DNA of 64,000 bases, from NCBI RefSeq assembly GCF_000711225.1, contig NZ_JOMG01000004.1:620001-684000 (forward strand), in the 5' to 3' direction. The stretch comes from Pelobacter seleniigenes DSM 18267 (lineage in GTDB: Bacteria; Desulfobacterota; Desulfuromonadia; Desulfuromonadales; Geopsychrobacteraceae). A program made the position numbers and the translations under genes. This document shows, piece by piece, positions 1 through 64,000 of this stretch. Every line of letters begins with the position of its first letter. Position 1 is the stretch's first letter. The notes under the pieces are model-generated. The model searched no databases. It had not been told where the DNA came from and was given only the letters and a program-made list of their open reading frames with translations.

Positions 1-1
1 T

Positions 2-502
2 AATGAGGCAGTTAACTACATTATTACAGCCCCAGAGATAAAATCAGTCGTCGTTTCATACCGGATCAATCAGTATCTATCAGGGAAGCAAGATGGATAT
101 TATCCAAACATTCCGCCATTAAAGTCTGAACAAGAAATAGACGAAATAATTAGTAATTACATAGCAATCACTGATAAATTTGTCCAAGCTGATAAAAATG
201 TTTACTTAGTAATTCAAGCGCCAGAACTACCAGTAAGCATTGATCGATTAATAATGAAAGAGAGAGGAGAATCTTTAAATATATTAGGAAGTACCACCGA
301 ATGGTGGAAAAAAAGAAACAAACCTTTTATGTCCAGGCTTTCGTTATTTAACCCTAAAATTAAGATTATAGATCCTAAAGATATATTCTGTGGCACCAAG
401 CTTTGCTATGCAACTATAAACGGTGAATCTATGTATTTTGACAGTGACCATATGTCAATATATGGCGCGAAAAAAGTAGTCGATATGATAATTAAAAATT
501 AA
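2..502 (+). CDS. SGNH C-terminal domain of a membrane acyltransferase (partial)
   Basis: An open frame enters from the left edge and gives 166 residues before a TAA stop. The C-terminal motif FDSDHMSIYGAKKV fits the catalytic Asp-x-x-His block of the SGNH domain that follows the membrane acyltransferase-3 domain in OafA/YrhL-type O-acetyltransferases. Such enzymes O-acetylate surface polysaccharide or peptidoglycan, with the SGNH domain in the periplasm. The transmembrane part and start are outside the window. Base composition is AT-rich, like the glycosyltransferase and flippase downstream and unlike the rest of the window. The family call rests on the terminal motif and context; a free-standing SGNH hydrolase cannot be excluded. 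Confidence 0.72.
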   Translation, partial: NEAVNYIITAPEIKSVVVSYRINQYLSGKQDGYYPNIPPLKSEQEIDEIISNYIAITDKFVQADKNVYLVIQAPELPVSIDRLIMKERGESLNILGSTTEWWKKRNKPFMSRLSLFNPKIKIIDPKDIFCGTKLCYATINGESMYFDSDHMSIYGAKKVVDMIIKN

Positions 503-504
503 GG

Positions 505-1300
505 TCATGTCTAGTTAAGCTACCATTTGGATATCGTAAGCATTCCTTGAGATTGGGGCAGAAATTTTTAGGGTTTTTCCATATACGCAGTCTACCATAG
601 GGGGTATGATAAACATAGAGCTGGCCCCAGTCAGCAGGACAAATTGGCAGCGGGAATAAGTTGGAAATCCTTCATGGTTATGCCGCAGGATGGAGTCTTG
701 CTGGTGAGCCAGTCCATAATTTACACGAAATATAGAGAACCTCGCGCTGCATCGGGAACTAGGTCACATCGGCACAGCAGATCTGATTGGCTTGTCGATT
801 TCCAGCACCCCCAACATGTAAGGATAGTCTTTGTGCTGCTGAGGCGGTTTTGATATGTTCGGCTTCTGGATGATTGGCGACGGGTCTAGTGGCCTCATCG
901 GCTGGGCAACCCTCTTTCGGCCGAGAGTTTAGCACTGGCGGTGCAGGTGTCGCGCCATTTGTCGGGCTCTTTAGTAAGGTGTCTCAAGAAACTGCTCGTC
1001 AATTAGACGCATGGGTTTCAGGTTGAGTGGATTTTTCCCGGTCGCATCGCCGTAATAGTGCGATCGACTGATGATTAACAGCTCACATTGCCGGGCAATA
1101 TTCATGCTAGCAACCTGGCCGGGTTCGACCAGGCTTTCCCTTTGAGCGTGGTTCAGCGTCCGAAGGTTTATGACGAAAAATCAATTGTCAGCTGGCCGAT
1201 TTTGAATGTCGCTTCTGCTTGATTTTATTCATGGTGATTCTCCTTTGTCAGTGTCCGGCATTCTATCTATGCCACACTGTCCAAATTCTGGGGACCTCCT
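505..1300 (-). pseudogene. Decayed IS3-family transposase (OrfA-OrfB remnant)
   Basis: Reading the minus strand from about 1105 gives the characteristic N terminus of an IS3-type OrfB (MNIARQCELL, then LIDEQFLETP, ARQMARHLHRQ and IIQKPN). The start of the DDE domain follows (YPYMLGVLEIDKP, then a recognisable DWLTSK stretch). The frame is broken by several stops and shifts, and the C-terminal third is barely recognisable. Upstream, an OrfA scrap starts at an ATG at 1230 and is internally deleted. The stretch around 1260-1300 resembles an IS3 end. No functional protein can be made. It accounts for most of the gene-free sequence between the acyltransferase and the glycosyltransferase. Confidence 0.75.
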
Positions 1301-1387
1301 CCGAGGGTATAGTTTTATTGGTTGGCTATTGGCTATTATTTCTATCGCTAATGTTGATATGGGTTTCTCTGTAGAGGAGGTGTCAAT

Positions 1388-2164
1388 ATGTTTTTGGGAA
1401 TTATTATTCCGATTAAAGCTAAGCAGGTTTCACGAGATTGGAATATTACTTGTCACTCTTTAGAAGCAACATTGGCCTCTCTTTATAACCAAGCAGATCA
1501 TGATTTTGTTGTAGTTATTGCTGGCCACGACGTTCCTGATTTTTTAGAAAAAAATAAGCCTTCGAATATTGAATTTTGTAGAGTTAATTTTCCTTCTCCT
1601 GAACGAGTTGATGGTCTTTTCAATCCTCAAGACCTTATTAATGACAAAAATCTAAAAATTATTTCTGCTCTCAAGGAAATAAATAAATACAGCCCCGAGT
1701 ATGTTTTTCAATTGGATTCTGATGATTTATTACATAAGGACTTTGTGAAGTTATTAAAAATGAAAGGATCATTTGATTTCTTAACGATTGATGGCGGCTA
1801 TATTTTGTTTGAGTCCTGTCAGAGATATATTATAACGAATGAACTTAATCAATATTGTGGGTCCTCTGTTGTCATTAAATCATCTCATTTGAACTTTCCA
1901 AACTCCGTTGATCTTGAATTTAGGCTTGAGGTTCCTTGGACAAAGCATAGGCATATGAATATCCATAATTTTTATAAAGGAACTCCTTCTTTTAAATTTT
2001 TAAGAACGTCTGATCGATTGGTAAGCTATGTTGTTGCTAGTGGCGATAATTTTAGTGACCGTTGGCGTAATAGCTTTTTTAAAAAACTACGTTGGAAGGT
2101 TAAGCCATATCTTTTTGGTAAGAGAATAGACCGGATATTTAGAAATAATTTTGGTCTTTTGTAA
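1388..2164 (+). CDS. GT-A-type glycosyltransferase-like protein
   Basis: This 258-residue protein begins at an ATG preceded by a strong GAGGAGGT ribosome binding site. The N terminus (MFLGIIIPIKAKQ) looks like the first beta strand of a GT-A nucleotide-sugar-binding fold, and the motif DSDD at residues 110-113 matches the metal-binding DxD of that fold. It is probably cytoplasmic and involved in surface-polysaccharide assembly, which fits the acyltransferase and flippase nearby. Donor and acceptor sugars cannot be read from the sequence. Codon use is strongly AT-rich, and transposase remnants flank it on both sides, which suggests transfer. Confidence 0.7.
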   Translation: MFLGIIIPIKAKQVSRDWNITCHSLEATLASLYNQADHDFVVVIAGHDVPDFLEKNKPSNIEFCRVNFPSPERVDGLFNPQDLINDKNLKIISALKEINKYSPEYVFQLDSDDLLHKDFVKLLKMKGSFDFLTIDGGYILFESCQRYIITNELNQYCGSSVVIKSSHLNFPNSVDLEFRLEVPWTKHRHMNIHNFYKGTPSFKFLRTSDRLVSYVVASGDNFSDRWRNSFFKKLRWKVKPYLFGKRIDRIFRNNFGLL

Positions 2165-2404
2165 CTTTATTTGTATGAGTTTTAACTGTATATCTTATAT
2201 AATTATTTTTTATAGATTTTGTGTTTTTGGGTTAGCTTTACTCTGAACAAGAATCAGCTATCGCAAGAGCTTATCTCTCTAGGCTATAAACCTTTTGCGA
2301 TTGCTAAGATATAATTGCGCTTACTGAGATAAGCGTTTCGTAAAAAGTCTTCTTTGAGAAAGTATAAGCAGAGGGGTGATTGGTTTGTATTTCGTGGTGA
2401 TTTT

Positions 2405-3285
2405 ATGAAGCCAAGAGGTGCTCAGCGTAACCAGTTAGAACTGTCTCGGATCCGTCTCGACCAGATTCTCAATTGGGAGCATTCGCTATTTGTTCTAGCC
2501 AAGCGGATCGACTGGTCGGTCTTTCGTGAAAAGTTCAAGGACCTCTATATCGAGAAATCGCCCTACACGACTGATGGTCGGCTTGCACCGCCTCAAGCGT
2601 GCGTTCGTTGAAGGCGATGGGGCGGCCGTCGCCCGCTTGGTGGGGAATGGTTGCTGGCAGTATTCCTGTGGCTTCGCATATTTTATCCATTACCTTGTAG
2701 AACGTAATACGGAAGCCAGGCCAAGTCAAGCAGGGGGGGGGGGGGGCTGACCTTGAAGCCGTCTTCTGTCTCAGCGGTGGCACAACAAATACACGTTTTA
2801 TGGCCTGCAAAAACTGTATGAGACCTGTGTCAACAAAGGCAAGGCTCCTCCAAAAAAAATAATACTAGTTCGTTACAGGATTAGCCCCTGTATCGCCAAC
2901 AAAGATGGCTTTATTCTTGGTGCTCAGCGTTTTAAGGGCAACCCTTATGACGGCCATGCCCTCAAAGGGGGCCCCGATAGAGTCGCCGACCTTATAGGCA
3001 CAATGCCTGATTGCTGCTATATTGATCGTGTTTACCGAGGTCATTGAGTGGCGAAACTCAGGTGTTTCTCTCCGGTTAAAAGTGCAACGTGATGCTGGCA
3101 ATCAAAAAAGGAACTGAAGCGGCGCAGTGTCCTTGAGGCCGTCATTGGTCATCAGAAATTCAAAGATTGTTTGGGGTGGAAGCGGTCGACCTCGGTCGTC
3201 AATAGTGGACAGTAAGATATTAACCGACTGACCGCTCTTTGGAATATTGTTCTCATGGGTGCTAGCAAAAAGATAGGCAGGCCTC
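2405..3285 (+). pseudogene. Decayed IS5-family transposase
   Basis: The ATG at 2405 starts a typical IS5-type N terminus (MKPRGAQRNQ, then RLDQILNWEHSLFVLAKRID and WSVFREKF). A frame change near 2575 continues it (RLMVGLHRLKRAF, then WQYSCGFAYFIHYL). After a G14 tract at 2733-2746 the catalytic half resumes with NKGKAPPK, FILGAQRFKGNPYDGHAL, YIDRVYRGH and KELKRRSVLEAVIGHQKF, which correspond to the DDE core and the VIGH-type Glu region of IS5 transposases. Stops and shifts break all frames. The sequence between 2165 and 2404 is AT-rich and contains the inverted pair CTTATCTC/GAGATAAG, perhaps the left end of the element. Confidence 0.75.
2733..2746 (+). repeat. G14 homopolymer tract
   Basis: A run of 14 consecutive G bases lies inside the decayed IS5 transposase. 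Such tracts are prone to slippage, so either a real expansion or a sequencing or assembly error is possible. It coincides with a loss of reading frame in the pseudogene, so no expressed gene is affected. Confidence 0.9.
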
Positions 3286-4385
3286 TTCCGCTTCCGGTTG
3301 TAGAAGGCTTCCATGCAAGTCCTGATCTCCTGTATTGCTTCGCATCTAATGTATTCGACGGTGATGCATGAGAAAATTCCCCAGAAGTTTTCAGTCGGCG
3401 CATTATAAAGCAGTTGCCTTGCCGGTTCATTGATACTCGCATTTCGAACTGATCGAGATGCTGGCGAAGCTCCTCCGCGTAGTGCTGGCTGCCGCGTTTG
3501 GAATGATGGATCAAGCCAGCACACTAACCTTTTGGTCGCGGCGGCACGGAACAGAGATTGGGAGACGAGATTCTTTGCCATTTGCTCTCCCATGGCGTAG
3601 CCTATGACTTCTCCGGTATAGAGGTCTTTGTGGCCGGCAAGATATAGCCAGCTTTCGGCCGTGGGGATATGGGTGTCCCATGTCGGGTTCGGGACGGCCT
3701 TGAAAAAAATAGTTTAGAGGGCTCCTTGTGGTCAGTCACTAAGTATTGCGAATTTTTCGTTGCCTTGAACTTCTTGATTTTTTGATTTGCTTGCAGTGCT
3801 GGCCACCTTTCTGCCTATTCGCTTGATCTGGTGAACACCAACATGAATGTTGTGGTCAGTAAGGTCCTCTTTTAGGCGCTCTGGGCCGTAGGCTTCTTTG
3901 GCTCTTTTATGAGCCACAATAATTTCAAGTTCGAGCCGTTTTTCTTTTTTCCAGGAGAGGTTCTGTTCGTTTCAATTAGGTATATAATAGCCACTTATTG
4001 AAAGCTCCAAAAGGCAGCATAGTAGAGGAGTCGGATGCTCAAAGCGAAGCTGTTTTATTAGCGCGTATCGTGCAGCGACTCCTTGTCAAAGCCAGCTGGT
4101 GGCCTTTTTGAAAATATCTCGCTCCTGCTTGAGCTGGGGCCGCTCTCAGTTGACGCGAGCGAACTCTTTCTCAATCTCGGTCAAGGGGAACTGCTCACTG
4201 CCGATATCGCCAAGTTTGCCTGTTCTGTGAGTCCTGTCCAGCTTTCAGGGATCGATTTAGGAGTTGTTGGATGCTTCATATGCAGTTAAGCCTCCTCTGT
4301 CACCATTTTCACGGCTTCGTTACGAATTTCTTTCGAATAACGAGCGTTTGATCTTTTTGATATTGTGGCATCTCCGCTCGGAGTA
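3250..4385 (-). pseudogene. Second decayed IS3-family transposase (OrfA-OrfB)
   Basis: On the minus strand an OrfA-like scrap (RYSKEIRNEAVKMVTEE, then SSSPLTEIEKEFARV and LKQERDIFKKATSWL) leads into OrfB. OrfB reads ARYALIKQLRFEHPTPLL, AHKRAKEAYGPERLKEDL, SWLYLAGHKDLYTGEVIGYA, LVSQSLFRAAATKR, IHHSKRGSQHYAEELRQHL and NAPTENFWGIF. Those blocks are the three acidic-residue regions of an IS3-type DDE integrase domain. Several internal stops and frame changes make it non-functional. It is a different IS3 lineage from the remnant at 505-1300 and abuts the IS5 remnant tail to tail. The following 250 bases up to the flippase contain nothing recognisable. Confidence 0.78.
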
Positions 4386-4637
4386 GATTGTAAACTTTGG
4401 TATCTGATATTTTTCAACTTATCTCTGGTTGTGTGGTGTCTTGGGCGATAAAATCAACGCTCGGATGGCTGCGATTGGTTAAGACCTCAGGGTGATCCTG
4501 AGAACTTTTAGTTTTCTTGAAAATTTTAAAAGAACAAATTGGCAGAATGACAAATTGAGTTAAGTCACAAGAGAAGCGATTGCTTCAGTCTGAAGAACAG
4601 GCTTTGGAACTATCAACTATTTAAGGAGATGTAGTTT

Positions 4638-6101
4638 TTGAATCATGTTGCTAAAGGCATTATGAAAGGATCTATTTGGCTGCTTTCTCTAAGAATGTTG
4701 ATGAGAGGTTTAGGTGTTATTAGCACCTTAATCCTTGTCCGGCTTTTGACTCCTGAAGATTTTGGCCTCAATGCTATTGCGATGTCTATATTTTCCTTGA
4801 TTGATTTGTTTTCTAGGTTTGGTTTTGATACTGTTCTTATTCAAAAGCAAGATTCAGATATGGATGATTACAATACAGCTTGGACTTTGAATATTTTTTT
4901 GGGCTTATTTTCTTTTGTTTTTATAATTATATTGAGCCCTTATGCTGCAATTTTTTATAATAATAAAAATATTAAATATATTCTTGTTGCAACAGCATTT
5001 TTATTTTTAATAAATTCTTTTTCTAATATAGGTGTTGTTGATTTTAGGAAAAATTTGACTTTCCATAAGGAGTTTATACTTCAGATAATACCAAAAATAA
5101 TTAGTTTTTTTTGTACTATTGCTTTGGCAATTACTTTTAAAAATTATTGGGCTCTTATTATTGGTAGTTTGGTTTGGAAGTTTTCTATCGTCGTTGTCAG
5201 TTATATTATGAGCTCTTTTAGGCCAAGAATTTCTTTTAGTAAAATCAATGATCTCTTTAATTTTTCTAAATGGTTGTTTTTTAACAATGTTATTCAATTT
5301 TTAAATACAAAATCTCCAGAGCTTGTTATTGGGAAAATGATAAACCCTAGTGCTGTTGGGCTCTTTTCAATCTCTACTGAAATATCTAATATGGCGTCTT
5401 CTGAACTTGTTTCGAGTGTTAATCGGGCGTCTTATCCGGGCTATTCAATTGTGGCCAAAGATCCTGAACAACTTAAAGAGTTGTATCGTGGCGTAATGGG
5501 GAGTATCGCTATTTGGGTTTTGCCCGCGGGAATTGGCCTAGCATCAGTTTCGAAAATTTTTGTTTCTTGCTTCTTTGGTGATAAGTGGGTGGGGATGGAG
5601 CACGTGATTGTTTACTTGGCATTGGCCAGTATGCTGTTCGCTTTAAATTCTAATTCTGGATATGTTTTTTTAGCAACAGGGAAACCTAAAATTACTACTT
5701 TTATTTCACTGGCAAGAGTTCTCTTATTTATTCCTCTTTTTATTGTTGGAGTAAAATATAATGGTGTCGTTGGTGCAGCACAGGCAGCTCTTTTTTCATC
5801 ACTTTTTGTTTTTATAACGTATAGTTTTGTTCTGTGCAAATACCTTTCTTATTCTTTTGTAGATTTTTTTAATATTTTTATTAAGCCTTTGCTTGGATCT
5901 CTTTTAATGGCTTTTTTACTGAGATGGTTTATAAGTTTTGAATTGAATATTTCTGAATACTTTTTGTTGTCTGTATTGGTAATTGGTGGTGCTGGCTTTT
6001 ATTTAATTATGGAAATTTGCCTTTGGGTCATCTTTGGGTCTAATGATGGTCCTGAAAAAAAAGTTGTTGATTATTTTTTATCTAAAATACGCATATCTTA
6101 A
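4638..6101 (+). CDS. Wzx/WzxC-type polysaccharide flippase
   Basis: This 487-residue, very hydrophobic protein has the layout of a MATE/MOP-superfamily polysaccharide exporter (Polysacc_synt family), with 12 or more predicted membrane spans across its length. The N-terminal block RGLGVISTLILVRLLTPEDF is the usual signature of WzxC-like flippases. These move undecaprenyl-linked repeat units across the inner membrane. The start is a TTG with AAGGAGA eight bases upstream; the first in-frame ATG is eight codons further in and has no such site. AT-rich codon use groups it with the upstream glycosyltransferase rather than with wecB, which follows 39 bases later. Confidence 0.85.
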   Translation: MNHVAKGIMKGSIWLLSLRMLMRGLGVISTLILVRLLTPEDFGLNAIAMSIFSLIDLFSRFGFDTVLIQKQDSDMDDYNTAWTLNIFLGLFSFVFIIILSPYAAIFYNNKNIKYILVATAFLFLINSFSNIGVVDFRKNLTFHKEFILQIIPKIISFFCTIALAITFKNYWALIIGSLVWKFSIVVVSYIMSSFRPRISFSKINDLFNFSKWLFFNNVIQFLNTKSPELVIGKMINPSAVGLFSISTEISNMASSELVSSVNRASYPGYSIVAKDPEQLKELYRGVMGSIAIWVLPAGIGLASVSKIFVSCFFGDKWVGMEHVIVYLALASMLFALNSNSGYVFLATGKPKITTFISLARVLLFIPLFIVGVKYNGVVGAAQAALFSSLFVFITYSFVLCKYLSYSFVDFFNIFIKPLLGSLLMAFLLRWFISFELNISEYFLLSVLVIGGAGFYLIMEICLWVIFGSNDGPEKKVVDYFLSKIRIS

Positions 6102-6140
6102 AAACTATCTGTTTTTAATAATTTTAATTATGGCGATAAT

Positions 6141-7280
6141 ATGGCTATAAAAAAGATTCTCTCAATTTTCGGCACTCGCCCTGAAGCCATTAAAATGGCT
6201 CCTGTTGTTAAGGCCCTTGAAACGTCCGATCTGCTGGAGTCAGCTGTTTGTGTGACGGCTCAACATCGGCAAATGCTGGATCAGGTGTTGAACCTGTTTC
6301 AGATCAGGCCACAGTTCGATTTGAATATCATGGCGCCCGGGCAAGACCTGTTTGACGTGACCAGCCATGTTTTACTTGGCCTGAAGCCGGTGTTGGAGGG
6401 CTATCGGCCTGACATGATTCTGGTCCATGGTGACACGACGACGACAATGAGTGCAGCGCTGGCGGCTTTTTATCTGCGTATCCCGGTTGGGCATGTCGAA
6501 GCGGGGCTGCGGACCGGCAACAAGGCCGCACCGTTTCCTGAGGAAATCAACCGCTGCCTTACCGGTCATATTGCTGATCTGCATTTTGCACCAACTCTCA
6601 CGGCCCGAGAAAACCTGCTTCGTGAGGGTATCCCGACGGAGAACATTCACATTACCGGAAATACGGTCATCGACGCCTTGCTTGAGGTGGTCAGTTCTAT
6701 TCGTGAGGACAGACTGCTCCAAGGGCGGTTCGCTGAACAATTTTCTTTTCTTGATCCTGAAAAAAGACTGATTCTGGTTACCGGACATCGGCGGGAAAAT
6801 TTTGGAGCAGGGTTTGAGAATATTTGTCAGGCCCTGGCCCGAATCGCGGAAACCTTTCCGGATACGGAAATTGTCTACCCGGTGCATTTGAATCCGAATG
6901 TTCAGGCTCCGGTGCGACGGATTCTTGGCGCGACCCCCGGCAATAATGTGCACTTGATTGATCCTTTGGATTACCTGCCTTTCGTGTATTTAATGGATCG
7001 ATCCTACCTGATTATCACTGATTCTGGCGGTATTCAGGAAGAAGCCCCATCATTGGGCAAGCCGGTGTTGGTGATGCGTGACACAACTGAGCGGCCCGAG
7101 GCGGTTGTTGCCGGCACTGTTGAGCTTGTTGGCACTGACGCAGAGCGAATTTATTCCGCTGCCGCGGCTTTATTAACGGATCAGAACAAATATCGGCGTA
7201 TGAGCGAAGCGCATAACCCGTATGGAGACGGACATGCGAGTCAGCGGATTGTAACGTTGCTTGAAAATTATTTTGCCTGA
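6141..7280 (+). CDS. wecB: UDP-N-acetylglucosamine 2-epimerase (non-hydrolysing)
   Basis: The 379-residue protein interconverts UDP-GlcNAc and UDP-ManNAc in the cytoplasm. The N terminus [17 protein letters not shown] is diagnostic. The expected active-site segments follow in order: [35 protein letters not shown] and the UDP-binding [18 protein letters not shown]. Length matches the family (about 375). It lies 33 bases upstream of wecC, whose enzyme oxidises the product, so the two form a UDP-ManNAcA pathway for exopolysaccharide or O-antigen. Base composition switches from AT-rich to chromosomal at this gene, marking the edge of the imported segment. Confidence 0.95.
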
Positions 7281-7313
7281 TTTTTTATCTTCAACTGGGA
7301 ACGGGACTGACAT

Positions 7314-8558
7314 ATGCAAAATTATCAAAAAATAGTTGTCATGGGACTTGGTTATATCGGCTTGCCGACAGCATCGATGCTGGCTACCAAAGGGTTGCAG
7401 GTCTTGGGAGTGGACGTTAATGCTTCAGCGGTTGATACCATAAATCACGGTAAAATTCATATTGTCGAACCTGATCTCGATATCCTGGTCAAATCAGCGG
7501 TTAACAGCGGGAACCTGAAAGCGTCCATGACTCCTGAACAGGCCGATGCTTTTATTCTGGCGGTACCGACCCCTTTTGTTGCCGATGCAGAAGCCCACGA
7601 GAAAATTCCGGATTTGAGTTATGTTGAAGCTGCGACCAAGGCAATTTGCCCTTATCTGGAAGAAGGGAACCTGGTGATTCTTGAATCAACTTCCCCGGTT
7701 GGAGCGACAGAGATGATTCGGGACATTATTTACCGGGAACGTCCTGACCTTGCCGAAGTTGATCCGCAAAAGAAGCATGGCCGCATTTATGTGGCCCATT
7801 GTCCGGAGCGGGTTTTGCCCGGCAGTATTCTCCGTGAACTTGTTGATAATGATCGCATTGTTGGTGGCGTAGATAAGGAGTCGGCCCAGAAGGCTCAGTC
7901 TCTGTATAAATCGTTTTGCAGCGGGAAGATTTTTCTGACCGACAGCCGGACCGCTGAAATGGCCAAGTTGGTCGAAAACTCTTTTCGTGATGTCAATATC
8001 GCTTTTGCCAATGAGCTGTCCCTGATCTGTGATCGGTTGTCGATCAATGTCTGGGAATTGATTGAGTTGGCTAACAAGCACCCTCGTGTTAATATTTTAA
8101 GCCCTGGGCCTGGCGTCGGGGGACATTGTATCGCTGTCGATCCTTGGTTTGTCGTCCATGCTGCCCCTGAGACCGCGCGATTGATTCGTACCGCCCGCGA
8201 GGTGAATGATGGAAAACCACACTGGGTGCTGGAGAAAATCAAACAAAAAGCGGATCGCTTCAGAGATCCTGTCATCGGCTGCCTGGGGCTTGCATTTAAA
8301 GCAAATATTGATGATTTAAGGGAGTCTCCGGCGTTGCAGATTGCTCAGCAGCTGGAACGCATGCAGATCGGTAAGGTCATGGCTTGTGAGCCGAATGTGG
8401 TCAATGGTCATAGCCCGCTTCCGCTTCATGATCTTCATGATGTGCTTAAGGAAGCGGATATCCTGGTTCTGCTGGTCGATCATGATGAGTTCAAGGAAAT
8501 CGATCATGAACTGCTGAAGGCCAAAGTTCTTATAGATACGCGTGGCTGTTGGCGGTAA
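7314..8558 (+). CDS. wecC: UDP-N-acetyl-D-mannosamine dehydrogenase
   Basis: The 414-residue protein belongs to the UDP-glucose/GDP-mannose dehydrogenase family and oxidises UDP-ManNAc to UDP-ManNAcA with two NAD+. The N-terminal Rossmann motif reads MGLGYIGLPTASMLA. The central domain has AKLVENSFRDVNIAFANEL, and the catalytic cysteine lies in PGVGGHCIAVDPWF. The C-terminal UDP-binding domain starts near LGLAFKANIDDLRESPAL. It is probably cotranscribed with wecB just upstream. Specificity for ManNAc rather than GalNAc or glucose is inferred mainly from its partnership with wecB. Confidence 0.92.
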   Translation: MQNYQKIVVMGLGYIGLPTASMLATKGLQVLGVDVNASAVDTINHGKIHIVEPDLDILVKSAVNSGNLKASMTPEQADAFILAVPTPFVADAEAHEKIPDLSYVEAATKAICPYLEEGNLVILESTSPVGATEMIRDIIYRERPDLAEVDPQKKHGRIYVAHCPERVLPGSILRELVDNDRIVGGVDKESAQKAQSLYKSFCSGKIFLTDSRTAEMAKLVENSFRDVNIAFANELSLICDRLSINVWELIELANKHPRVNILSPGPGVGGHCIAVDPWFVVHAAPETARLIRTAREVNDGKPHWVLEKIKQKADRFRDPVIGCLGLAFKANIDDLRESPALQIAQQLERMQIGKVMACEPNVVNGHSPLPLHDLHDVLKEADILVLLVDHDEFKEIDHELLKAKVLIDTRGCWR

Positions 8559-8589
8559 AAGGCTATCTGCATTTAATTACCATACGGAA

Positions 8590-8630
8590 AACTCCGAATC
8601 GTAATTAGTTGGCATCCGGAAACTCCGGAC
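8590..8630 (+). promoter_or_regulatory. Two successive CGGA/TCCG hairpins in a 5' leader
   Basis: The 153-base gap before the Big2 lipoprotein gene contains two related stem-loops in a row. The first spans about 8574-8607, with an outer TAATTAC/GTAATTA stem enclosing CGGA-AAAC-TCCG. The second spans about 8609-8636, with an outer TTGGC/GTCAA stem enclosing CCGGA-AAC-TCCGG. They may be an RNA leader structure or a pair of operator palindromes. They do not match the cyclic-di-GMP riboswitch pattern that I know, and no clear sigma-54 promoter was found. Confidence 0.4.
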
Positions 8631-8711
8631 GTCAACGCATAAGTTTTCAGATTGGCAACGAGCAGTTTCCGGGGAAAATCATTGAGTCGGTAGTGAAAAT
8701 AGACGGTTATT

Positions 8712-10181
8712 ATGAGATCTTTCTATACCGAATTATTTACTAAGCAATCAAGGCAGTCTATTTTTAGTTATCGCTGCTTTCTAATCATTATTTGTTTACT
8801 TCTGCTTTCGGGTGGATGCAAACGTGCGGTGGAGGCCTCCGGTACTAAAATATCAACACCGGTACCGGTTGCATCAATTCAAGTGTCTCCAGCCGAGGTC
8901 TCTTTAGCGGTTGGGCAGAAATTGCAGTTGTCTGCCACCCTTGGTGATGCTGCCGGAAATATGTTGCCGCATCGAAAAGAGGGTGCGAGCCATATCGTTG
9001 GTTCTGAAGTTAAAACAATGACAGTTATTGCCGATACTAAGGGCAGGGCCGGTAGATCTGTCAGTTGGAGTTCAAACCGTCCTGATCTTGTCAGTGTCGA
9101 TGCAAAAGGGCAGGTAGTCGCTCATGCGATTGGTATGGCTGAGATTACTGCAATAAGTGAAAAATGCAGTGAGACTGTAACTGTTCATGTGGTTGAGTCG
9201 AAGCATAGTGGGTTTTCCATTTCACCGTTATCCGGAAGTTTGATGGTGGGAGAAAAACTCCCGCTTGTTGTTTCGTTGGCGAGCGGCAAAAAGAACCTGC
9301 CGATAGTCTGGAAAACGGAACAGCCATCTCGGGCAACCGTTTCTCAAGACGGTGTCGTTAGCGCACTTGCGCCGGGTAAGGTTTTGGTCCAGGCCAGTAA
9401 TGGCGAGCAGAAAGCTGAAGTTCTCTTGGTGATTACTCCGCTGGAACTGATCAGCGGACTTGATTTTCCTGGAAACGCAGGGGTCAACACAACATTGCGG
9501 TTCGAGTTTGCCGTACCGTTAGCGGCCTTTCCTGCAACCTACATCTGGCGAGCTTATCCACGCCAGCAACAATCGTATTACACCTCATTTTTTTGGGGAA
9601 ATAACGGCGTATTTCATCCTTCAAATACTTATTATGGTTTTCACCCTTATCCGGATTGGAATACCGATCAGCAACAGTTTTGGGAAGTTGCCGCACCACC
9701 CGGCGGAGATCATCTTAGTTTAGAGTACGTTGTGTATGACCGTTGGTATGTGCAGGTGGCAATCTGCCGAGAAATTGGTGATACTGCGGTTTATGAATTT
9801 TTTTGGGATTGGCCCGACCGGTCCAGGGTGATTCGCTATACAGGTAAGCGCTACGCTAATCCGCCGGCGCCTGTTCTGGTTGTTGGTGATGCTCCTTGGA
9901 ACCAGGGAAATGAGGTTTGGAATGGAGTGCTTCGTGGCTTTCAATTTTACGATTCAGCAATGACTTTGGACGAAATTACCAAGGAGATCAGTTCGCCTGC
10001 ATCTGTGCGCAAACCCTGGTACCAGAATCTGAATCCAACCCCTGACGATATTTCTGATAAGAGTGGTAATGGACATCATCCGGTCTGGGTCGGCTATGAA
10101 CGCCCCGTGTTGTGGAAAGCAATGGTCAATGCAGGTGGGAATAAAATTATCAGAACGCCTATTCCCGCATGCTATGAATAA
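8712..10181 (+). CDS. Lipoprotein with two Big2 domains and a LamG-like C terminus
   Basis: This 489-residue protein has a long N-terminal leader ending in the lipobox LSGGC (Cys36), so it should be exported and lipid-anchored. Two bacterial Ig-like (Big2) modules follow, at roughly residues 53-160 (IQVSPAEVSLAVGQKLQLSA) and 168-243 (ISPLSGSLMVGEKLPLVV). The C-terminal 240 residues are rich in aromatic residues. The end, from about 400 on (VWNGVLRGFQFYDSAMTLDEI), resembles a concanavalin A/LamG-type jellyroll, which often binds carbohydrate. It sits between the UDP-ManNAcA genes and the exosortase gene, which suggests a role in holding or modifying the exopolysaccharide. It has no PEP-CTERM tail. 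Function is inferred from domains only. Confidence 0.75.
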   Translation: MRSFYTELFTKQSRQSIFSYRCFLIIICLLLLSGGCKRAVEASGTKISTPVPVASIQVSPAEVSLAVGQKLQLSATLGDAAGNMLPHRKEGASHIVGSEVKTMTVIADTKGRAGRSVSWSSNRPDLVSVDAKGQVVAHAIGMAEITAISEKCSETVTVHVVESKHSGFSISPLSGSLMVGEKLPLVVSLASGKKNLPIVWKTEQPSRATVSQDGVVSALAPGKVLVQASNGEQKAEVLLVITPLELISGLDFPGNAGVNTTLRFEFAVPLAAFPATYIWRAYPRQQQSYYTSFFWGNNGVFHPSNTYYGFHPYPDWNTDQQQFWEVAAPPGGDHLSLEYVVYDRWYVQVAICREIGDTAVYEFFWDWPDRSRVIRYTGKRYANPPAPVLVVGDAPWNQGNEVWNGVLRGFQFYDSAMTLDEITKEISSPASVRKPWYQNLNPTPDDISDKSGNGHHPVWVGYERPVLWKAMVNAGGNKIIRTPIPACYE

Positions 10182-10297
10182 AGAAATATTCCTTGTAGAT
10201 CAGATGTTGCCCCGTTGAAACTGCTGGATGAAAATTTGATTCATATGGATATGTTTGTGGTACGATTTGAATGTTTTTTTGAAGGGGGTTGACTGTC

Positions 10298-11131
10298 TTG
10301 CAAACAAATCTGAATTCCCGTCCATTTATACTGATTGGTTGTGCCATTCTTGCATTTGTGGCTGTCTATTTTCAGATTTTGAATGGGTTGTATCTGGACT
10401 GGTCAAATGATCCAAATTATTCACACGGCTTTCTGGTTCCATTTATTTCCGCTTATTTCATCTGGCAACAGCGTGAACGACTTCAGCAATTGCCGGCAAA
10501 ACCGGCAAACTCGGGTCTTGTGCTGATTGCTTTTTCATTGTTTGTGCTGATGGTTGGCATTGCCGCCCAGGAATATTTTACCCGGCGTGCCTCAATGGTT
10601 TTTTTGCTTGCCGGCATCGTGCTTTTTTTGCTGGGCTGGCAGTGGCTAAAATCTTTGGCATTACCAATTGCATTCCTTTTTTTTATGATCCCCCTGCCAT
10701 ACATCATTTATGATGCCATGGCCTTTCCTCTCAAACTGTTTGTTGCCAAGTTCTCTGTTCTCGCTCTTAAGCTGATGGGAGTTGTGGTTCTGCGCGAAGG
10801 CAACATCATCATGTTTCCTAATACCGTGTTGGAAGTGGCTGATGCCTGCAGCGGTTTGCGCTCGTTGATGTCCTTGCTGGCCTTGGGGGTCGCTCTGGCC
10901 GTGTTGACCCAAAGAAGAAAAGTCGCGATGATTTTGCTAGTTGCGCTGACAGTGCCGATTGCGGTTGTGACCAATATGTTCCGGGTCATCGGGACTGGCT
11001 ATCTGGCCCAATATTACGGAACTGCCGCCGCAGAAGGTTTCTTTCACGAATTTGCCGGTATGGGTGTGTTCCTGCTCGCGATGGTGCTGTTGTTTGTGGC
11101 AAGCGGAGTGTTGAGAAAGATTCTTAATTAG
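10298..11131 (+). CDS. xrtA: Exosortase A
   Basis: This polytopic membrane protein is a cysteine transpeptidase-like enzyme thought to cleave PEP-CTERM sorting signals at the inner membrane of exopolysaccharide producers. The three family catalytic residues are visible: Cys184 in ADACSGLRSL, Arg229 in NMFRVIGTG and His250 in FFHEFAGM (numbered from the TTG at 10298). About eight hydrophobic segments cover the chain. The TTG at 10298 has AGGGGG nine bases upstream; a TTG three codons earlier abuts the same site and is less likely. An insertion carrying a GxxExxY gene separates it from epsI. The PrsK/PrsR genes downstream identify the type A system. Confidence 0.93.
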   Translation: MQTNLNSRPFILIGCAILAFVAVYFQILNGLYLDWSNDPNYSHGFLVPFISAYFIWQQRERLQQLPAKPANSGLVLIAFSLFVLMVGIAAQEYFTRRASMVFLLAGIVLFLLGWQWLKSLALPIAFLFFMIPLPYIIYDAMAFPLKLFVAKFSVLALKLMGVVVLREGNIIMFPNTVLEVADACSGLRSLMSLLALGVALAVLTQRRKVAMILLVALTVPIAVVTNMFRVIGTGYLAQYYGTAAAEGFFHEFAGMGVFLLAMVLLFVASGVLRKILN

Positions 11132-11155
11132 CCGCAGATGTATATGCAGATGGGC
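11129..11155 (+). repeat. Outer inverted-repeat arm, left
   Basis: The sequence TAGCCGCAGATG followed by GCAGAT recurs in inverted orientation at 12338-12371, where the two blocks are separated by eight more bases. Together the two arms enclose the GxxExxY cassette and epsI. Confidence 0.6.
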
Positions 11156-11179
11156 GGTTTTCTATAGGGGGAAGGGAAA

Positions 11180-11596
11180 ATGTCCACGGAAGACACTGAA
11201 CGCACGGAAAATAGACCTGAAATTAAACTTTTATTTGAGAGTCAGACCTACGAAATACGTGGCGCTGTTTTTGAAGTGTACAGGGAGCTAGGCTGTGGTT
11301 TTCTTGAATCTGTATATCAAGAATGTCTGGAAATTGAATTCCGGAAAAGAAAAATCCCTTATTTGGCTCAGCATCGACTGAATTTGACCTATAAAGGTCA
11401 GGTGTTGAAGCAAACCTATATCCCTGATTTTATCTGTTTTGACGATATTATCGTCGAGATAAAGGCCGTTTCAAACGTCACGGGCGAGCATCAGGCTCAA
11501 ATCATGAATTATCTTAAAGCAACAAGTAAAAAGCTTGGGTTGTTGGTCAATTTTGGTTCATTCCCAAAAGCAACTGTAGAGCGAATTGTCTTTTGA
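11180..11596 (+). CDS. GxxExxY family protein (PD-(D/E)XK-like)
   Basis: A 138-residue protein carrying the name motif in GFLESVY and, further on, PDFICFDD followed by VEIKAV, which fits the D...ExK core of PD-(D/E)XK nuclease-like folds. GxxExxY proteins are widespread in environmental bacteria but have no established function that I know of. The gene interrupts the xrtA-epsI pair. Its codons 2-11 (STEDTERTEN) are encoded by one arm of an imperfect 29-bp inverted repeat, and the other arm begins directly after the stop codon. That arrangement makes the ORF plus arms look like a discrete mobile cassette. A good GGGGGAAGGG ribosome binding site precedes the ATG. Confidence 0.8.
   Translation: MSTEDTERTENRPEIKLLFESQTYEIRGAVFEVYRELGCGFLESVYQECLEIEFRKRKIPYLAQHRLNLTYKGQVLKQTYIPDFICFDDIIVEIKAVSNVTGEHQAQIMNYLKATSKKLGLLVNFGSFPKATVERIVF
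11182..11211 (+). repeat. Inner inverted-repeat arm, left (inside GxxExxY coding sequence)
   Basis: This segment starts TCCACGGAAGACACTGAAC and runs to 11211. It pairs with the reverse complement of 11597-11629 at 24 of 29 positions. It lies within the first eleven codons of the GxxExxY gene and determines its charged N terminus. Confidence 0.75.
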
Positions 11597-11629
11597 TTTT
11601 TGTCCGTGAGTTCTGTGCTTTCCGTGGAG
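11597..11629 (+). repeat. Inner inverted-repeat arm, right (abuts stop codon)
   Basis: The reverse complement begins TCCACGGAAAGCACAGAAC and matches the left arm at 24 of 29 positions. It begins with the base after the TGA stop of the GxxExxY gene and ends 18 bases before the epsI start. It could also act as a weak hairpin-type terminator if paired over the short gene in RNA, but there is no T-run. Confidence 0.75.
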
Positions 11630-11647
11630 TATGATAAAGGTTCTTTT

Positions 11648-12286
11648 ATGTCTAACATCAAAACCTGGCGATTTATAATCCTTTACCTTCTCCTCGGGAT
11701 GACGGCATTGTATGTTCATACCCGTTCTGAGGCATCGGTGCCGGTGAATAAACCCCTTAATCTTTTTCCGCAAAAACAGGGGGATTGGGTAATGACCGGG
11801 CAGGCGCGGTTCGATACGCGGGTGCTGGAAGTTTTGCTACCGACGGATTATCTGTCACGAACCTATCAGGACAGCAGTGGAGATGTCGCTTCACTTTATG
11901 TCGGCTACCATGACGGCGGGCCTGACAGCGGGCCGATCCATTCTCCCAAGCAGTGTCTTCCGGGAAGTGGCTGGGATCGGGTCAATGCTGAAGTTCACCA
12001 GCTGGATGTCAATGGCACGGTCGTTTCCTATGTCAGCTCGCTGTATCAAAAAGATAGTGAGAAGCAGCTGTTCCTGTACTGGTTCCAGGTTGGGGATCGG
12101 TATCTCACCAACGAATATGCCTTGAAATTCTCCATGGCCAAAAATTCCATGTTGCATAACCGGCGCGAATCGTCTTTTATTAGAATTTCCGTGCCGGTCA
12201 CCACCTCTGAAGAGGCGGCGCTGGAGATAGGGAAATCATTTATTAAGGGCTTTGCCCCGACCATTTCTGCATCTTTACCGAAATGA
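11648..12286 (+). CDS. epsI: EpsI family exosortase-associated protein
   Basis: The 212-residue protein has one N-terminal membrane segment (residues about 6-24) and a periplasmic EpsI/DUF3485 domain. The hallmark block HSPKQCLPGSGW contains the conserved cysteine. EpsI-type proteins are encoded beside, or fused to, exosortases and are needed for exopolysaccharide formation in Methylobacillus-type systems; the precise reaction is unknown. I chose the ATG at 11648, preceded by AAAGG, over the upstream TTG at 11600, because that extension would be encoded by the right arm of the neighbouring inverted repeat. It normally follows xrtA directly; here the GxxExxY cassette intervenes. Confidence 0.87.
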   Translation: MSNIKTWRFIILYLLLGMTALYVHTRSEASVPVNKPLNLFPQKQGDWVMTGQARFDTRVLEVLLPTDYLSRTYQDSSGDVASLYVGYHDGGPDSGPIHSPKQCLPGSGWDRVNAEVHQLDVNGTVVSYVSSLYQKDSEKQLFLYWFQVGDRYLTNEYALKFSMAKNSMLHNRRESSFIRISVPVTTSEEAALEIGKSFIKGFAPTISASLPK

Positions 12287-12337
12287 GATTTCAAGCCTCA
12301 CCTGTACACTCTTAATTCTGACGAATTTGTTTTCAAT

Positions 12338-12371
12338 TTATCTGCGATAATCTGTGTTCATCTGCGGCTAT
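12338..12371 (+). repeat. Outer inverted-repeat arm, right
   Basis: The reverse complement reads AGCCGCAGATG, an A-rich spacer, then GCAGAT, matching the left outer arm at 11129-11155 except for an eight-base length difference in the middle. It lies 19 bases before the start of the beta-CASP hydrolase gene. Confidence 0.6.
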
Positions 12372-12389
12372 TCTTAGGGAGAGGGGAAA

Positions 12390-13763
12390 GTGATTTATCC
12401 GGATATTGTCTTCCATGGTGCGACCCAAGGTGTCACCGGTTCTTGTCATGAGCTGCGTGTTGATGCCGATCATTCCATTTTGATTGATTGTGGACTGTTT
12501 CAGGGGGATGAGAATCATGCTCTTGAAATGGACTTTCCCGTTGGGCAGATCAAGGCTCTGGTTTTAACCCATGTCCACATTGATCATGTCGGCCGTATTC
12601 CATACCTGTTGGCGGCAGGGTTTAGCGGGCCAATTTATTGCTCTGAGGCAACTGCAGCGCTGTTGCCGCTGATGTTGGAAGATGCCGTTAAAATTGGTTT
12701 TACCAGGGATCAGCGGCTGATTGAAAAATTCCTGGATAAAATAAATGCGTTGTTACGCCCGATCAAATACGGGCTGTGGCAGAATATTCCTCTGGGGGCA
12801 GCCCCGTTGCAAATCAAGCTTAAACCGGCCGGTCATGTTCTTGGCTCTGCGTATGTGGAATGTGACTGCGCTGGAAAGCGCCTGGTTTTTTCCGGCGACC
12901 TTGGGGCTCCATATGCTCCGCTGCTGCCAGCGCCCAGATCGCCTTATCGGGCGGATATCCTGGTTCTGGAAAGCACTTATGGCGACCGCTGCCACCCGTT
13001 GCGCCGGGATCGTCGTCGGCACTTGCAGCGTGTTATTGAGAAGGCTCTGGAAAACCGCGGTGTCGTTTTGATACCGGCCTTCAGCCTGGGCAGGACTCAG
13101 GAATTGCTGTATGAACTGGAAGATATCATTGACCGGTCAAAAGGACGCAATGCCGCAGCCGGGCTGCCTTGGCATGACCTGGAGATCATTGTTGATTCGC
13201 CGTTGGCCAGCCGATTTACTGAATCATTCCGGCAACTGAAGCCGTTCTGGGATGCTGAGGCGAGAAAGAAAGTGGCAGCCGGAAGGCATCCGCTCTCTTT
13301 TGAACAGCTCACCACCATCGGATCGCACGCCGATCATCTGCATACGGTTAAATACCTGAAAAAAACTGGGCGGCCCTGTATTGTCATAGCCGGTGGCGGA
13401 ATGTGTAGTGGCGGTCGGATCGTCAATTACCTGAAAGCCTTGCTGGGCGATGAACGGACTGATGTCGTTTTTGTCGGTTATCAGGCAGCCGGGACTCCCG
13501 GGCGTGCCCTGCAGGAATACGGCCCGAAACATGGTTATGTGGTGCTGGAGAACAAGCGCTATCCCATTGCCGCTGCCGTTCACAACCTTTCCGGATACTC
13601 TGCCCATGCCGATCAGCATAACCTGGTCAACTTTGTCAGGAGAATGCGCAAAAAACCGGAAAAGATCTATCTGGTCCATGGGGATGCTGCGGCCAAATCA
13701 GCATTGAAAGATGAATTAAGCTTGTTGTCAGCACAGATTGAGATTGTCATAGCAGGTTCCTGA
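12390..13763 (+). CDS. MBL-fold beta-CASP hydrolase (RNase J/CPSF73-like)
   Basis: A 457-residue metallo-beta-lactamase-fold protein with HVHIDH as the zinc-binding HxHxDH motif at residues about 60-65. It also has SGDLGAP, the beta-CASP region with ESTYGDR and PAFSLGRTQELL, then GGGMCSGGRIVNYL, SGYSAHADQ and a C-terminal VHGD (RMMBL-type) segment. Homologues are RNA-processing exo- or endonucleases in the cytoplasm. It starts at a GTG with a GGGAGAGGGG site. Its place between epsI and prsK suggests cotranscription with the exosortase genes, but the activity is more likely RNA turnover than polysaccharide chemistry. Confidence 0.85.
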   Translation: MIYPDIVFHGATQGVTGSCHELRVDADHSILIDCGLFQGDENHALEMDFPVGQIKALVLTHVHIDHVGRIPYLLAAGFSGPIYCSEATAALLPLMLEDAVKIGFTRDQRLIEKFLDKINALLRPIKYGLWQNIPLGAAPLQIKLKPAGHVLGSAYVECDCAGKRLVFSGDLGAPYAPLLPAPRSPYRADILVLESTYGDRCHPLRRDRRRHLQRVIEKALENRGVVLIPAFSLGRTQELLYELEDIIDRSKGRNAAAGLPWHDLEIIVDSPLASRFTESFRQLKPFWDAEARKKVAAGRHPLSFEQLTTIGSHADHLHTVKYLKKTGRPCIVIAGGGMCSGGRIVNYLKALLGDERTDVVFVGYQAAGTPGRALQEYGPKHGYVVLENKRYPIAAAVHNLSGYSAHADQHNLVNFVRRMRKKPEKIYLVHGDAAAKSALKDELSLLSAQIEIVIAGS

Positions 13764-13915
13764 AAACCTGCCTGTTAAACCCGTTTTTCAACAACCTGAT
13801 TCCTCAGTAATTTGTGACTGTTGTCCTCATTAATGGCATGGTAGACTGTTCAGAATTGTGAAGCACTATTGGTTTTTATTCACGATTCATTCATCACGTT
13901 TCAGGGTGCAGGCAC

Positions 13916-15991
13916 ATGCTCACGATTTTATTTCTGTCATTGCTGATTATTGTTGCTTTAATCGGGGCGTGCATTCTTTTTGTAAATCGCCGTTCCTACC
14001 CGGTGGCGACCTATCTTTATGTTCTTTCTTTACTGGTTCTGGCCGGCCTCTCCTTTGCTGATATTCATCTCTTGCTCAGCAACGCTGATTTTGTCATTTG
14101 GCAGAAGATAGCCGTTACTGGCGATGTCCTATTGGCGGTGTGTTTGTATTTTTATACCAAAACCATATTCCGGGATAACTCAAAGATTTACCTTGGTTTT
14201 GGTTTTTGGGCTTCGGTTGTTGTCGCTTGTGGAATGCTGGTTTATGTTGTCATGACCCCGCTAAACCAGTTGATCTTTGCCCCTGATTTTGCACAGGAAA
14301 AGATGTTTTTCCTGACCGATCAGGGATTTTGTGTTTATTTGTTGCTGATGGTTTTTCTGGTCTTCGGCCTGGTTCAGTTGGAGCGAACCTTTACCGGGCT
14401 GCACAGTTTGCAGCGCTGGCGCGTTAAAATTGAAATCATCGGCAGCGGTTTGCTGCTTGCCTCCTGTGCTCTGTACTACAGTCATAGTCTTCTGTACCGC
14501 TCCATCAATTTGAGTTACCTGGAACTTCTGGTCCTGGCGGCCCTGGCGGCGATAGCATTGGTTTGTTATTCAAGGCTTTTTCGAGATAAGCAGGGGGGGC
14601 GCTTAGCATTATCGCGGGGGATTGCCCACCGTTCTTTTGTTCTGCTTATTGTCGGGGGGTATCTGATTATCCTGGGCATTGTTGGTGAAGGACTTCGATA
14701 TTTGAATGTCAGCAATGCCAAGCCGGTTTTTTATATCATCATGATCGTTGCCAGTCTTGGCTTGGTCGGTGTTTTTGTATCGGAGAAGTCCCGCCGTAAA
14801 TTCAAAGTCATTTTGCATAAAAATTTTTACCAGAGTAAATACGACTATCGCGACCAATGGGAAGGCTTCGTAAAAAAAATCACGGTCAGTGACTCTTTGG
14901 CTGAACTTCAGCAAGGCATTCTTGATCTGTTCTGCGAGCCGTTGGCATGCAAAGGGGCCGCTCTTTATTTACATGATTCGGAAACCGGTGAATATCTCCC
15001 GAGCGCGGCATTCAATCTTATGAGAGATTGGCGACCGTTTCCGTTGGATGACCCGCTGATCGAAAAGCTGCAACAGAAAAACTGGATTGTGAATATGCGG
15101 GAAGAAAATCCGGATCTGGACGGGTCTATGATTCATACCTTTGGCCATTCTGGTATCTTCCTGGTTGTGCCAATGTTTTTTGATGAAGAATTGGCCGGCT
15201 TTGTGATCCTGGCTGAGCAGATCAATCCTGAAGAATTGTCCTATGAGGACTTTGATCTGTTGCGGATGCTGGCCGGACAGTCCATCGCAACGGTGCAGGG
15301 CCTGCGTCTGTCTGAACAGTTGACAGCAACTCGTGAACTAGCGGCGATCGGCAAAGTCGCGACGTTTGTTTTGCATGACCTTAAAAATCAGGTTTCAGGG
15401 TTATCGTTGATGTTGGATAACGCCCGCGAATACATCACGGATCCTGAATTTCAAAAAGATATGCTTGAAACGATCGGCAATACTGTTACAAATATGAATG
15501 GGCTGATTTTGCGCCTGAAAAACCTGAAAGAAAAACCGGTCCTTGTTGTTGCCACTGCCAATCTTGAAAAAATTGTCAATGAGGCTGTTGAAACTGCCGG
15601 TGGACATATTTCCGCTGCAGGTGAGCCGGTTGAGATCGCTGCCGATGATGAGGAGATCTATAAAGTCATTCTCAACCTGCTGGTAAATGCTCTTGAGGCC
15701 TCGGCTGACAGTCATGCGGTCACAATCGAATATGGCCGGGCTTCCCGGCAGGCGTTTGTCCGGGTCACCGATAAGGGCTGCGGGATGACGGCCGAATTCA
15801 TCGAGGAAAAATTATTCAAACCCTTTGCCACGACCAAAAAACACGGCTTCGGAATCGGCCTGTATCAATGCCGGCAGATTATGGAAGCCCATGGTGGAAG
15901 TATCGATGTCGTCAGCCAGCCGGAAGAGGGCACGACCTTTACCTTGCTACTGCCGCTGGCTGGCGAGGCGTATGCGAACCTTAAGACGTAA
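13916..15991 (+). CDS. prsK: XrtA-system membrane histidine kinase PrsK
   Basis: The 691-residue sensor has about eight or nine N-terminal membrane spans (residues 1-290) and a GAF-like domain at about 320-460. The kinase core follows, with His487 in VLHDLKNQ, then NLLVNALEAS (N box), DKGCGMT and GFGIGLYQCRQIMEAHGG (G boxes). This architecture is that of PrsK, the kinase encoded beside PrsR in XrtA/PEP-CTERM loci, which is proposed to control exopolysaccharide and PEP-CTERM gene expression. The stimulus is unknown. The partner response regulator gene follows, separated by a 205-bp palindromic element. Confidence 0.93.
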   Translation: MLTILFLSLLIIVALIGACILFVNRRSYPVATYLYVLSLLVLAGLSFADIHLLLSNADFVIWQKIAVTGDVLLAVCLYFYTKTIFRDNSKIYLGFGFWASVVVACGMLVYVVMTPLNQLIFAPDFAQEKMFFLTDQGFCVYLLLMVFLVFGLVQLERTFTGLHSLQRWRVKIEIIGSGLLLASCALYYSHSLLYRSINLSYLELLVLAALAAIALVCYSRLFRDKQGGRLALSRGIAHRSFVLLIVGGYLIILGIVGEGLRYLNVSNAKPVFYIIMIVASLGLVGVFVSEKSRRKFKVILHKNFYQSKYDYRDQWEGFVKKITVSDSLAELQQGILDLFCEPLACKGAALYLHDSETGEYLPSAAFNLMRDWRPFPLDDPLIEKLQQKNWIVNMREENPDLDGSMIHTFGHSGIFLVVPMFFDEELAGFVILAEQINPEELSYEDFDLLRMLAGQSIATVQGLRLSEQLTATRELAAIGKVATFVLHDLKNQVSGLSLMLDNAREYITDPEFQKDMLETIGNTVTNMNGLILRLKNLKEKPVLVVATANLEKIVNEAVETAGGHISAAGEPVEIAADDEEIYKVILNLLVNALEASADSHAVTIEYGRASRQAFVRVTDKGCGMTAEFIEEKLFKPFATTKKHGFGIGLYQCRQIMEAHGGSIDVVSQPEEGTTFTLLLPLAGEAYANLKT

Positions 15992-15999
15992 TGGATTTC

Positions 16000-16204
16000 G
16001 TGGGGATCCACTGAATGGCGCTAGTTTAAGAGTCGCTGGCAGCAAAACCGGGACTGTCCCCGCACGGGGGCTGTCCCAGGTTTTTGCGGTGCTAACCGCG
16101 ACAGTTTCATGGCTCGCAAACTCTTGGGACAGCCCCCGATGACCCTGGGGACAGTCCCGAGTTTACTGCAAAGTTACTTAAACAAGCGCCATTCGGGGAT
16201 GCAC
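16000..16204 (+). repeat. 205-bp palindromic (MITE/REP-like) element
   Basis: The segment begins GTGGGGATCCACTGAATGGC and ends with a near reverse complement of that (GCCATTCGGGGATGCAC). Further inside, GGGACTGTCCCCGC / CCTGGGGACAGTCCC and CGGGGGCTGTCCCA / TGGGACAGCCCCCG pair. Nearly the whole length can fold into one long imperfect hairpin around a roughly 25-base loop near 16100. It encodes no protein. GGGGACTGTCCC-type palindromes occur in REP-like families mobilised in trans by Y1-type transposases; that link is inference. It separates prsK from prsR and may affect their cotranscription. Confidence 0.8.
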
Positions 16205-16283
16205 TGTAAACCTTTTCGCACTTCAAGACTTACACGATATAAATGAAAACCTTGCAACAGGGAGTGAGATCCAGGAGAGGGCT

Positions 16284-17696
16284 TTGGAAAAACTACTGAT
16301 TGTTGACGATAGCAGTGAAATCAGAAAACAGCTTAAATGGGGGCTGGGTAAGGATTATCGCATTCTTTTGGCCGAGTCCGTGACCGAGGCGATCAGCTTG
16401 TTTGAGCAGCACCAGCCAGCTGTTGTGACCCTTGATCTGGGACTGCCGCCGGATATCGACGGCGCGACCGAAGGGCTGCGCTGTCTGCAACTTATTCTGC
16501 AAAGGCATCCTGAGACCAAGGTGATTGTTCTGTCCGGCAATGAGGAACATCAGAACGCCCTGGCGGCAGTCGATATGGGCGCTTACGATTTTTATCATAA
16601 ACCCATCGACCTGGCCGAGTTGAAAATTATCCTGTCGCGGGCTTTTCATGTCGCCGCACTTGAGCAGGAGAATCGTCGCTTGCAGGAGGCAACCTCACAG
16701 CGTGACAAGGGGTTTAGCGGTATTTTCGGCCAGTGCCCGCAAATGCAGAAGGTGTTTGCCACCATCAAAAAGGTGGCCTCGATAAATGTTCCGGTGCTTA
16801 TTCTTGGAGAAAGCGGCACCGGCAAAGAGGTTGTGGCTCAGGCTATTCACCGGCAGGGGGTGCGTGGGGAGCATAATTTTGTCGCCATAAACTGCGGGGC
16901 TATTCCGGAAAATCTCTTGGAATCAGAACTGTTCGGTCATGAGAAGGGGGCTTTTACCGGTGCCCAAAGTCGCGTTCTAGGCAAGGTTGAGTTTGCCGGG
17001 GGCGGAACCCTGTTTCTTGACGAAATCGGTGAAATGCCGACTTTGCTGCAGGTGAAATTGCTCCGTTTTCTCCAGGAAAAAGTCATCCAGCGGGTCGGCG
17101 GACGCGAAGATATCGCCGTGGATACGCGGATTATCGCTGCGACCAATATCGATATTGAACAATCGATCCGCAAAGGAGAGTTTCGGGAAGATCTTTTTTA
17201 TCGGATCGGAGTTATTGCCATTGATTTGCCGCCGTTGCGCGACCGTGGTGAAGATATCGAACTGCTGGCCAACGTTTTTTTACAACGTTTTTCCCAGGAA
17301 TTCGGGAAGAAGGTTCGAGGCTTCAGTTCCACGGCCATCAAGTGGCTGTATGATTATGACTGGCCGGGAAATGTGCGGGAACTGGAAAATAAAATCAAAC
17401 GAGCGATTGTCATGGCAGAGAATCCCATTGTTGAACCTTGGGATCTTGGTTTTATCGACAGAGAAGAAGAGGACGTCAATGGCACTGCACCTGCCCAGTC
17501 GGTCGGGGTCGCTGATGCCTTTCTGCCTGAAGGCCTGACCTTAAAAGAGGCCCGCTATCAGGTTGAACATCGCCTGCTGCAAGCCACCCTTGAAAAAACT
17601 CAAGGGAATATTCAGAAATCAGCTGAAATCCTGGGAGTCAGTCGACCGACTTTTTATGACCTGCTGAAGAAACATGGACTGCATCAGCCGGAATGA
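16284..17696 (+). CDS. prsR: XrtA-system NtrC-type response regulator PrsR
   Basis: A 470-residue sigma-54 activator. The receiver domain (1-125) has the phosphoacceptor Asp51. The AAA+ domain (about 145-385) carries Walker A GESGTGKE, the sigma-54-contacting loop GAFTGA and Walker B GGTLFLDEIGEM. The C terminus holds a Fis-type helix-turn-helix (ILGVSRPTFYDLLKKHGL). It is the expected partner of PrsK and would switch on sigma-54 promoters of PEP-CTERM and exopolysaccharide genes. Start is a TTG with AGGAGAGG upstream. I could not find a convincing -24/-12 site in front of the genes of this locus. Confidence 0.94.
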   Translation: MEKLLIVDDSSEIRKQLKWGLGKDYRILLAESVTEAISLFEQHQPAVVTLDLGLPPDIDGATEGLRCLQLILQRHPETKVIVLSGNEEHQNALAAVDMGAYDFYHKPIDLAELKIILSRAFHVAALEQENRRLQEATSQRDKGFSGIFGQCPQMQKVFATIKKVASINVPVLILGESGTGKEVVAQAIHRQGVRGEHNFVAINCGAIPENLLESELFGHEKGAFTGAQSRVLGKVEFAGGGTLFLDEIGEMPTLLQVKLLRFLQEKVIQRVGGREDIAVDTRIIAATNIDIEQSIRKGEFREDLFYRIGVIAIDLPPLRDRGEDIELLANVFLQRFSQEFGKKVRGFSSTAIKWLYDYDWPGNVRELENKIKRAIVMAENPIVEPWDLGFIDREEEDVNGTAPAQSVGVADAFLPEGLTLKEARYQVEHRLLQATLEKTQGNIQKSAEILGVSRPTFYDLLKKHGLHQPE

Positions 17697-17726
17697 CAAA
17701 TAGAACTCAACGTTTCATACTGCTAG

Positions 17727-17884
17727 TGTCCCGTTCGGTTAGTTATTTGAATTAATTTTGAGTCATTTTTGTTGCTGTCAAGGCGTGCCGCCGCAGGCCT
17801 ATCTGGGGCTAAGCCGAGAAGGCAGAAGGTAGACAGCGGCAAAAATGACCGGAATTGGGATAGAGAACTAACCGTACGGGAGAC
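17727..17884 (+). repeat. 158-bp palindromic repeat element
   Basis: The left arm TCCCGTTCGGTTAGTT, with TCATTTTTG and GCTGTC further in, is mirrored at the right end by AACTAACCGTACGGGA, CAAAAATGA and GACAGC. The arms are about 50 bases each and roughly 80 percent complementary, around a loop containing a GC-rich stretch. It encodes nothing and sits between the convergent prsR and fibronectin genes. A non-autonomous mobile element or a large transcription-stop structure are both possible. Confidence 0.7.
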
Positions 17885-17919
17885 GAGGGTAGAGCGACGT
17901 CCTCTGTGCTGCTTGCTAT

Positions 17920-18798
17920 TCAATTGGTCGTAAAGCTGTAAACGTCACTCTGATACTCAAGAGCAGCATTTGTTTCATCAACCGCGACAACTTTCCAGTA
18001 GTAGGTCGTTCCCGTTTCCAAATCATAGATGGTCTGAGAGGTGACCGTCCCCGTATCGACGGAACTGAACACGGTGCCCGAGGGTGTGGACCCGTTATCT
18101 ACCGTGCTGCCGTTATCACTGCCGCTGCCACTTCCCCCTCCGCCACCGCAGGCGGTCAGGGCAAGGCTTAAGGTCAGCAGCGCCCCTGCCATAAGGGGAG
18201 CGGGGTTCAGCCGTTGCCGGATTACTTTTATCCGCCCGAAAAAGAACACCAGCAAGGCGCTGAAAAAGAATGTTGGCAGCAGTTTGTGCGGAGGTGGGAG
18301 CTTCTTGATGGGAGAGACCGGAGGAAGCAATCCGGCGTTTTCGACTTCTTGGCGATCTGTGCCATAAAAAAGGATATAGGATACGTCATATCCGACCGGA
18401 GCGGCCTCCCATTCAAAAAGGACCGGTGAGAAAGCAGCCCTCTGTTGGTTGCTCGGTGAGACCAATTGCGGCTGCCAGCTGTTATTCACGATGTTGGAGA
18501 AGGTGCTTTCGTTGCCGCTGCCATCATAAGCCGTAACCGAGAAATAATAGACGGCATTGTCATCAAGCCCCGACAATTTTGCGCTGAGATTGTCTCCCAC
18601 ATCAATCGGCGAGTCCCCTTCGATGGCTCCTGTTCCTTCCAGAGGGAGTGTGTCATCGCCTTTGTTGTAATAAACCTTGTATCCGGCAACGGAATCCGAA
18701 GGGCTGGCATCCCAGGAAAGGGTAATATCTAAAGCAAAAGAGGGTGACGCCAGGCAGACCAGGAGGGTTACGAGGATTGAAATTAAGGATATTTTCAT
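17920..18798 (-). CDS. Secreted fibronectin type III protein with internal lipobox-like segment
   Basis: A 292-residue protein with an N-terminal signal peptide (residues 1-22, cleavage near SPSFA). A clear Fn3 domain follows at 23-108 (LSWDASPSDSVAGYKVYY ... YYFSVTAYDGSGNES). A second Fn3-like module begins at about 118 (FSPVLFEWEAAPVGYDVSYI) and ends at the C terminus (GTTYYWKVVAVDETN ... YSFTTN). Residues about 160-225 interrupt it with two hydrophobic stretches, the second ending LALTACGGGG, which looks like a lipoprotein signal. The protein is likely envelope-associated. No binding partner or enzyme activity can be assigned. It is divergent from the Crp/Fnr gene. Confidence 0.7.
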   Translation of the reverse strand: MKISLISILVTLLVCLASPSFALDITLSWDASPSDSVAGYKVYYNKGDDTLPLEGTGAIEGDSPIDVGDNLSAKLSGLDDNAVYYFSVTAYDGSGNESTFSNIVNNSWQPQLVSPSNQQRAAFSPVLFEWEAAPVGYDVSYILFYGTDRQEVENAGLLPPVSPIKKLPPPHKLLPTFFFSALLVFFFGRIKVIRQRLNPAPLMAGALLTLSLALTACGGGGGSGSGSDNGSTVDNGSTPSGTVFSSVDTGTVTSQTIYDLETGTTYYWKVVAVDETNAALEYQSDVYSFTTN

Positions 18799-19165
18799 AT
18801 GGGATCAACTTTTCATTTGTGATGAATTATTAATTTGGCAGTTGCAAATTATCGATTTTATAACAGATGCTGTTGAGAAAGTAAACCCTGCAAAGTGTTG
18901 TTTTATAAGAAGTTTTATTTCTTATGAATTGGTTAATAATTTAAGATACTTGCACGTCTGGTGATGAAATGGCAGGCTGACTCATTAAAATATTACCCTT
19001 TTTGTCTTAAATAGGGTCGATAATTCGGCAGGTGTGACCAGTCCTTGCTCCTGCTTGGATCACCAACTGCTTTGCCACGGTTGAGGGGCTGCTCTGGTGT
19101 ATCCGATGCCTATATGATATTTTGGCAATTCGTGATGGGAGCATTCATATATTGATAGGAAGATT
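18799..19165. other. Divergent intergenic region
   Basis: This AT-rich 367-base stretch lies between the divergently transcribed fibronectin and Crp/Fnr genes. A possible rightward promoter is TTGGCA at 18835-18840 with TATAAC at 18859-18864 (18-base spacer). I found no clear Fnr or HcpR palindrome and no ORF worth calling. Confidence 0.4.
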
Positions 19166-19843
19166 ATGATTCGTTTTGATGTGATACAGCATTGTCACCT
19201 GTTTGCCGGGTTGACCGAGGGTGATATCGGGCTTCTTTCTTCGATTATCAAAGTGCGCTCATGCTCTCGCGGGGAGATTCTTTTTGAGGAGGGGGAGCGG
19301 GCTACAGGCTTTTATGTCGTGGCCACAGGGAAAGTCAAAATCTATAAATTGTCTCCCGGCGGCAAGGAGCGAATCCTCCATGTGGTCCAGCCTGGGAATA
19401 GTTTTGCTGATGCAGCTATTTTTGCCGATGGCTGCTATCCCGCTTTTGCCGAAACCCTGACAGCGGCGGAGCTGTATTTTTTCCCAAAAAATGACTTTCT
19501 GCAGCTGCTCCATGACCATTCACAGTTATCAATCAATATGATTGCAGGCCTGGCCAGGTATCTGCGCCAGTTCACGACCCAGATTGAAGACTTGACCTTC
19601 AGGGATGTTCCAGCCCGGCTGGCCCGTTACTTACTCAGTCTGGCCGACCATGGCAAGGGCAGCCTGAGCCTCCCTGTGGCCAAAGCCCAGCTTGCCTCCA
19701 ATTTGGGCACCACCAGTGAGACTTTGTCGCGAACGTTGCGGAAACTGTCCGATGAAGAAATCATCCAGGTAGCTGGGAAAAAGATTGAGATCCTGGATGC
19801 CGATCGCTTGTATGAATTGTCGGAAGGTTTTCGTGATGAGTGA
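19166..19843 (+). CDS. Crp/Fnr family transcriptional regulator (HcpR/DNR-like)
   Basis: A 225-residue regulator with a cyclic-nucleotide-binding-type beta-roll sensor domain (residues about 10-120; FEEGERATGFYVVATGKVKI), a dimer helix and a winged helix-turn-helix. The recognition helix lies in LASNLGTTSETLSRTLRKL. There is no N-terminal cysteine cluster, so it is not an oxygen-sensing Fe-S Fnr. The Thr-Ser-Glu-Thr recognition helix resembles HcpR and DNR proteins, which sense nitric oxide or related stress through haem. The YgbA-type gene starting 81 bases downstream supports a nitrosative-stress role. The ligand is inferred. Confidence 0.85.
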   Translation: MIRFDVIQHCHLFAGLTEGDIGLLSSIIKVRSCSRGEILFEEGERATGFYVVATGKVKIYKLSPGGKERILHVVQPGNSFADAAIFADGCYPAFAETLTAAELYFFPKNDFLQLLHDHSQLSINMIAGLARYLRQFTTQIEDLTFRDVPARLARYLLSLADHGKGSLSLPVAKAQLASNLGTTSETLSRTLRKLSDEEIIQVAGKKIEILDADRLYELSEGFRDE

Positions 19844-19924
19844 GGGAGCGTCTCAAATGCCGGCAGTTCAAGAAATTTGACGGAAATCAATTTTTGCAGG
19901 AATCGTTTCTGTTATTCTGGCGGT

Positions 19925-20299
19925 ATGAATCGAGATCTTGCTGAGCATTCCGAATTAACTTCCAGGGAAAAAAAAGACCTGAAGGTTTTGGCCTTATTTA
20001 CCTGGGTTTATTGCCGTGACCATCATCGTGACCAGATTGTTGAGAAGAATGATCCGACAGTCGCTTCCTTTCAAATTCCAAAACGTTTTCGCTATTGCCC
20101 TGAATGTTGGAGTTTTCTGAACTATGCCATCAGTCGGCGTCTGCAGTGTCCGCTGGAGGATAAGCCGACCTGCAAACACTGTCATATTCACTGCTACCGT
20201 CCCGGTCATCGGGACAGGGTTCGTGAAATCATGCGCTATTCCGGTAAGAAACTGCTGAAAAGAGGGCGTCTTGATCTCTTGGTGCATTTTCTATTCTGA
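19925..20299 (+). CDS. Nitrous oxide-stimulated promoter family protein (YgbA-like)
   Basis: A 124-residue cysteine-rich protein matching the YgbA_NO family: EKKDLKVLALFTWVYCRDHH near the N terminus, then RYCPECWSFLNYAISR, CPLEDKPTCKHCHIHCY and a basic tail GHRDRVREIMRYSGKK. Six or more conserved cysteines suggest metal binding. In enterobacteria ygbA is induced by nitric oxide and helps recovery from nitrosative stress; the biochemical function is unsettled. The ATG at 19925 matches the usual family start; an upstream in-frame start would add 16 unrelated residues. It follows the Crp/Fnr gene on the same strand, and the two may form one unit. Confidence 0.85.
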   Translation: MNRDLAEHSELTSREKKDLKVLALFTWVYCRDHHRDQIVEKNDPTVASFQIPKRFRYCPECWSFLNYAISRRLQCPLEDKPTCKHCHIHCYRPGHRDRVREIMRYSGKKLLKRGRLDLLVHFLF

Positions 20300-20663
20300 T
20301 GCTTTCTGCTCAGCTCTTCACCCTTGGCAATTGTCAAGTCCGTTGACGCCGCGGCTGTTTTGGCTGTGGCGCGGGGGAATGTCGTTTTTTATTTAAAAGA
20401 ATCAATAGGTTAAGAGCATATCGTTGGTTCCGATGGCTTACTCCTCGTTGCTGCTGGCGGCATTTTTAATCTTCTGTCAGATCCCGTGCCTGCCCTGGAT
20501 TTTTAATGTAACGCGCTAAAATAACTATTTTATCTTGAGTGACAGAGCATATCCTGCTAGTCTTGTCTAATAAGAGAGTTATTATTATAATTTTCAGGTT
20601 GCGTGCGACTGATTATCCAGGTTTTAGGTCTGCGTAGCTATATTTACCAAAAGGAGACGTTGA
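20300..20663. other. Intergenic region with hairpin and promoter
   Basis: The 364 bases between the YgbA-like gene and the response regulator carry a GC-rich hairpin near 20346-20372 (CGCCGCGGC pairing with GCTGTGGCG). It may terminate the upstream transcript, though its T-run is displaced. A strong-looking promoter lies just before the regulator and is listed separately. No other gene is apparent. Confidence 0.4.
20563..20591 (+). promoter_or_regulatory. Sigma-70-type promoter of the response regulator gene
   Basis: TTGTCT at 20563-20568 and a perfect TATAAT at 20586-20591 are separated by 17 bases. They stand 72 bases ahead of the response regulator start codon. Confidence 0.6.
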
Positions 20664-21335
20664 ATGCAGATTCTCGTTGTAGAAGATGAAAAAAAGGTAG
20701 CAAGTTTTATTCAACGGGGGCTTGAAGAGGAAGGTTTTACGGTCGATGTCGCCTACGATGGGGAAGAAGGAGTCACGAAAGCCACGGCCAAGACTTTCGA
20801 TTTGATCCTGATGGATGTCATGCTGCCTAAAAAGGATGGCCTGACCGCCATCAAGGAATTGCGTGAAAAGGACATTTCGACGCCGGTTTTGTGCCTGACT
20901 GCACGTGATTCGGTTGATGACAAAGTTAATGGACTTGATATCGGTGCTGACGACTATTTAGCCAAGCCTTTCGCTTTTGCCGAGTTGGTTGCGCGTTGCC
21001 GTGCATTGATCAGAAGAGGATCGAAAGATCGTGGTGCGGAAATCTTTTTTGCCGATCTGCGTCTTGACCCCGTTGCTCACAAGGTCTGGCGTGGAGACCA
21101 TGAAATTGATCTGACCTCCAAAGAATACGCGCTGATGGAATACTTCATGCGCAATCCCAACCGCGTGTTGACTCGGGCCATGATTGCTGAAAACGTGTGG
21201 GATTATACGTTTGACTCATTCACGAATATCATTGATGTTTATGTGAATTACCTGCGTAACAAGGTTGATCGTGATTACGAGAAGAAACTGATTCATACGG
21301 TGCGGGGGCAAGGCTACATGCTCAAGGAATCCTGA
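20664..21335 (+). CDS. OmpR/PhoB-type response regulator (orphan)
   Basis: The 223-residue protein has a receiver domain (1-118; acidic pocket Glu7/Asp8, phosphoacceptor Asp51 in LMDVMLP, Thr and Lys in LTARD and AKPF). A winged-helix DNA-binding domain follows (about 127-222; LTSKEYALMEYFMRNPNRVLT and HTVRGQGYMLK). It resembles the CopR/QseB/MprA branch. No sensor kinase gene is adjacent: a terminator follows and the next genes are on the other strand. The cognate kinase is therefore elsewhere or not required. AAGGAGA precedes the ATG. Confidence 0.92.
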   Translation: MQILVVEDEKKVASFIQRGLEEEGFTVDVAYDGEEGVTKATAKTFDLILMDVMLPKKDGLTAIKELREKDISTPVLCLTARDSVDDKVNGLDIGADDYLAKPFAFAELVARCRALIRRGSKDRGAEIFFADLRLDPVAHKVWRGDHEIDLTSKEYALMEYFMRNPNRVLTRAMIAENVWDYTFDSFTNIIDVYVNYLRNKVDRDYEKKLIHTVRGQGYMLKES

Positions 21336-21369
21336 GCAGCTGTTTTTTGATTTAAAACCGATAACCACC

Positions 21370-21402
21370 AAAGCGATCAGCGTCATGCTGGTCGCTTTTT
21401 TT
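21370..21402 (+). terminator. Rho-independent terminator after response regulator
   Basis: AAAGCGATCAGC pairs with GCTGGTCGCTTT around a GTCAT loop and is followed by a run of seven T bases. Confidence 0.85.
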
Positions 21403-21433
21403 GTAGAGGTCTGTTCGTTTAACCTGAAATGAT

Positions 21434-21467
21434 CCGGGCAGGCAAACTGATTTGTTCGCCTGCCCGG
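21434..21467 (-). terminator. Strong hairpin downstream of tpiA
   Basis: A perfect 10-bp stem (CCGGGCAGGC/GCCTGCCCGG) with a 14-base loop lies 37 bases past the tpiA stop. On the minus strand it lacks a long T-run, so it may act as a weak terminator or an mRNA 3' end protector. Confidence 0.5.
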
Positions 21468-21503
21468 AATTGAGTTCAGGAGGAGCTGATTTTCTGCTTC
21501 GAA

Positions 21504-22259
21504 TTAACTCTGAAACTTAATAATCCGCAAGAAATCCTCAGCATTAAGGCTGGCGCCTCCGACCAGCGCACCGTCAATATCGTCCTGGGCCATCAAGCCG
21601 TCCACATTACCGGGCTTAACACTGCCGCCGTAAAGAATGCGGACCGCAGCGGCAACCTCGGGCGTAAACAGTCCCTGGACGAGGCCGCGAATAAACGAGT
21701 GTGCTTCCTGGGCCTGCTCATCTGTCGCGGTTTTTCCTGTGCCGATCGCCCAGACCGGTTCGTACGCGATGACAATCCGCTCCATCTGCTCTGCGGTCAG
21801 ACCGGCGAGGCCGCCTTTGACCTGGCGGGTTAAGACCTCCAGCATCTGATCCGTTTCGCGCTCTTCCAGGGTTTCGCCAATGCACAAAATCGGGTTCAAA
21901 CCGGTTTCGAGGCACTTGAGGACTTTCTGATTGATGAACTCATCTGTTTCGGAAAACAGCTGGCGCCGTTCAGAGTGGCCGATGATGACATAGCCGCAGC
22001 CGGCGTCTTTGAGCTGGGCCGGGGAGACTTCTCCGGTAAATGCTCCCTGATCGGCAGGATAACAGTTTTGAGCGGCCAGCCCGATGTGGGTGTCACCGAC
22101 CACCTGATTGACGGCGGCGAGGGCGGTAAAGACCGGGGCAATGACAATATCGCGATCCTTGACGTCGGCCGTACCGACAAACAGCTGCTGAGCCAGGTCG
22201 CGGGATTCCGCGAGGGTTTTATGGAGTTTCCAGTTACCGGCAATAAATGGTCTGCGCAT
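21504..22259 (-). CDS. tpiA: Triosephosphate isomerase
   Basis: A 251-residue TIM-barrel enzyme interconverting dihydroxyacetone phosphate and glyceraldehyde 3-phosphate. The signature residues are present: Asn and Lys in FIAGNWKLHKT, His in VIIGHSERRQLF and the catalytic Glu in VIAYEPVWAIGTG, with loop 6 directly after. ILYGGSVKPGN and GALVGGASL form the phosphate-binding end. Length is normal (about 250). It lies 15 bases after pgk on the minus strand, so the two are one glycolytic operon. Confidence 0.97.
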   Translation of the reverse strand: MRRPFIAGNWKLHKTLAESRDLAQQLFVGTADVKDRDIVIAPVFTALAAVNQVVGDTHIGLAAQNCYPADQGAFTGEVSPAQLKDAGCGYVIIGHSERRQLFSETDEFINQKVLKCLETGLNPILCIGETLEERETDQMLEVLTRQVKGGLAGLTAEQMERIVIAYEPVWAIGTGKTATDEQAQEAHSFIRGLVQGLFTPEVAAAVRILYGGSVKPGNVDGLMAQDDIDGALVGGASLNAEDFLRIIKFQS

Positions 22260-22274
22260 GATGTTCTCCTGTTA

Positions 22275-23465
22275 TCATTTGTCAGTGAGGGCAACAACTC
22301 CAGGGAGGGCTTTGCCTTCCAAAAACTCCAGAGAGGCACCACCGCCGGTGGAAATATGGGTCATTTTGTCCTGCAGGTTGGATTTGTTGACTGCGGCGAC
22401 GGAGTCTCCACCACCGATAATAGAGAGACAATCCGCCGCAGCCAGTGCTTCGGCAACGGCAAAGGTTCCCTTGGCAAAAGCGTCGAACTCAAACACGCCC
22501 ATCGGCCCGTTCCAGACTACCGTTTTTGCCGTACTGATTTTTTTTGCATAGAGCTTGATGGTCTCCGGGCCGATATCCAGTCCCATGCCGACGGCGGGAA
22601 AATCGGCGTTGCCGGCAATCTTACTGGGACTGTCCGAGGCAAAGGCCTCGGCAACGACATGATCCGTCGGCAACAGGAATTCGACCTTTTTCTCCTTGGC
22701 CATGGTCAACAGATCGCCTGCCAGGGCAATGCGGTCCTCTTCGACCAATGATTGACCGACCTCTATCCCCTGGGCTTTCAGGAAAGTGTAAGCCATCCCG
22801 CCGCCGATGAGAATACTGTCGACTTTGCTCAGCAGGTTTTCAATGACGGTAATCTTGTCACTGACCTTGGCCCCGCCCAGGATGGCGACAAACGGTCGTT
22901 CCGGGTTGGCCAGGGCGCTGCCGAGATACTGCAGCTCTTTCTGCATCAGATAACCGGCAACTGCCGGCTGGAGCAACCGGGCGACTCCTTCGGTTGAAGC
23001 ATGGGCGCGATGGGCAGTGCCGAAAGCATCGTTGACGTAGATTTCGGCGAGTGATGCGAGCTTTTTCGCAAACTCGGGATCGTTCTTGGTCTCGCCCTGA
23101 TGAAAACGGACATTTTCCAGCAGCATGACCGAACCGTTGTTCAACTGCTCGGCCAGCATGTTGATGTTTGGCCCAACGCAATCAGGGGCCATGATGACCT
23201 GTTTGCCGAGCAGGTTGCTCAGATGGGTGGCGACCGGGCACAAACTGAAAGCCGGATCCGGAGCTCCTTTGGGGCGGCCGAGGTGGGAGGCCAGAATAAC
23301 CTTGGCGCCCTGGTCAACCAGGTAACGGATGGTCGGTAAGGCGGCCTGGATGCGTGTGTCATCGGTGATTGTTCCTTCATCGTTGATGGGAACATTGAAA
23401 TCGACCCGGCAAAACACCCGTTTCCCGGTTACGGCGATATCTTCTATGGTTTTTTTTTCGAACAT
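22275..23465 (-). CDS. pgk: Phosphoglycerate kinase
   Basis: A 396-residue two-domain kinase of glycolysis/gluconeogenesis that transfers phosphate between 1,3-bisphosphoglycerate and ADP. It shows the N-terminal signature [14 protein letters not shown], the substrate-binding region [20 protein letters not shown], and the C-terminal nucleotide site [17 protein letters not shown] with GGGDSVAAV. The start at 23465 (MFEKKTIED) has AAGGAG upstream and gives the normal family length; an upstream in-frame ATG would add 24 atypical residues. It is the first gene of the pgk-tpiA unit and is divergent from the YycJ-type gene. Confidence 0.97.
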
Positions 23466-23737
23466 GCTGACTCCTTGCACTGGTGAAAAAATCCTTGTTG
23501 CTTCATAGTATAAAAGATCAGAACATAAATGCGACATTGAATAATGTTAATTTCTGCTGCCTTGGGCAGCCCGTTGCCCGCCCGGGTGGATACCTGCTCA
23601 AGAGTACATAAAAACAGGGCCTTTGCAAATCTCTTTTGCGCTAAAATCCTGACCCTTGGGGGTGCTTTTCTACTTGCAGCAGGAGAGGAATTTAGGTATA
23701 AGGGCAACGCCTTCAGGTGACGAAAGGAAACGGTGTC

Positions 23738-24571
23738 GTGCGGGTATGTTTACTGGCCAGCGGAAGTCGCGGGAACAGTGCTTTAATTGAGGCAGACGAC
23801 TGCAGGTTATTGATTGACGCCGGACTGTCGGGGAAAGAAACGGAACGCCGTCTGGCCACGCTCGGCCTGACCGGGGAAGACTTGAACGCCATCCTCGTGA
23901 CCCACGAACACCATGATCATGTCGGCGGTATCGGCCCATTGGCGCGCCGTTACAAGCTGCCGGTCTATATTGACCGGCAAACCCATGCCGCCTTACCAAA
24001 ACTTGGAATCATTGAAGATTTGCATCATTTTATTGCCGGGGAAAGTTTTTCTTTCCGCGGGTTAGCCATATCTTCATTTTCCACGACCCATGATGCCGTT
24101 AATCCGGTCGGTTTCACGATTGATTCGTCCGAAGGAAAGATCGGGTTTGCCACCGACCTGGGCATGCCGACCCGGCTTGCCGCAGACCAATTGAAACAGT
24201 GCCGGGTGCTGGTTCTCGAAGCCAACCATGATGAACAGATGCTGCAAGACGGGCCTTATCCCTGGTCTTTGAAACAGCGCATTCGCAGTCGTCATGGCCA
24301 TTTGTCCAATGTCGAAGCCGGCCGCTTGCTGGAGGATATTCGTTGGCCAGGACTGGAGGCTTTGTTTCTTGCACACCTGAGCGAGGAGAACAACTGTCCT
24401 GACCTGGCGACGACATTTTTTACCGGAGCCTTTGAACCTTTCGGGCTGTTTCCTCAAATCATTATCGGTAGGCAGCATGAAGCAAGTCTATGTTTTTCCA
24501 GTAAAGAAACGGACGGAGGATCGTTTGGGATGCCCGGGGCAGGCTATCCCCAAGTGAATGATATCTCCTGA
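23738..24571 (+). CDS. MBL-fold metallohydrolase, YycJ/WalJ-like
   Basis: A metallo-beta-lactamase-fold protein of about 277 residues. The N terminus VCLLASGSRGNSALIEA and the zinc motif THEHHDHVGG are typical of the YycJ (WalJ) subfamily. ATDLGMPT, LVLEANHD and SRHGHLSN supply the other metal ligands. YycJ proteins are proposed to have exonuclease or cell-wall-linked roles; the substrate is not settled. I prefer the GTG at 23738 because it is well spaced from AAAGGA and gives the family N terminus; a GTG at 23717 would add seven residues. The C-terminal 40 residues are not conserved in the family. Confidence 0.85.
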   Translation: MRVCLLASGSRGNSALIEADDCRLLIDAGLSGKETERRLATLGLTGEDLNAILVTHEHHDHVGGIGPLARRYKLPVYIDRQTHAALPKLGIIEDLHHFIAGESFSFRGLAISSFSTTHDAVNPVGFTIDSSEGKIGFATDLGMPTRLAADQLKQCRVLVLEANHDEQMLQDGPYPWSLKQRIRSRHGHLSNVEAGRLLEDIRWPGLEALFLAHLSEENNCPDLATTFFTGAFEPFGLFPQIIIGRQHEASLCFSSKETDGGSFGMPGAGYPQVNDIS

Positions 24572-24626
24572 ACTCCTGGGTTAAGGCAATAGATCGGGCC
24601 TCATTTTTTAGCACGAATTTGTTAAA

Positions 24627-24666
24627 TGTCCCGCTACAGCGGGCTTCTCAATGAATCGGTTGAGAA
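24627..24666 (+). promoter_or_regulatory. Paired small hairpins in purL leader
   Basis: Upstream of purL two short stems follow each other: CCCGC-TACA-GCGGG, then TTCTCAA-TGAATCGG-TTGAGAA. They could be a leader structure, or the end of the preceding transcript. Neither matches a purine riboswitch or PurR operator that I recognise. Confidence 0.3.
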
Positions 24667-24695
24667 ATCAGAATTTAAACTGATGGAGCAAGTAA

Positions 24696-27677
24696 ATGGC
24701 TTTTAGAATCGTTGTCGGCTTTAAACCGGGTGTCAAGGATGCCCGTGGGGAAAGGGTACAAAGGGAGCTCAAAGAACATTTGGGGCTCAAAGTCAAAGCA
24801 GTGCGTACCCTGGACGTCTACACCGTTGATACCCGACTGAGCAATGAAGAGGTGGAAAAGGTGGCGGCGGGTCCGTTTTCAGACCCCGTTATCCAGGAAT
24901 ACGCCATCAATAAGCCCCTGGCCGATGATTTTGATATGTTGATCGAGGTTGGCTATCGCCCCGGGGTTACAGATAACACCGGACGGACCGCAAAAGAGGC
25001 GATCCAGTACCTGACCGGGCGACCGTTTGCCGCCGGAGAAGGGGTGTATACCTCGACTCAATATCTGTTCAGCGGGTTGACTGATAAGGCCCTTGCCGAA
25101 AAAGTCGCGCGGGACTTTCTGGCGAACGGGCTGATTCAGCGCTGGACCATCCTCAGTGCTGCAGAGCTTGATCCGCAGACCGGTGTGCCGGCGACTGTTC
25201 CTAAAGTTGTCAGCGATACGGCTCCGGCGGTCACCAGCATGAATTTGGATATTCCGGACAGTGAACTGCTCGAAATCAGCCGGCAGGGGATGCTGGCCCT
25301 CAACCTGGAGGAGATGGCCTGTATTCAGCGGCACATTGCCGATCCCCAGGTCGTCGCCGAGCGGGAGCGGATTGGACTCGGGGCGGAACTGACCGACGTT
25401 GAACTGGAAGCCATTGCCCAGACCTGGAGCGAGCACTGCAAGCATAAAATCTTCTCTGCCAAAGTCGAGTATGAAGACCAGGAAGGCAACCGTGAGGTCA
25501 TCGACTCTCTGTTTAAAACCTATATCATGGGGGCCACTGCCAAAGTCAGGGAAAACCTCGGGGACAAGGATTTTTGTCTGTCGGTGTTTAAAGACAATGC
25601 CGGGGTGATTGAGTTCAACTCCGATTGGAGCGTGGTCTTCAAGGTTGAAACCCACAACTCGCCGAGCGCCCTTGATCCGTACGGCGGCGCCTTGACCGGC
25701 ATTGTCGGGGTCAACCGCGACGGCATGGGAACCGGCATGGGTGCCCGGCTGATCTTCAATACCGATGTCTTCTGTTTTGCTTCTCCCTTTATGAAAAAAG
25801 AACTTCCGGCCCGGTTGCTGCACCCGCGGCGGATCTTCGAAGGTGTTGTCGAAGGCGTTGAACACGGCGGCAATAAAAGTGGTATCCCGACGGTGAACGG
25901 CTCGATTCTGTTCGATGACCGTTTTGCCGGCAAACCGCTGGTGTATTGCGGGACCGCTTCTTTCATGCCCCGAATGCTCAACGGCAAACCCTGCCATGAA
26001 AAAAAGGTCCAGGTCGGTGATCATATTGTCATGACCGGTGGTCGCATCGGCAAGGATGGAATTCACGGCGCGACCTTCTCTTCTGAGGAACTGCACGAAG
26101 GCTCGCCGGTGACCGCGGTGCAGATCGGCGATCCCATTACCCAGCGGAAGATGTTTGACTTCCTGATCGTGGCCCGGGATCGCGGGCTGTATAACTCGAT
26201 CACCGACAATGGCGCGGGCGGATTGTCGTCCTCGGTCGGTGAAATGGGCGAAGATACCGGCGGCTTTGAACTGCACCTTGACCGGGCACCGTTAAAGTAC
26301 CCGGGACTGCGACCCTGGGAAATCCTCATTTCCGAGGCCCAGGAGCGTATGACCCTGGCGGTTCCGCCGGACAAACTGGCTGAGCTCATGGAGCTGGCTG
26401 CCGATATGGACGTGGAAGCCAGCGATCTCGGCGTCTTTACCGATTCCGGTTATTTCCATTGCCTTTACCAGGGGAAAACCGTTGCCTACCTGAGTATGGA
26501 GTTTATCCATGACGGCCTGCCGCAGATGGTGCTTAGCGCCAAGTGGCAACCCAAGGGCCTGGAAGAACCGGTGCTGATGCAACCGGAAAATATGGGCGCT
26601 GAACTCCACAAGCTGCTCTCCCGGTTGAATATCTGCTCCAAAGAATCCGTGGTCAGACGTTACGATCATGAAGTGCAGGCGGGGACCGTAATCAAACCCT
26701 TGACCGGGGTGACCAATGATGGACCTTCCGATGCCGCAGTGTTCAGACCTTTGCTGGACTCCTTTGAAGGGGTTGTGGTCGCCCATGGGATCTGTCCCAA
26801 TTACAGCGATATCGATACCTACCATATGATGGCCTGTGCCATTGATGAAGGCTTACGCAACTATGTTGCGGTCGGTGGCAATGTCGATCATGTTGCCGGT
26901 TTGGATAACTTCTGCTGGTGCGACCCGGTGCAGAGTGAAAAGACGCCTGATGGTGCCTACAAGGCTGCGCAGTTGGTTCGGGCCAACCAGGCTCTTTACG
27001 ATTACTGTGTCGCTTTCGGGGTTCCGCTTATTTCCGGCAAGGATTCGATGAAAAACGATTACCAGATCGGTGAGAGCAAGATCTCCATCCCGCCGACCGT
27101 GCTGTTTTCAGTCATTGGCAAAATTGACGATGTCCGCAAGGCAACCTCCATGGATGTCAAGCGCCCGGGCGATCTGGTCTATCTGCTGGGCATGACCCGT
27201 GATGAACTGGGCGGTTCGGAATATTATGCCGAATACGGCGCCTTGGGACGGAATGTCCCACAGGTCGACGCCAAACAGGCCCTGTTACGCTATCGAACCC
27301 TGAATCAGGCCCAGCAGCAGGGGTTGGTTGCCTCCTGCCACGATCTGTCCGACGGTGGTCTCGGGGTTGCCCTGGCCGAAGCGGCTTTTGCTGGCGGGTA
27401 CGGGCTTGACATCGATCTGAAGGCGGTGCCGGCGGAGCAGGTCAAACGCGAAGATAACCTGCTCTTTTCCGAGTCGCAAAGCCGTTTGCTGGTGACCGTT
27501 CACCCGCAGGATCGGGAGGCTTTTGAAGAGCTTTTTGTCGGTCAATGTTGTTCTCTGATCGGTACCGTCTGCACAGAGCAGACCTTGACCATCCACGGGC
27601 TGCAGGGACAGCTTCTGGTTGATGAGTCGTTGGAAACGTTGAAAGAGGCGTGGCAAGCGCCGTTGCGGGAGATGTAG
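24696..27677 (+). CDS. purL: FGAM synthase PurL with duplicated PurS-like N terminus
   Basis: A 993-residue phosphoribosylformylglycinamidine synthase that performs the fourth step of purine synthesis with the glutaminase PurQ encoded next. Residues 1-75 and 77-155 are two PurS-like units, each with a G-(F/Y)-(K/R)-PGV-x-D-x-x-GR motif (FKPGVKDARGER; YRPGVTDNTGR). The PurL core follows: TWSEHCKHK, VFKVETHNSPSALDPYGGAL, GLSSSVGEMGED, VPLISGKDSMKND and SCHDLSDGGLGVALAEAAF. It is longer than PurS-dependent small PurL (about 740) and shorter than the large type (about 1300), because the glutaminase is separate. The purQ start follows one base after the stop. Confidence 0.95.
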   Translation: MAFRIVVGFKPGVKDARGERVQRELKEHLGLKVKAVRTLDVYTVDTRLSNEEVEKVAAGPFSDPVIQEYAINKPLADDFDMLIEVGYRPGVTDNTGRTAKEAIQYLTGRPFAAGEGVYTSTQYLFSGLTDKALAEKVARDFLANGLIQRWTILSAAELDPQTGVPATVPKVVSDTAPAVTSMNLDIPDSELLEISRQGMLALNLEEMACIQRHIADPQVVAERERIGLGAELTDVELEAIAQTWSEHCKHKIFSAKVEYEDQEGNREVIDSLFKTYIMGATAKVRENLGDKDFCLSVFKDNAGVIEFNSDWSVVFKVETHNSPSALDPYGGALTGIVGVNRDGMGTGMGARLIFNTDVFCFASPFMKKELPARLLHPRRIFEGVVEGVEHGGNKSGIPTVNGSILFDDRFAGKPLVYCGTASFMPRMLNGKPCHEKKVQVGDHIVMTGGRIGKDGIHGATFSSEELHEGSPVTAVQIGDPITQRKMFDFLIVARDRGLYNSITDNGAGGLSSSVGEMGEDTGGFELHLDRAPLKYPGLRPWEILISEAQERMTLAVPPDKLAELMELAADMDVEASDLGVFTDSGYFHCLYQGKTVAYLSMEFIHDGLPQMVLSAKWQPKGLEEPVLMQPENMGAELHKLLSRLNICSKESVVRRYDHEVQAGTVIKPLTGVTNDGPSDAAVFRPLLDSFEGVVVAHGICPNYSDIDTYHMMACAIDEGLRNYVAVGGNVDHVAGLDNFCWCDPVQSEKTPDGAYKAAQLVRANQALYDYCVAFGVPLISGKDSMKNDYQIGESKISIPPTVLFSVIGKIDDVRKATSMDVKRPGDLVYLLGMTRDELGGSEYYAEYGALGRNVPQVDAKQALLRYRTLNQAQQQGLVASCHDLSDGGLGVALAEAAFAGGYGLDIDLKAVPAEQVKREDNLLFSESQSRLLVTVHPQDREAFEELFVGQCCSLIGTVCTEQTLTIHGLQGQLLVDESLETLKEAWQAPLREM

Positions 27678-27678
27678 T

Positions 27679-28497
27679 ATGGCGAGTCAAGTCAAAGCAA
27701 TCGTTATCGCCGGGTATGGAACCAACTGCGAACGGGAAGTTGCGCATGCCTGTCGGCTTGCCGGAGCGCAAGCGGATATTGTCCACATTGCCGAGTTGCT
27801 GGCCGGGCGTGTGCAACTGAGCGATTATCATTTTCTTAATCTGGCCGGAGGGTTTCTCGATGGCGATGACCTTGGCAGCGCCAAAGCCGGAGCTAATCGG
27901 TTGCTGTATGCACCGGTCAAGGGCAGCCGGGATTCCATTGCCGACCAGCTCAAGCAGTTTATTGCTGCCGGGAAGTTGGTCATGGGGGTTTGCAACGGTT
28001 TTCAGTTGTTGGTGAAAATGGGTTATCTGCCCGCTTTAAACGGGGACTATCGCCAGACCTGCACTTTGACCTATAATGACGGCGGACGCTTTGAAGACCG
28101 CTGGTGCCGGTTGCAAGTCGACCAGGATTCTCCTTGTGTTTATACCTCCGGACTCGAAGAGCTTTATTTGCCGGTCCGACATGGGGAAGGAAAATTTCTT
28201 ACCATTGATGCCACCACCTTGGAACAGCTTGAGAAAAATCATCTGACCGTCTTGAAATATGCCGATGCTACTCTTCAGCCGACCATGAACTATCCGGACA
28301 ATCCCAACGGCAGCGAAGCAGCCATCGCCGGTATCTGTGATCCGAGTGGTCGGTTGTTCGGTCTGATGCCGCACCCTGAAGCTTTTGTCCACCGTACCCA
28401 CCATCCGCGCTGGACCCGTGAAGAACTGCCGGAAGATGGCATGGGCTTGTGGTTGTATCAGAATGCGGTCCGGTTTATTGAAAAAGAGTTGTTGTGA
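27679..28497 (+). CDS. purQ: FGAM synthase glutaminase subunit PurQ
   Basis: A 272-residue class I glutamine amidotransferase that hydrolyses glutamine and feeds ammonia to PurL. The nucleophile elbow is MGVCNGFQLL and the His-Glu pair is in MPHPEAF. Other typical blocks are AGYGTNCEREVAHACRLAGA near the N terminus, NLAGGFLDGDDL, and PVRHGEGKF. The extended C terminus (HRTHHPRWTR) resembles the glutaminase end of the large fused PurL, which fits the intermediate architecture of its partner. It starts one base after the purL stop, so translation is probably coupled. Confidence 0.95.
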   Translation: MASQVKAIVIAGYGTNCEREVAHACRLAGAQADIVHIAELLAGRVQLSDYHFLNLAGGFLDGDDLGSAKAGANRLLYAPVKGSRDSIADQLKQFIAAGKLVMGVCNGFQLLVKMGYLPALNGDYRQTCTLTYNDGGRFEDRWCRLQVDQDSPCVYTSGLEELYLPVRHGEGKFLTIDATTLEQLEKNHLTVLKYADATLQPTMNYPDNPNGSEAAIAGICDPSGRLFGLMPHPEAFVHRTHHPRWTREELPEDGMGLWLYQNAVRFIEKELL

Positions 28498-28521
28498 CCT
28501 TAAAAAGGAGCCTTAAGCTCA

Positions 28522-29931
28522 ATGTTTGATAAATTACACGAAGAATGTGGCGTTTTTGGAATCTTCGGCCACCCGGAAGCAGCCAATCTGACCTATCTCG
28601 GGCTCTACGCCTTGCAACATCGCGGGCAGGAAAGTTGCGGTATTGTCGCTTCAGACGGTATGCGCTTGAAGGCCCATCTGGGTATGGGGCTGGTGGCGGA
28701 CGTTTTCAAGCGGGACGATATTTTCGAACGGCTACCGGGGAGTTCGGCTATCGGCCATGTCCGTTATTCGACGGCCGGCGGCAACGACATGAAGAACTGT
28801 CAACCGATCATGGTTGATTATGCCCGGGGCAGTATTGCTGTGGCTCATAACGGCAACCTGGTCAATGCCCAGGAGATCCGCAACACCCTGGAACAGAGCG
28901 GCTCAATCTTTTCGACCACTGCGGACACTGAAACGATTATCCACCTGATTGCTAGGGCGCAGTCTGATTCATTGATTGAACGGGTCATCGAGGCTTTGAA
29001 TCAGGTTAAGGGGGCTTATAGCCTGGCATTTCTGACCGAAACCCGGATGATTGCGGTGCGCGATCCCAATGGGTTCCGGCCACTGAGCCTGGGCAAGCTG
29101 GACGGCGCTTTTGTGGTCGCTTCGGAATCCTGCGCTTTCGATCTGATCGAAGCCGAATATCTGCGGGAAATAGAGCCGGGTGAGATGATCATTGTTGATA
29201 AAAACGGCATGAAATCCTATTTTCCCTTTCAGCAGGAATCCCGCAATACACCGTGCATTTTTGAATATATCTATTTTGCTCGGCCGGACAGCCGAATTTT
29301 CAACCGGATGGTTTATCCGGTGCGCAAAGAATTCGGTCGCCAGTTGGCGCAGCAATATCCGGTCGATGCCGATCTGGTCATGGCGGTCCCTGATTCGGGA
29401 ATGCCAGCGGCAATGGGCTATGCGGAAGAGGCCGGTCTGCCCTTTGAGCTGGGGCTGATCCGTAACCATTATGTCGGCCGGACTTTTATTGAACCGCAAC
29501 AATCGATCCGCCATTTTGGAGTCAAGCTGAAACTTAACCCGGTGCGTGAAATCATTGAAGGCAAACGAGTGGTCGTGGTCGATGACTCCATTGTTCGCGG
29601 AACCACCTCGCGAAAAATCGTCAAAATGATTCGCAATGCCGGAGCCAAAGAGGTGCATGTGCGGATTTCCAGTCCGCCGACCAGTTTCCCCTGCTTTTAC
29701 GGGATTGATACGCCGTCGCGCAAAGAGCTGATTTCCGCTTCCCATACCATTGAAGAAATCGCCCGTTATATCACCGCTGACAGCCTTAGCTATCTGAGCC
29801 TGGAAGGGCTGCATGCTGCGCTGGCTAAATTCGGCGACCACAAGGTCGATTTCTGTGAAGCCTGCTTCAGCGGCAACTATCCGGTTAAATTCCCCCGGCT
29901 GAAAGATACCAATCAGCTGGGCCTTTTTTGA
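28522..29931 (+). CDS. purF: Amidophosphoribosyltransferase
   Basis: A 469-residue enzyme of the first committed purine step, converting PRPP and glutamine to phosphoribosylamine. The N-terminal nucleophile follows a short propeptide (EECGVFGIFGHPEA; Cys11). Glutaminase motifs include ALQHRGQES and GHVRYSTAGG, and the PRPP-binding loop is VVVVDDSIVRGTTS. The C-terminal cysteine region (DFCEACFSGNYP) with CIFEYIYFARPDS belongs to the Fe-S type found in Bacillus-like PurF. AAAAAGGAG precedes the ATG. It lies 24 bases after purQ in the same operon. Confidence 0.96.
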   Translation: MFDKLHEECGVFGIFGHPEAANLTYLGLYALQHRGQESCGIVASDGMRLKAHLGMGLVADVFKRDDIFERLPGSSAIGHVRYSTAGGNDMKNCQPIMVDYARGSIAVAHNGNLVNAQEIRNTLEQSGSIFSTTADTETIIHLIARAQSDSLIERVIEALNQVKGAYSLAFLTETRMIAVRDPNGFRPLSLGKLDGAFVVASESCAFDLIEAEYLREIEPGEMIIVDKNGMKSYFPFQQESRNTPCIFEYIYFARPDSRIFNRMVYPVRKEFGRQLAQQYPVDADLVMAVPDSGMPAAMGYAEEAGLPFELGLIRNHYVGRTFIEPQQSIRHFGVKLKLNPVREIIEGKRVVVVDDSIVRGTTSRKIVKMIRNAGAKEVHVRISSPPTSFPCFYGIDTPSRKELISASHTIEEIARYITADSLSYLSLEGLHAALAKFGDHKVDFCEACFSGNYPVKFPRLKDTNQLGLF

Positions 29932-29983
29932 AAAAATTGAATAATTTGGAATACTTGCTGATATAGAATCAAGGAGGTTGGTG

Positions 29984-30538
29984 ATGAGCGTAAAAGATGA
30001 ACTGAAGGCTATTATCCGTGAGCTTTCCTATGAGGAACGCGAGGTCACCTTGGCCTCAGGGCGGAAAAGCAATTTTTATTTCGACGGTAAACAGACCACC
30101 CTGCATGCTCGCGGTGGCTTGCTGGTGGGACAGGCTTTTTGGAATGAGGTCAAAAAAATTGATGATCAGGTGGTCGGAGTCGGTGGACTGACCCTCGGTG
30201 CAGACCCGATTGCGACGGCGACCTCGATTGCGGCCCAGTTGGAAGGGTATCATGTGCATGCGTTTATTATTCGCAAAGAGCCGAAAGGGCATGGTACCGG
30301 GCAATGGCTGGAAGGGCGCAAAAACCTTCCGCCGGGATCAAAGGTCGTGATTGTTGAGGACGTGACCACCACCGGCGGTTCCTCCATGAAAGCGGTGGAA
30401 CGTGCCGAAGAAGAGGGGCTGAATGTTGTGGGCATTGTAACCCTGGTGGATCGCGAAGAAGGCGCTCGTGAAGCCATTGAAGGCGGCGGGCAAATTCTGC
30501 GGGCGGTTTTTACTAAGGCCGAAGTTGTCGGAGCGTAA
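29984..30538 (+). CDS. pyrE: Orotate phosphoribosyltransferase
   Basis: A 184-residue pyrimidine enzyme that joins orotate to PRPP to give OMP. The PRPP motif VVIVEDVTTTGGSSMKAVE is complete, and the orotate-binding segment FYFDGKQTTLHARGG is at the N terminus. IRKEPKGHGTGQWLEG carries the catalytic loop. The ATG at 29984 is six bases from a perfect AAGGAGG, so the TTG and GTG just upstream are not needed. It is followed by a strong shared terminator, making it the last gene of the purL-purQ-purF-pyrE run. Confidence 0.95.
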   Translation: MSVKDELKAIIRELSYEEREVTLASGRKSNFYFDGKQTTLHARGGLLVGQAFWNEVKKIDDQVVGVGGLTLGADPIATATSIAAQLEGYHVHAFIIRKEPKGHGTGQWLEGRKNLPPGSKVVIVEDVTTTGGSSMKAVERAEEEGLNVVGIVTLVDREEGAREAIEGGGQILRAVFTKAEVVGA

Positions 30539-30556
30539 GCGCTTTTTCTCATCAAA

Positions 30557-30603
30557 TAAAAAAAATCGGGACGCGCTTAAGTCGCGCTGTCCCGATTTTT
30601 TTT
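30557..30603. terminator. Bidirectional terminator between pyrE and the nadB operon
   Basis: The stem AAAATCGGGACGCGC/GCGCTGTCCCGATTTT, with a short AT-rich loop, is flanked by A-runs on the left and T-runs on the right. It can therefore stop transcripts from both convergent operons. It overlaps the stop codon of the minus-strand gene. Confidence 0.9.
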
Positions 30604-30811
30604 ACTCTTCAGCGGGAATTCGATAAATATCCAGCACCCCTGGGATTTTTCTTAACTCGTCGCAATCTATGTTGTTTGTCGCACCGACGACCCCGAGAAT
30701 AATCCGGTCGGCACCAGTTGATTGGTGGAAATCGCAATCCTGCTCAACCAGGTATTGTTTCACCTCTTCAAGTTCATGTTCCATAACCCGTTTTTTCATG
30801 ATGACCAGCAT
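30602..30811 (-). CDS. Free-standing DAHP-synthase ferredoxin-like regulatory domain
   Basis: A 69-residue protein that matches the small N-terminal ferredoxin-like domain of type I-beta DAHP synthase: MLVIMKKRVMEHELEEVK, then VGATNNIDCDELRKIPGV and the closing VLDIYRI. In Thermotoga-type DAHP synthase this domain confers feedback inhibition by aromatic amino acids. Here no catalytic barrel follows; the gene stops directly after the domain at the terminator. The ATG at 30811 has AAGGAG nine bases upstream. It lies 117 bases after a chorismate mutase gene. It may bind an aromatic amino acid and regulate a partner enzyme in trans; this is inference. Confidence 0.78.
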   Translation of the reverse strand: MLVIMKKRVMEHELEEVKQYLVEQDCDFHQSTGADRIILGVVGATNNIDCDELRKIPGVLDIYRIPAEE

Positions 30812-30928
30812 GTCTGGCGTTCTCCTTAAGAAGATTGCTGCAAAACTGCGCCTCGGGGCTTTTGCGATCAAGTCAGGGGAAGGGCGATTTCCCTGGTATA
30901 CCGCAATGATTTGTCTTCATTCAGGTAA

Positions 30929-31222
30929 TCATAGCTGCGGAGGGCTCTCTGCTCGCCGATTGGCATGGGCGCGTTCCAGGCTGCGGCTTTCATCAATCAC
31001 CCGTTCAAACAGCCGGATAATTGCGGAATTTTCCAGCGGTCCCTGATTGTTCAGCTGCATCCGTTCAAAGATCAGTTTTTCCCGGCGGGGATCGTAAATC
31101 GGCAAATCAAGCTGCTTTTTCAGCTGGCCAATCTGCAGGGCGAGGGTGGCTCGCTCATTGAAAATTCTCAGCAATTCATCGTCGAGTTCGTTGATCCTGG
31201 TGCGGATTGTATCAATATCCAA
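30929..31222 (-). CDS. Chorismate mutase (AroQ type)
   Basis: A 97-residue all-helical AroQ-class chorismate mutase converting chorismate to prephenate. The first helix contains DIDTIRTRINELDDELLRIF with the catalytic Arg, followed by RATLALQIGQLKK (Lys39-type ligand), YDPRREKLIFERM and the C-terminal helix IIRLFERVIDESRSLE. It lacks a prephenate dehydratase or DAHP synthase fusion. It starts 11 bases after nadB and precedes the DAHP-synthase regulatory domain, which suggests joint regulation of aromatic amino acid synthesis. The last residues (RRAESPPQL) are not conserved. Confidence 0.88.
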   Translation of the reverse strand: MDIDTIRTRINELDDELLRIFNERATLALQIGQLKKQLDLPIYDPRREKLIFERMQLNNQGPLENSAIIRLFERVIDESRSLERAHANRRAESPPQL

Positions 31223-31233
31223 GGGGCAGTCCT

Positions 31234-32850
31234 TTAGCTTCCGGACGAGCAGTACTCGGCGCCGGGGATGATGGTGTCATGCTGGAAGTTTTGATCATCG
31301 CGCTCCGGGTGGTCAATGGTGAAGTGGAGGCCGCGGCTTTCGTGGCGGGAGAGAGCGCTTTGAACGATCAATTTGGCGACAGTGGCGATATTGCGCAGTT
31401 CGATCAGGTCTGAAGTGAGCAGGAAATCCCAATAGTATTCGTCGATCTCCTGCTGGATCAGCAGGATCCGGTTCATGGCCCGCTGCAGGCGTTTGTCAGA
31501 GCGGACAATACCGACGTAATTCCACATGCAGCGGCGGATTTCATCCCAGTTGTGGGCGACAATGACTTCTTCATCGCTGTCGGTGGCATTACCGCTATCC
31601 CAGGTCGGTACCGGTGGGTTAGGGGGGTATTGTTTGTCGAATCGTTCCAGGGATAATTGTGCTGCTCTTTTAGCAAAAACAACTCCCTCAAGCAGACTGT
31701 TGCTAGCCAGGCGGTTGGCTCCGTGCAGACCGGTGCAGGCGACCTCGCCGATGGCGAACAGATTGTCAATGTTGGTTTCTCCGTCCTGGTCGACGCGCAA
31801 CCCGCCGCAAAGGTAATGCGCTGCCGGCACCACAGGAATCGGTTCGCGGGTCATGTCGATGCCGTATTGCAGGCAGGTTTCATAGATCATCGGGAAATGG
31901 TCTTTGATGAAGGCCGCTCCTTTATAGGTGATATCAAGGTAGGCGCAGTCGTCACCATATTTTTTCATCTCGCTGTCGATGGCTCGAGCAACGATGTCGC
32001 GGGGGGCAAGATCCTTAAGCGGATGATAATCAGCCATAAAAGCGTAACCATCCGAACGTTTGAGGATGGCTCCTTCGCCGCGCACCGCCTCCGAGATCAG
32101 AAATGATTTTGCATTCGGGTGATACAGGGTGGTGGGGTGAAACTGCATGAATTCCATGTTGGCGACATCCGCACCGGCCCGCCAGCCGATGGCTACGCCG
32201 TCACCCGTGGCGATGTCGGGATTGCAGGTATACAGATAGACTTTTCCTGCTCCGCCCGTGGCTAGAACCGTAAAACGTGCCCCGAAGGTGACGACTTCTT
32301 CATTCTCTTTATCAAAAATATAGGCGCCGAGGCAGCGGTTGGGAGAGACCGGCCGCTGGAGGACTTTGGCTTCGGTAATCAGATCGACCGCGATATGATC
32401 CTGAAAGAGAGTGATATTGGGGTGCTGTTGGGCCGCTTCAACAAGAGCGCGTTCAATTTCCCGGCCGGTGGCATCCTTGGCATGGAGAATTCGGCGGTGG
32501 CTGTGGCCGCCTTCCCGGGTGAGATCATACTCGTTGTCCTGGTTGCGGCTGAACTGAACGCCCCAATTGATGAGATCACCGACCGCCGCGGGTCCGGACT
32601 GGACTACCAGCTCGACAATCTCCGGCTTGGACAACCAGGCTCCGGCGACCATGGTATCTTCTGCATGGGCCCCAAAGCTGTCTTCTTCTGAAAAGACCGT
32701 GGCGATTCCACCCTGTGCCAGCTGGGTTGCTGTAATGTCTATATTCCGCTTGGTTACCAGCGAAACCGTGCCCCGATCAGCAACTTTCAGAGCATAGGTG
32801 AGCCCGGCAATACCGCTCCCGATAACCAAAAAGTCAGTTTCTATTTTCAT
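31234..32850 (-). CDS. nadB: L-aspartate oxidase
   Basis: A 538-residue flavoenzyme that oxidises L-aspartate to iminoaspartate in the first step of de novo NAD synthesis, using fumarate or oxygen as acceptor. FAD motifs are FLVIGSGIAGLTYALK at the N terminus and FTVLATGGAGKVYLYT. Substrate and catalytic blocks include EGGHSHRRILHAKDATGREIE, MEFMQFHPT and VPAAHYLCGGLRVD. The start at 32850 (MKIETDFLV) has GGGAGAA upstream and gives the normal length. It leads an operon with chorismate mutase and the DAHP-synthase-like domain; nadA and nadC are not in the window. Confidence 0.96.
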   Translation of the reverse strand: MKIETDFLVIGSGIAGLTYALKVADRGTVSLVTKRNIDITATQLAQGGIATVFSEEDSFGAHAEDTMVAGAWLSKPEIVELVVQSGPAAVGDLINWGVQFSRNQDNEYDLTREGGHSHRRILHAKDATGREIERALVEAAQQHPNITLFQDHIAVDLITEAKVLQRPVSPNRCLGAYIFDKENEEVVTFGARFTVLATGGAGKVYLYTCNPDIATGDGVAIGWRAGADVANMEFMQFHPTTLYHPNAKSFLISEAVRGEGAILKRSDGYAFMADYHPLKDLAPRDIVARAIDSEMKKYGDDCAYLDITYKGAAFIKDHFPMIYETCLQYGIDMTREPIPVVPAAHYLCGGLRVDQDGETNIDNLFAIGEVACTGLHGANRLASNSLLEGVVFAKRAAQLSLERFDKQYPPNPPVPTWDSGNATDSDEEVIVAHNWDEIRRCMWNYVGIVRSDKRLQRAMNRILLIQQEIDEYYWDFLLTSDLIELRNIATVAKLIVQSALSRHESRGLHFTIDHPERDDQNFQHDTIIPGAEYCSSGS

Positions 32851-32993
32851 TGTTTTCTCCCGGCCGAAACCGACCGTTATTATTTGCATATCAGCACGTC
32901 TGCGGCATTATCGGCGGGGCTTTCAAGGTTGTCAAGCAATAGACCGGTACAATGGCGCTTGACTCTGCTTAGGGGCAAGGTTATAAATTACTC

Positions 32994-33563
32994 ATGTTTG
33001 CTGATATGAGATTGATTTCAATATATTTTCTGGTTGCTTTGGTGTTTTTGCCGAATATTGTCGCTGCCGGTATTTATCGCTATGTCGATGCGAACGGAGG
33101 GGTTCATTTCACCAATGTCCCGACTTCATCGGAATATCGTTTTTACCGGACCGAGGGGGACCGCTATCGGCTGGAATCGCTCATCGCTCACAGCGCTGAG
33201 ACCTTTCAACTGGATCGAGCCTTGATTAAGGCGGTTATCAAGGTCGAAAGTGACTTTGATCCGCAGGTCATTTCCAAGCGTGGCGCCCAAGGGTTGATGC
33301 AACTGATGCCGGAAACCGCTGTGGAAGTTGGGGTTAATAATCCTTTCGATCCTTCTCAATCCATTTACGGCGGTTCCATGTACTTGCGAAAAATGCTTGA
33401 TTCTTTCAATAGGAACTTGGATTATGCTCTTGCCGCTTATAATGCCGGCCCCAATGCGGTACGCAAATATGGTGGAATTCCCCCTTTTGAGGAAACCAGG
33501 AATTACATCAAGCGGGTCAGGCATTATTTCGATTTCTACCGCCGCAATGAGAGTACATTCTGA
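32994..33563 (+). CDS. Periplasmic lytic transglycosylase (SLT domain)
   Basis: A 189-residue protein with an N-terminal signal peptide (about residues 1-24) and a short DUF4124-like segment (GIYRYVDANGGVHFTNVP). A Slt-type transglycosylase domain runs from about 63 to 180. The catalytic Glu is in IKVESDFDPQ; the goose-lysozyme-like motifs GAQGLMQLMPETA and AAYNAGPNAVRKYGGIPP are intact. It cleaves peptidoglycan glycan strands to anhydromuropeptides. Its stop overlaps the pgsA start by one base (TGATG), so the two are translationally coupled. Confidence 0.92.
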   Translation: MFADMRLISIYFLVALVFLPNIVAAGIYRYVDANGGVHFTNVPTSSEYRFYRTEGDRYRLESLIAHSAETFQLDRALIKAVIKVESDFDPQVISKRGAQGLMQLMPETAVEVGVNNPFDPSQSIYGGSMYLRKMLDSFNRNLDYALAAYNAGPNAVRKYGGIPPFEETRNYIKRVRHYFDFYRRNESTF

Positions 33564-34150
33564 TGACTCGAACAAGAGAATTGTTGAACCTGCCAAATAT
33601 CCTGACCTTATCCCGTATTGTTGCCGTGCCGGCAGTTGTCCTGCTGTTGCTTTTTGAGTCGAGGGAAAACTGTTTCTGGGCTGCAGTGGTGTTTACTGCT
33701 GCGTCCGTGACCGACTGGCTGGACGGATACCTGGCCCGGCGCTGGGGGATCGTGACCATCCTGGGGAAATTCCTTGACCCTTTAGCAGATAAGCTGATCG
33801 TTATGGCTGCCCTGATTATGCTGATCCCCCTTGATCGCGTCCCGGCCTGGGCGGTTTTCGTGATTCTGGCCAGGGAACTTATTGTCTCCGGAATCAGGTC
33901 GATCGCTTCGTCCGAAGGGATCGTCATTGCGGCCAGCAATTTAGGGAAATACAAGACCATCTTTCAGATGATCGCCATTGTTGGATTGCTGCTTCATTAT
34001 CGGTATTATTGGTTTTTTGGGGTAGAAGCTAATTTCCTTTACCCGTCAATGCACAATGCCGGCATTTTTATCTTCTACATTTCCCTGGTTTTGACCATCT
34101 GGTCCGGGTTGGACTATTTTTTCAAGTTTTTCAGAATCTTTGTTCGTTGA
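33563..34150 (+). CDS. pgsA: CDP-diacylglycerol--glycerol-3-phosphate 3-phosphatidyltransferase
   Basis: A 195-residue inner-membrane enzyme that makes phosphatidylglycerol phosphate. The CDP-alcohol phosphotransferase signature DG-x2-AR-x8-G-x3-D-x3-D reads DWLDGYLARRWG with GKFLDPLADKL. LNLPNILTLSRIVAVP at the N terminus is typical of PgsA, and there are four to six membrane spans. It begins in the stop codon of the transglycosylase gene. Length is close to the usual 180-200. Confidence 0.93.
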   Translation: MTRTRELLNLPNILTLSRIVAVPAVVLLLLFESRENCFWAAVVFTAASVTDWLDGYLARRWGIVTILGKFLDPLADKLIVMAALIMLIPLDRVPAWAVFVILARELIVSGIRSIASSEGIVIAASNLGKYKTIFQMIAIVGLLLHYRYYWFFGVEANFLYPSMHNAGIFIFYISLVLTIWSGLDYFFKFFRIFVR

Positions 34151-34204
34151 TTAACCTGCTGAAATTACACGGGAAAGACTTTTGTAAAAAAGAAGAATTT
34201 TTTG

Positions 34205-34234
34205 TTGACACTTGTCGAAGCGTTTTGCTATACA
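34205..34234 (+). promoter_or_regulatory. Promoter of first tRNA-Gly
   Basis: TTGACA at 34205-34210 and TATACA at 34229-34234, with an 18-base spacer, lie 31 bases before the mature tRNA 5' end. Confidence 0.75.
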
Positions 34235-34265
34235 TACACCCGCTCGACGCAACGAGCTCCACTGT

Positions 34266-34340
<75 letters not shown>

Positions 34341-34349
34341 TAAAAATTC

Positions 34350-34385
34350 AAGCGACCGGATCATTAATCCGGTCGCTTTTTTTTT
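34350..34385 (+). terminator. Terminator of first tRNA-Gly
   Basis: AAGCGACCGGAT pairs with ATCCGGTCGCTT across a short loop, followed by a T-run of about ten bases. Confidence 0.9.
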
Positions 34386-34578
34386 GTTGTCTGACGGAAT
34401 TATCCATGGGGCCGCGCTTGACTGTGTTTCTTGATCCCGGCCCATTGGCTTGAGGCAGAGCCTCTTTTAAACGGACAAGCTCAACCGGCAATAGCGTAAA
34501 TTTAAAATACCCCGGAGCCAATGCAAAGGGGTAGCCACCCCATTATCTGGAAAAGATCGGTTAAAGCACCTAAAGGTA

Positions 34579-34608
34579 TTGACACCTGTTGAAGCGTTTT
34601 GCTATACA
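34579..34608 (+). promoter_or_regulatory. Promoter of second tRNA-Gly
   Basis: TTGACA at 34579-34584 and TATACA at 34603-34608, 18 bases apart, copy the promoter of the first tRNA with a few substitutions in the spacer. Confidence 0.75.
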
Positions 34609-34639
34609 TACACCCGCTCAACACAACGAGCACCACTGT

Positions 34640-34714
<75 letters not shown>

Positions 34715-34723
34715 TCAAAAATT

Positions 34724-34761
34724 CAAGCGACCGAATCAGCGATTCGGTCGCTTTTTTTTTT
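34724..34761 (+). terminator. Terminator of second tRNA-Gly
   Basis: AAGCGACCGAATC pairs with GATTCGGTCGCTT and is followed by more than ten T bases. Compared with the first copy, stem positions differ on both sides so that pairing is kept. Confidence 0.9.
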
Positions 34762-34865
34762 ATCTTTACACCATCCGAGTAACCGTAACCTCTAAAATTT
34801 TTTTTGAACGGTCATCCCCATGGGCCGACGGAATGGAATCCCGAAAGAGGTTCTGTCGAAGGAAT

Positions 34866-35285
34866 TGGTTATCTCACCCCCATCCCGACCTTCCCCCATC
34901 AAGGGGGCAGGAGCATGACACTGTCATAATCCATAAATCGTTGGCAGTGTTGGGTTTTAGGCGAGTACGGGACGATATTCCATCAACCCGCGACTCTTGC
35001 AATTCCGCAGCCCCTCCGTCCGCCAATACGAGAAGCGAAGCTTTTCGTTCAGGCGCATTCGACGACGTTATGGTTAGTAGCGGCCATACTTCGTGATTAA
35101 ATGCAGCGGTGACCAACCCTGCCCAACTATCAGCGACCAGCGCGTAGCGATATTGCTCCCGAAACAAACGAAACTCCCGAGCAATCAAAAGGCCATTTTT
35201 TGCCATCTTTTTGTTGGCCTGGACAAAAAGGTGGGCGGCGTGCGGGGCCGAGCCCCCGCGACCTTGACTTTGATTTGGAGTTTTT
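34866..35285 (-). repeat. Dispersed repeat, inverted copy A (about 420 bp)
   Basis: On the minus strand this segment aligns along its length with the tandem copies at 47362-48329. Shared landmarks are GGTCGCGGGG(G)CTCGGCCCCG, a CTTTTTGT/ACAAAAAG hairpin, GCTCGGGAGTTTCGTTT, ATAGTTGGGCAGGGTTGGTC and GTCGTCGAATGCGCC. The end is a CCCCCTTGATGGGGG hairpin followed by AAGGTCGGGATGGGGGTGAG. A 110-codon frame is open on the minus strand, but the other copies break it, so I do not call a gene. It fills most of the gap between the second tRNA and the HDOD-GGDEF gene; the remaining bases show nothing clear. Confidence 0.8.
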
Positions 35286-35514
35286 TCTACTGAACCGAAA
35301 CAACTCGTTGCTCAACGAGAGAAACCGAAAAGCCTCTTTTTATCGACCAGTAAATATTTTGTATTTCTCACCCAAAACAAAACCAATAACCACTTTATTG
35401 GCATATCCAGATTTTATTCCTTGAACTGAGCAGTAAAAACGAAGACCATGGAAATCATTTCAGATATGTTAAGATTTGTATTTATTGTATGCGAACTGGC
35501 CGGAGGTTTGTTGC

Positions 35515-37044
35515 ATGGATTCCAGACTTGCGAGCAACAATGACGTTGACCGCCTTATTGAGGAGCAGATCAAGCTCCCTTCACCACCGACTATTGCTGT
35601 GCAGATCCTGAATACTGTGCAGGATGAAGCCGCTTCGCTGCAGGATTTGACCCAGATTATCGCTGCGGATCCGGCCCTGACGCTCAAGATGTTGCGCGCG
35701 GCAAATTCCGGCTTGTATTCGATGCCCTATGAGATTTCTACCATCGAGCGGGCGGTGAGTATTCTGGGGACCAATGTCGTAAAAAATATCGCTTTATCTT
35801 TTGTCATTGCCAAAGACCTGCGTGGAACGGAGAGCGGGCAATTCGATTTTGATTACTTCTGGAGACGATCAGTCACCACGGCGGTTGCTGCCGAACTCCT
35901 ATGCAAACTGCTCAAACACGACAATCACGATATTTTTGTCACCGCTCTGCTCCAGGATATCGGAGTTCTGATCCTGTTTTTGGGAAAGGGCAGCGAATAT
36001 AGCGGCCTGTTGGAAGAACGGATGTTGTTGGAAAGGACTTTGCGGGATCTGGAAAAGGCTAAATTCGGCTTCGACCACCAACAAGTCGGTGCTGCACTGT
36101 TGAAAGCCTGGGGGGTGCCCGACCGGATCTCCGAACCTTTAAAGTTTCACCACGAATCTGTCGCTGCTCCAGATTCATATGTGCAAACCGCACAGATTCT
36201 GAGAATTGCCGACCAATTGGCGTCAATTTACAGTGAGATCAACAGCGCTGAGAAGGTTCGTCATCTGCAACACGAGTTGTTTAGAACTTTTCGCTTCAGA
36301 CCTGACCAAGTCCGTGATCTGGTTGACGATGTTGCAACCAAAAGTGTGGAGTTCCTCGAGGCTTTCGATCTGGATCCTGGAGAGATCAAGCCCTATTCGC
36401 AGATGCTGCAGGAAGCCAACGAAGAATTGAGCCGACTCAACCTGTCTTATGAACAGGTGGTGCTGGAGCTTAAAGAAGCCAAGGAAAATGCCCAGAACCT
36501 TGCCAATGAACTTCGCGAAGCGGTGGCGCGCTTGAAGGAGCTTGTTTTTCGCGACAGCCTGACCGGCCTCTATAATCATCGCTATTTCCAGGAAATTTTT
36601 GAGCAGGAACTGGCCCGGTCTTTGCGCTATCAATCTTCCGTCGGTCTGCTCCTGTTTGATATCGATAAGTTTAAAGATGTGAATGATAATTTTGGTCACC
36701 CGGCCGGTGACCTGGTGTTGATGAATATTTCAAAAGCAGTGCAGTGCGCCGTTCGGCCGACGGATGTCGTCGCCCGCTATGGTGGTGAGGAATTTGCCGT
36801 CGTTCTCCCTCACACCAATCAGGCCGGCATGCGGGTGTTTGCCGAGCGGTTGCGGCGCAGCGTCGAAGGCATCGCTACTGTTTCCGAAGGTGTTGAACTC
36901 AGAGTGACGATCAGTATCGGCGGGGCCTGCTGGACCCTTGACCGCCCTCAGGTCAGTAAAGAGCAGCTGATTCATACCGCGGATCGGGCACTTTACATGT
37001 CCAAAAGAAACGGGCGCAATCAGGTGACAATTCTTGAGCCTTAA
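35515..37044 (+). CDS. HDOD-GGDEF protein (probable diguanylate cyclase)
   Basis: A 509-residue cytoplasmic signalling protein. An HDOD domain spans residues about 15-215 (IKLPSPPTIAVQILNTVQD, LLQDIGVLIL, LKFHHES), a coiled coil about 290-345, and a GGDEF domain about 350-505. The active-site motif is intact (RYGGEEF), as is the FDIDKFKDVNDNFGH block. An RxxD inhibitory site (RPTD) lies five residues before GGEEF, so cyclic-di-GMP synthesis with product inhibition is expected. The ATG at 35515 has GGAGG upstream; a start 13 codons earlier lacks one. It precedes the secretion operon but has its own terminator. Confidence 0.9.
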   Translation: MDSRLASNNDVDRLIEEQIKLPSPPTIAVQILNTVQDEAASLQDLTQIIAADPALTLKMLRAANSGLYSMPYEISTIERAVSILGTNVVKNIALSFVIAKDLRGTESGQFDFDYFWRRSVTTAVAAELLCKLLKHDNHDIFVTALLQDIGVLILFLGKGSEYSGLLEERMLLERTLRDLEKAKFGFDHQQVGAALLKAWGVPDRISEPLKFHHESVAAPDSYVQTAQILRIADQLASIYSEINSAEKVRHLQHELFRTFRFRPDQVRDLVDDVATKSVEFLEAFDLDPGEIKPYSQMLQEANEELSRLNLSYEQVVLELKEAKENAQNLANELREAVARLKELVFRDSLTGLYNHRYFQEIFEQELARSLRYQSSVGLLLFDIDKFKDVNDNFGHPAGDLVLMNISKAVQCAVRPTDVVARYGGEEFAVVLPHTNQAGMRVFAERLRRSVEGIATVSEGVELRVTISIGGACWTLDRPQVSKEQLIHTADRALYMSKRNGRNQVTILEP

Positions 37045-37122
37045 TCTGCGTTTGGCATATTCAGGTGTCTTATCAGTCTACAGACTGGTTCCTGATGCTG
37101 GTTGTCCCGCGTTTATAACTAT

Positions 37123-37169
37123 CAGGCTATTGAAAATGACTATCCATGGACTCAGTAGCCTGTTTTTTT
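37123..37169 (+). terminator. Terminator after HDOD-GGDEF gene
   Basis: CAGGCTATTGA pairs with TCAGTAGCCTG across an 18-base loop and is followed by seven T bases. Confidence 0.8.
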
Positions 37170-37331
37170 AACAGCCTTCTATTTATTTAGCTGATGAAAG
37201 ATGCTGATTGGATCGAAATTGATAATAGCTTTTGACTTTCACAGATATCGCAGCAATAATATAAAACAGCGTTATTGATGTTTTTTTCGAGTGAGTATGC
37301 TGGATCGACTTATGCCGGAATCAGAGTAATC

Positions 37332-38540
37332 ATGCCCACTTATCAATGTAAAATAGGAACCGTCGACGGACGTATTGTCGAGAAGGTCTATGAGTCGGGA
37401 TCTCGTTTTCAGCTGAAAGAGAATCTTGAGGACCAGGGCTTTCACGTTTTTTTGATTCGCCGACATTATTTGTCCTTTCTCGATGGAGGAAAGGGCAGGG
37501 CGGTGCGGCTGAGCGGTCGGCAGTTTTTGAGCTTCAACCAGGAACTGCTGGTGCTGCTGCGCTCCGGGTTATCGGTCCTGAAAATCTTTGACACCCAGCT
37601 TGAGCAGATGGAGGCAGGCCCGTTTCGTGATGTCATCGCTGAAATCAGGGAAGACATCCGCGGCGGCAGCTCCCTCTCGGAAGCTTTTGCCAAGCATCCC
37701 CGTTCCTTTTCGCCTCTTTACATTGCGGCGCTGAAAGCCGGAGAAAAAACCGGCGATCTTCCGGAAACCCTGGCGCGCTTTCTGGCCTATCAAAAGCGGG
37801 TCGAGGCCATTCGTGCCAAAGTCCGCAGCGCCTCGTTCTACCCCTTGCTACTGACCACCGCCGCCATTGTGGTGGTGATTTTTCTGATGCTCTACGTGGT
37901 CCCGCGTTTCAGCCAGATTTATGCAGACGCCAATGTGCAACTCCCGCTGATCACGCAGATTCTGATTCTTGTTTCAGATATTGTCGGGCGCTATTGGTAT
38001 CTGGTGATCGGTGCTGTGGTTCTGGCCATAGTGCTGTGTAAACCGATATTAAGAACGTCCCAGGGACGCCTGCGGATTGACGGGCTGTTGTTGAAGATCC
38101 CTTTCTTTGGTCGGCTGGCCATTGATTATGCCTTATCCAGTTTTGCCCGGACCCTGGGAACCATTTTAAACAGTGGAACCCCGCTGGTCGAAGCCATGAA
38201 AATGGCGCGGGGAACCCTGAACAACCTGCGCCTTGAACAAGGCATGATCCAGGCGATTCAGCGGGTTGAAGAGGGGTCTGCGTTGTCTGACGCGTTGGGG
38301 CGGACCGGTTACTTCCCCGCTTTGGCGTTACGCATGGTCAATGTCGGAGAAACCTCCGGATCGCTGACTGAAATGCTGAGTGATATCGCGGATTATTACG
38401 AAGCCGCTGTCGAAGCCCGTTTGAACCGACTGACCACGATGATTGAGCCGGTGCTGATGATGGTGATGGGGCTGCTGATCGCATTCATTATTGTGGCGAT
38501 GTACGTCCCGATTTTCCAGTTGGCCGGGACCGTCGCTTAA
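37332..38540 (+). CDS. Type II secretion inner-membrane platform protein (GspF/PilC)
   Basis: A 402-residue inner-membrane protein with two T2SSF domains (about 60-180 and 265-385). Typical blocks are FNQELLVLLRSGLSVLKIF, SLSEAFAKHP, LYIAALKAGEKTGDLPETL and SFARTLGTILNSGTPLVEAM. Hydrophobic spans include IVVVIFLMLYVVP, YWYLVIGAVVLAIVLC and MMVMGLLIAFIIVAMYV. It forms the cytoplasmic-side platform on which the E ATPase acts. I start it at MPTYQCKIG (37332), the usual family N terminus; a frame from 37278 would add 18 residues. It is the first gene of the secretion operon. Confidence 0.93.
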   Translation: MPTYQCKIGTVDGRIVEKVYESGSRFQLKENLEDQGFHVFLIRRHYLSFLDGGKGRAVRLSGRQFLSFNQELLVLLRSGLSVLKIFDTQLEQMEAGPFRDVIAEIREDIRGGSSLSEAFAKHPRSFSPLYIAALKAGEKTGDLPETLARFLAYQKRVEAIRAKVRSASFYPLLLTTAAIVVVIFLMLYVVPRFSQIYADANVQLPLITQILILVSDIVGRYWYLVIGAVVLAIVLCKPILRTSQGRLRIDGLLLKIPFFGRLAIDYALSSFARTLGTILNSGTPLVEAMKMARGTLNNLRLEQGMIQAIQRVEEGSALSDALGRTGYFPALALRMVNVGETSGSLTEMLSDIADYYEAAVEARLNRLTTMIEPVLMMVMGLLIAFIIVAMYVPIFQLAGTVA

Positions 38541-38698
38541 GCAGCAACTGTTGCAGCAGACAGTCGCAGGGTCCAAGAGAGGGCACTTAGAGCTTTAATT
38601 CATTGACTATTTTTGAGATCGGTAAAGTGTCATCTTCCCGATTGTTGATTGCATGAGTCCCTGGCTGGACTTATGCAGCTATCTGCTAAAGGACCGCT

Positions 38699-40417
38699 AT
38701 GGTGTTTCAGAACAGACAGATTGGACGCATCCTGGCAGATATGGGGGCGATTGCTCCTGCGGAAATCGATCTGCTTCTGGAAAAACAAAGCCAGACCGGA
38801 CAGCGTTTTGGAACGATCGGCGTTGAGACCGGGATGTTTACCGATATTGAATTGGCACAGGGCCTGGCCGAGCGTTTTCAGTATGATTTTATTGATCTGA
38901 AAGATGTGGCGCTTGATCCTGAGCTGGTGGCCTCTTTACCTTCCGATCTCTCCATCAAGTACAACCTGGTTCCCTTGGACCGGCATGAGAATACCCTGGT
39001 GGTGGCCGTTGCCGACCCGACCGACATTGCCGTGCTGGATAAGCTGGAGTTGCAGCTGGGTTGCCGTCTCGAGATTAAAATCGCCGCGCAAAGTCAGATC
39101 GAACGGCTGATCGAACGCGGAGCCGGTTCCCAGCGGGTGCTGCGGGAGGCCTCGGAAGATTTCAAGCTGCAGCTGATCAAAGAGACCGAAAAAGGGGATG
39201 AAGTTCTCTCCATTGACAAACTCACCGCTGATACCAGTCCGATTATTCGGCTGATCGATTCGACCCTGTTCGATGCCCTGAAAAAGCGCGCCAGCGATAT
39301 CCATATTGAGGCGACCAGTGACGGGGTGGTGATCAAATACCGGGTCGACGGGGTGCTTTACCAGGCGACGGAGACCATCGACAGCCGCTTTCAAAGCCCG
39401 ATTATTTCGCGGATCAAGGTCATGAGCGAACTCGACATCTCCGAGCGGCGCATTCCGCAGGACGGACGCTTCAAGGTCCGGCTGGGTGATAAATCCATCG
39501 ATTTCCGGGTTTCGATCATGCCGACCAGTTACGGTGAAGATGCGGTCATCCGGATTTTGGACAAAGAATCGATTGCGGCTGACATGAAGGGCCTGACCTT
39601 CGAATCGCTGGGCTTTGCCGAGCGGGAAATGGCGCGAATGCGGGCCCGGATTCGCGAGCCTTACGGCATGGTGCTGGTGACCGGGCCGACCGGTAGCGGC
39701 AAAACCACCACCCTCTATGCGGCCTTGTCGGAAATCAATTCCACGGAAGAAAAGATCGTCACCATCGAGGATCCGGTTGAATACCAGGTCAAGGGGGTGG
39801 TTCAGGTTCCTGTCAACGAGAAAAAGGGCCTGACCTTTGCCCGCGGCTTGCGTTCGATCCTGCGTCACGACCCGGACAAGATCATGGTCGGGGAGATCCG
39901 TGACCCGGAGACCGCGCAGATTGCCGTCCAGTCGGCGTTAACCGGGCACCTGGTGTTCACCACGGTCCATGCCAACAATGTTTTCGATGTGCTCGGGCGT
40001 TTCCTGCATATGGGGATCGATCCCTATAATTTCGTCTCCTGTCTCAACTGTGTCATGGCGCAACGGCTGGTCCGGGTCCTCTGCCGGCACTGCAAAACCC
40101 CGGTCACCTATGAGCGTGATCTTCTGGCGTCTTATGGGTTGAGCGAAGAACAATGCGCCCGCGCCAATTTTTATGAAGCGCCCGGCTGTAAAGAGTGTGG
40201 CGGGCTCGGTTTTTCCGGGCGCAGCGCCATTGTCGAACTGCTGGAGATGAATGATGACATGCGCGAGTTGATTGCCGCCAAAAGCCCGATCTCGGAGCTG
40301 AAGAAAAGAGCGCTGCAGAACGGCACCATCTTCCTGCGTCAGGCCGCGCTGGAAAAGGTTTTACGGGGCGAAACCACCTTTAAGGAAATCGACCGCGTCA
40401 CTTTTGCAGAAGGGTAG
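38699..40417 (+). CDS. Type II secretion ATPase (GspE/PilB)
   Basis: A 572-residue hexameric ATPase that powers pseudopilus assembly. The N-terminal MshEN-like domains cover about 1-150 (LGRIL-type GRILADMGAIAPAEIDLLLE). The motor domain has Walker A GPTGSGKTT, an Asp box TIEDPVEYQV, Walker B IMVGEIRDPETA and the His box LTGHLVFTTVHANN. A zinc-binding tetracysteine (CRHC ... CKEC) follows. It is 158 bases after the F gene. MshEN domains often bind cyclic di-GMP, which may link it to the GGDEF protein upstream; the N terminus here is not clear enough to confirm ligand residues. Confidence 0.95.
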   Translation: MVFQNRQIGRILADMGAIAPAEIDLLLEKQSQTGQRFGTIGVETGMFTDIELAQGLAERFQYDFIDLKDVALDPELVASLPSDLSIKYNLVPLDRHENTLVVAVADPTDIAVLDKLELQLGCRLEIKIAAQSQIERLIERGAGSQRVLREASEDFKLQLIKETEKGDEVLSIDKLTADTSPIIRLIDSTLFDALKKRASDIHIEATSDGVVIKYRVDGVLYQATETIDSRFQSPIISRIKVMSELDISERRIPQDGRFKVRLGDKSIDFRVSIMPTSYGEDAVIRILDKESIAADMKGLTFESLGFAEREMARMRARIREPYGMVLVTGPTGSGKTTTLYAALSEINSTEEKIVTIEDPVEYQVKGVVQVPVNEKKGLTFARGLRSILRHDPDKIMVGEIRDPETAQIAVQSALTGHLVFTTVHANNVFDVLGRFLHMGIDPYNFVSCLNCVMAQRLVRVLCRHCKTPVTYERDLLASYGLSEEQCARANFYEAPGCKECGGLGFSGRSAIVELLEMNDDMRELIAAKSPISELKKRALQNGTIFLRQAALEKVLRGETTFKEIDRVTFAEG

Positions 40418-40422
40418 AGGCC

Positions 40423-41352
40423 ATGCTGCGTCGTACATATATCGGTTTGGATATCCGCGAGCAAGGGTTGCGTGCTATGGCCATTCAACGGCGTGGCCAT
40501 CAATTGGCCCTGGCTGGCGCTCAGCAGGAAGCATTTGCAGGCCAGGTTCTGTCGGCCCATTTCAACCAGCTGAATATCCATGACGAAGACGGCTTCTGCA
40601 CAACGTTGAAGACAACCCTCGCCCCGCTGACCGGCCGCAATGAAAGAGTTTCCGTTGCGCTGCCGGACCGGGCCGGGCAATTATTCCTGGTCGACGTGGA
40701 AACCCCTTTCAACAGCCGCGCCGAAGGGGTGGAAGTGCTGCGTTGGCAGTTGAAGGATTCCTTGCCGGGGAAGGCCCAACAGTTCGCCCTCGATTTTCAG
40801 GTCATGGACGAACGTGAACCGGGACTGAAAAAAGTATTGGTCGCGGTGATTTCACGCGCCGTTCTTGCCCAGTACGAAGACCTGTTTGCCCGGGCCGGCT
40901 ATGCCGCAACCGTGATCGATTTTCATTCCCTCAGCCTGTATAACGCCTATCGCTCCAAAATTGATCTGGGGCAGGACTTTATCCTGATCGGAGTTGACGG
41001 TTCCCAGCTCAGTCTACAGGTGTTTTTCGATCGGGTTCTCAGCTTTTGCCGCTGTCGCAGCGTTGACATCGATCCGGCCGGGGTCTGCCGGGAACTGAAT
41101 CGATCGCTGGTGGCTTGCCGCAGCCATTTTACCGGGTTCGGCAGATTGCCGGTGTACCTGCATACGGATTGGGACAAGCAAGGCGAGCTGTTCGACGCGG
41201 TGGATGATGTGTTCGAGCAGAGCGTACAACTGCTGATCTCACCGGTCAGCAAGTTGCAGAACGGTTTCGGCAATCATCTCTCAGCGGAGCGCACCAGTGG
41301 AATGGTGGCCGCGTTGGGAGCGGCTGAGCGGATGATGAAAGGAGGCGCCTGA
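40423..41352 (+). CDS. PilM/GspL-like actin-fold assembly protein
   Basis: A 309-residue protein with the beginning of a PilM-type actin-like fold (YIGLDIREQGLRAMAIQRRG), a PPxxx-like surface region and the DGSQLSLQVFF strand. It lacks a membrane segment and is expected to sit at the cytoplasmic face, binding the N-terminal tail of the PilN-like protein encoded next. Sequence similarity is weak, so the call leans on gene order (ATPase, M, N, O, P, secretin). It begins five bases after the E gene; the next gene starts directly after its stop. Confidence 0.75.
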   Translation: MLRRTYIGLDIREQGLRAMAIQRRGHQLALAGAQQEAFAGQVLSAHFNQLNIHDEDGFCTTLKTTLAPLTGRNERVSVALPDRAGQLFLVDVETPFNSRAEGVEVLRWQLKDSLPGKAQQFALDFQVMDEREPGLKKVLVAVISRAVLAQYEDLFARAGYAATVIDFHSLSLYNAYRSKIDLGQDFILIGVDGSQLSLQVFFDRVLSFCRCRSVDIDPAGVCRELNRSLVACRSHFTGFGRLPVYLHTDWDKQGELFDAVDDVFEQSVQLLISPVSKLQNGFGNHLSAERTSGMVAALGAAERMMKGGA

Positions 41353-41901
41353 ATGCAGTTGACGATCAATCTGGCCAGCCGCAGATACCTGAATCGGCGT
41401 CTTTCCCAACTGATTTTCTGGGTCCTGGTGCTGTTGCTGTCCGGCATTATCACCTGGCAGGTCAGTTCTTTCCTCGCTGCACGGCAACAGGAGCGGGACT
41501 ATCGATCCCATCTGCAGGCGTTGCAGGAACAGCTGACCGGAAAACGGCCGGAACAGCAGAGCGCCGCGGGGCTGGCCCAGCAGCAGACCGCTTATGATCG
41601 CGCCGCAATCCTGTTGCAACAGGATGCGTTTCGCTGGACCCTGTTGTTTGACCGGATGGAACACCTGCTGCCCACGGGCATCAGCCTGCGCAGTTTTAAT
41701 CCCGATTATGAGAAAAACTCCCTGGTGCTGACCGGGGTGGCCAAGGATCTGTCCCGCTTGCAGGCTCTTTTGGATAACCTCCATGGCGCGGATTTTCAAC
41801 ATGCCTACCTGATCAATCAGGGCGAAGTCCAGGTCGATGACGGGCGGGGCGGCAAGCGGACCGCATTGAGTTTCTCCATCAATCTGGCGGGGGTGTTCTG
41901 A
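41353..41901 (+). CDS. PilN-like inner-membrane assembly protein
   Basis: A 182-residue bitopic protein. The N terminus MQLTINLASRRYLNRR corresponds to the conserved INLxxxR PilM-binding motif. One membrane span (about 18-40) follows, then a coiled-coil-prone segment (residues about 45-80) and a small periplasmic ferredoxin-like domain (MEHLLPTGISLRSFNPDY ... LVLTGVAKD). Its stop overlaps the start of the PilO-like gene by one base. Role: alignment of the cytoplasmic motor with the periplasmic ring. Confidence 0.82.
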   Translation: MQLTINLASRRYLNRRLSQLIFWVLVLLLSGIITWQVSSFLAARQQERDYRSHLQALQEQLTGKRPEQQSAAGLAQQQTAYDRAAILLQQDAFRWTLLFDRMEHLLPTGISLRSFNPDYEKNSLVLTGVAKDLSRLQALLDNLHGADFQHAYLINQGEVQVDDGRGGKRTALSFSINLAGVF

Positions 41902-42482
41902 TGCAGCAGAAATTTTCCCTCTTGCAAACGGTCTGGGAGCAACGGCGTGGTCAGGTGATCTGTGTCGGCGCTTTGCTGCTGGTGATCTGCGCCCTGGGAG
42001 CGGTCCACGGCTGGTCTGTCGCTCCGCGGCTGAGTGAGCTGCAGGATGAACAGCTGCGCCTGCAGAAGGAAGTCCGTGAGCGTCAGCTTGAATTCGCCCG
42101 TAGTGGCGTTCCGGTCTCCACCGCGGAACAGCTCAAGAGTAACCTGCAGCGTTTTCAGGAACTGATTCCGGCGATTAACCAGTTTTCCCTGTTTGTCGGC
42201 GAGCTGTTTTCCTGGGCCGATCAATCCGGTCTGATGATTCATCAGATCAGTTATCGGCCCGAAGGGGACGAGGCCATTGGCGATATCCGTTATGGTTTGA
42301 GCTTCTCCGTCGATGGTGACTATGGCGATGTCAAAAAATTCCTTTATTTGCTCGAGAATACCGACCGCATCCTGATTATTGAAAACATCTCTCTGTCCGG
42401 TCGGGAAGGGGCCGGGCGGGGCGAGGATACAGTCAGTTTGCGAATTCAATTGGCCACGTATTTCAGGGAGGAAGCGACATGA
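41901..42482 (+). CDS. PilO-like inner-membrane assembly protein
   Basis: A 193-residue protein with one membrane span (about 17-36, VICVGALLLVICALGAV). A periplasmic coiled coil (SELQDEQLRLQKEVRERQLE) and a PilO-type alpha/beta domain follow. It would form a heterodimer with the PilN-like protein. The gene overlaps the upstream gene by one base and the downstream gene by four (ATGA), typical of tight coupling. Confidence 0.82.
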   Translation: MQQKFSLLQTVWEQRRGQVICVGALLLVICALGAVHGWSVAPRLSELQDEQLRLQKEVRERQLEFARSGVPVSTAEQLKSNLQRFQELIPAINQFSLFVGELFSWADQSGLMIHQISYRPEGDEAIGDIRYGLSFSVDGDYGDVKKFLYLLENTDRILIIENISLSGREGAGRGEDTVSLRIQLATYFREEAT

Positions 42483-43246
42483 GCCGGGCCCGGATACTGA
42501 CGCTTCTGGTGCTGCTCTTGGCGGCAGCAATCCTTTACGCCTGGTGGGCAACGCCCAGGCAGCGCAGCATCGCGAGCAGCGGCAAGCGGGCGGACAGGCC
42601 TGCTGCTCCTGGGAAGCCCGGGCAGGGCCTGACCGTTCCCCCCGCGGTTGCTGACCTTAATTTTAAGCATTCGCCCGCTCCGGCTTATCAGCCACCGCAG
42701 AAAAATCTGTTCGGCCCCCTTTATCTGCCGCCGAAACCCGTCACGCCGAAACCTGTGGTTCACCGCCCGCCACCGCCACGGATGACTCCACCGCCGCCGC
42801 AAGTGATCACCCGGCCGATCCAGCCGGTTTTGCCTGATCCTTTCCCGGCGCTCAAGGTTCTGGGGTTTTTAAAAAAGGGGAATGATTTTACCGTGTTCCT
42901 GGCGGATCGGGACGATAAGATTTTCCTGGTCAGCCCCGGCGAAACGTTTGGTCCGGAATTGCAGGTTGAAGCCATCGATGGCAAAAAAATTACTTTGAAG
43001 CGGTTGTCGACCGGCCAGACCCAGGTGCTGGCTTTGGGAGAAGCCAAATCGCAGCGGATTCCCAATGTCAAATTTCAATCAGGTCGGCCGGGTTTTGAAG
43101 CCCCCGCTGACCCGGAAGTCGACCCCCGGCGACCGACTCAGCCGCCGGGACAACCCGCTGCACAGGAGCCACCTGCGGCTCCTTCTCAGCCAGAACAAAC
43201 CAATCAACCGGGGATCATGCTGGTGCCGGGCGGAGCGATGAATTGA
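42479..43246 (+). CDS. Proline-rich PilP/GspC-like periplasmic protein
   Basis: A 255-residue protein with a single N-terminal membrane anchor (about 5-23) and a long proline-rich stretch (about 60-120, with PPPPRMTPPPPQ). A compact domain at about 125-190 (PFPALKVLGFLKKGNDFTVF ... VSPGETFGPELQVEAIDGKK) resembles the HR-type beta domain of PilP and GspC that contacts the secretin. The C terminus is again rich in Pro, Gln and Ala. Gene order supports the role. Sequence identity to named families is low, so the exact label is tentative. Confidence 0.72.
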   Translation: MSRARILTLLVLLLAAAILYAWWATPRQRSIASSGKRADRPAAPGKPGQGLTVPPAVADLNFKHSPAPAYQPPQKNLFGPLYLPPKPVTPKPVVHRPPPPRMTPPPPQVITRPIQPVLPDPFPALKVLGFLKKGNDFTVFLADRDDKIFLVSPGETFGPELQVEAIDGKKITLKRLSTGQTQVLALGEAKSQRIPNVKFQSGRPGFEAPADPEVDPRRPTQPPGQPAAQEPPAAPSQPEQTNQPGIMLVPGGAMN

Positions 43247-43289
43247 TGAAGATTGATTGCCGTCGTGCTTTTTGCGTTATGGAGAGCTT

Positions 43290-45782
43290 ATGACCTTGAA
43301 CAGACAATACTACGGGAGGTTCCGATTAATTCTTCCGGTTTTACTGCTGTCTTTCCTGCTTGCCGGTTGTGTGGCCGGGCAGAAATCTTTCAACCGGGGA
43401 GCGCAGGCTTTTGAACAGGAGAATTATGATCAGGCCGTGGCCGAACTGCTTACCGCGGTCGAGAAAAATCCGGGCGAGCCTCAGTTCAGGCTCAAATTGA
43501 ATCAGGCCCGCAACCGGGCGGCGCTGGAGCACAAGAAAAGCGGCGATGATTTTTTCGCTCATCAGCACTATCGTGACGCCATCCGTGAATATCAGTTAGC
43601 TGCCGAACTGGACAAGTCTCTGTTTGCTGCGACGGACGGCCTGCAAACCGCAAACGCTTATCTCCAGGCCCGGGAGCTGGTTGATGAGGCCGAAACCTTG
43701 CTTCAGAACAGCCGCCTGGACCAGGCCCGCGAAGCGGTCAATCAGGCCCTTTCCCTGGTACCGGACTATCAACCCGCACTCAAGATTCAACAAAAAATCA
43801 AACAGAGTCAGTTCGCCTTGGTAGACGGGGTTCAACTGGAGGTCAAGTCAACCCAGCCGATTAACCTGAACTTTCGCGACACCAAGCTTCCGGATGTGTT
43901 CGATATCCTGACCCGGCTGTCCGGCATCAATTTCATTCTTGATGAAGATATTCGTAACGACAAGACCACGCTGTTCCTGGAGCAGGCCACCTTTGCCCAG
44001 GCCCTGGAATTATTGTTGCGGATGAACAAGCTCGACAAAAAGATTCTCAACAGCAAAACCATTATTTTGTTTCCAAAAACCAGGGATAAGCAAAAACAGT
44101 TTGAAGATCAGATTATCCAGACCTTTTACCTGTCCCATATTGATGCCAAAAAGGCGGTCAACCTGCTGCGAACCATGCTGCAGGTCAGAAAAATCTATGT
44201 CCAGGAAGAGCTGAACGCCATTGTCATTCGCGACCAGCCCGATGTCATCAAGCTGGCCCAGAAAATGATCGAAGCCAATGACCGGGGTAGCTCCGAAGTC
44301 GTCTTTGATCTGGAACTGCTTGAAGTCAACCACAGCGACACTCGCGAACTCGGTCTGAAACTGAGCAACTATTCCATCGGCGCGGGACTGAGCGTGGAGA
44401 ACAGTGGTAAGATCGCCGATGCAGGACTGTCGGCCGGGGGCAGTACCGCGAACCTGGTTGACTTCACCAAAAACCTCGATCCATTTTATTCCATCCCGAC
44501 CGCGGCGTTCCGTTTCCTGAAAACCCTGGTCAATGCTGAAGTCCTGGCCAACCCAAAAATCAGGGTCAGAAACCGGGAGAAGGCCAAGGTGCATGTCGGC
44601 AGCCGGGAGCCGGTGATCACGGTGACCATTAACGACACGCTGACCTCGGAAAATGTCCAATACATTGATGTCGGCGTCAAACTGGATGTTGAACCGACCA
44701 TCCAACTGGACAAGACGATTGTCACCAAGTTGGGGCTGGAAGTCAGCAACGTCTCCGGGCGGGAGAAGACCACCAACGGCACGGCCGTTATCACCATCTC
44801 CTCGACCAATGCCGACACCACTTTAACCCTGCGCGACGGTGAACAGACCATCATTGGCGGCCTGATCAGGAATGATAATTCATCGACCAAAAACAAAATC
44901 CCCTTGCTGGGGGATATTCCGGTGGTCGGGGAAATTTTTAACGGGACCGATCACAGCAAAATCAAGCGGGAGATTCTGCTCTCCATTACCCCGCACATTG
45001 TGAAGTTTGTTTCGGTCCCCCAAGGGGACACGGCCAGCATCTGGTCGGGCGGAGAGGATGACCTGAAATTCGGACGTAACTTTGGAACCTTTGCTGACGA
45101 ATATGCCAACGGGCAAGGGGGTATCCAGGAGGGCACAGCGGCTGCGCCCGAGGGCTTGACAACTCCGTCACCCGAGCAACCCTCTTTACCAGCACCAGCA
45201 CCAGCACCAGCACCAGCACCAGCACCAGCACCAGCACCAGCACCAGCACCAGCACCAGCACCAGCACCAGCACCGGATGCGATGAATATCCCGGAGCCGC
45301 CGCCACCAGCCATGGCTGTACCTGAGCCGTTGATAGAAGAGAATATCCCTGCAGAAGGAGCGATTATTGCCCCTCCGGCCGCAGCGCAGGTTTTTTTGCT
45401 GGGGCCGCCCGCTTTGGCTGTCGGTGATGTGGTGAATGCCGGTCTGGAGATCAGAACCACGGATGATCTGGCTGATCTGACTCTGCACCTGAGTTATGAT
45501 CCAGCCCTGTTTGAATTGGTTGATGCCAGTCCGGGATCTCTGTTTCGGACCCTTGATGACGCGTTGGTTTCGGTCTCCGTTGACCCACAGCAAGGACTTG
45601 TTGCTCTGGAAAAAACAGCTGGTCCGACAGTCTCCGGCAGAGGGCAGCTGTTGTCCTTAAAATTGAAAGCGCTTGCGCCAGGGAAAACACAGCTTGTTCC
45701 TGCTGTACTGCAAATGAGCAATAGCCGGGGGCAGGAACTGAGCCCGAACGTTGCTGGCTATTACCTGACGATCGTAAATTAA
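43290..45782 (+). CDS. Lipoprotein secretin with TPR, PA-repeat linker and cohesin-like domain
   Basis: An 830-residue outer-membrane secretin (GspD/PilQ family). Features in order: signal peptide with lipobox LLAGC (Cys27), TPR-like repeats (about 30-185), a secretin N0/STN domain (INLNFRDTKLPDVFDILTRL, about 200-230), and N1-type repeats. The secretin barrel region (about 430-590) ends in IPLLGDIPVVGEIF. A linker with 14 Pro-Ala units (634-661) follows, then a cohesin-like beta sandwich (about 700-830; DLADLTLHLSYDPALFELVD). The cohesin-like tail could bind cargo or surface ligands. The ATG at 43290 with GGAGAG upstream yields a proper signal peptide. Confidence 0.9.
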   Translation: MTLNRQYYGRFRLILPVLLLSFLLAGCVAGQKSFNRGAQAFEQENYDQAVAELLTAVEKNPGEPQFRLKLNQARNRAALEHKKSGDDFFAHQHYRDAIREYQLAAELDKSLFAATDGLQTANAYLQARELVDEAETLLQNSRLDQAREAVNQALSLVPDYQPALKIQQKIKQSQFALVDGVQLEVKSTQPINLNFRDTKLPDVFDILTRLSGINFILDEDIRNDKTTLFLEQATFAQALELLLRMNKLDKKILNSKTIILFPKTRDKQKQFEDQIIQTFYLSHIDAKKAVNLLRTMLQVRKIYVQEELNAIVIRDQPDVIKLAQKMIEANDRGSSEVVFDLELLEVNHSDTRELGLKLSNYSIGAGLSVENSGKIADAGLSAGGSTANLVDFTKNLDPFYSIPTAAFRFLKTLVNAEVLANPKIRVRNREKAKVHVGSREPVITVTINDTLTSENVQYIDVGVKLDVEPTIQLDKTIVTKLGLEVSNVSGREKTTNGTAVITISSTNADTTLTLRDGEQTIIGGLIRNDNSSTKNKIPLLGDIPVVGEIFNGTDHSKIKREILLSITPHIVKFVSVPQGDTASIWSGGEDDLKFGRNFGTFADEYANGQGGIQEGTAAAPEGLTTPSPEQPSLPAPAPAPAPAPAPAPAPAPAPAPAPAPAPDAMNIPEPPPPAMAVPEPLIEENIPAEGAIIAPPAAAQVFLLGPPALAVGDVVNAGLEIRTTDDLADLTLHLSYDPALFELVDASPGSLFRTLDDALVSVSVDPQQGLVALEKTAGPTVSGRGQLLSLKLKALAPGKTQLVPAVLQMSNSRGQELSPNVAGYYLTIVN
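45189..45272 (+). repeat. (CCAGCA)14 hexanucleotide repeat
   Basis: Fourteen uninterrupted CCAGCA units encode the Pro-Ala linker of the secretin. Changes in unit number would lengthen or shorten the linker by two residues each without breaking the frame. Confidence 0.97.
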
Positions 45783-45796
45783 AGGCTATTGCCCGA

Positions 45797-46279
45797 ATGC
45801 TCAGACGTTTACAACAATCAGCCGGACTCACTTTGATCGAGATGCTGATTGCATTAGCGATCCTGGCCGTTTTGGCCACTGCAGTTCTGCCGATGGCGGA
45901 GGTCACAGTCAAGAGAACCAAGGAACTGGAACTCCGCCGGGCTTTGCGCGAGATTCGTTCCGCGCTGGACGAATATAAAACCGATTATGATAAGGCCGCC
46001 AATGAGAAAAAGATCTTTGTGACGGTTGGCGAATCGGGTTATCCGGCGGAACTGGAAACTCTGTTGACCGGAAATGACTGGGGGGGGTTGTATCAATATC
46101 CCCGAAAGTACTTGCGCAGAATTCCCCGGGATCCGTTTGATACCGACCAGGAAGGCTGGGGCCTGCGTTCCTATACTGATGAAGCCGACTCTTCAGTCTG
46201 GGGGGGGGAGGATGTTTATGATGTCTATAGCCAGAGTGATGAGATCGCTCTTGATGGAACCTATTACAGGGACTGGTGA
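45797..46279 (+). CDS. Type II secretion pseudopilin (GspG-like)
   Basis: A 160-residue prepilin-like protein. A short basic leader (MLRRLQQSAG) precedes the hydrophobic helix LTLIEMLIALAILAVLATAVLP with Glu5 present; position +1 is Leu rather than the usual Phe. The globular part carries the GspG-type YPRKYLRRIPRDPFDTD block and ends DGTYYRDW, a pattern shared with the next gene. It should be processed by a prepilin peptidase, which is not encoded in the window, and assembled into the pseudopilus. Confidence 0.88.
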   Translation: MLRRLQQSAGLTLIEMLIALAILAVLATAVLPMAEVTVKRTKELELRRALREIRSALDEYKTDYDKAANEKKIFVTVGESGYPAELETLLTGNDWGGLYQYPRKYLRRIPRDPFDTDQEGWGLRSYTDEADSSVWGGEDVYDVYSQSDEIALDGTYYRDW

Positions 46280-46693
46280 ATGACTGAATTACGCTGCTCA
46301 ATTCTCAAGAATCAACGGGGGTTTACCCTGTTCGAACTGCTGGCTGTCATGCTGATCATGGCGGTCCTGGCGACGATTGCGGTTCCCAGCTATAAACGAA
46401 GCCAGATCAAAGCGCAGGAAACCGTGCTGGCAGAGGACCTGTTTCAGATGCGGCGTGCTATTGATGCTTACTTTTCCGACCATGCCCGCTACCCGGACAG
46501 TTTGGATCAACTCGTGGAAAACAAATACCTGCGGGGAATTCCCCGCGATCCGTTTACCCGAACTGAAGACAGTTGGAAATGCGTTGCCCCGGAACCGGGA
46601 GAATCTGGTGCAGTGGCTGAGGGAGGCTGTTTTGATGTCCGTAGCGGAAGCGATCTGATCGGGTTGAATGATACCCCTTATCAGGATTGGTGA
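46280..46693 (+). CDS. Type II secretion major pseudopilin (GspG-like)
   Basis: A 137-residue prepilin with leader ending NQRG, then FTLFELLAVMLIMAVLATIAVP (Phe1, Glu5). The conserved GspG region YLRGIPRDPFTRTEDSWK is present and the C terminus is NDTPYQDW, parallel to the upstream pseudopilin. The gene starts directly after the previous stop. Two related GspG-like genes in a row suggest a duplication with specialisation, one perhaps major and one minor. The Geobacter pseudopilin OxpG belongs to the same kind of operon, as far as I recall. Confidence 0.9.
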   Translation: MTELRCSILKNQRGFTLFELLAVMLIMAVLATIAVPSYKRSQIKAQETVLAEDLFQMRRAIDAYFSDHARYPDSLDQLVENKYLRGIPRDPFTRTEDSWKCVAPEPGESGAVAEGGCFDVRSGSDLIGLNDTPYQDW

Positions 46694-46737
46694 CAGACCA
46701 GGTACGTATTGAGATGAAGCAGGTTGAAACGAACAGG

Positions 46738-47265
46738 ATGAAATCTGCATTGTCGAATCAGCGCGGCGCTGTTTTGCTGATGCTGCTGGTCATTGTGACG
46801 CTGGTGGGCCTGTTGACGGGGATTGCCGGGTCAAGCTGGCAAACGATCGTGCAGAGAAGCAAAGAGGAGGATCTGCTTTGGAAAGGGGGGCAGATCCGCA
46901 AGGCCATCGGTCATTATTATGACGCTGTCCAGAAAACCGGCAAGGTCCTGAAAAAGTATCCGCCGGAATTGACGGATCTGTTGCTGGACCCACGCTTTCT
47001 GGAACCGACCCGGCATTTGCGTCGTTCCTATCCTGATCCCATGACCGGAGCGGACTGGGATATTATTCAAGCCCCAGGCGGAGGAATTATGGGGGTTCGT
47101 TCCACGTCCTTGAAAAAACCTTTTAAGCAAGATGGTTTCAGTGACCAGGATAAGGATTTTGTCGGTAAGCAGACGTATCTGGAGTGGGAGTTTGTTTATC
47201 GGCCGCTGGAGCAGAACAAAAAGAAAATCGTACCGGGGATTAAGGCGCCGGCGATGTACAAGTAA
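46738..47265 (+). CDS. Minor pseudopilin-like protein
   Basis: About 175 residues. A basic leader (MKSALSNQRG) is followed by a hydrophobic helix AVLLMLLVIVTLVGLLTGIAG that lacks the Glu5 of standard pilins, as in GspK-type minor pseudopilins. The rest contains YPPELTDLLLDPRFLEPTRHLRRSYPDPMTG, recalling the GspG RDPF region, and ends APAMYK. In-frame starts also exist at 46687 (TTG, overlapping the previous gene) and 46714; none has a convincing ribosome site. I chose 46738 because it gives a normal-length prepilin leader. Likely the last gene of the operon. Confidence 0.75.
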   Translation: MKSALSNQRGAVLLMLLVIVTLVGLLTGIAGSSWQTIVQRSKEEDLLWKGGQIRKAIGHYYDAVQKTGKVLKKYPPELTDLLLDPRFLEPTRHLRRSYPDPMTGADWDIIQAPGGGIMGVRSTSLKKPFKQDGFSDQDKDFVGKQTYLEWEFVYRPLEQNKKKIVPGIKAPAMYK

Positions 47266-47361
47266 CAGGGGCTATCCGTTTGCCGGGGTGTGACCTGCCA
47301 GATTTGATGAAATTTCGCTCCTTACTCATCTAAAATCCAACATTGCCAACTATTTATTGAC

Positions 47362-47815
47362 TATGACAGTGTCATGCTCCTTCCCTCTTGATGGGGGAAG
47401 GTCGGGATGAGGGGGAGACCAACCTTACCGCACTGTGACCGTTTATGCCGAAAATCTTCAAATTCTTGAAATCAAAGCCAAAGTCGCGGGGTCTCGGCCC
47501 CGCCGCCGACCATCTTTTTGTCCAGGCCAACAAAAAGATGGAAAAAAATGGCCTTTTGGCTGCTCGGGAGTTTCGTTTACTCCAGGTGCGGGATAGCTGC
47601 TCGTTGGTCGCTGATAGTTGGGCAGGGTTGGTCACCGTTGCATTTAATCACGGAGCATGGCCGCAACTGGCCTGACCGTCGTCGAATGCGCCCGACGAGA
47701 AGCTTTGCTTCACGTACTGGCGGACAGAGGGGCTGCGGAATTGGAAGAGTCGCTGGCTTGACGGAATTTTGTTCCGTACTCGCCCAAAATCCAACATCAT
47801 CAAGCCGTTATTGAC
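47362..47815 (+). repeat. Dispersed repeat, tandem copy B (454 bp)
   Basis: Runs from ATGACAGTGTCATGCTCCTT, through a CCCTCTTGATGGGGG hairpin and a CCATCTTTTTGT/ACAAAAAGATGG hairpin, to just before the next hairpin unit. It is nearly identical to copy C directly downstream (period 454-455 bases) and related to the inverted copy A at 34866-35285. No intact gene is present. With copy C it accounts for the 1.1-kb gene-free stretch between the pseudopilin and the YkgJ-type gene. Confidence 0.85.
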
Positions 47816-48329
47816 TATGGCAGTGTTGTGCCCCTTCCCCCTTGATGGGGGAAGGTCGGGATGGGGGTGAGATCGACCTTACCGCACTGTGACCGTTTAT
47901 GCCGAAGATCTTCAAATTCTTGAAATCAAAGTCAAAGTCGCAGGGTCTCGGCCCCGCCGCTGACCATCTTTTTGTCCAGGCCAACAAAAAGATGGAAAAA
48001 AAATGGCCTTTAGAATGCTCGGGAGTTTCGTTTACTCCAGGTGCGGGATAGCTGCTCGTTGGTCGTTGATTCTTGGGCAGGGTTGGTCACCGTGGCATTT
48101 AATCACGGAGCATGGCCGCGACTGACCGCGGCGTCGTCGAATGCGCCCGACGAGAAGCTTTGCTTCACGTACTGGCGGACAGAGGGGCTGCGGAATTGGA
48201 AGAGTCGCTGGCTTGACGGAATTTTGTTCCGTACTCGCCCAAAATCCAACATCATCAAGCCGTTATTGACTATGGCAGTGTTGTGCCCCTTCCCCCTTGA
48301 TGGGGGAAGGTCGGGATGGGGGTGGCCAG
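47816..48329 (+). repeat. Dispersed repeat, tandem copy C (455 bp plus closing hairpin)
   Basis: A second copy of the unit, closing with a third CCCCCTTGATGGGGG hairpin at 48288-48310. The hairpins at 47379-47401, 47833-47855 and 48288-48310 mark the unit borders. Copies B and C differ by scattered substitutions only. The unit shows no conserved start codon or ribosome site. Confidence 0.85.
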
Positions 48330-48395
48330 GCTCAATTCTTTAAGTGGCGCTTTTGAGGATATTTCCTATCTATCTGAAATAGTGGAATTGGATAT

Positions 48396-48680
48396 TTATT
48401 TATCCGAAAGATTCCGGTACGCACACCCTTCCGGTAACCAATCAAGCTCAGCGACATTCTCCGGGGTTAACTTGATGCAGTCCTCTTCATGTTTGAAGCG
48501 GTCGGGATAAATGCGACAGCGGCGGGTGTGAATATCCAGAAATCGACAGGGGATGGCGGTGGTAAGGATCTTCCCGCGGGAATTGATGGTTTTTTCGAAA
48601 CAGCATTCCCCGCATTGATGACAAAGATCTTCCCAGGCGGCGTCATCGGTCTGTGGCTTATCTTCCGGACGATCGCACAT
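48396..48680 (-). CDS. YkgJ/YcgN-type cysteine cluster protein
   Basis: A 94-residue protein with the zinc/iron-chelating pattern of the YkgJ and UPF0260 (YcgN) families: WEDLCHQCGECCFEK, IPCRFLDIHTRRCRIYPDR and HEEDCIKLTPENVAELDWLP, eight cysteines in all. It probably binds a metal ion; the physiological role of the family is unknown. It lies five bases downstream of the PhnA-type gene on the same strand, so they are likely cotranscribed. Shorter than E. coli YcgN (about 150) because the N-terminal part is missing. Confidence 0.85.
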   Translation of the reverse strand: MCDRPEDKPQTDDAAWEDLCHQCGECCFEKTINSRGKILTTAIPCRFLDIHTRRCRIYPDRFKHEEDCIKLTPENVAELDWLPEGCAYRNLSDK

Positions 48681-48685
48681 CGGCG

Positions 48686-49027
48686 TTATACCTTTTTAAC
48701 AAATTCCGATTTCAGTTTCATCGCCCCGATCCCGTCGATTTTGCAGTCGATATCGTGATCCCCCTCGGTCAGGCGAATATTCCGGACTTTGGTGCCGACT
48801 TTGACCACGGTGGAACTCCCTTTGACCTTGAGATCCTTGATTACGGTGACCGTGTCCCCGTCGACCAGGATGTTGCCATTGGCATCTTTAAACTGGGGGC
48901 TGTCTTGAGTATCCGTCTGCTTGATCGCGAGCCATTCGTGGCCGCATTCGGGGCAGATCAACAGGTCGCGATCAGCATAGCCGTATTCCGAGCGACATTC
49001 CGGGCAGGGGGGGATCGTTGTGTCCAT
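48686..49027 (-). CDS. yjdM: PhnA/YjdM zinc-ribbon protein
   Basis: A 113-residue protein with an N-terminal zinc ribbon ([25 protein letters not shown]) and a C-terminal SH3-like PhnA domain ([18 protein letters not shown] ... [21 protein letters not shown]). It was once linked to phosphonate use, but that role is not supported for YjdM and the function is unknown. Length matches the family (about 111). The ykgJ-type gene follows closely. Confidence 0.93.
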
Positions 49028-49058
49028 TATAGGTTTCCTTCCAACGGGGTTGCTATAG

Positions 49059-49200
49059 CAAGGTGTTGAAAAATTATCTGCGTTGCAATTACTGCGTTAA
49101 AAATAGCCTCAAAATCCTCATTTACTGGATGTAAACTGCGCTTCTTCGGCAATTTTTCCTTGTCCTTGCTGCCTCGAAAACGTTTTTCAACACCCTGCCA
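49059..49200 (+). repeat. 142-bp inverted-repeat element
   Basis: The ends AGGTGTTGAAAAATT and GTTTTTCAACACCCTGCC are inverted copies with a 13-base core (GGTGTTGAAAAA). The interior is AT-rich and has no gene. It lies between the convergent tail of nrdJ and the start region of the yjdM gene and looks like a small non-autonomous element. Confidence 0.6.
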
Positions 49201-49205
49201 GGCAA

Positions 49206-49246
49206 ATAAAAAATCAGGGGGCAGCGAAGCGGACGCTGCCCCCTGA
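49206..49246 (-). terminator. Terminator of nrdJ
   Basis: On the minus strand TCAGGGGGCAGCG pairs with CGCTGCCCCCTGA across a seven-base loop, followed by TTTTTTATTT, 26 bases after the nrdJ stop. Confidence 0.92.
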
Positions 49247-49271
49247 AAATGTGCTGACCTGTGCTGTTAGC

Positions 49272-51497
49272 TCAGGCGCACTCGGAATAGCCGCAGGCGT
49301 GGCAGACGCAGCAGCCGCCTTCATGTTCGATCGGGCCGCCACATTCCGGGCAGGCGCCGCCGTTATTAACGAAGCGGGTCGGGCTCTCTTCATCATTGAG
49401 CATGTGCAGCTCAATGGCTTTGGCCACCGCGTCAGCGCAGGACGTGATGCGGTTGTCACCGAACCCGGCCGGTTTGTGGCAGGTGATCCCGATCAGCTGT
49501 TTGACCGCCTGACGGGCCTGCACCCCGCTACGCCAAGCCAGCGAGACCAACCGCCCGATGGCTTCACATTGGGACGCTGCACAGCCGCCGGCTTTGCCCA
49601 TGGTGGTAAACAGCTCGAAGAGGCCGTTCTGGTCCTGGTTGATGGTGATATAGAGGGGACCGCAGCCGGTCTCCATCTGATAGGTGGAGCCGGTGAGCGC
49701 CCGCGGCCGCTCCCGTTTGCGGGATGCTTTACGGCTTTCCATCGGAATAACCGCCTCGTTTTTCTTTTCTTCTTCTTTTTTGGCGACGGACAAAACCTGC
49801 ATGTCGCGGGAGCCATCACGGTAAATAGTCACCCCTTTGCAGCCTTCCTTGTAGGCCATCCGGTACACGGTGGCGACATCTTCACGGCTGGCGTCGTGAC
49901 AGAAGTTGACCGTTTTGGAGACCGCGTTGTCGGTGTATTTCTGGAACGCGGCCTGCATCAAAACATGGTCTGCAGGAGTGATGTCGTGGGAGGTGACGAA
50001 GACCCGGCGAACATCCTCGGGAACAGCATCCATCCCCTGAACCGTGCCTTTTTCAGCAATCTTCTGCATCAGTTCTTCGCTGTAGAAACCGCGCTCGCGG
50101 GCGATCTTTTCAAACAGCGGATGGACTTCGATGAGGCGATTGTTGTCGAGCACTTGACGCACATAGGAAACTGCAAACAGCGGCTCCACGCCGCTGGAGC
50201 TGTTGGCGATGATGGAGATGGTACCGGTCGGCGCAATAGTAGTGCAGGTGGCGTTGCGAATCTTGTCGGCGCCTTTTTTATCGAAAATACTCCCTTTGAA
50301 GTTGGGGAAGGCGCCGCGTTCTGCTGCCAGCTGGATCGACTCCTCATGGGATTTGTCATTGATGAATTTCATGACCTTTTCACCTAGGGCGATGGCATCC
50401 TTGCTGTTGTAGGGGATGCCGAGGAGAATCAGCATGTCGGCCCAACCCATGACGCCGAGACCTATTTTACGGTTGGATCGGGTCATTTCATCGATTTCCG
50501 GCAGCGGGTATTTGTTGGCTTCGATGACGTTGTCAAGGAACCGGGTTGCCAACCGGACGGTCTGCTCCAGTTTTTTCCAGTCGACATCGCCGTTGCTGAT
50601 CATATTGGTCAGGTTCAGCGAACCGAGGTTGCAGGATTCATAGGGGAGCAGGGGTTGCTCGCCGCAGGGATTGGTGCTCTCGATTTCGCCGACGTGGGGA
50701 GTCGGGTTGTCGCGATTGAGACGGTCAAGGAAGATAATGCCGGGTTCACCGTTGGTCCAGGCCATATCGACGATCTGGTTGAAGACCTTGGCGGCGTTGA
50801 GCTTTTTCATCACCTTGCCGTTGCGCGGGTTGATGATGTCGTAATCCTGATCCTTTTCCACCGCCTTCATAAAGGCCTCGGTGAGGCCAACCGAAATATT
50901 GAAGTTGGTTAGGATGGTCTGGTCGCGTTTGGCCATGATGAAATCCATGATATCCGGGTGGTCGACCCGCAGGATCCCCATGTTGGCCCCACGCCGGGTA
51001 CCGCCTTGTTTGATGGTTTCAGTGGCAGCGTCGAAGACCCGCATGAAGGAGATCGGTCCTGAAGACACCCCGCTGGTCGACTGCACTTCGTCGTTGGCCG
51101 GGCGGATACGGGAAAAGGAGAAGCCGGTGCCGCCGCCGCTTTTATGAATCAGGGCGGTGTTTTTAATGGCCTCGAAGATGCTTTCCATGGAATCGCCGAC
51201 CGGCAGGACAAAACAGGCGGACAACTGCCCCAGTTCCCGGCCTGCGTTCATCAGAGTCGGGGAATTTGGAAGAAAGTCGAGCTGGGTCATCATCCGGTAG
51301 TAATCTTCTTCGTGGTCCGCCTTTTTACCGTTGACCGCAACTTCCGCAGCGTTGATGGCTTTTGCGACCCGTCGGAACATGTCTTCCGGGGTTTCGATGG
51401 GTGTCCCTTCACTGTCGCGCTTCAGGTAGCGTTTGGTGAGAACTGTCATGGCATTCTGGGACAACTTCGGCCCGGCTGACGCATTCGCTTGTGTCAT
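49272..51497 (-). CDS. nrdJ: Adenosylcobalamin-dependent ribonucleotide reductase (class II)
   Basis: A 741-residue enzyme reducing ribonucleotides to deoxyribonucleotides with a B12-derived radical, independent of oxygen. The active-site core is intact: STNPCGEQPLLPYESCNLGSLN contains the Asn-Cys-Glu triad, with the first redox cysteine in LSACFVLPVGDS. GGTGFSFSRIRP and TGTISIIANSSSGVEPLF are further hallmarks. The C terminus is a cysteine-rich zinc ribbon (CPECGGP ... CVCHACGYSEC) that passes electrons from thioredoxin. Length fits the short NrdJ subclass. A probable NrdR box lies in the 5' region. Confidence 0.96.
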   Translation of the reverse strand: MTQANASAGPKLSQNAMTVLTKRYLKRDSEGTPIETPEDMFRRVAKAINAAEVAVNGKKADHEEDYYRMMTQLDFLPNSPTLMNAGRELGQLSACFVLPVGDSMESIFEAIKNTALIHKSGGGTGFSFSRIRPANDEVQSTSGVSSGPISFMRVFDAATETIKQGGTRRGANMGILRVDHPDIMDFIMAKRDQTILTNFNISVGLTEAFMKAVEKDQDYDIINPRNGKVMKKLNAAKVFNQIVDMAWTNGEPGIIFLDRLNRDNPTPHVGEIESTNPCGEQPLLPYESCNLGSLNLTNMISNGDVDWKKLEQTVRLATRFLDNVIEANKYPLPEIDEMTRSNRKIGLGVMGWADMLILLGIPYNSKDAIALGEKVMKFINDKSHEESIQLAAERGAFPNFKGSIFDKKGADKIRNATCTTIAPTGTISIIANSSSGVEPLFAVSYVRQVLDNNRLIEVHPLFEKIARERGFYSEELMQKIAEKGTVQGMDAVPEDVRRVFVTSHDITPADHVLMQAAFQKYTDNAVSKTVNFCHDASREDVATVYRMAYKEGCKGVTIYRDGSRDMQVLSVAKKEEEKKNEAVIPMESRKASRKRERPRALTGSTYQMETGCGPLYITINQDQNGLFELFTTMGKAGGCAASQCEAIGRLVSLAWRSGVQARQAVKQLIGITCHKPAGFGDNRITSCADAVAKAIELHMLNDEESPTRFVNNGGACPECGGPIEHEGGCCVCHACGYSECA

Positions 51498-51866
51498 CGA
51501 GGATTCCTTTCTGCAAATACTTGGTAAGGTATTGATAAATAACTGGATTAGTAGGATTTAAACACTATATATGATGTGCAGGTAGAATATAGACTACTAC
51601 ATATGGGGGTTGTCAAGTTTGAAAATTTAAATATCGGAGCTTTTATCGAGAGCCCCGCAACGCGGGCGGACGGGTGGATTTGGCAAAATGAGTGCAGGGG
51701 TGACATTTGTCCGGCAATCAACAATAATGGTGAAAAGAGGCAGTTATGCTTGTCGTGCAAATGAATATTCAGTATTCTGCCGCAGTTCTTAACTTCTGTG
51801 ACCGAATCGTTCCTGAAAATCAGCAAGACCCACGCAGGTTTTGGCATCCGAACAGAGTCATACCCA
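51498..51866. other. Divergent region between nrdJ and the cysteine desulfurase gene
   Basis: This 369-base AT-rich stretch carries the putative NrdR box (51562-51577) close to nrdJ. The half nearer the desulfurase gene has no clear promoter, structure or ORF with coding character. Confidence 0.4.
51562..51577. promoter_or_regulatory. NrdR box-like operator
   Basis: ACACTATATATGATGT matches 14 of 16 positions of the NrdR consensus ACACWATATATWGTGT. It lies about 65 bases upstream of the nrdJ start. NrdR is a zinc/ATP-cone repressor of ribonucleotide reductase genes. A second box at the usual three-helical-turn distance was not evident. Confidence 0.55.
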
Positions 51867-53033
51867 ATGTCTGAACAAAAACTGCTTTATCTCGATAACG
51901 CTGCCACCAGCCACCCTAAACCGGAAGAGGTCTATCGCGCGGTTGACCTGGCGTTAAGACATGGCGGCAGTGCCAGTCGCGGGACCCATCGGACCAGTCT
52001 GGCCGCCGATCAGTTGGTCTTTGCGACCCGGGAGTTGCTGGCGGAACTGTTTCACTGTCCTGATTCGGCCCGCTTCATCTTCACCTTCAATGCGACCATG
52101 GCTATCAATCAGGCCCTGTTTGGGCTGTTGCGACCGGGTGACCGGGTGGTGACCAGTAGCGTTGAGCACAATGCCGTTGCCCGGCCTTTGCAGGCCTTGA
52201 CGGAGCGAGATGTTGAGGTGGTCAAGGTTGCGGCTGATCCTTGTACCGGCCTTGTTGCCAGGGAAGATCTGTACCGCGCTTGTCTGGAACAGCCGACCCG
52301 GTTGCTGGTGATTAATCATTGCTCCAATGTCTTTGGAACGCTGCAGAATCTGGTCGGGCTGGGAAGTTGGTGCCATGAACATGGTGTCCTGTTGCTGGTT
52401 GACGGTTCGCAATCGGCCGGCGCGGTTCCCATTGACCTGGCCGCGCTCGAGATCGACCTGTTCGCCGCCCCCGGTCACAAAGGGCTGCTCGGACCGCAGG
52501 GAACCGGCTTTCTTTATTTACGGGAAGGGATCGAACTGACCCCGCTGCTTTACGGCGGCACCGGCGCCAATTCTCATTCTGTGCATCAGCCGGCCGAATT
52601 GCCGGAACGACTGGAAAGCGGGACCTACAATATGCCCGGTTTGGCCGGACTGCACGCTGCGCTGGAGTTCGTTCAACGAACCGGGATTTCAACGATTCGG
52701 GCCCATGAACAGGCCCTGGTTGAACAATTGGTCCGTGGTCTGGAGCAGTGCCCCGGGTTGACAATTTATGGCAGCAAGGATTTTTCCTTGAGAGGAGCCG
52801 CGGTTTCATTCAATATTGACGGTCGCGATCCGGCTGAGATCGGTTACTTGCTTGATCAGCAGCAGATCGCGGTGCGGGTTGGACTGCATTGTGCTCCGGA
52901 TGCGCACCGCAGTATCGGTACTTTCCCCACCGGGAGTGTCCGAGTCAGTCCCGGCTACTTCACCCGGGAAGATGATATCGCCCGCTTTATCAAGGCCATT
53001 GACGGAATCAGCCGCTGCGCCGGGTCGCTCTGA
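51867..53033 (+). CDS. Cysteine desulfurase family PLP enzyme
   Basis: A 388-residue class V aminotransferase-fold enzyme. The PLP lysine lies in AAPGHKGLLGPQGTGFL and other PLP contacts in VDGSQSAGAVPIDL. The C-terminal segment VGLHCAPDAHRSIGTFPTGS carries the mobile Cys expected for sulfur transfer. The sequence resembles the EF2568-type subfamily (TIGR01977) more than IscS or SufS. Its physiological acceptor is unknown. I start it at MSEQKLLYLD (51867); earlier in-frame codons give unrelated residues. No iron-sulfur scaffold gene is nearby. Confidence 0.85.
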   Translation: MSEQKLLYLDNAATSHPKPEEVYRAVDLALRHGGSASRGTHRTSLAADQLVFATRELLAELFHCPDSARFIFTFNATMAINQALFGLLRPGDRVVTSSVEHNAVARPLQALTERDVEVVKVAADPCTGLVAREDLYRACLEQPTRLLVINHCSNVFGTLQNLVGLGSWCHEHGVLLLVDGSQSAGAVPIDLAALEIDLFAAPGHKGLLGPQGTGFLYLREGIELTPLLYGGTGANSHSVHQPAELPERLESGTYNMPGLAGLHAALEFVQRTGISTIRAHEQALVEQLVRGLEQCPGLTIYGSKDFSLRGAAVSFNIDGRDPAEIGYLLDQQQIAVRVGLHCAPDAHRSIGTFPTGSVRVSPGYFTREDDIARFIKAIDGISRCAGSL

Positions 53034-53084
53034 CCGGTTTCGGCCAGCTGTCCCGACGGGCTTTCCAGAGGATATTATTCGACT

Positions 53085-54404
53085 ATGAAAAAACATTACG
53101 TTCTTGATACCAATGTGCTGCTTCATGATCCCCAGGCTATTCTGAAGTTTTCCGACAATCACGTGATTCTGCCGCTGACGGTGATCGAAGAGATTGATCG
53201 GTTTAAGAAAGATCAAAGTGAAACCGGCCGCAATGCCCGGCACATCTCGCGGATGATCGATGAGTTTCGTCTCCAGGCCAAACTGGTAGAGGGGGTTCCG
53301 CTGGAAAATGGCGGCGTGCTGCGGGTTGCGATCTATAAAGAAGAGCTGATGCAGAAACTGCCGCCGGAGCTGCGCGTTGATCGTGGCGATAACCGGATTA
53401 TCGCGGTGGCCAAGGATCTGCAGGAGAATTCTCCGAACGGCCCGGTGATCTTCGTCACCAAGGACATCAACCTAAGGATCAAGGCGGATACCATCGGTTT
53501 ACGCACCGAAGATTATCAGAATGACAAGATCCCGGTGGAAGATCTTTACACGGGGACGACCGAACAGCTGGTGCCGGCCGAACAGGTTGACCTTTTTTAT
53601 GAGCAGGGGGCGCTGGCAGTGACCGGCGAGTTTTACTCCAATCAGGGGATAACCCTGGTTGATGAGACCAACCCCTCGCATACCGCCATCGGCCGCTACG
53701 ACAGCGTCGGCAAGAAAATTGTTCCGTTGCTGAAAATTCCCAAAGAGGGAATTTGGGGGATTCACGCCCGCAACCGCGAACAGCAGTTCGCCTTCGATCT
53801 GTTACTGAATGACGATGTGCAGCTGGTCTCACTGGTTGGAAAAGCTGGCACCGGGAAAACTTTGCTTGCTATTGCGGCAGGATTGTTGAAAACTGCCGAC
53901 GAAGGCGCTTATAATCGGCTGCTGGTGTCCCGCCCGGTGTTCCCCATGGGGCGCGATCTCGGTTTTCTGCCTGGCGATATCGAAGAAAAACTGTCTCCCT
54001 GGATGCAGCCTATTTTTGACAATGTGGAATTGTTGCTGTCCTCCTACGATGAAGCCGGCAAAAGAAAACGCGGCTATCGCGAACTTATCGACCTGGGCTT
54101 GATGGAGATTGAGCCGCTGACTTATATTCGCGGCCGGTCGATCCCCAAGCAGTACATGATTGTCGATGAAGCGCAAAACCTGACTCCCCACGAGATCAAG
54201 ACCATTATCACGCGGGCTGGGGAGGGGACTAAAATTATTTTGACCGGCGACCCCTTCCAGATCGACAATCCTTATGTCGATTCGGCCAGTAACGGATTGA
54301 CTTATGCTGTTGAACGACTGAAAGGGCATGATATTGCCGGACACACGACCTTAAGCAAGGGAGAGCGGTCGGCCCTGGCCGAACTGGCAGCGAATCTGCT
54401 GTAA
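53085..54404 (+). CDS. PIN-PhoH protein (PhoH2/YlaK-like)
   Basis: A 439-residue fusion of an N-terminal PIN nuclease domain (about 1-145; YVLDTNVLLHDPQAI, VIEEIDRFKKD, RGDNRIIAVA with the acidic residues) and a C-terminal PhoH ATPase domain. The ATPase has Walker A LVGKAGTGKTLLA at about residues 249-260 and Walker B YMIVDEAQNLTPHE. Such PhoH2 proteins act as ATP-dependent RNA helicase-nucleases in the cytoplasm. The stop is 26 bases ahead of tsaD, so cotranscription is likely. Confidence 0.92.
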   Translation: MKKHYVLDTNVLLHDPQAILKFSDNHVILPLTVIEEIDRFKKDQSETGRNARHISRMIDEFRLQAKLVEGVPLENGGVLRVAIYKEELMQKLPPELRVDRGDNRIIAVAKDLQENSPNGPVIFVTKDINLRIKADTIGLRTEDYQNDKIPVEDLYTGTTEQLVPAEQVDLFYEQGALAVTGEFYSNQGITLVDETNPSHTAIGRYDSVGKKIVPLLKIPKEGIWGIHARNREQQFAFDLLLNDDVQLVSLVGKAGTGKTLLAIAAGLLKTADEGAYNRLLVSRPVFPMGRDLGFLPGDIEEKLSPWMQPIFDNVELLLSSYDEAGKRKRGYRELIDLGLMEIEPLTYIRGRSIPKQYMIVDEAQNLTPHEIKTIITRAGEGTKIILTGDPFQIDNPYVDSASNGLTYAVERLKGHDIAGHTTLSKGERSALAELAANLL

Positions 54405-54430
54405 TGGAATGAATGGAATGATGAAATAAC

Positions 54431-55444
54431 ATGTTGCTGCTGGCTCTTGAAAGTTCCTGCGACGAGACCTCCGTCGCAGTTGTCCGCAATGGCGCGGAGG
54501 TGCTCTCCAACCTGATATCCTCCCAGGTTGATCTGCATGCGGTGTACGGGGGAGTTGTTCCGGAACTGGCCTCGCGCCGCCATCTCGAAGTGATCAATCC
54601 CCTGGTGGCTCAGGCGCTGGCGGATGCTGGTGTGAAACCGGGCCAGCTTGAGGGTGTGGCGGCCACCCGGGGGCCGGGTCTGATCGGCGCTTTGCTGGTC
54701 GGCCTGTCCTTTGCCAAGGCCTATGCCTATGCCCTGGGTGTTCCCATGATCGGGGTACATCATATTGAGGGTCATATCCTCGCCATTCAGCTTGAACGGC
54801 AGGTCGAATTCCCCTTTCTGGCCGCTGCGGTTTCCGGCGGGCATACCCATCTGTTTCGGGTCGACGGAATCGGCCGTTACCGCTTGCTGGGCCGCACTGT
54901 TGATGACGCTGCAGGGGAAGCTTTTGACAAAGTGGCTAAAATGCTCGGACTCGGTTATCCGGGCGGCCCGATTATTGACCGCCTGGCCAAGTCCGGGGAT
55001 GACGGGGGAATCGTGTTCCCGCGACCGCTACTTAAAAAAGACAATTTCGATTTCAGCTTTTCCGGCATGAAGACAGCGGTATTGAATTATCTGCACGGAC
55101 TTGAAAACCGGCCGGATGACCAACATATCGCTCAGGTTGCCTGTGCCTTTCAAACCGCGGTGGTCGATGTCCTGACCCGGAAGATCATCCGTGCCGCGCG
55201 GGCGGAAGGGTTGTGCCGGATTGTGGTGGCTGGCGGGGTTGCCTGTAATTCAGGTCTGCGTGCGACCCTGACCCGTTTGGCTGCCGAAAAGGGTCTTGAA
55301 GCTATCTTTCCATCTCCCGGGCTTTGCGCCGATAATGCCGCCATGCTGGCGGTGGCAGGGGATTACTACCTGTCGCGCGGACAGCGCTCCGGACTTGACC
55401 TGAACGCTGTTTCCAGCTGGCCGCTGGAACAGGTCCGGGGTTGA
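54431..55444 (+). CDS. tsaD: tRNA N6-adenosine threonylcarbamoyltransferase
   Basis: A 337-residue ASKHA-fold enzyme that, with TsaB and TsaE, transfers threonylcarbamoyl to A37 of ANN-decoding tRNAs. N-terminal LLALESSCDETSVAVV, the metal-binding histidines in GVHHIEGHI, VSGGHTHLFRVDG, DDAAGEAFDKVAKMLGLGYP and the C-terminal VVAGGVACNSGLR are all intact. Length is standard (about 337). It sits between phoH and the DUF2062 gene on the same strand. Confidence 0.97.
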   Translation: MLLLALESSCDETSVAVVRNGAEVLSNLISSQVDLHAVYGGVVPELASRRHLEVINPLVAQALADAGVKPGQLEGVAATRGPGLIGALLVGLSFAKAYAYALGVPMIGVHHIEGHILAIQLERQVEFPFLAAAVSGGHTHLFRVDGIGRYRLLGRTVDDAAGEAFDKVAKMLGLGYPGGPIIDRLAKSGDDGGIVFPRPLLKKDNFDFSFSGMKTAVLNYLHGLENRPDDQHIAQVACAFQTAVVDVLTRKIIRAARAEGLCRIVVAGGVACNSGLRATLTRLAAEKGLEAIFPSPGLCADNAAMLAVAGDYYLSRGQRSGLDLNAVSSWPLEQVRG

Positions 55445-55458
55445 GGTTGTTCTGAGTT

Positions 55459-55941
55459 ATGTGGCGACGCTGGGGTTTCTTCAGACAATTTAAATTGAAT
55501 ATGATTCGACTGGCGCGCATCCAGTCCGAACCGGATGCCGTCGCTCGCGGCATGGCCCTGGGTCTGTTCATCGGTTTTACACCGACCTTCGGGGTGCAGA
55601 TCATCCTTGCTCTCTTGTTCGCTTTTCTGCTGCGGCAGAATAAGATTGCAACTTTTATCGGGGTCTGGGTGACCAATCCGCTGACCGCCCCATTCATTTA
55701 CGGCCTTGAATACGAAATCGGCCGCGTTCTCCTCGGATACCCATCCATCGGCTCGCCTGATTTCAGTGCCGATCTGAGTTGGAAAATGGGTGTTCAGGTC
55801 GGCGAGCCGTTACTGCTTGGTTGCCTGGTGCTGGGCATACCGGCGTCCATCATCGGCTATTCACTGACCGTCAGATTCATTCCCAGCCTGCGCCAATGGA
55901 AAATTCCACGCTGGCCGCGCCGGCGCCAGAAACCTGAATAA
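55459..55941 (+). CDS. DUF2062 membrane protein
   Basis: A 160-residue protein with two or three hydrophobic segments. It contains the DUF2062 core: SEPDAVARGMALGLFIGFTP, then LALLFAFLLRQNKIATFIG and WVTNPLTAPFIYGLEYEIG. The family is common in proteobacteria and sometimes fused to glycosyltransferases; its function is unknown. A basic C terminus (RWPRRRQKPE) is probably cytoplasmic. It lies 14 bases after tsaD and two bases before rsmA, so it is part of the same unit. Confidence 0.87.
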   Translation: MWRRWGFFRQFKLNMIRLARIQSEPDAVARGMALGLFIGFTPTFGVQIILALLFAFLLRQNKIATFIGVWVTNPLTAPFIYGLEYEIGRVLLGYPSIGSPDFSADLSWKMGVQVGEPLLLGCLVLGIPASIIGYSLTVRFIPSLRQWKIPRWPRRRQKPE

Positions 55942-55943
55942 CC

Positions 55944-56735
55944 ATGGAATATCGCACTAAAAAGCGTTTCGGTCAGCATTTCCTGCACGATCAGGGAGTG
56001 ATCGACAAAATCATGACCGCCGCCGCCCTTGACGGCAGTCAGCGGGTGGTGGAAATCGGCCCCGGTCTTGGGGTCCTGACCGACCGGCTGTTGCCGCTGG
56101 CCGCACAGGTGGAAGTCATGGAGATCGATCGTGACCTGATTGAACGTCTCAACCAGCGCAGCGATCCCGGTCTGATCGTTCACGGGGGGGATGTCCTCAA
56201 GCTGCCCTGGGGAGAGCTGTTCAACCAGCCTCCTTATATCATGGTGGCCAATCTGCCTTACAATATTTCCAGTCAGGTGGTGTTTCGGATTCTGGAGTAC
56301 CGCCATCTGTTCGAACGCCTGGTGCTGATGTTTCAGCGTGAGGTCGGTGAACGGTTGCTGGCTGCGCCGGGTAGCAAGGATTACGGTATCCTGTCTGTGC
56401 TCTGTCAGCTCTGGTTTGACCTGCGCAATGTCACCCTGGTCAGGCCCGGGGCCTTCAACCCGCCACCCAAAGTCGATTCCATCGTACTCCATTTTCAGCG
56501 TCGTGTTACACCGCGGGTCGACCCGGTTGATGAGGGTCTGTTCCGGAAGGTTGTCAAGGGGGCGTTTACCCAGCGCCGCAAAACCCTGCGCAACAGTCTG
56601 CAGGGGGCCGGTTTTATGGCCGCGGAGATCGACATCGCGCTGGACACAACCGGAATTGACCCCGGCAGACGGGGCGAAACTCTCCACCTGGAGGAGTTTT
56701 CCGCCCTGACTCGCGCTTTTTTTAGCCGCTCTTAA
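55944..56735 (+). CDS. rsmA: 16S rRNA (A1518/A1519) dimethyltransferase
   Basis: A 263-residue SAM-dependent RNA methyltransferase that dimethylates two adjacent adenines near the 3' end of 16S rRNA. FGQHFLHDQGVIDKI at the N terminus, motif I EIGPGLGVLT, motif IV ANLPYNIS and the C-terminal AFTQRRKTLRNSL are diagnostic. Loss in other bacteria gives kasugamycin resistance. It starts two bases after the DUF2062 stop and is the last gene of the phoH-tsaD run. Confidence 0.96.
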   Translation: MEYRTKKRFGQHFLHDQGVIDKIMTAAALDGSQRVVEIGPGLGVLTDRLLPLAAQVEVMEIDRDLIERLNQRSDPGLIVHGGDVLKLPWGELFNQPPYIMVANLPYNISSQVVFRILEYRHLFERLVLMFQREVGERLLAAPGSKDYGILSVLCQLWFDLRNVTLVRPGAFNPPPKVDSIVLHFQRRVTPRVDPVDEGLFRKVVKGAFTQRRKTLRNSLQGAGFMAAEIDIALDTTGIDPGRRGETLHLEEFSALTRAFFSRS

Positions 56736-56859
56736 ATTTTATTTGCTCTCTGACTTGATAAGCCTATTTCACTGGTCTATGATTCGAACGTCGCCGCGGG
56801 TAATTCCGTCCGTGGCTTGATCTTTTCCCCTTATTCAATGATGAAACAGGGAGTCGAGC

Positions 56860-59800
56860 ATGAAGGTGACTGTGGCCCGCAAAGGTCGTACGTCAGAGCA
56901 GAGAGAGCAGCAGTTTCAAGATGAGAATATCGAGCAGGAGCTGAACCGTCTGGGTGAAACCAGGATGCTGTCCCTCAATCTCGAGCTGGCGCGCATCCTG
57001 CGCCAGGAGATTCCGTCCAACATCCTCAACCAGCTAAGCCTGGAGACACTGGTCCAGGACCTTGTTCAGGCGAGTAAGTTTCTGGAGCGAAGGGATGACA
57101 GAGTTAAGGTCCAAATGGTTCCGCAACAGGAACCGGGCCGTTATTACCTGTTTGCCAACTCTCCCGATGCCAACCATATCTTCTTCTCTCTACAGGAATT
57201 TCTTCACCGTCGTTCAATTCATTTCCGGGTGGTTTGTCACCCGATCCTTTCCGTTGATCGCAAAGGCCCGGTGCTGGAACGTCTGGCTGAAGCGGACAGC
57301 GAGTTGCCCAGGGAATCCTTTGTCTGGATCGAGCTGCAACGCTTCCCGGCGCGCCTGACCGAAAAACTTGAAAATGCCGTACGCACCGTTATCGCTTCCA
57401 CGGTGCAGATTTATCAGGATCGTCCGGCCATGCTGCGCCAGTTTGCGGCACTGAATAATATCAAAGGGTTGGACCGTTATCGTGATCTTTATCAATGGCT
57501 ACAGGAAGAAAATTTCATCCCGGTGGCCAGCCGTACCTTCACCTATGTGGCCGGAGCTCAAGTCGACGCTTTCAAAGAAGACAGCTCCCGGGCGCTTGGC
57601 CTGACCGATTTTTACGAGAACCCCTTTTATCAGGATACGACACCTGTTCCGCTGACTGCGGAAAAGGTCTTCCCGTTGCTTGGCCACGGCAAAGATGTCG
57701 ATCTGGAAAAAACCGACCTGTATTGCCCGCTGCATCGCTTTGAGCGACTGACCTATCTGGGCTTTCGTGAAGAGCTTGCCGACGGAACCTTTCGGGAACA
57801 CTGCTTCTGGGGTTTCTACACCCAGAAAAGCGTCGATGAAACCAGCTATTCGATCCCGGCCCTGCGACGGCGTATTGAAACGGTTCAGCAACAGCTGAAA
57901 ATCCATCGAGACAGCCACAATTACCGGAAAACCGTGCAGATTATCAACAGCTTCCCGAAAATTGAGCTGTTCCTGATGGGGGATGACGAACTGCGGCGGA
58001 TGCTGCGTTCCTTCACCCAGATGCACCGCCAGGCCGGGGTCAAGGTGGTGATTGCGCCGAGCGCCTCCGAAAACGGACTGACCCTGTTGCTGATCATGCC
58101 CAATGAATATTATCTGCCGGAACACATCGAGCGCATGGAAACCTATGTGCGCCGTTACTTCAAGGCAGTGCGGGTCGAATCCCGATTGATTCACATGGCT
58201 TCGGACTACCTGAGCATGCATATTAATCTGCTGTTGACCCAGAACCAGGTTCAGGTTGATCTCATCCAACTGGAGCAGGGGCTGACCCGACTGGCCATGC
58301 CCTGGAAGCTGAAGTTCCGGGAACTGCTCGAAAAACAATTCGCCGACGATTCCTTTGCCATCTGGGATCGTTACAGCAAGGCCTTTCATCAGGACTATCG
58401 AACCCGTAATCACCCACGCTTAGCGGTCCGCGATGTGCGCAACATTGAACTGCTGTGCCGGGAGCGCAAGGATATCTTCGATCTCTGGGGACCTTTTCAT
58501 GAGCAGGATGATTACTATCGGCTGCAGTATTACAGTTTCAAGCGCAGCTATCTGAATGAGCTGATGCCGTTTTTGCAGAATCTGAATCTGGATGTGTTGC
58601 ATGAAATCGATTCTGATCTGGAGATCGGCAGCGAGCGGGTGCATATCAAAAGTTTCGCTATCCGCCTTGATTCAGACAAGTGTCTGCCGTTTACGGCGAT
58701 CAAGGACCTGCTCATTGCCACCCTCACGGCACTGTGCAAGGGCGAGGTGGAGAACGACTACCTGCATCGGCTGTTGCCGCTGACCGGCCTGTCCTGGCGT
58801 GAAATTGACGTGTTCCGCGGCTATCGCAATTATTATTTCCAACTCGGCAGCCCTTTCACCAAGCGTCGGGTCGCCGACACCCTGGTCAACAACTCCAAGG
58901 TCGCCCTGCTGCTTTATCGTTACTTTGAAGGGCGCTTCAAGCCGGCAGCGGAGTGGTCCGATCCCATGGTGCGGGAAATCGAGGTTCTCTCTCCTATCCG
59001 CCAGGAACTGGTGACCGCCCTGGAAGAGGTCAGCGATCCCAACGAGGACCGGATTCTCAGAACCCTCTTCAACCTGATGGATTCAACCATCCGCACCAAT
59101 TTCTATCAGCGCTACCAGCAGGATGATTATTTCCTGTCCTTCAAGGTCAATTCGCTAGGCGTTATCGATATGCCCGCGCCACGCCCCCTCTACGAAGTCT
59201 ATGTCCATTCCGCCACCATGGAGGGGATCCATCTGCGCGGCAGCAAGGTGTCCCGCGGCGGTATCCGCTGGTCGGACCGGCCGGATGATTTCCGTACCGA
59301 GGTTCTCGGTCTGGTCAAGGCGCAGATGGCCAAGAACGCCGTCATCGTCCCGGAAGGCTCCAAAGGCGGGTTTGTCAGCAAACTGAGCAGTCCGGATCGC
59401 GACATCATGACCGGCTACGTCAAGGATGCTTACCGGACCCTGATGCGGGGCCTGCTCGACCTGGCCGACAACCGGGTCGGCAACCAGGTGGTGCGGCCGG
59501 AAGGGATCATCGCCTATGATGATGAGGACCCCTATCTGGTTGTCGCCGCTGACAAGGGTACGGCACAGCTCTCCGATACCGCCAACGCGATCAGCGAGTC
59601 TTATCACTTCTGGCTCGGTGATGCCTTTGCCAGTGGCGGTTCCCACGGTTATGATCACAAAAAGCTTGGTATCACTGCCCGCGGGGCTTGGGAGAGCGTC
59701 AAACGCTCGTTCCGGGAAATGGGGCACGATATTCAGAGCGAGCCTTTTACCGTTATCGGTATTGGCGATATGAGTGGGGACGTGTTCGGCAACGGTATGC

Positions 59801-61623
59801 TGCTGTCACGGAAAATCAAGCTGTTGGCTGCATTCGACCATCGGCATATTTTCCTCGACCCGGATCCGGACCCGGAGATCTCGTTCCGGGAACGGCAACG
59901 ATTGTTCAATCTGCCGCGTTCCAGCTGGGATGATTACAATCGCGAGCTGATTTCCGAGGGTGGCGGCGTTTACTCGCGTCAGCTCAAGGAGATTCCGCTC
60001 TCTCCGCAGGTGGCTCAGCTTTTGGGAACCAGGCAGGGTAGTATTGACGTGCCCGGCCTGATCAAGCTGCTGCTCACCGCCCAGATCGACCTACTCTGGA
60101 ATGGCGGGATCGGCACCTATGTCAAAGCCACGACGGAAACCAATGAAGACGCTGGCGACCGTGCTAACGATGCGGTCCGGATCGATGCGGTCGAATTGCG
60201 CGCCAAGGTGGTGGGTGAGGGGGGCAACCTCGGTCTGACCCAGCTTGGGCGGATCGAATATGCGCTGCAGGGTGGGCGGATCAATACCGACGCGATTGAC
60301 AACTCCGCCGGGGTCGACACCTCCGACCATGAAGTCAACCTCAAGATCCTGCTTCGGGAACTGCGCAGCGAGGGCAAGGTTAAGGATCTGCAGGAAGGCT
60401 ATCAACTGCTGGATGAAATCGAAGAGACGGTCTGCCAGGACGTGCTGCGCAACAACTACACCCAGACCCTGGCGTTGTCCCTGGATCAGGTCCGTTGTCA
60501 GCAAGACGTCGATCCGTATCTTGAGCTGATCGACCGGCTCGGCCGTTCCGGCCTGCTCGATCGCCGCGGCGAGTTTCTGCCGAGCCGGAAAGATGTCTCC
60601 GCCCGGCAGCCCGGGCGGCTGTTGCGGCCCGAGTTGTCGGTGTTGCTGGCGTACAGCAAAATGTTCCTGTTCCGGTCGGTTCTGGATTCCAAATTGCCGG
60701 AGAGCAGTGTTATCCATAATCTGCTGCTGGAGTATTTTCCCCAGGAAGTCGTTGACCGCTACCGGGATGTCCTGCCAAACCATCCCTTGGCCAGGGAAAT
60801 CACTGCTACCATGCTCACCAACCGGGTTATCGACCAGGCCGGGGGCACCTTTCTCCAGACCACCAGCCGGATCACCGGTTGCAGTCAGGTGCAGGTTGCC
60901 AATGCCTACCTGATTTTCGACAGTCTTCTCAAAGGGCGCGATTTACGCCAGGCTATTTATAGTCTGGACAATGAAATGCCGGCAGCGCGGCAACATGAGC
61001 TGCTGTTGCAGCTGGAGAGCCTGCTGAGCTCGTTCTGCAGCTATGCACTGAGCAACGGTATGCCGATCCCGACCAGTGAGCAGGAGCTGGCTCGAATCGG
61101 TCAGCAGCTGGACCATTATTCCGGTGCGCTGTCAAGTACCCTCAGCAGTGAAAAATGGCAGGACTGCCAGGACCGGCAGACTTGCCTTGAAGAAGAGGGT
61201 TTGCCCCGGGATGTGGCCTTCAGGTTTGCGGTCCTCGATTCTTTGGTTGACTTCCTGCCCTTGCTCTGCATGGTCGAATCTTCGGGTCTTAAGCTGGATC
61301 AGCTGGCCAGGATTAAGGTGTTGGTCGATGATAAGGTCAAAGGTGCTGCGGTGCTTGAGCTGATCGGTTCGGTGCCGGTGCGGGACCATTGGGACCGGCG
61401 TGCCCGCGAATCGCTGCTCAGCGCATTGCAGGCGGTTAATGTGCGGATTGTCCAGCAGGTTGCTCTTGAGCAGCCGGACTCCCCGGAAACTTTTTTCAGC
61501 ATCAGGCGGCAGAAAATGAGGATATATGAAGAGCTGCGCCAGAGTCTGTTAGGAGAAGACCCGGGCACCTTCCACCCCTTTACGGTGTTGTTGCGCACCC
61601 TGGAAGGGTTGTTGACCAGCTGA
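56860..61623 (+). CDS. Large NAD-specific glutamate dehydrogenase
   Basis: A 1587-residue enzyme of the 180-kDa NAD-glutamate dehydrogenase class, which deaminates glutamate to 2-oxoglutarate. The long N-terminal region (1-700) holds ACT-like regulatory modules. The catalytic part shows [37 protein letters not shown] with the substrate lysine, [35 protein letters not shown] and [35 protein letters not shown] is also present. The helical C terminus completes the usual length of about 1600. It stands alone with its own terminator and probably feeds amino-acid catabolism. Confidence 0.95.
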   Translation: [1587 protein letters not shown]

Positions 61624-61670
61624 GCTGAGCTTTTTCACAGCCTGTTCATGTTTCGACAGGTATAACCCGG

Positions 61671-61710
61671 CCTCAGGCGGCAGTATCGCCTGCCTCCTGA
61701 GGCCTTTTTT
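61671..61710 (+). terminator. Terminator of NAD-glutamate dehydrogenase gene
   Basis: CCTCAGGCGGCA pairs imperfectly with TGCCTCCTGAGG across GTATCGCC and is followed by six T bases. Confidence 0.85.
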
Positions 61711-61926
61711 GCGAGCTTTGTTGACCTGGCCTGGAAAGAGGTTTAAAACGAAATTTGACAACGGATGCCGCCACGATCAGTCGGCTGTCCTTTGTTTGTT
61801 CCGTTCTCTTTTTCGGAGCGGGAGAGTCTTTATTTTTCTATCAGCATAAATAACACATTGTTATATTTGCTCTCTTGCTGCTTTGACGGCAACTTGGCGA
61901 GCTCTTGACAGGAATTTCAAAAGATC

Positions 61927-61955
61927 TGGACAGTCGATTATGACTGTGTTATACC
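61927..61955 (+). promoter_or_regulatory. Candidate panB promoter
   Basis: TGGACA at 61927-61932 and TATACC at 61950-61955 have a 17-base spacer. They lie 204 bases before the panB start, which implies a long leader. Confidence 0.35.
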
Positions 61956-62159
61956 GGGATCGTTTTTTCCCGGAAGACGGTAGCTGACCCGGTACAGGAA
62001 CTGGAGTCGATGTGCGAATGTCTTCCGAAACACATACCGCCTGGATCGTTAATGACCGGGACGGAAGGTATTGAAAGATAGATCACAGGGTCTTGTCCGC
62101 TCTGCGTGTGCCTTTCGTTTCGGCGAACGGCATTTTTTGTTTTAGAAAAGGAATTTATC

Positions 62160-62963
62160 GTGAAAAAACGCAGGACTATCCTTGATATGGCAGAAATGAA
62201 ACAACGTGGCGAAAAGATCAGTGTGCTGACCGCTTACGATTATCCCTTTGCCCGGCTGATGGACGCTGCCGGGATTGATATGATTCTGGTCGGGGATTCA
62301 GCCGGTTCGGTCTTTTCCGGTTACGACAACACCCTGCCGGTCACCCTTGAAGAAATGCTTTATCATACCCGTGCCGTTGTGCGCGGCAGCGAGCAGGCCC
62401 TGATTGTTGCTGACCTGCCGTTTATGACCTATCAGATCGATATCCCTGATGCCCGCCGCAATGCCGGCCGCCTGATCAAGGAGGGCGGCGCCCATGCGGT
62501 CAAGTTGGAAGGGGGCGAACCCATGGCGGAAACCATCCGCGCCATTGTCGATATCGATATCCCTGTTGTCGCCCATATCGGGCTGACTCCGCAGTCGGTG
62601 CACCGGATGGGTGGGTTCCGGGTCCAGGGACGTGAGGAAGAGCAGGCCCGTAAAATCATGGCAGATGCCCGGGCCGTGGAAGCGGCCGGCGCCTGTGCTG
62701 TGGTTCTGGAAGCCATCCCTCGCGACCTGGCCCGCCAGGTCAGCGAGAGCCTGACCATTCCCACCATTGGGATCGGTGCCGGTCCCGCTTGTGATGGTCA
62801 GGTGCTGGTGATTCACGATATCCTTGGTCTGTGCGATAAATATTCACCGAAATTCGTCAAGCGCTATGCCGATATCGCCGACACCATCAGCAAGGGCATC
62901 CATCACTATATCGAAGACGTCAAAAGCGGCCAGTTCCCGACCGCTGAGCACTCATTTAAATAA
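62160..62963 (+). CDS. panB: 3-methyl-2-oxobutanoate hydroxymethyltransferase
   Basis: A 267-residue TIM-barrel enzyme that adds a hydroxymethyl group from methylene-tetrahydrofolate to 2-oxoisovalerate, the first pantothenate step. Diagnostic segments are LTAYDYPFARLMDAAGIDMI, VGDSAGSVFSGYDNTLPVTL, AHIGLTPQSVHRMGGF and IGIGAGPACDGQVLV with the metal-binding Asp and Glu residues. I chose the GTG at 62160 (AAAGGAA seven bases upstream), because it matches the family N terminus KKRRTILDM; an upstream ATG would add 18 residues. panC follows 15 bases later. Confidence 0.96.
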   Translation: MKKRRTILDMAEMKQRGEKISVLTAYDYPFARLMDAAGIDMILVGDSAGSVFSGYDNTLPVTLEEMLYHTRAVVRGSEQALIVADLPFMTYQIDIPDARRNAGRLIKEGGAHAVKLEGGEPMAETIRAIVDIDIPVVAHIGLTPQSVHRMGGFRVQGREEEQARKIMADARAVEAAGACAVVLEAIPRDLARQVSESLTIPTIGIGAGPACDGQVLVIHDILGLCDKYSPKFVKRYADIADTISKGIHHYIEDVKSGQFPTAEHSFK

Positions 62964-62978
62964 GGAAGATTTGCTCTC

Positions 62979-63833
62979 ATGGAGATTTTGCAAACCGTTC
63001 AAGAGATGCAGTCCTGGAGCCGGGCGGCTCGGCAGGACGGGCGGCGGATCAGCTTTGTCCCGACCATGGGCTTTTTGCACCAGGGACACCTGTCATTGTT
63101 GCAGGAAGGGCGCAAGCGTGGCGACCTGTTGGCACTGTCGATTTTCGTCAACCCGACCCAGTTCGGCCAGGGTGAGGATTTCGAGGATTACCCGCGCGAC
63201 CTGCAGCATGACAGCGAGCTGGCTGCAACCGCTGGTGTGGACGTGATTTTTGCGCCGAGTGCGGCGGAAATGTATCCCAAGGGCTACGCCAGCTATGTGC
63301 AGGTTGAAGGTTTGACCGAGACCCTGTGTGGAGCAAGTCGACCAGGGCATTTTCGCGGGGTCTGCACAGTGGTGAGCAAATTGTTCAATATCATCCAGCC
63401 CCATGTCGCCATCTTCGGAAATAAGGATTTTCAGCAACTGGCGGTGATCAGACGGATGACTGCGGACTTGAACCTGCCCGTTGACATTGTCGGCATGCCA
63501 ATTTTCCGGGAAACCGATGGCCTGGCCATGAGTTCGCGGAATGTTTATTTAACTGCGGAGCAGCGTCGGCAGGCCTTGGTTTTGTCGGCAGGCCTGGCCG
63601 AAGCTCGGCAACTGGTGGCGGCGGGCGAATCAGCCAGTGCCGTTATCCTGGCGGACCTGAGCCAGCGGATCATTGCCCAGCCCGAAGCGCGCATCGATTA
63701 CCTCAAAATCTGCCATCAGTACAGTTTGGCCGAGCAGGAGCAGGTCGATGGCGATTCCGTGTTGCTGATGGCGGTTTATTTCGGATCGACCCGACTGATT
63801 GATAACGGCTTCCTGGTGCCGAGCGATGACTGA
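62979..63833 (+). CDS. panC: Pantothenate synthetase
   Basis: A 284-residue nucleotidyltransferase-fold enzyme joining pantoate and beta-alanine with ATP. It has the ATP-binding HxGH in [14 protein letters not shown], the pantoate-binding [14 protein letters not shown], and [35 protein letters not shown] and the MSSRN motif (AMSSRNVYL) are also present. The last eight bases overlap the next gene, so the three genes are tightly coupled. Confidence 0.97.
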
Positions 63834-64000
63834 GACCGCCCTTGCCAACCTGAAGACGCTCTACCGGATTTTCACGGTTCCGGAAGCGCCCGATTCGACC
63901 CTCGGTAAGATCGATCAGGCCATCACCGGCAATGTGGCGGAATTTCTGCAGAAACACATTGTCGCTCTGGAACGGAGCCTGGAGGACATTGAGAAGGATT
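63826..64000 (+). CDS. Start of a PanP-like PLP-dependent aspartate decarboxylase (partial)
   Basis: The first 58 codons of a gene cut by the window edge. The N terminus [20 protein letters not shown] followed by [20 protein letters not shown] resembles, from memory, the start of the pyridoxal-dependent aspartate 1-decarboxylases (PanP) of Vibrio-type bacteria. PanP makes beta-alanine, the substrate of PanC, whose gene it overlaps by eight bases. If correct, this organism replaces the pyruvoyl enzyme PanD with PanP. The PLP lysine region lies beyond the window, so the family call needs the rest of the gene. Confidence 0.6.

Follow-up and report, generated by a model that had tools for sequence, protein, structure and literature searches.

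The genome of Pelobacter seleniigenes DSM 18267 carries a tandem repeat with no evident gene, raising the question of what kind of element it is, where it ends, and whether it acts as DNA or as RNA. The window analysed here, 64,000 nucleotides in length, contains two non-coding head-to-tail units that are 95% identical and spaced at 454/455 bp, confirming the arrangement originally described. Unit 1 (47388..47841, + strand; C4:667388-667841 on contig C4) comprises a module, a left arm and the border, and unit 2 (47842..48296, +; C4:667842-668296) is a second half-element of the same kind. To the left of the array lies a stub of approximately 82 nt (47304..47385, +; C4:667304-667385), identified by sequence match as homologous to the unit 3' end, which aligns to query positions 372-453 with 77% identity. 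The array is flanked on one side by a pseudopilin-like gene cluster, with a PF07963 methylation motif at 46280-46690, and on the other by a CxxCxxCC-domain gene followed by a YjdM/PhnA gene. The diverged inverted copy reported beyond the tRNA-Gly pair (34266-34340 and 34640-34714) was also recovered in a similarity search of the own genome, with a core at 34903-35276 (82% identity, E 2.5e-100). On the - strand, this third copy has a border palindrome at 34889..34911, a left arm at 34999..35190 and a double-pseudoknot end module at 35187..35262 (covariance model, 75.7 bits).

A genome-wide count of copies had been proposed as a check on the original prediction. The own genome (5.09 Mb, 6 contigs) was found to contain about 17 copies of a core of approximately 290 nt, with 75-82% identity outside the tandem pair, as well as 33 matches to the end module by covariance model R1; both copy numbers are far above chance. 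Spurious ORFs of up to 100 aa overlap the units, as might be expected of a degenerate gene family. Against such an origin, no ORF inside the units had a Pfam match, the 17 copies contain stops in every one of the six frames, and their indels are nearly all of 1 nt. Their variable columns are evenly spread over the three phases (47/86, 49/86 and 49/86), with no codon-phase bias, and the codon-type conservation that was to count against the original prediction was absent from all 17. The repeat is non-coding, in keeping with the earlier view that the unit holds no intact gene, and descent from a gene family is scarcely credible. A BLASTN search of the whole window unit against phages and plasmids returned nothing.

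The hairpin shared by the units had been taken as their border. The palindrome (CCTTCCCTCTTGATGGGGGAAGG in copy 0) is indeed present at the unit junctions, at 47379..47401, 47833..47855 and 48288..48310, in each case on the + strand. It is not, however, the boundary of the element: the border sequence CCTTCCCCCTTGATGGGGGAAGG has about 30 matches of 26-32 nt genome-wide, many of them without the core, and in full-length relatives within the own genome the border (CCTTCCCCC..GGGGG) is centrally placed. It is a short repeat in its own right, internal to the element, and not a functional boundary. By inspection against a published pattern (PMC4666352), its sequence, CCTTCCCCC-TTGAT-GGGGGAAGG-TCG-GGATGGGGG, has a G/C-rich intrastrand triplex layout with one mismatch. 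Identity of the border with the GGGGWSAS TIR of RAYT genes was considered and rejected, as the motifs near the RAYT genes of this genome mostly have a different sequence, GGGGACAG being one, and none corresponds to the border.

A full element in the own genome consists of a left module, a left arm, a middle section with or without the border, a right arm, and a right module that is inverted relative to the left and belongs to another subtype, giving two subtypes per element. The length of such convergent module pairs is nearly fixed in each genome: 532-547 bp in G055, 508-533 bp in G085, 483-488 bp in G061 and G075, 507-514 bp in G016, and approximately 580-665 bp (about 650 bp) in the own genome. 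Overall, an intact element is about 480-670 bp long and non-coding. The copies in G055 have approximately 540 bp in common and are 82-93% identical between the modules, with unrelated flanks. The inverted terminal ends are near-perfect in Paraburkholderia, whereas in the Desulfuromonadales they are inverted in structure only. Since the window units stop at the border, which is central in their full-length relatives, they are half-elements, and the proposal that the 455-bp unit is a whole element has to be abandoned in favour of one of about 650 bp. Tandem arrays of modules are present in the window and at C4:836-838 kb. In another genome (G046:C1:347300-349300), four modules in the same orientation repeat with a period of about 308 bp, which makes a tandem array of single-ended units comparable in type to the one in the window.

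The end module is 75 nt long. Hairpin A comes first and is joined by a short linker to hairpin B, whose 5' strand is rich in pyrimidines; an A-rich linker and then a tail follow. Loop A pairs with the linker between A and B, and loop B pairs with the tail, resulting in two consecutive H-type pseudoknots. In unit 1 the module, with both pseudoknots, is located at 47483..47557 (+; covariance model, 79.5 bits) and is followed by the left arm at 47554..47744 (+), which is conserved only among the 17 copies of the own genome. The unit 2 module (47937..48011, +; covariance model) has a mismatch in stem A and a damaged pairing of the stem A loop with the linker. Its hairpin B pseudoknot (47964..48009, +) comprises stem B at 47964-47975/47984-47995, the loop CCAGGCCA at 47976-47983, the A-rich linker at 47996-48003, and the tail TGGCCT at 48004-48009, which pairs with AGGCCA of the loop; the unit 2 left arm follows at 48009..48199 (+).

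An alignment for covariation had also been suggested originally, and both pseudoknots were found to covary. Model R1 was built with the two stems only, neither pseudoknot pairing being supplied to it. For the hairpin B pseudoknot, 56 of 72 loop/tail clusters had at least 4 complementary bp, compared to 15.1 after shuffling (maximum 26), and for the hairpin A pseudoknot 52 of 81 combinations did so, compared to 13.9 (maximum 24); the observed pairing was reached in 0 of 2000 shuffles in either case, for hairpin B as mean pairing. Across 135 distinct sequences in a model-fitted alignment, the whole structure had 88% paired cells versus 70.4%, a measure that counts sequences rather than events, and a covariation score of 0.399 versus 0.119 (0 of 500 shuffles; slid controls at most 0.104). 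Shuffle tests are inflated by relatedness among sequences, but the identical pairing recurs with other letters in other phyla, as TGCC/GGCA, GTGGCC/GGCCAC and TCGCC/GGCGA. Some main-subtype loci were collected with a pattern that fixes part of the loop and tail; these lie outside the sources of the covariation set, yet inside the R1 seed alignment. The double pseudoknot is conserved and both knots covary strongly. An RNA structure for the 190-nt arm was dropped from consideration, as it showed almost no covariation (2 of 38 pairs).

The end module is the only part of the element to be shared between genomes. When a 275-nt consensus core was compared by BLASTN to 98 related genomes, 43 matched, nearly always over the first 90 nt or so only; the arms are conserved in the own genome alone. 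An exact-pattern search for the shared part among named genomes gave 51 stretches, labelled as Desulfuromonadales, Desulfuromonadaceae, Pelobacter, Desulfuromonas, unclassified Deltaproteobacteria and, in one case, Chloroflexi. Model R1 detected 3 to 41 modules in each of ten members of the order, and distant forms of the module in other classes of Desulfobacterota. A query with a distant form matched sequences in Burkholderia, Paraburkholderia (dozens per replicon), Pasteurella, Pseudoalteromonas, Aeromonas and Ilyobacter, and these keep the same structural plan with the exception of the Burkholderia cepacia match, in which loop and tail are unpaired and which was taken to be decayed. In Pasteurella multocida (NZ_CP020346), the stretch directly behind dapF contains an element that has a module at each end and whose long arms are complementary.

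Hairpin B has a further property. Read in reverse, the A-rich linker repeats the purine strand of stem B, as in CAAAGAAAAC-GAAG-CAAAAGAAAC, and this mirror match exceeded the direct match in length in 26 of 41 informative combinations and fell short of it in 3, with a mean reached in 0 of 2000 shuffles. The mirror strand covaries, as do both pseudoknots. Within a single strand, module B contains a Y tract, an R tract and a mirrored R tract, each no shorter than 6 nt, and its loops often exceed the 1-6 nt of ITxF. Stem B and the linker together have the layout of a purine-motif intrastrand triplex; the purine linker could lie as a third strand on stem B. Full elements treated as single-stranded DNA fold far better than shuffled sequences (z -10.5 in the own genome and -22.1 in Paraburkholderia), while the window unit folds moderately (z -2.95).

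The repeat might also be read as a structured RNA family, regulatory or a small RNA, that has spread and whose pseudoknots act in transcripts. In favour of this, an H-type pseudoknot whose linker is A-rich is typical of RNA, covariation is strong, and a number of copies were seen by eye to lie shortly downstream of apparent gene ends. However, a count from the covariation alignment puts G-U pairs at about 1% of the paired cells of stems A and B, and such scarcity would be expected where the folding strand is DNA or where both strands have to fold; the modules form inverted pairs at the two ends of one element, and the element occurs in both orientations. In addition, the arm lacks useful covariation, and no Rfam family matched the repeat at gathering or permissive thresholds. 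A structured RNA is therefore the less likely reading, a DNA structure being favoured, and we regard an RNA family as unlikely. The original prediction had called for a mobile or structured-RNA element rather than decay; in kind this holds, the repeat having proved to be dispersed, non-coding, structured and covarying, and of the two options offered RNA is the one that fares worse.

A DNA structure could also be kept by replication slippage, template switching or gene conversion, through triplex or palindrome instability, and never transpose. In its favour, intrastrand triplex motifs, whose layout is seen in both the border and module B, have been connected with genome instability in E. coli (PMC4666352), and there are tandem arrays and sites common to related species. 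Old copies could also have stayed similar through gene conversion with one another. Elements nevertheless have sharp ends at the modules and inverted modules, and occur in both orientations with unrelated intergenic flanks, all of which need a step of copying to a new site, and a purely non-transposing origin appears quite improbable. At one intergenic site bounded by two orthologous genes, an element of about 520 bp is present in G085, none in G046 and G077, several in tandem in G092, and one of opposite orientation in G066, a comparison that spans diverged species and in which loss and gain look the same. G061 has two full elements, both with orthologues among the full elements of G075, and most of the sites tested in two Paraburkholderia replicons from relatives of the query strain retain the element, no precise strain-level empty site being found at comparable sites. 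This sharing of sites indicates that movement is slow.

No transposase linked to the element was found. Association with RAYT or TIRYT transposases was rejected, as modules do not flank PF01797 (RAYT-like) genes: the 1.5-kb flanks of 37 loci contained one incidental module. By eye, neither a GTAG nor a CGTC tag was visible at the base of the palindrome in the module alignments, and the G055 alignment showed no recognisable target-site duplication. The IS481, IS256-like and IS5-like copies that were seen are insertions inside elements. Two 1.77-kb elements in G066 that were candidates for autonomous long versions proved to be ordinary elements (L252 and L253), each with an IS481-family insertion in an identical position immediately after the pseudoknot tail. 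The two IS are 99.8% identical and their host elements only 84%, so the copies were probably hit separately. Targeting by IS is not a rule, since the IS256-like and IS5-like insertions in Paraburkholderia elements are at different positions; in a P. caribensis replicon, three elements (L355, L356 and L357) contain IS256-like insertions (two copies, 100% identical) and an IS5-like insertion, named from their translated sequences. In G085, heptamer arrays of CTCAGCA/CTCGGTA lie directly beside many elements (flanks of L196-L202).

We consider it reasonably probable that the two units in the window represent truncated copies, duplicated in tandem, of a MITE/REPIN-like mobile DNA element that is non-autonomous and has structured ends. 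The right half was probably lost first, after which recombination or slippage between direct repeats, namely the border and the 82-nt or so of end sequence, would have produced the array. The ends of such an element may be recognised by a nuclease or transposase while it is single-stranded, at a replication fork or as an excised strand. Recognition by shape would conserve shape over sequence and allow the cargo to drift into genome-specific sequences. More tentatively, the family may represent a class of non-coding mobile DNA that is both ancient and widespread, present in Desulfobacterota, Beta- and Gammaproteobacteria and Fusobacteria, with ends that an enzyme recognises as a single-stranded double pseudoknot/triplex.

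In its parts the element resembles known kinds of repeat. Like REP, BIME, REPIN and TIR repeats, which occur with RAYT or TIRYT transposases (PMC3116915, PMC3733652), it involves non-autonomous, short palindromic intergenic repeats found in inverted pairs and clusters, with genome-specific subfamilies, and as in a REPIN an inverted pair of palindromic repeats surrounds a short spacer in a non-coding, multi-copy unit. It differs from the REPIN/RAYT system in its double-pseudoknot ends of about 75 nt, which lack the tag, and in flanking no RAYT gene. MITEs are likewise a few hundred bp long, multi-copy and intergenic, with inverted ends and no ORF; here, the ends are alike in structure but often not in sequence, given the two subtypes per element, and neither a parent insertion sequence nor a target-site duplication was recognised. 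Intrastrand triplex motifs (PIT elements and TM_ECO; Holder et al. 2015, PMC4666352) are a known kind of bacterial repeat, and share with this family the order of Y strand, loop, R strand, short turn and mirrored R strand, as well as being repeated, intergenic and often in inverted pairs. The window border corresponds to the G/C-rich PIT type, and hairpin B with its linker to an A/T-rich type. In contrast to PIT and TM_ECO, the third-strand end is anchored here by covarying loop/tail pairs as a pseudoknot, a second pseudoknot adjoins, and the motif is placed at the ends of an element with a defined extent of 480-670 bp. A covarying double pseudoknot as the end of an element was absent from Rfam and from the open-access literature that was searched.

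Bacterial intergenic palindromic repeats are often annotated as spurious ORFs or ignored. One such family now has defined ends, a testable structure of two covarying pseudoknots and a mirrored third strand, and evidence of turnover at a single site. For intrastrand triplex repeats, this poses a concrete question: which enzyme recognises the ends, and is folded single-stranded DNA its substrate?

Two other features of the window were noted. To the right of the array, at 49058-49198, is a repeat of about 143 bp with inverted ends GCAAGGTGTTGAAAAA/TTTTTCAACACCCTGC, a second MITE-like repeat, unrelated to the array, that has three copies in the genome with 93-100% identity. At 61986-62068 (+) lies the Rfam pan motif (RF01749), an RNA known to regulate pantothenate genes in cis.
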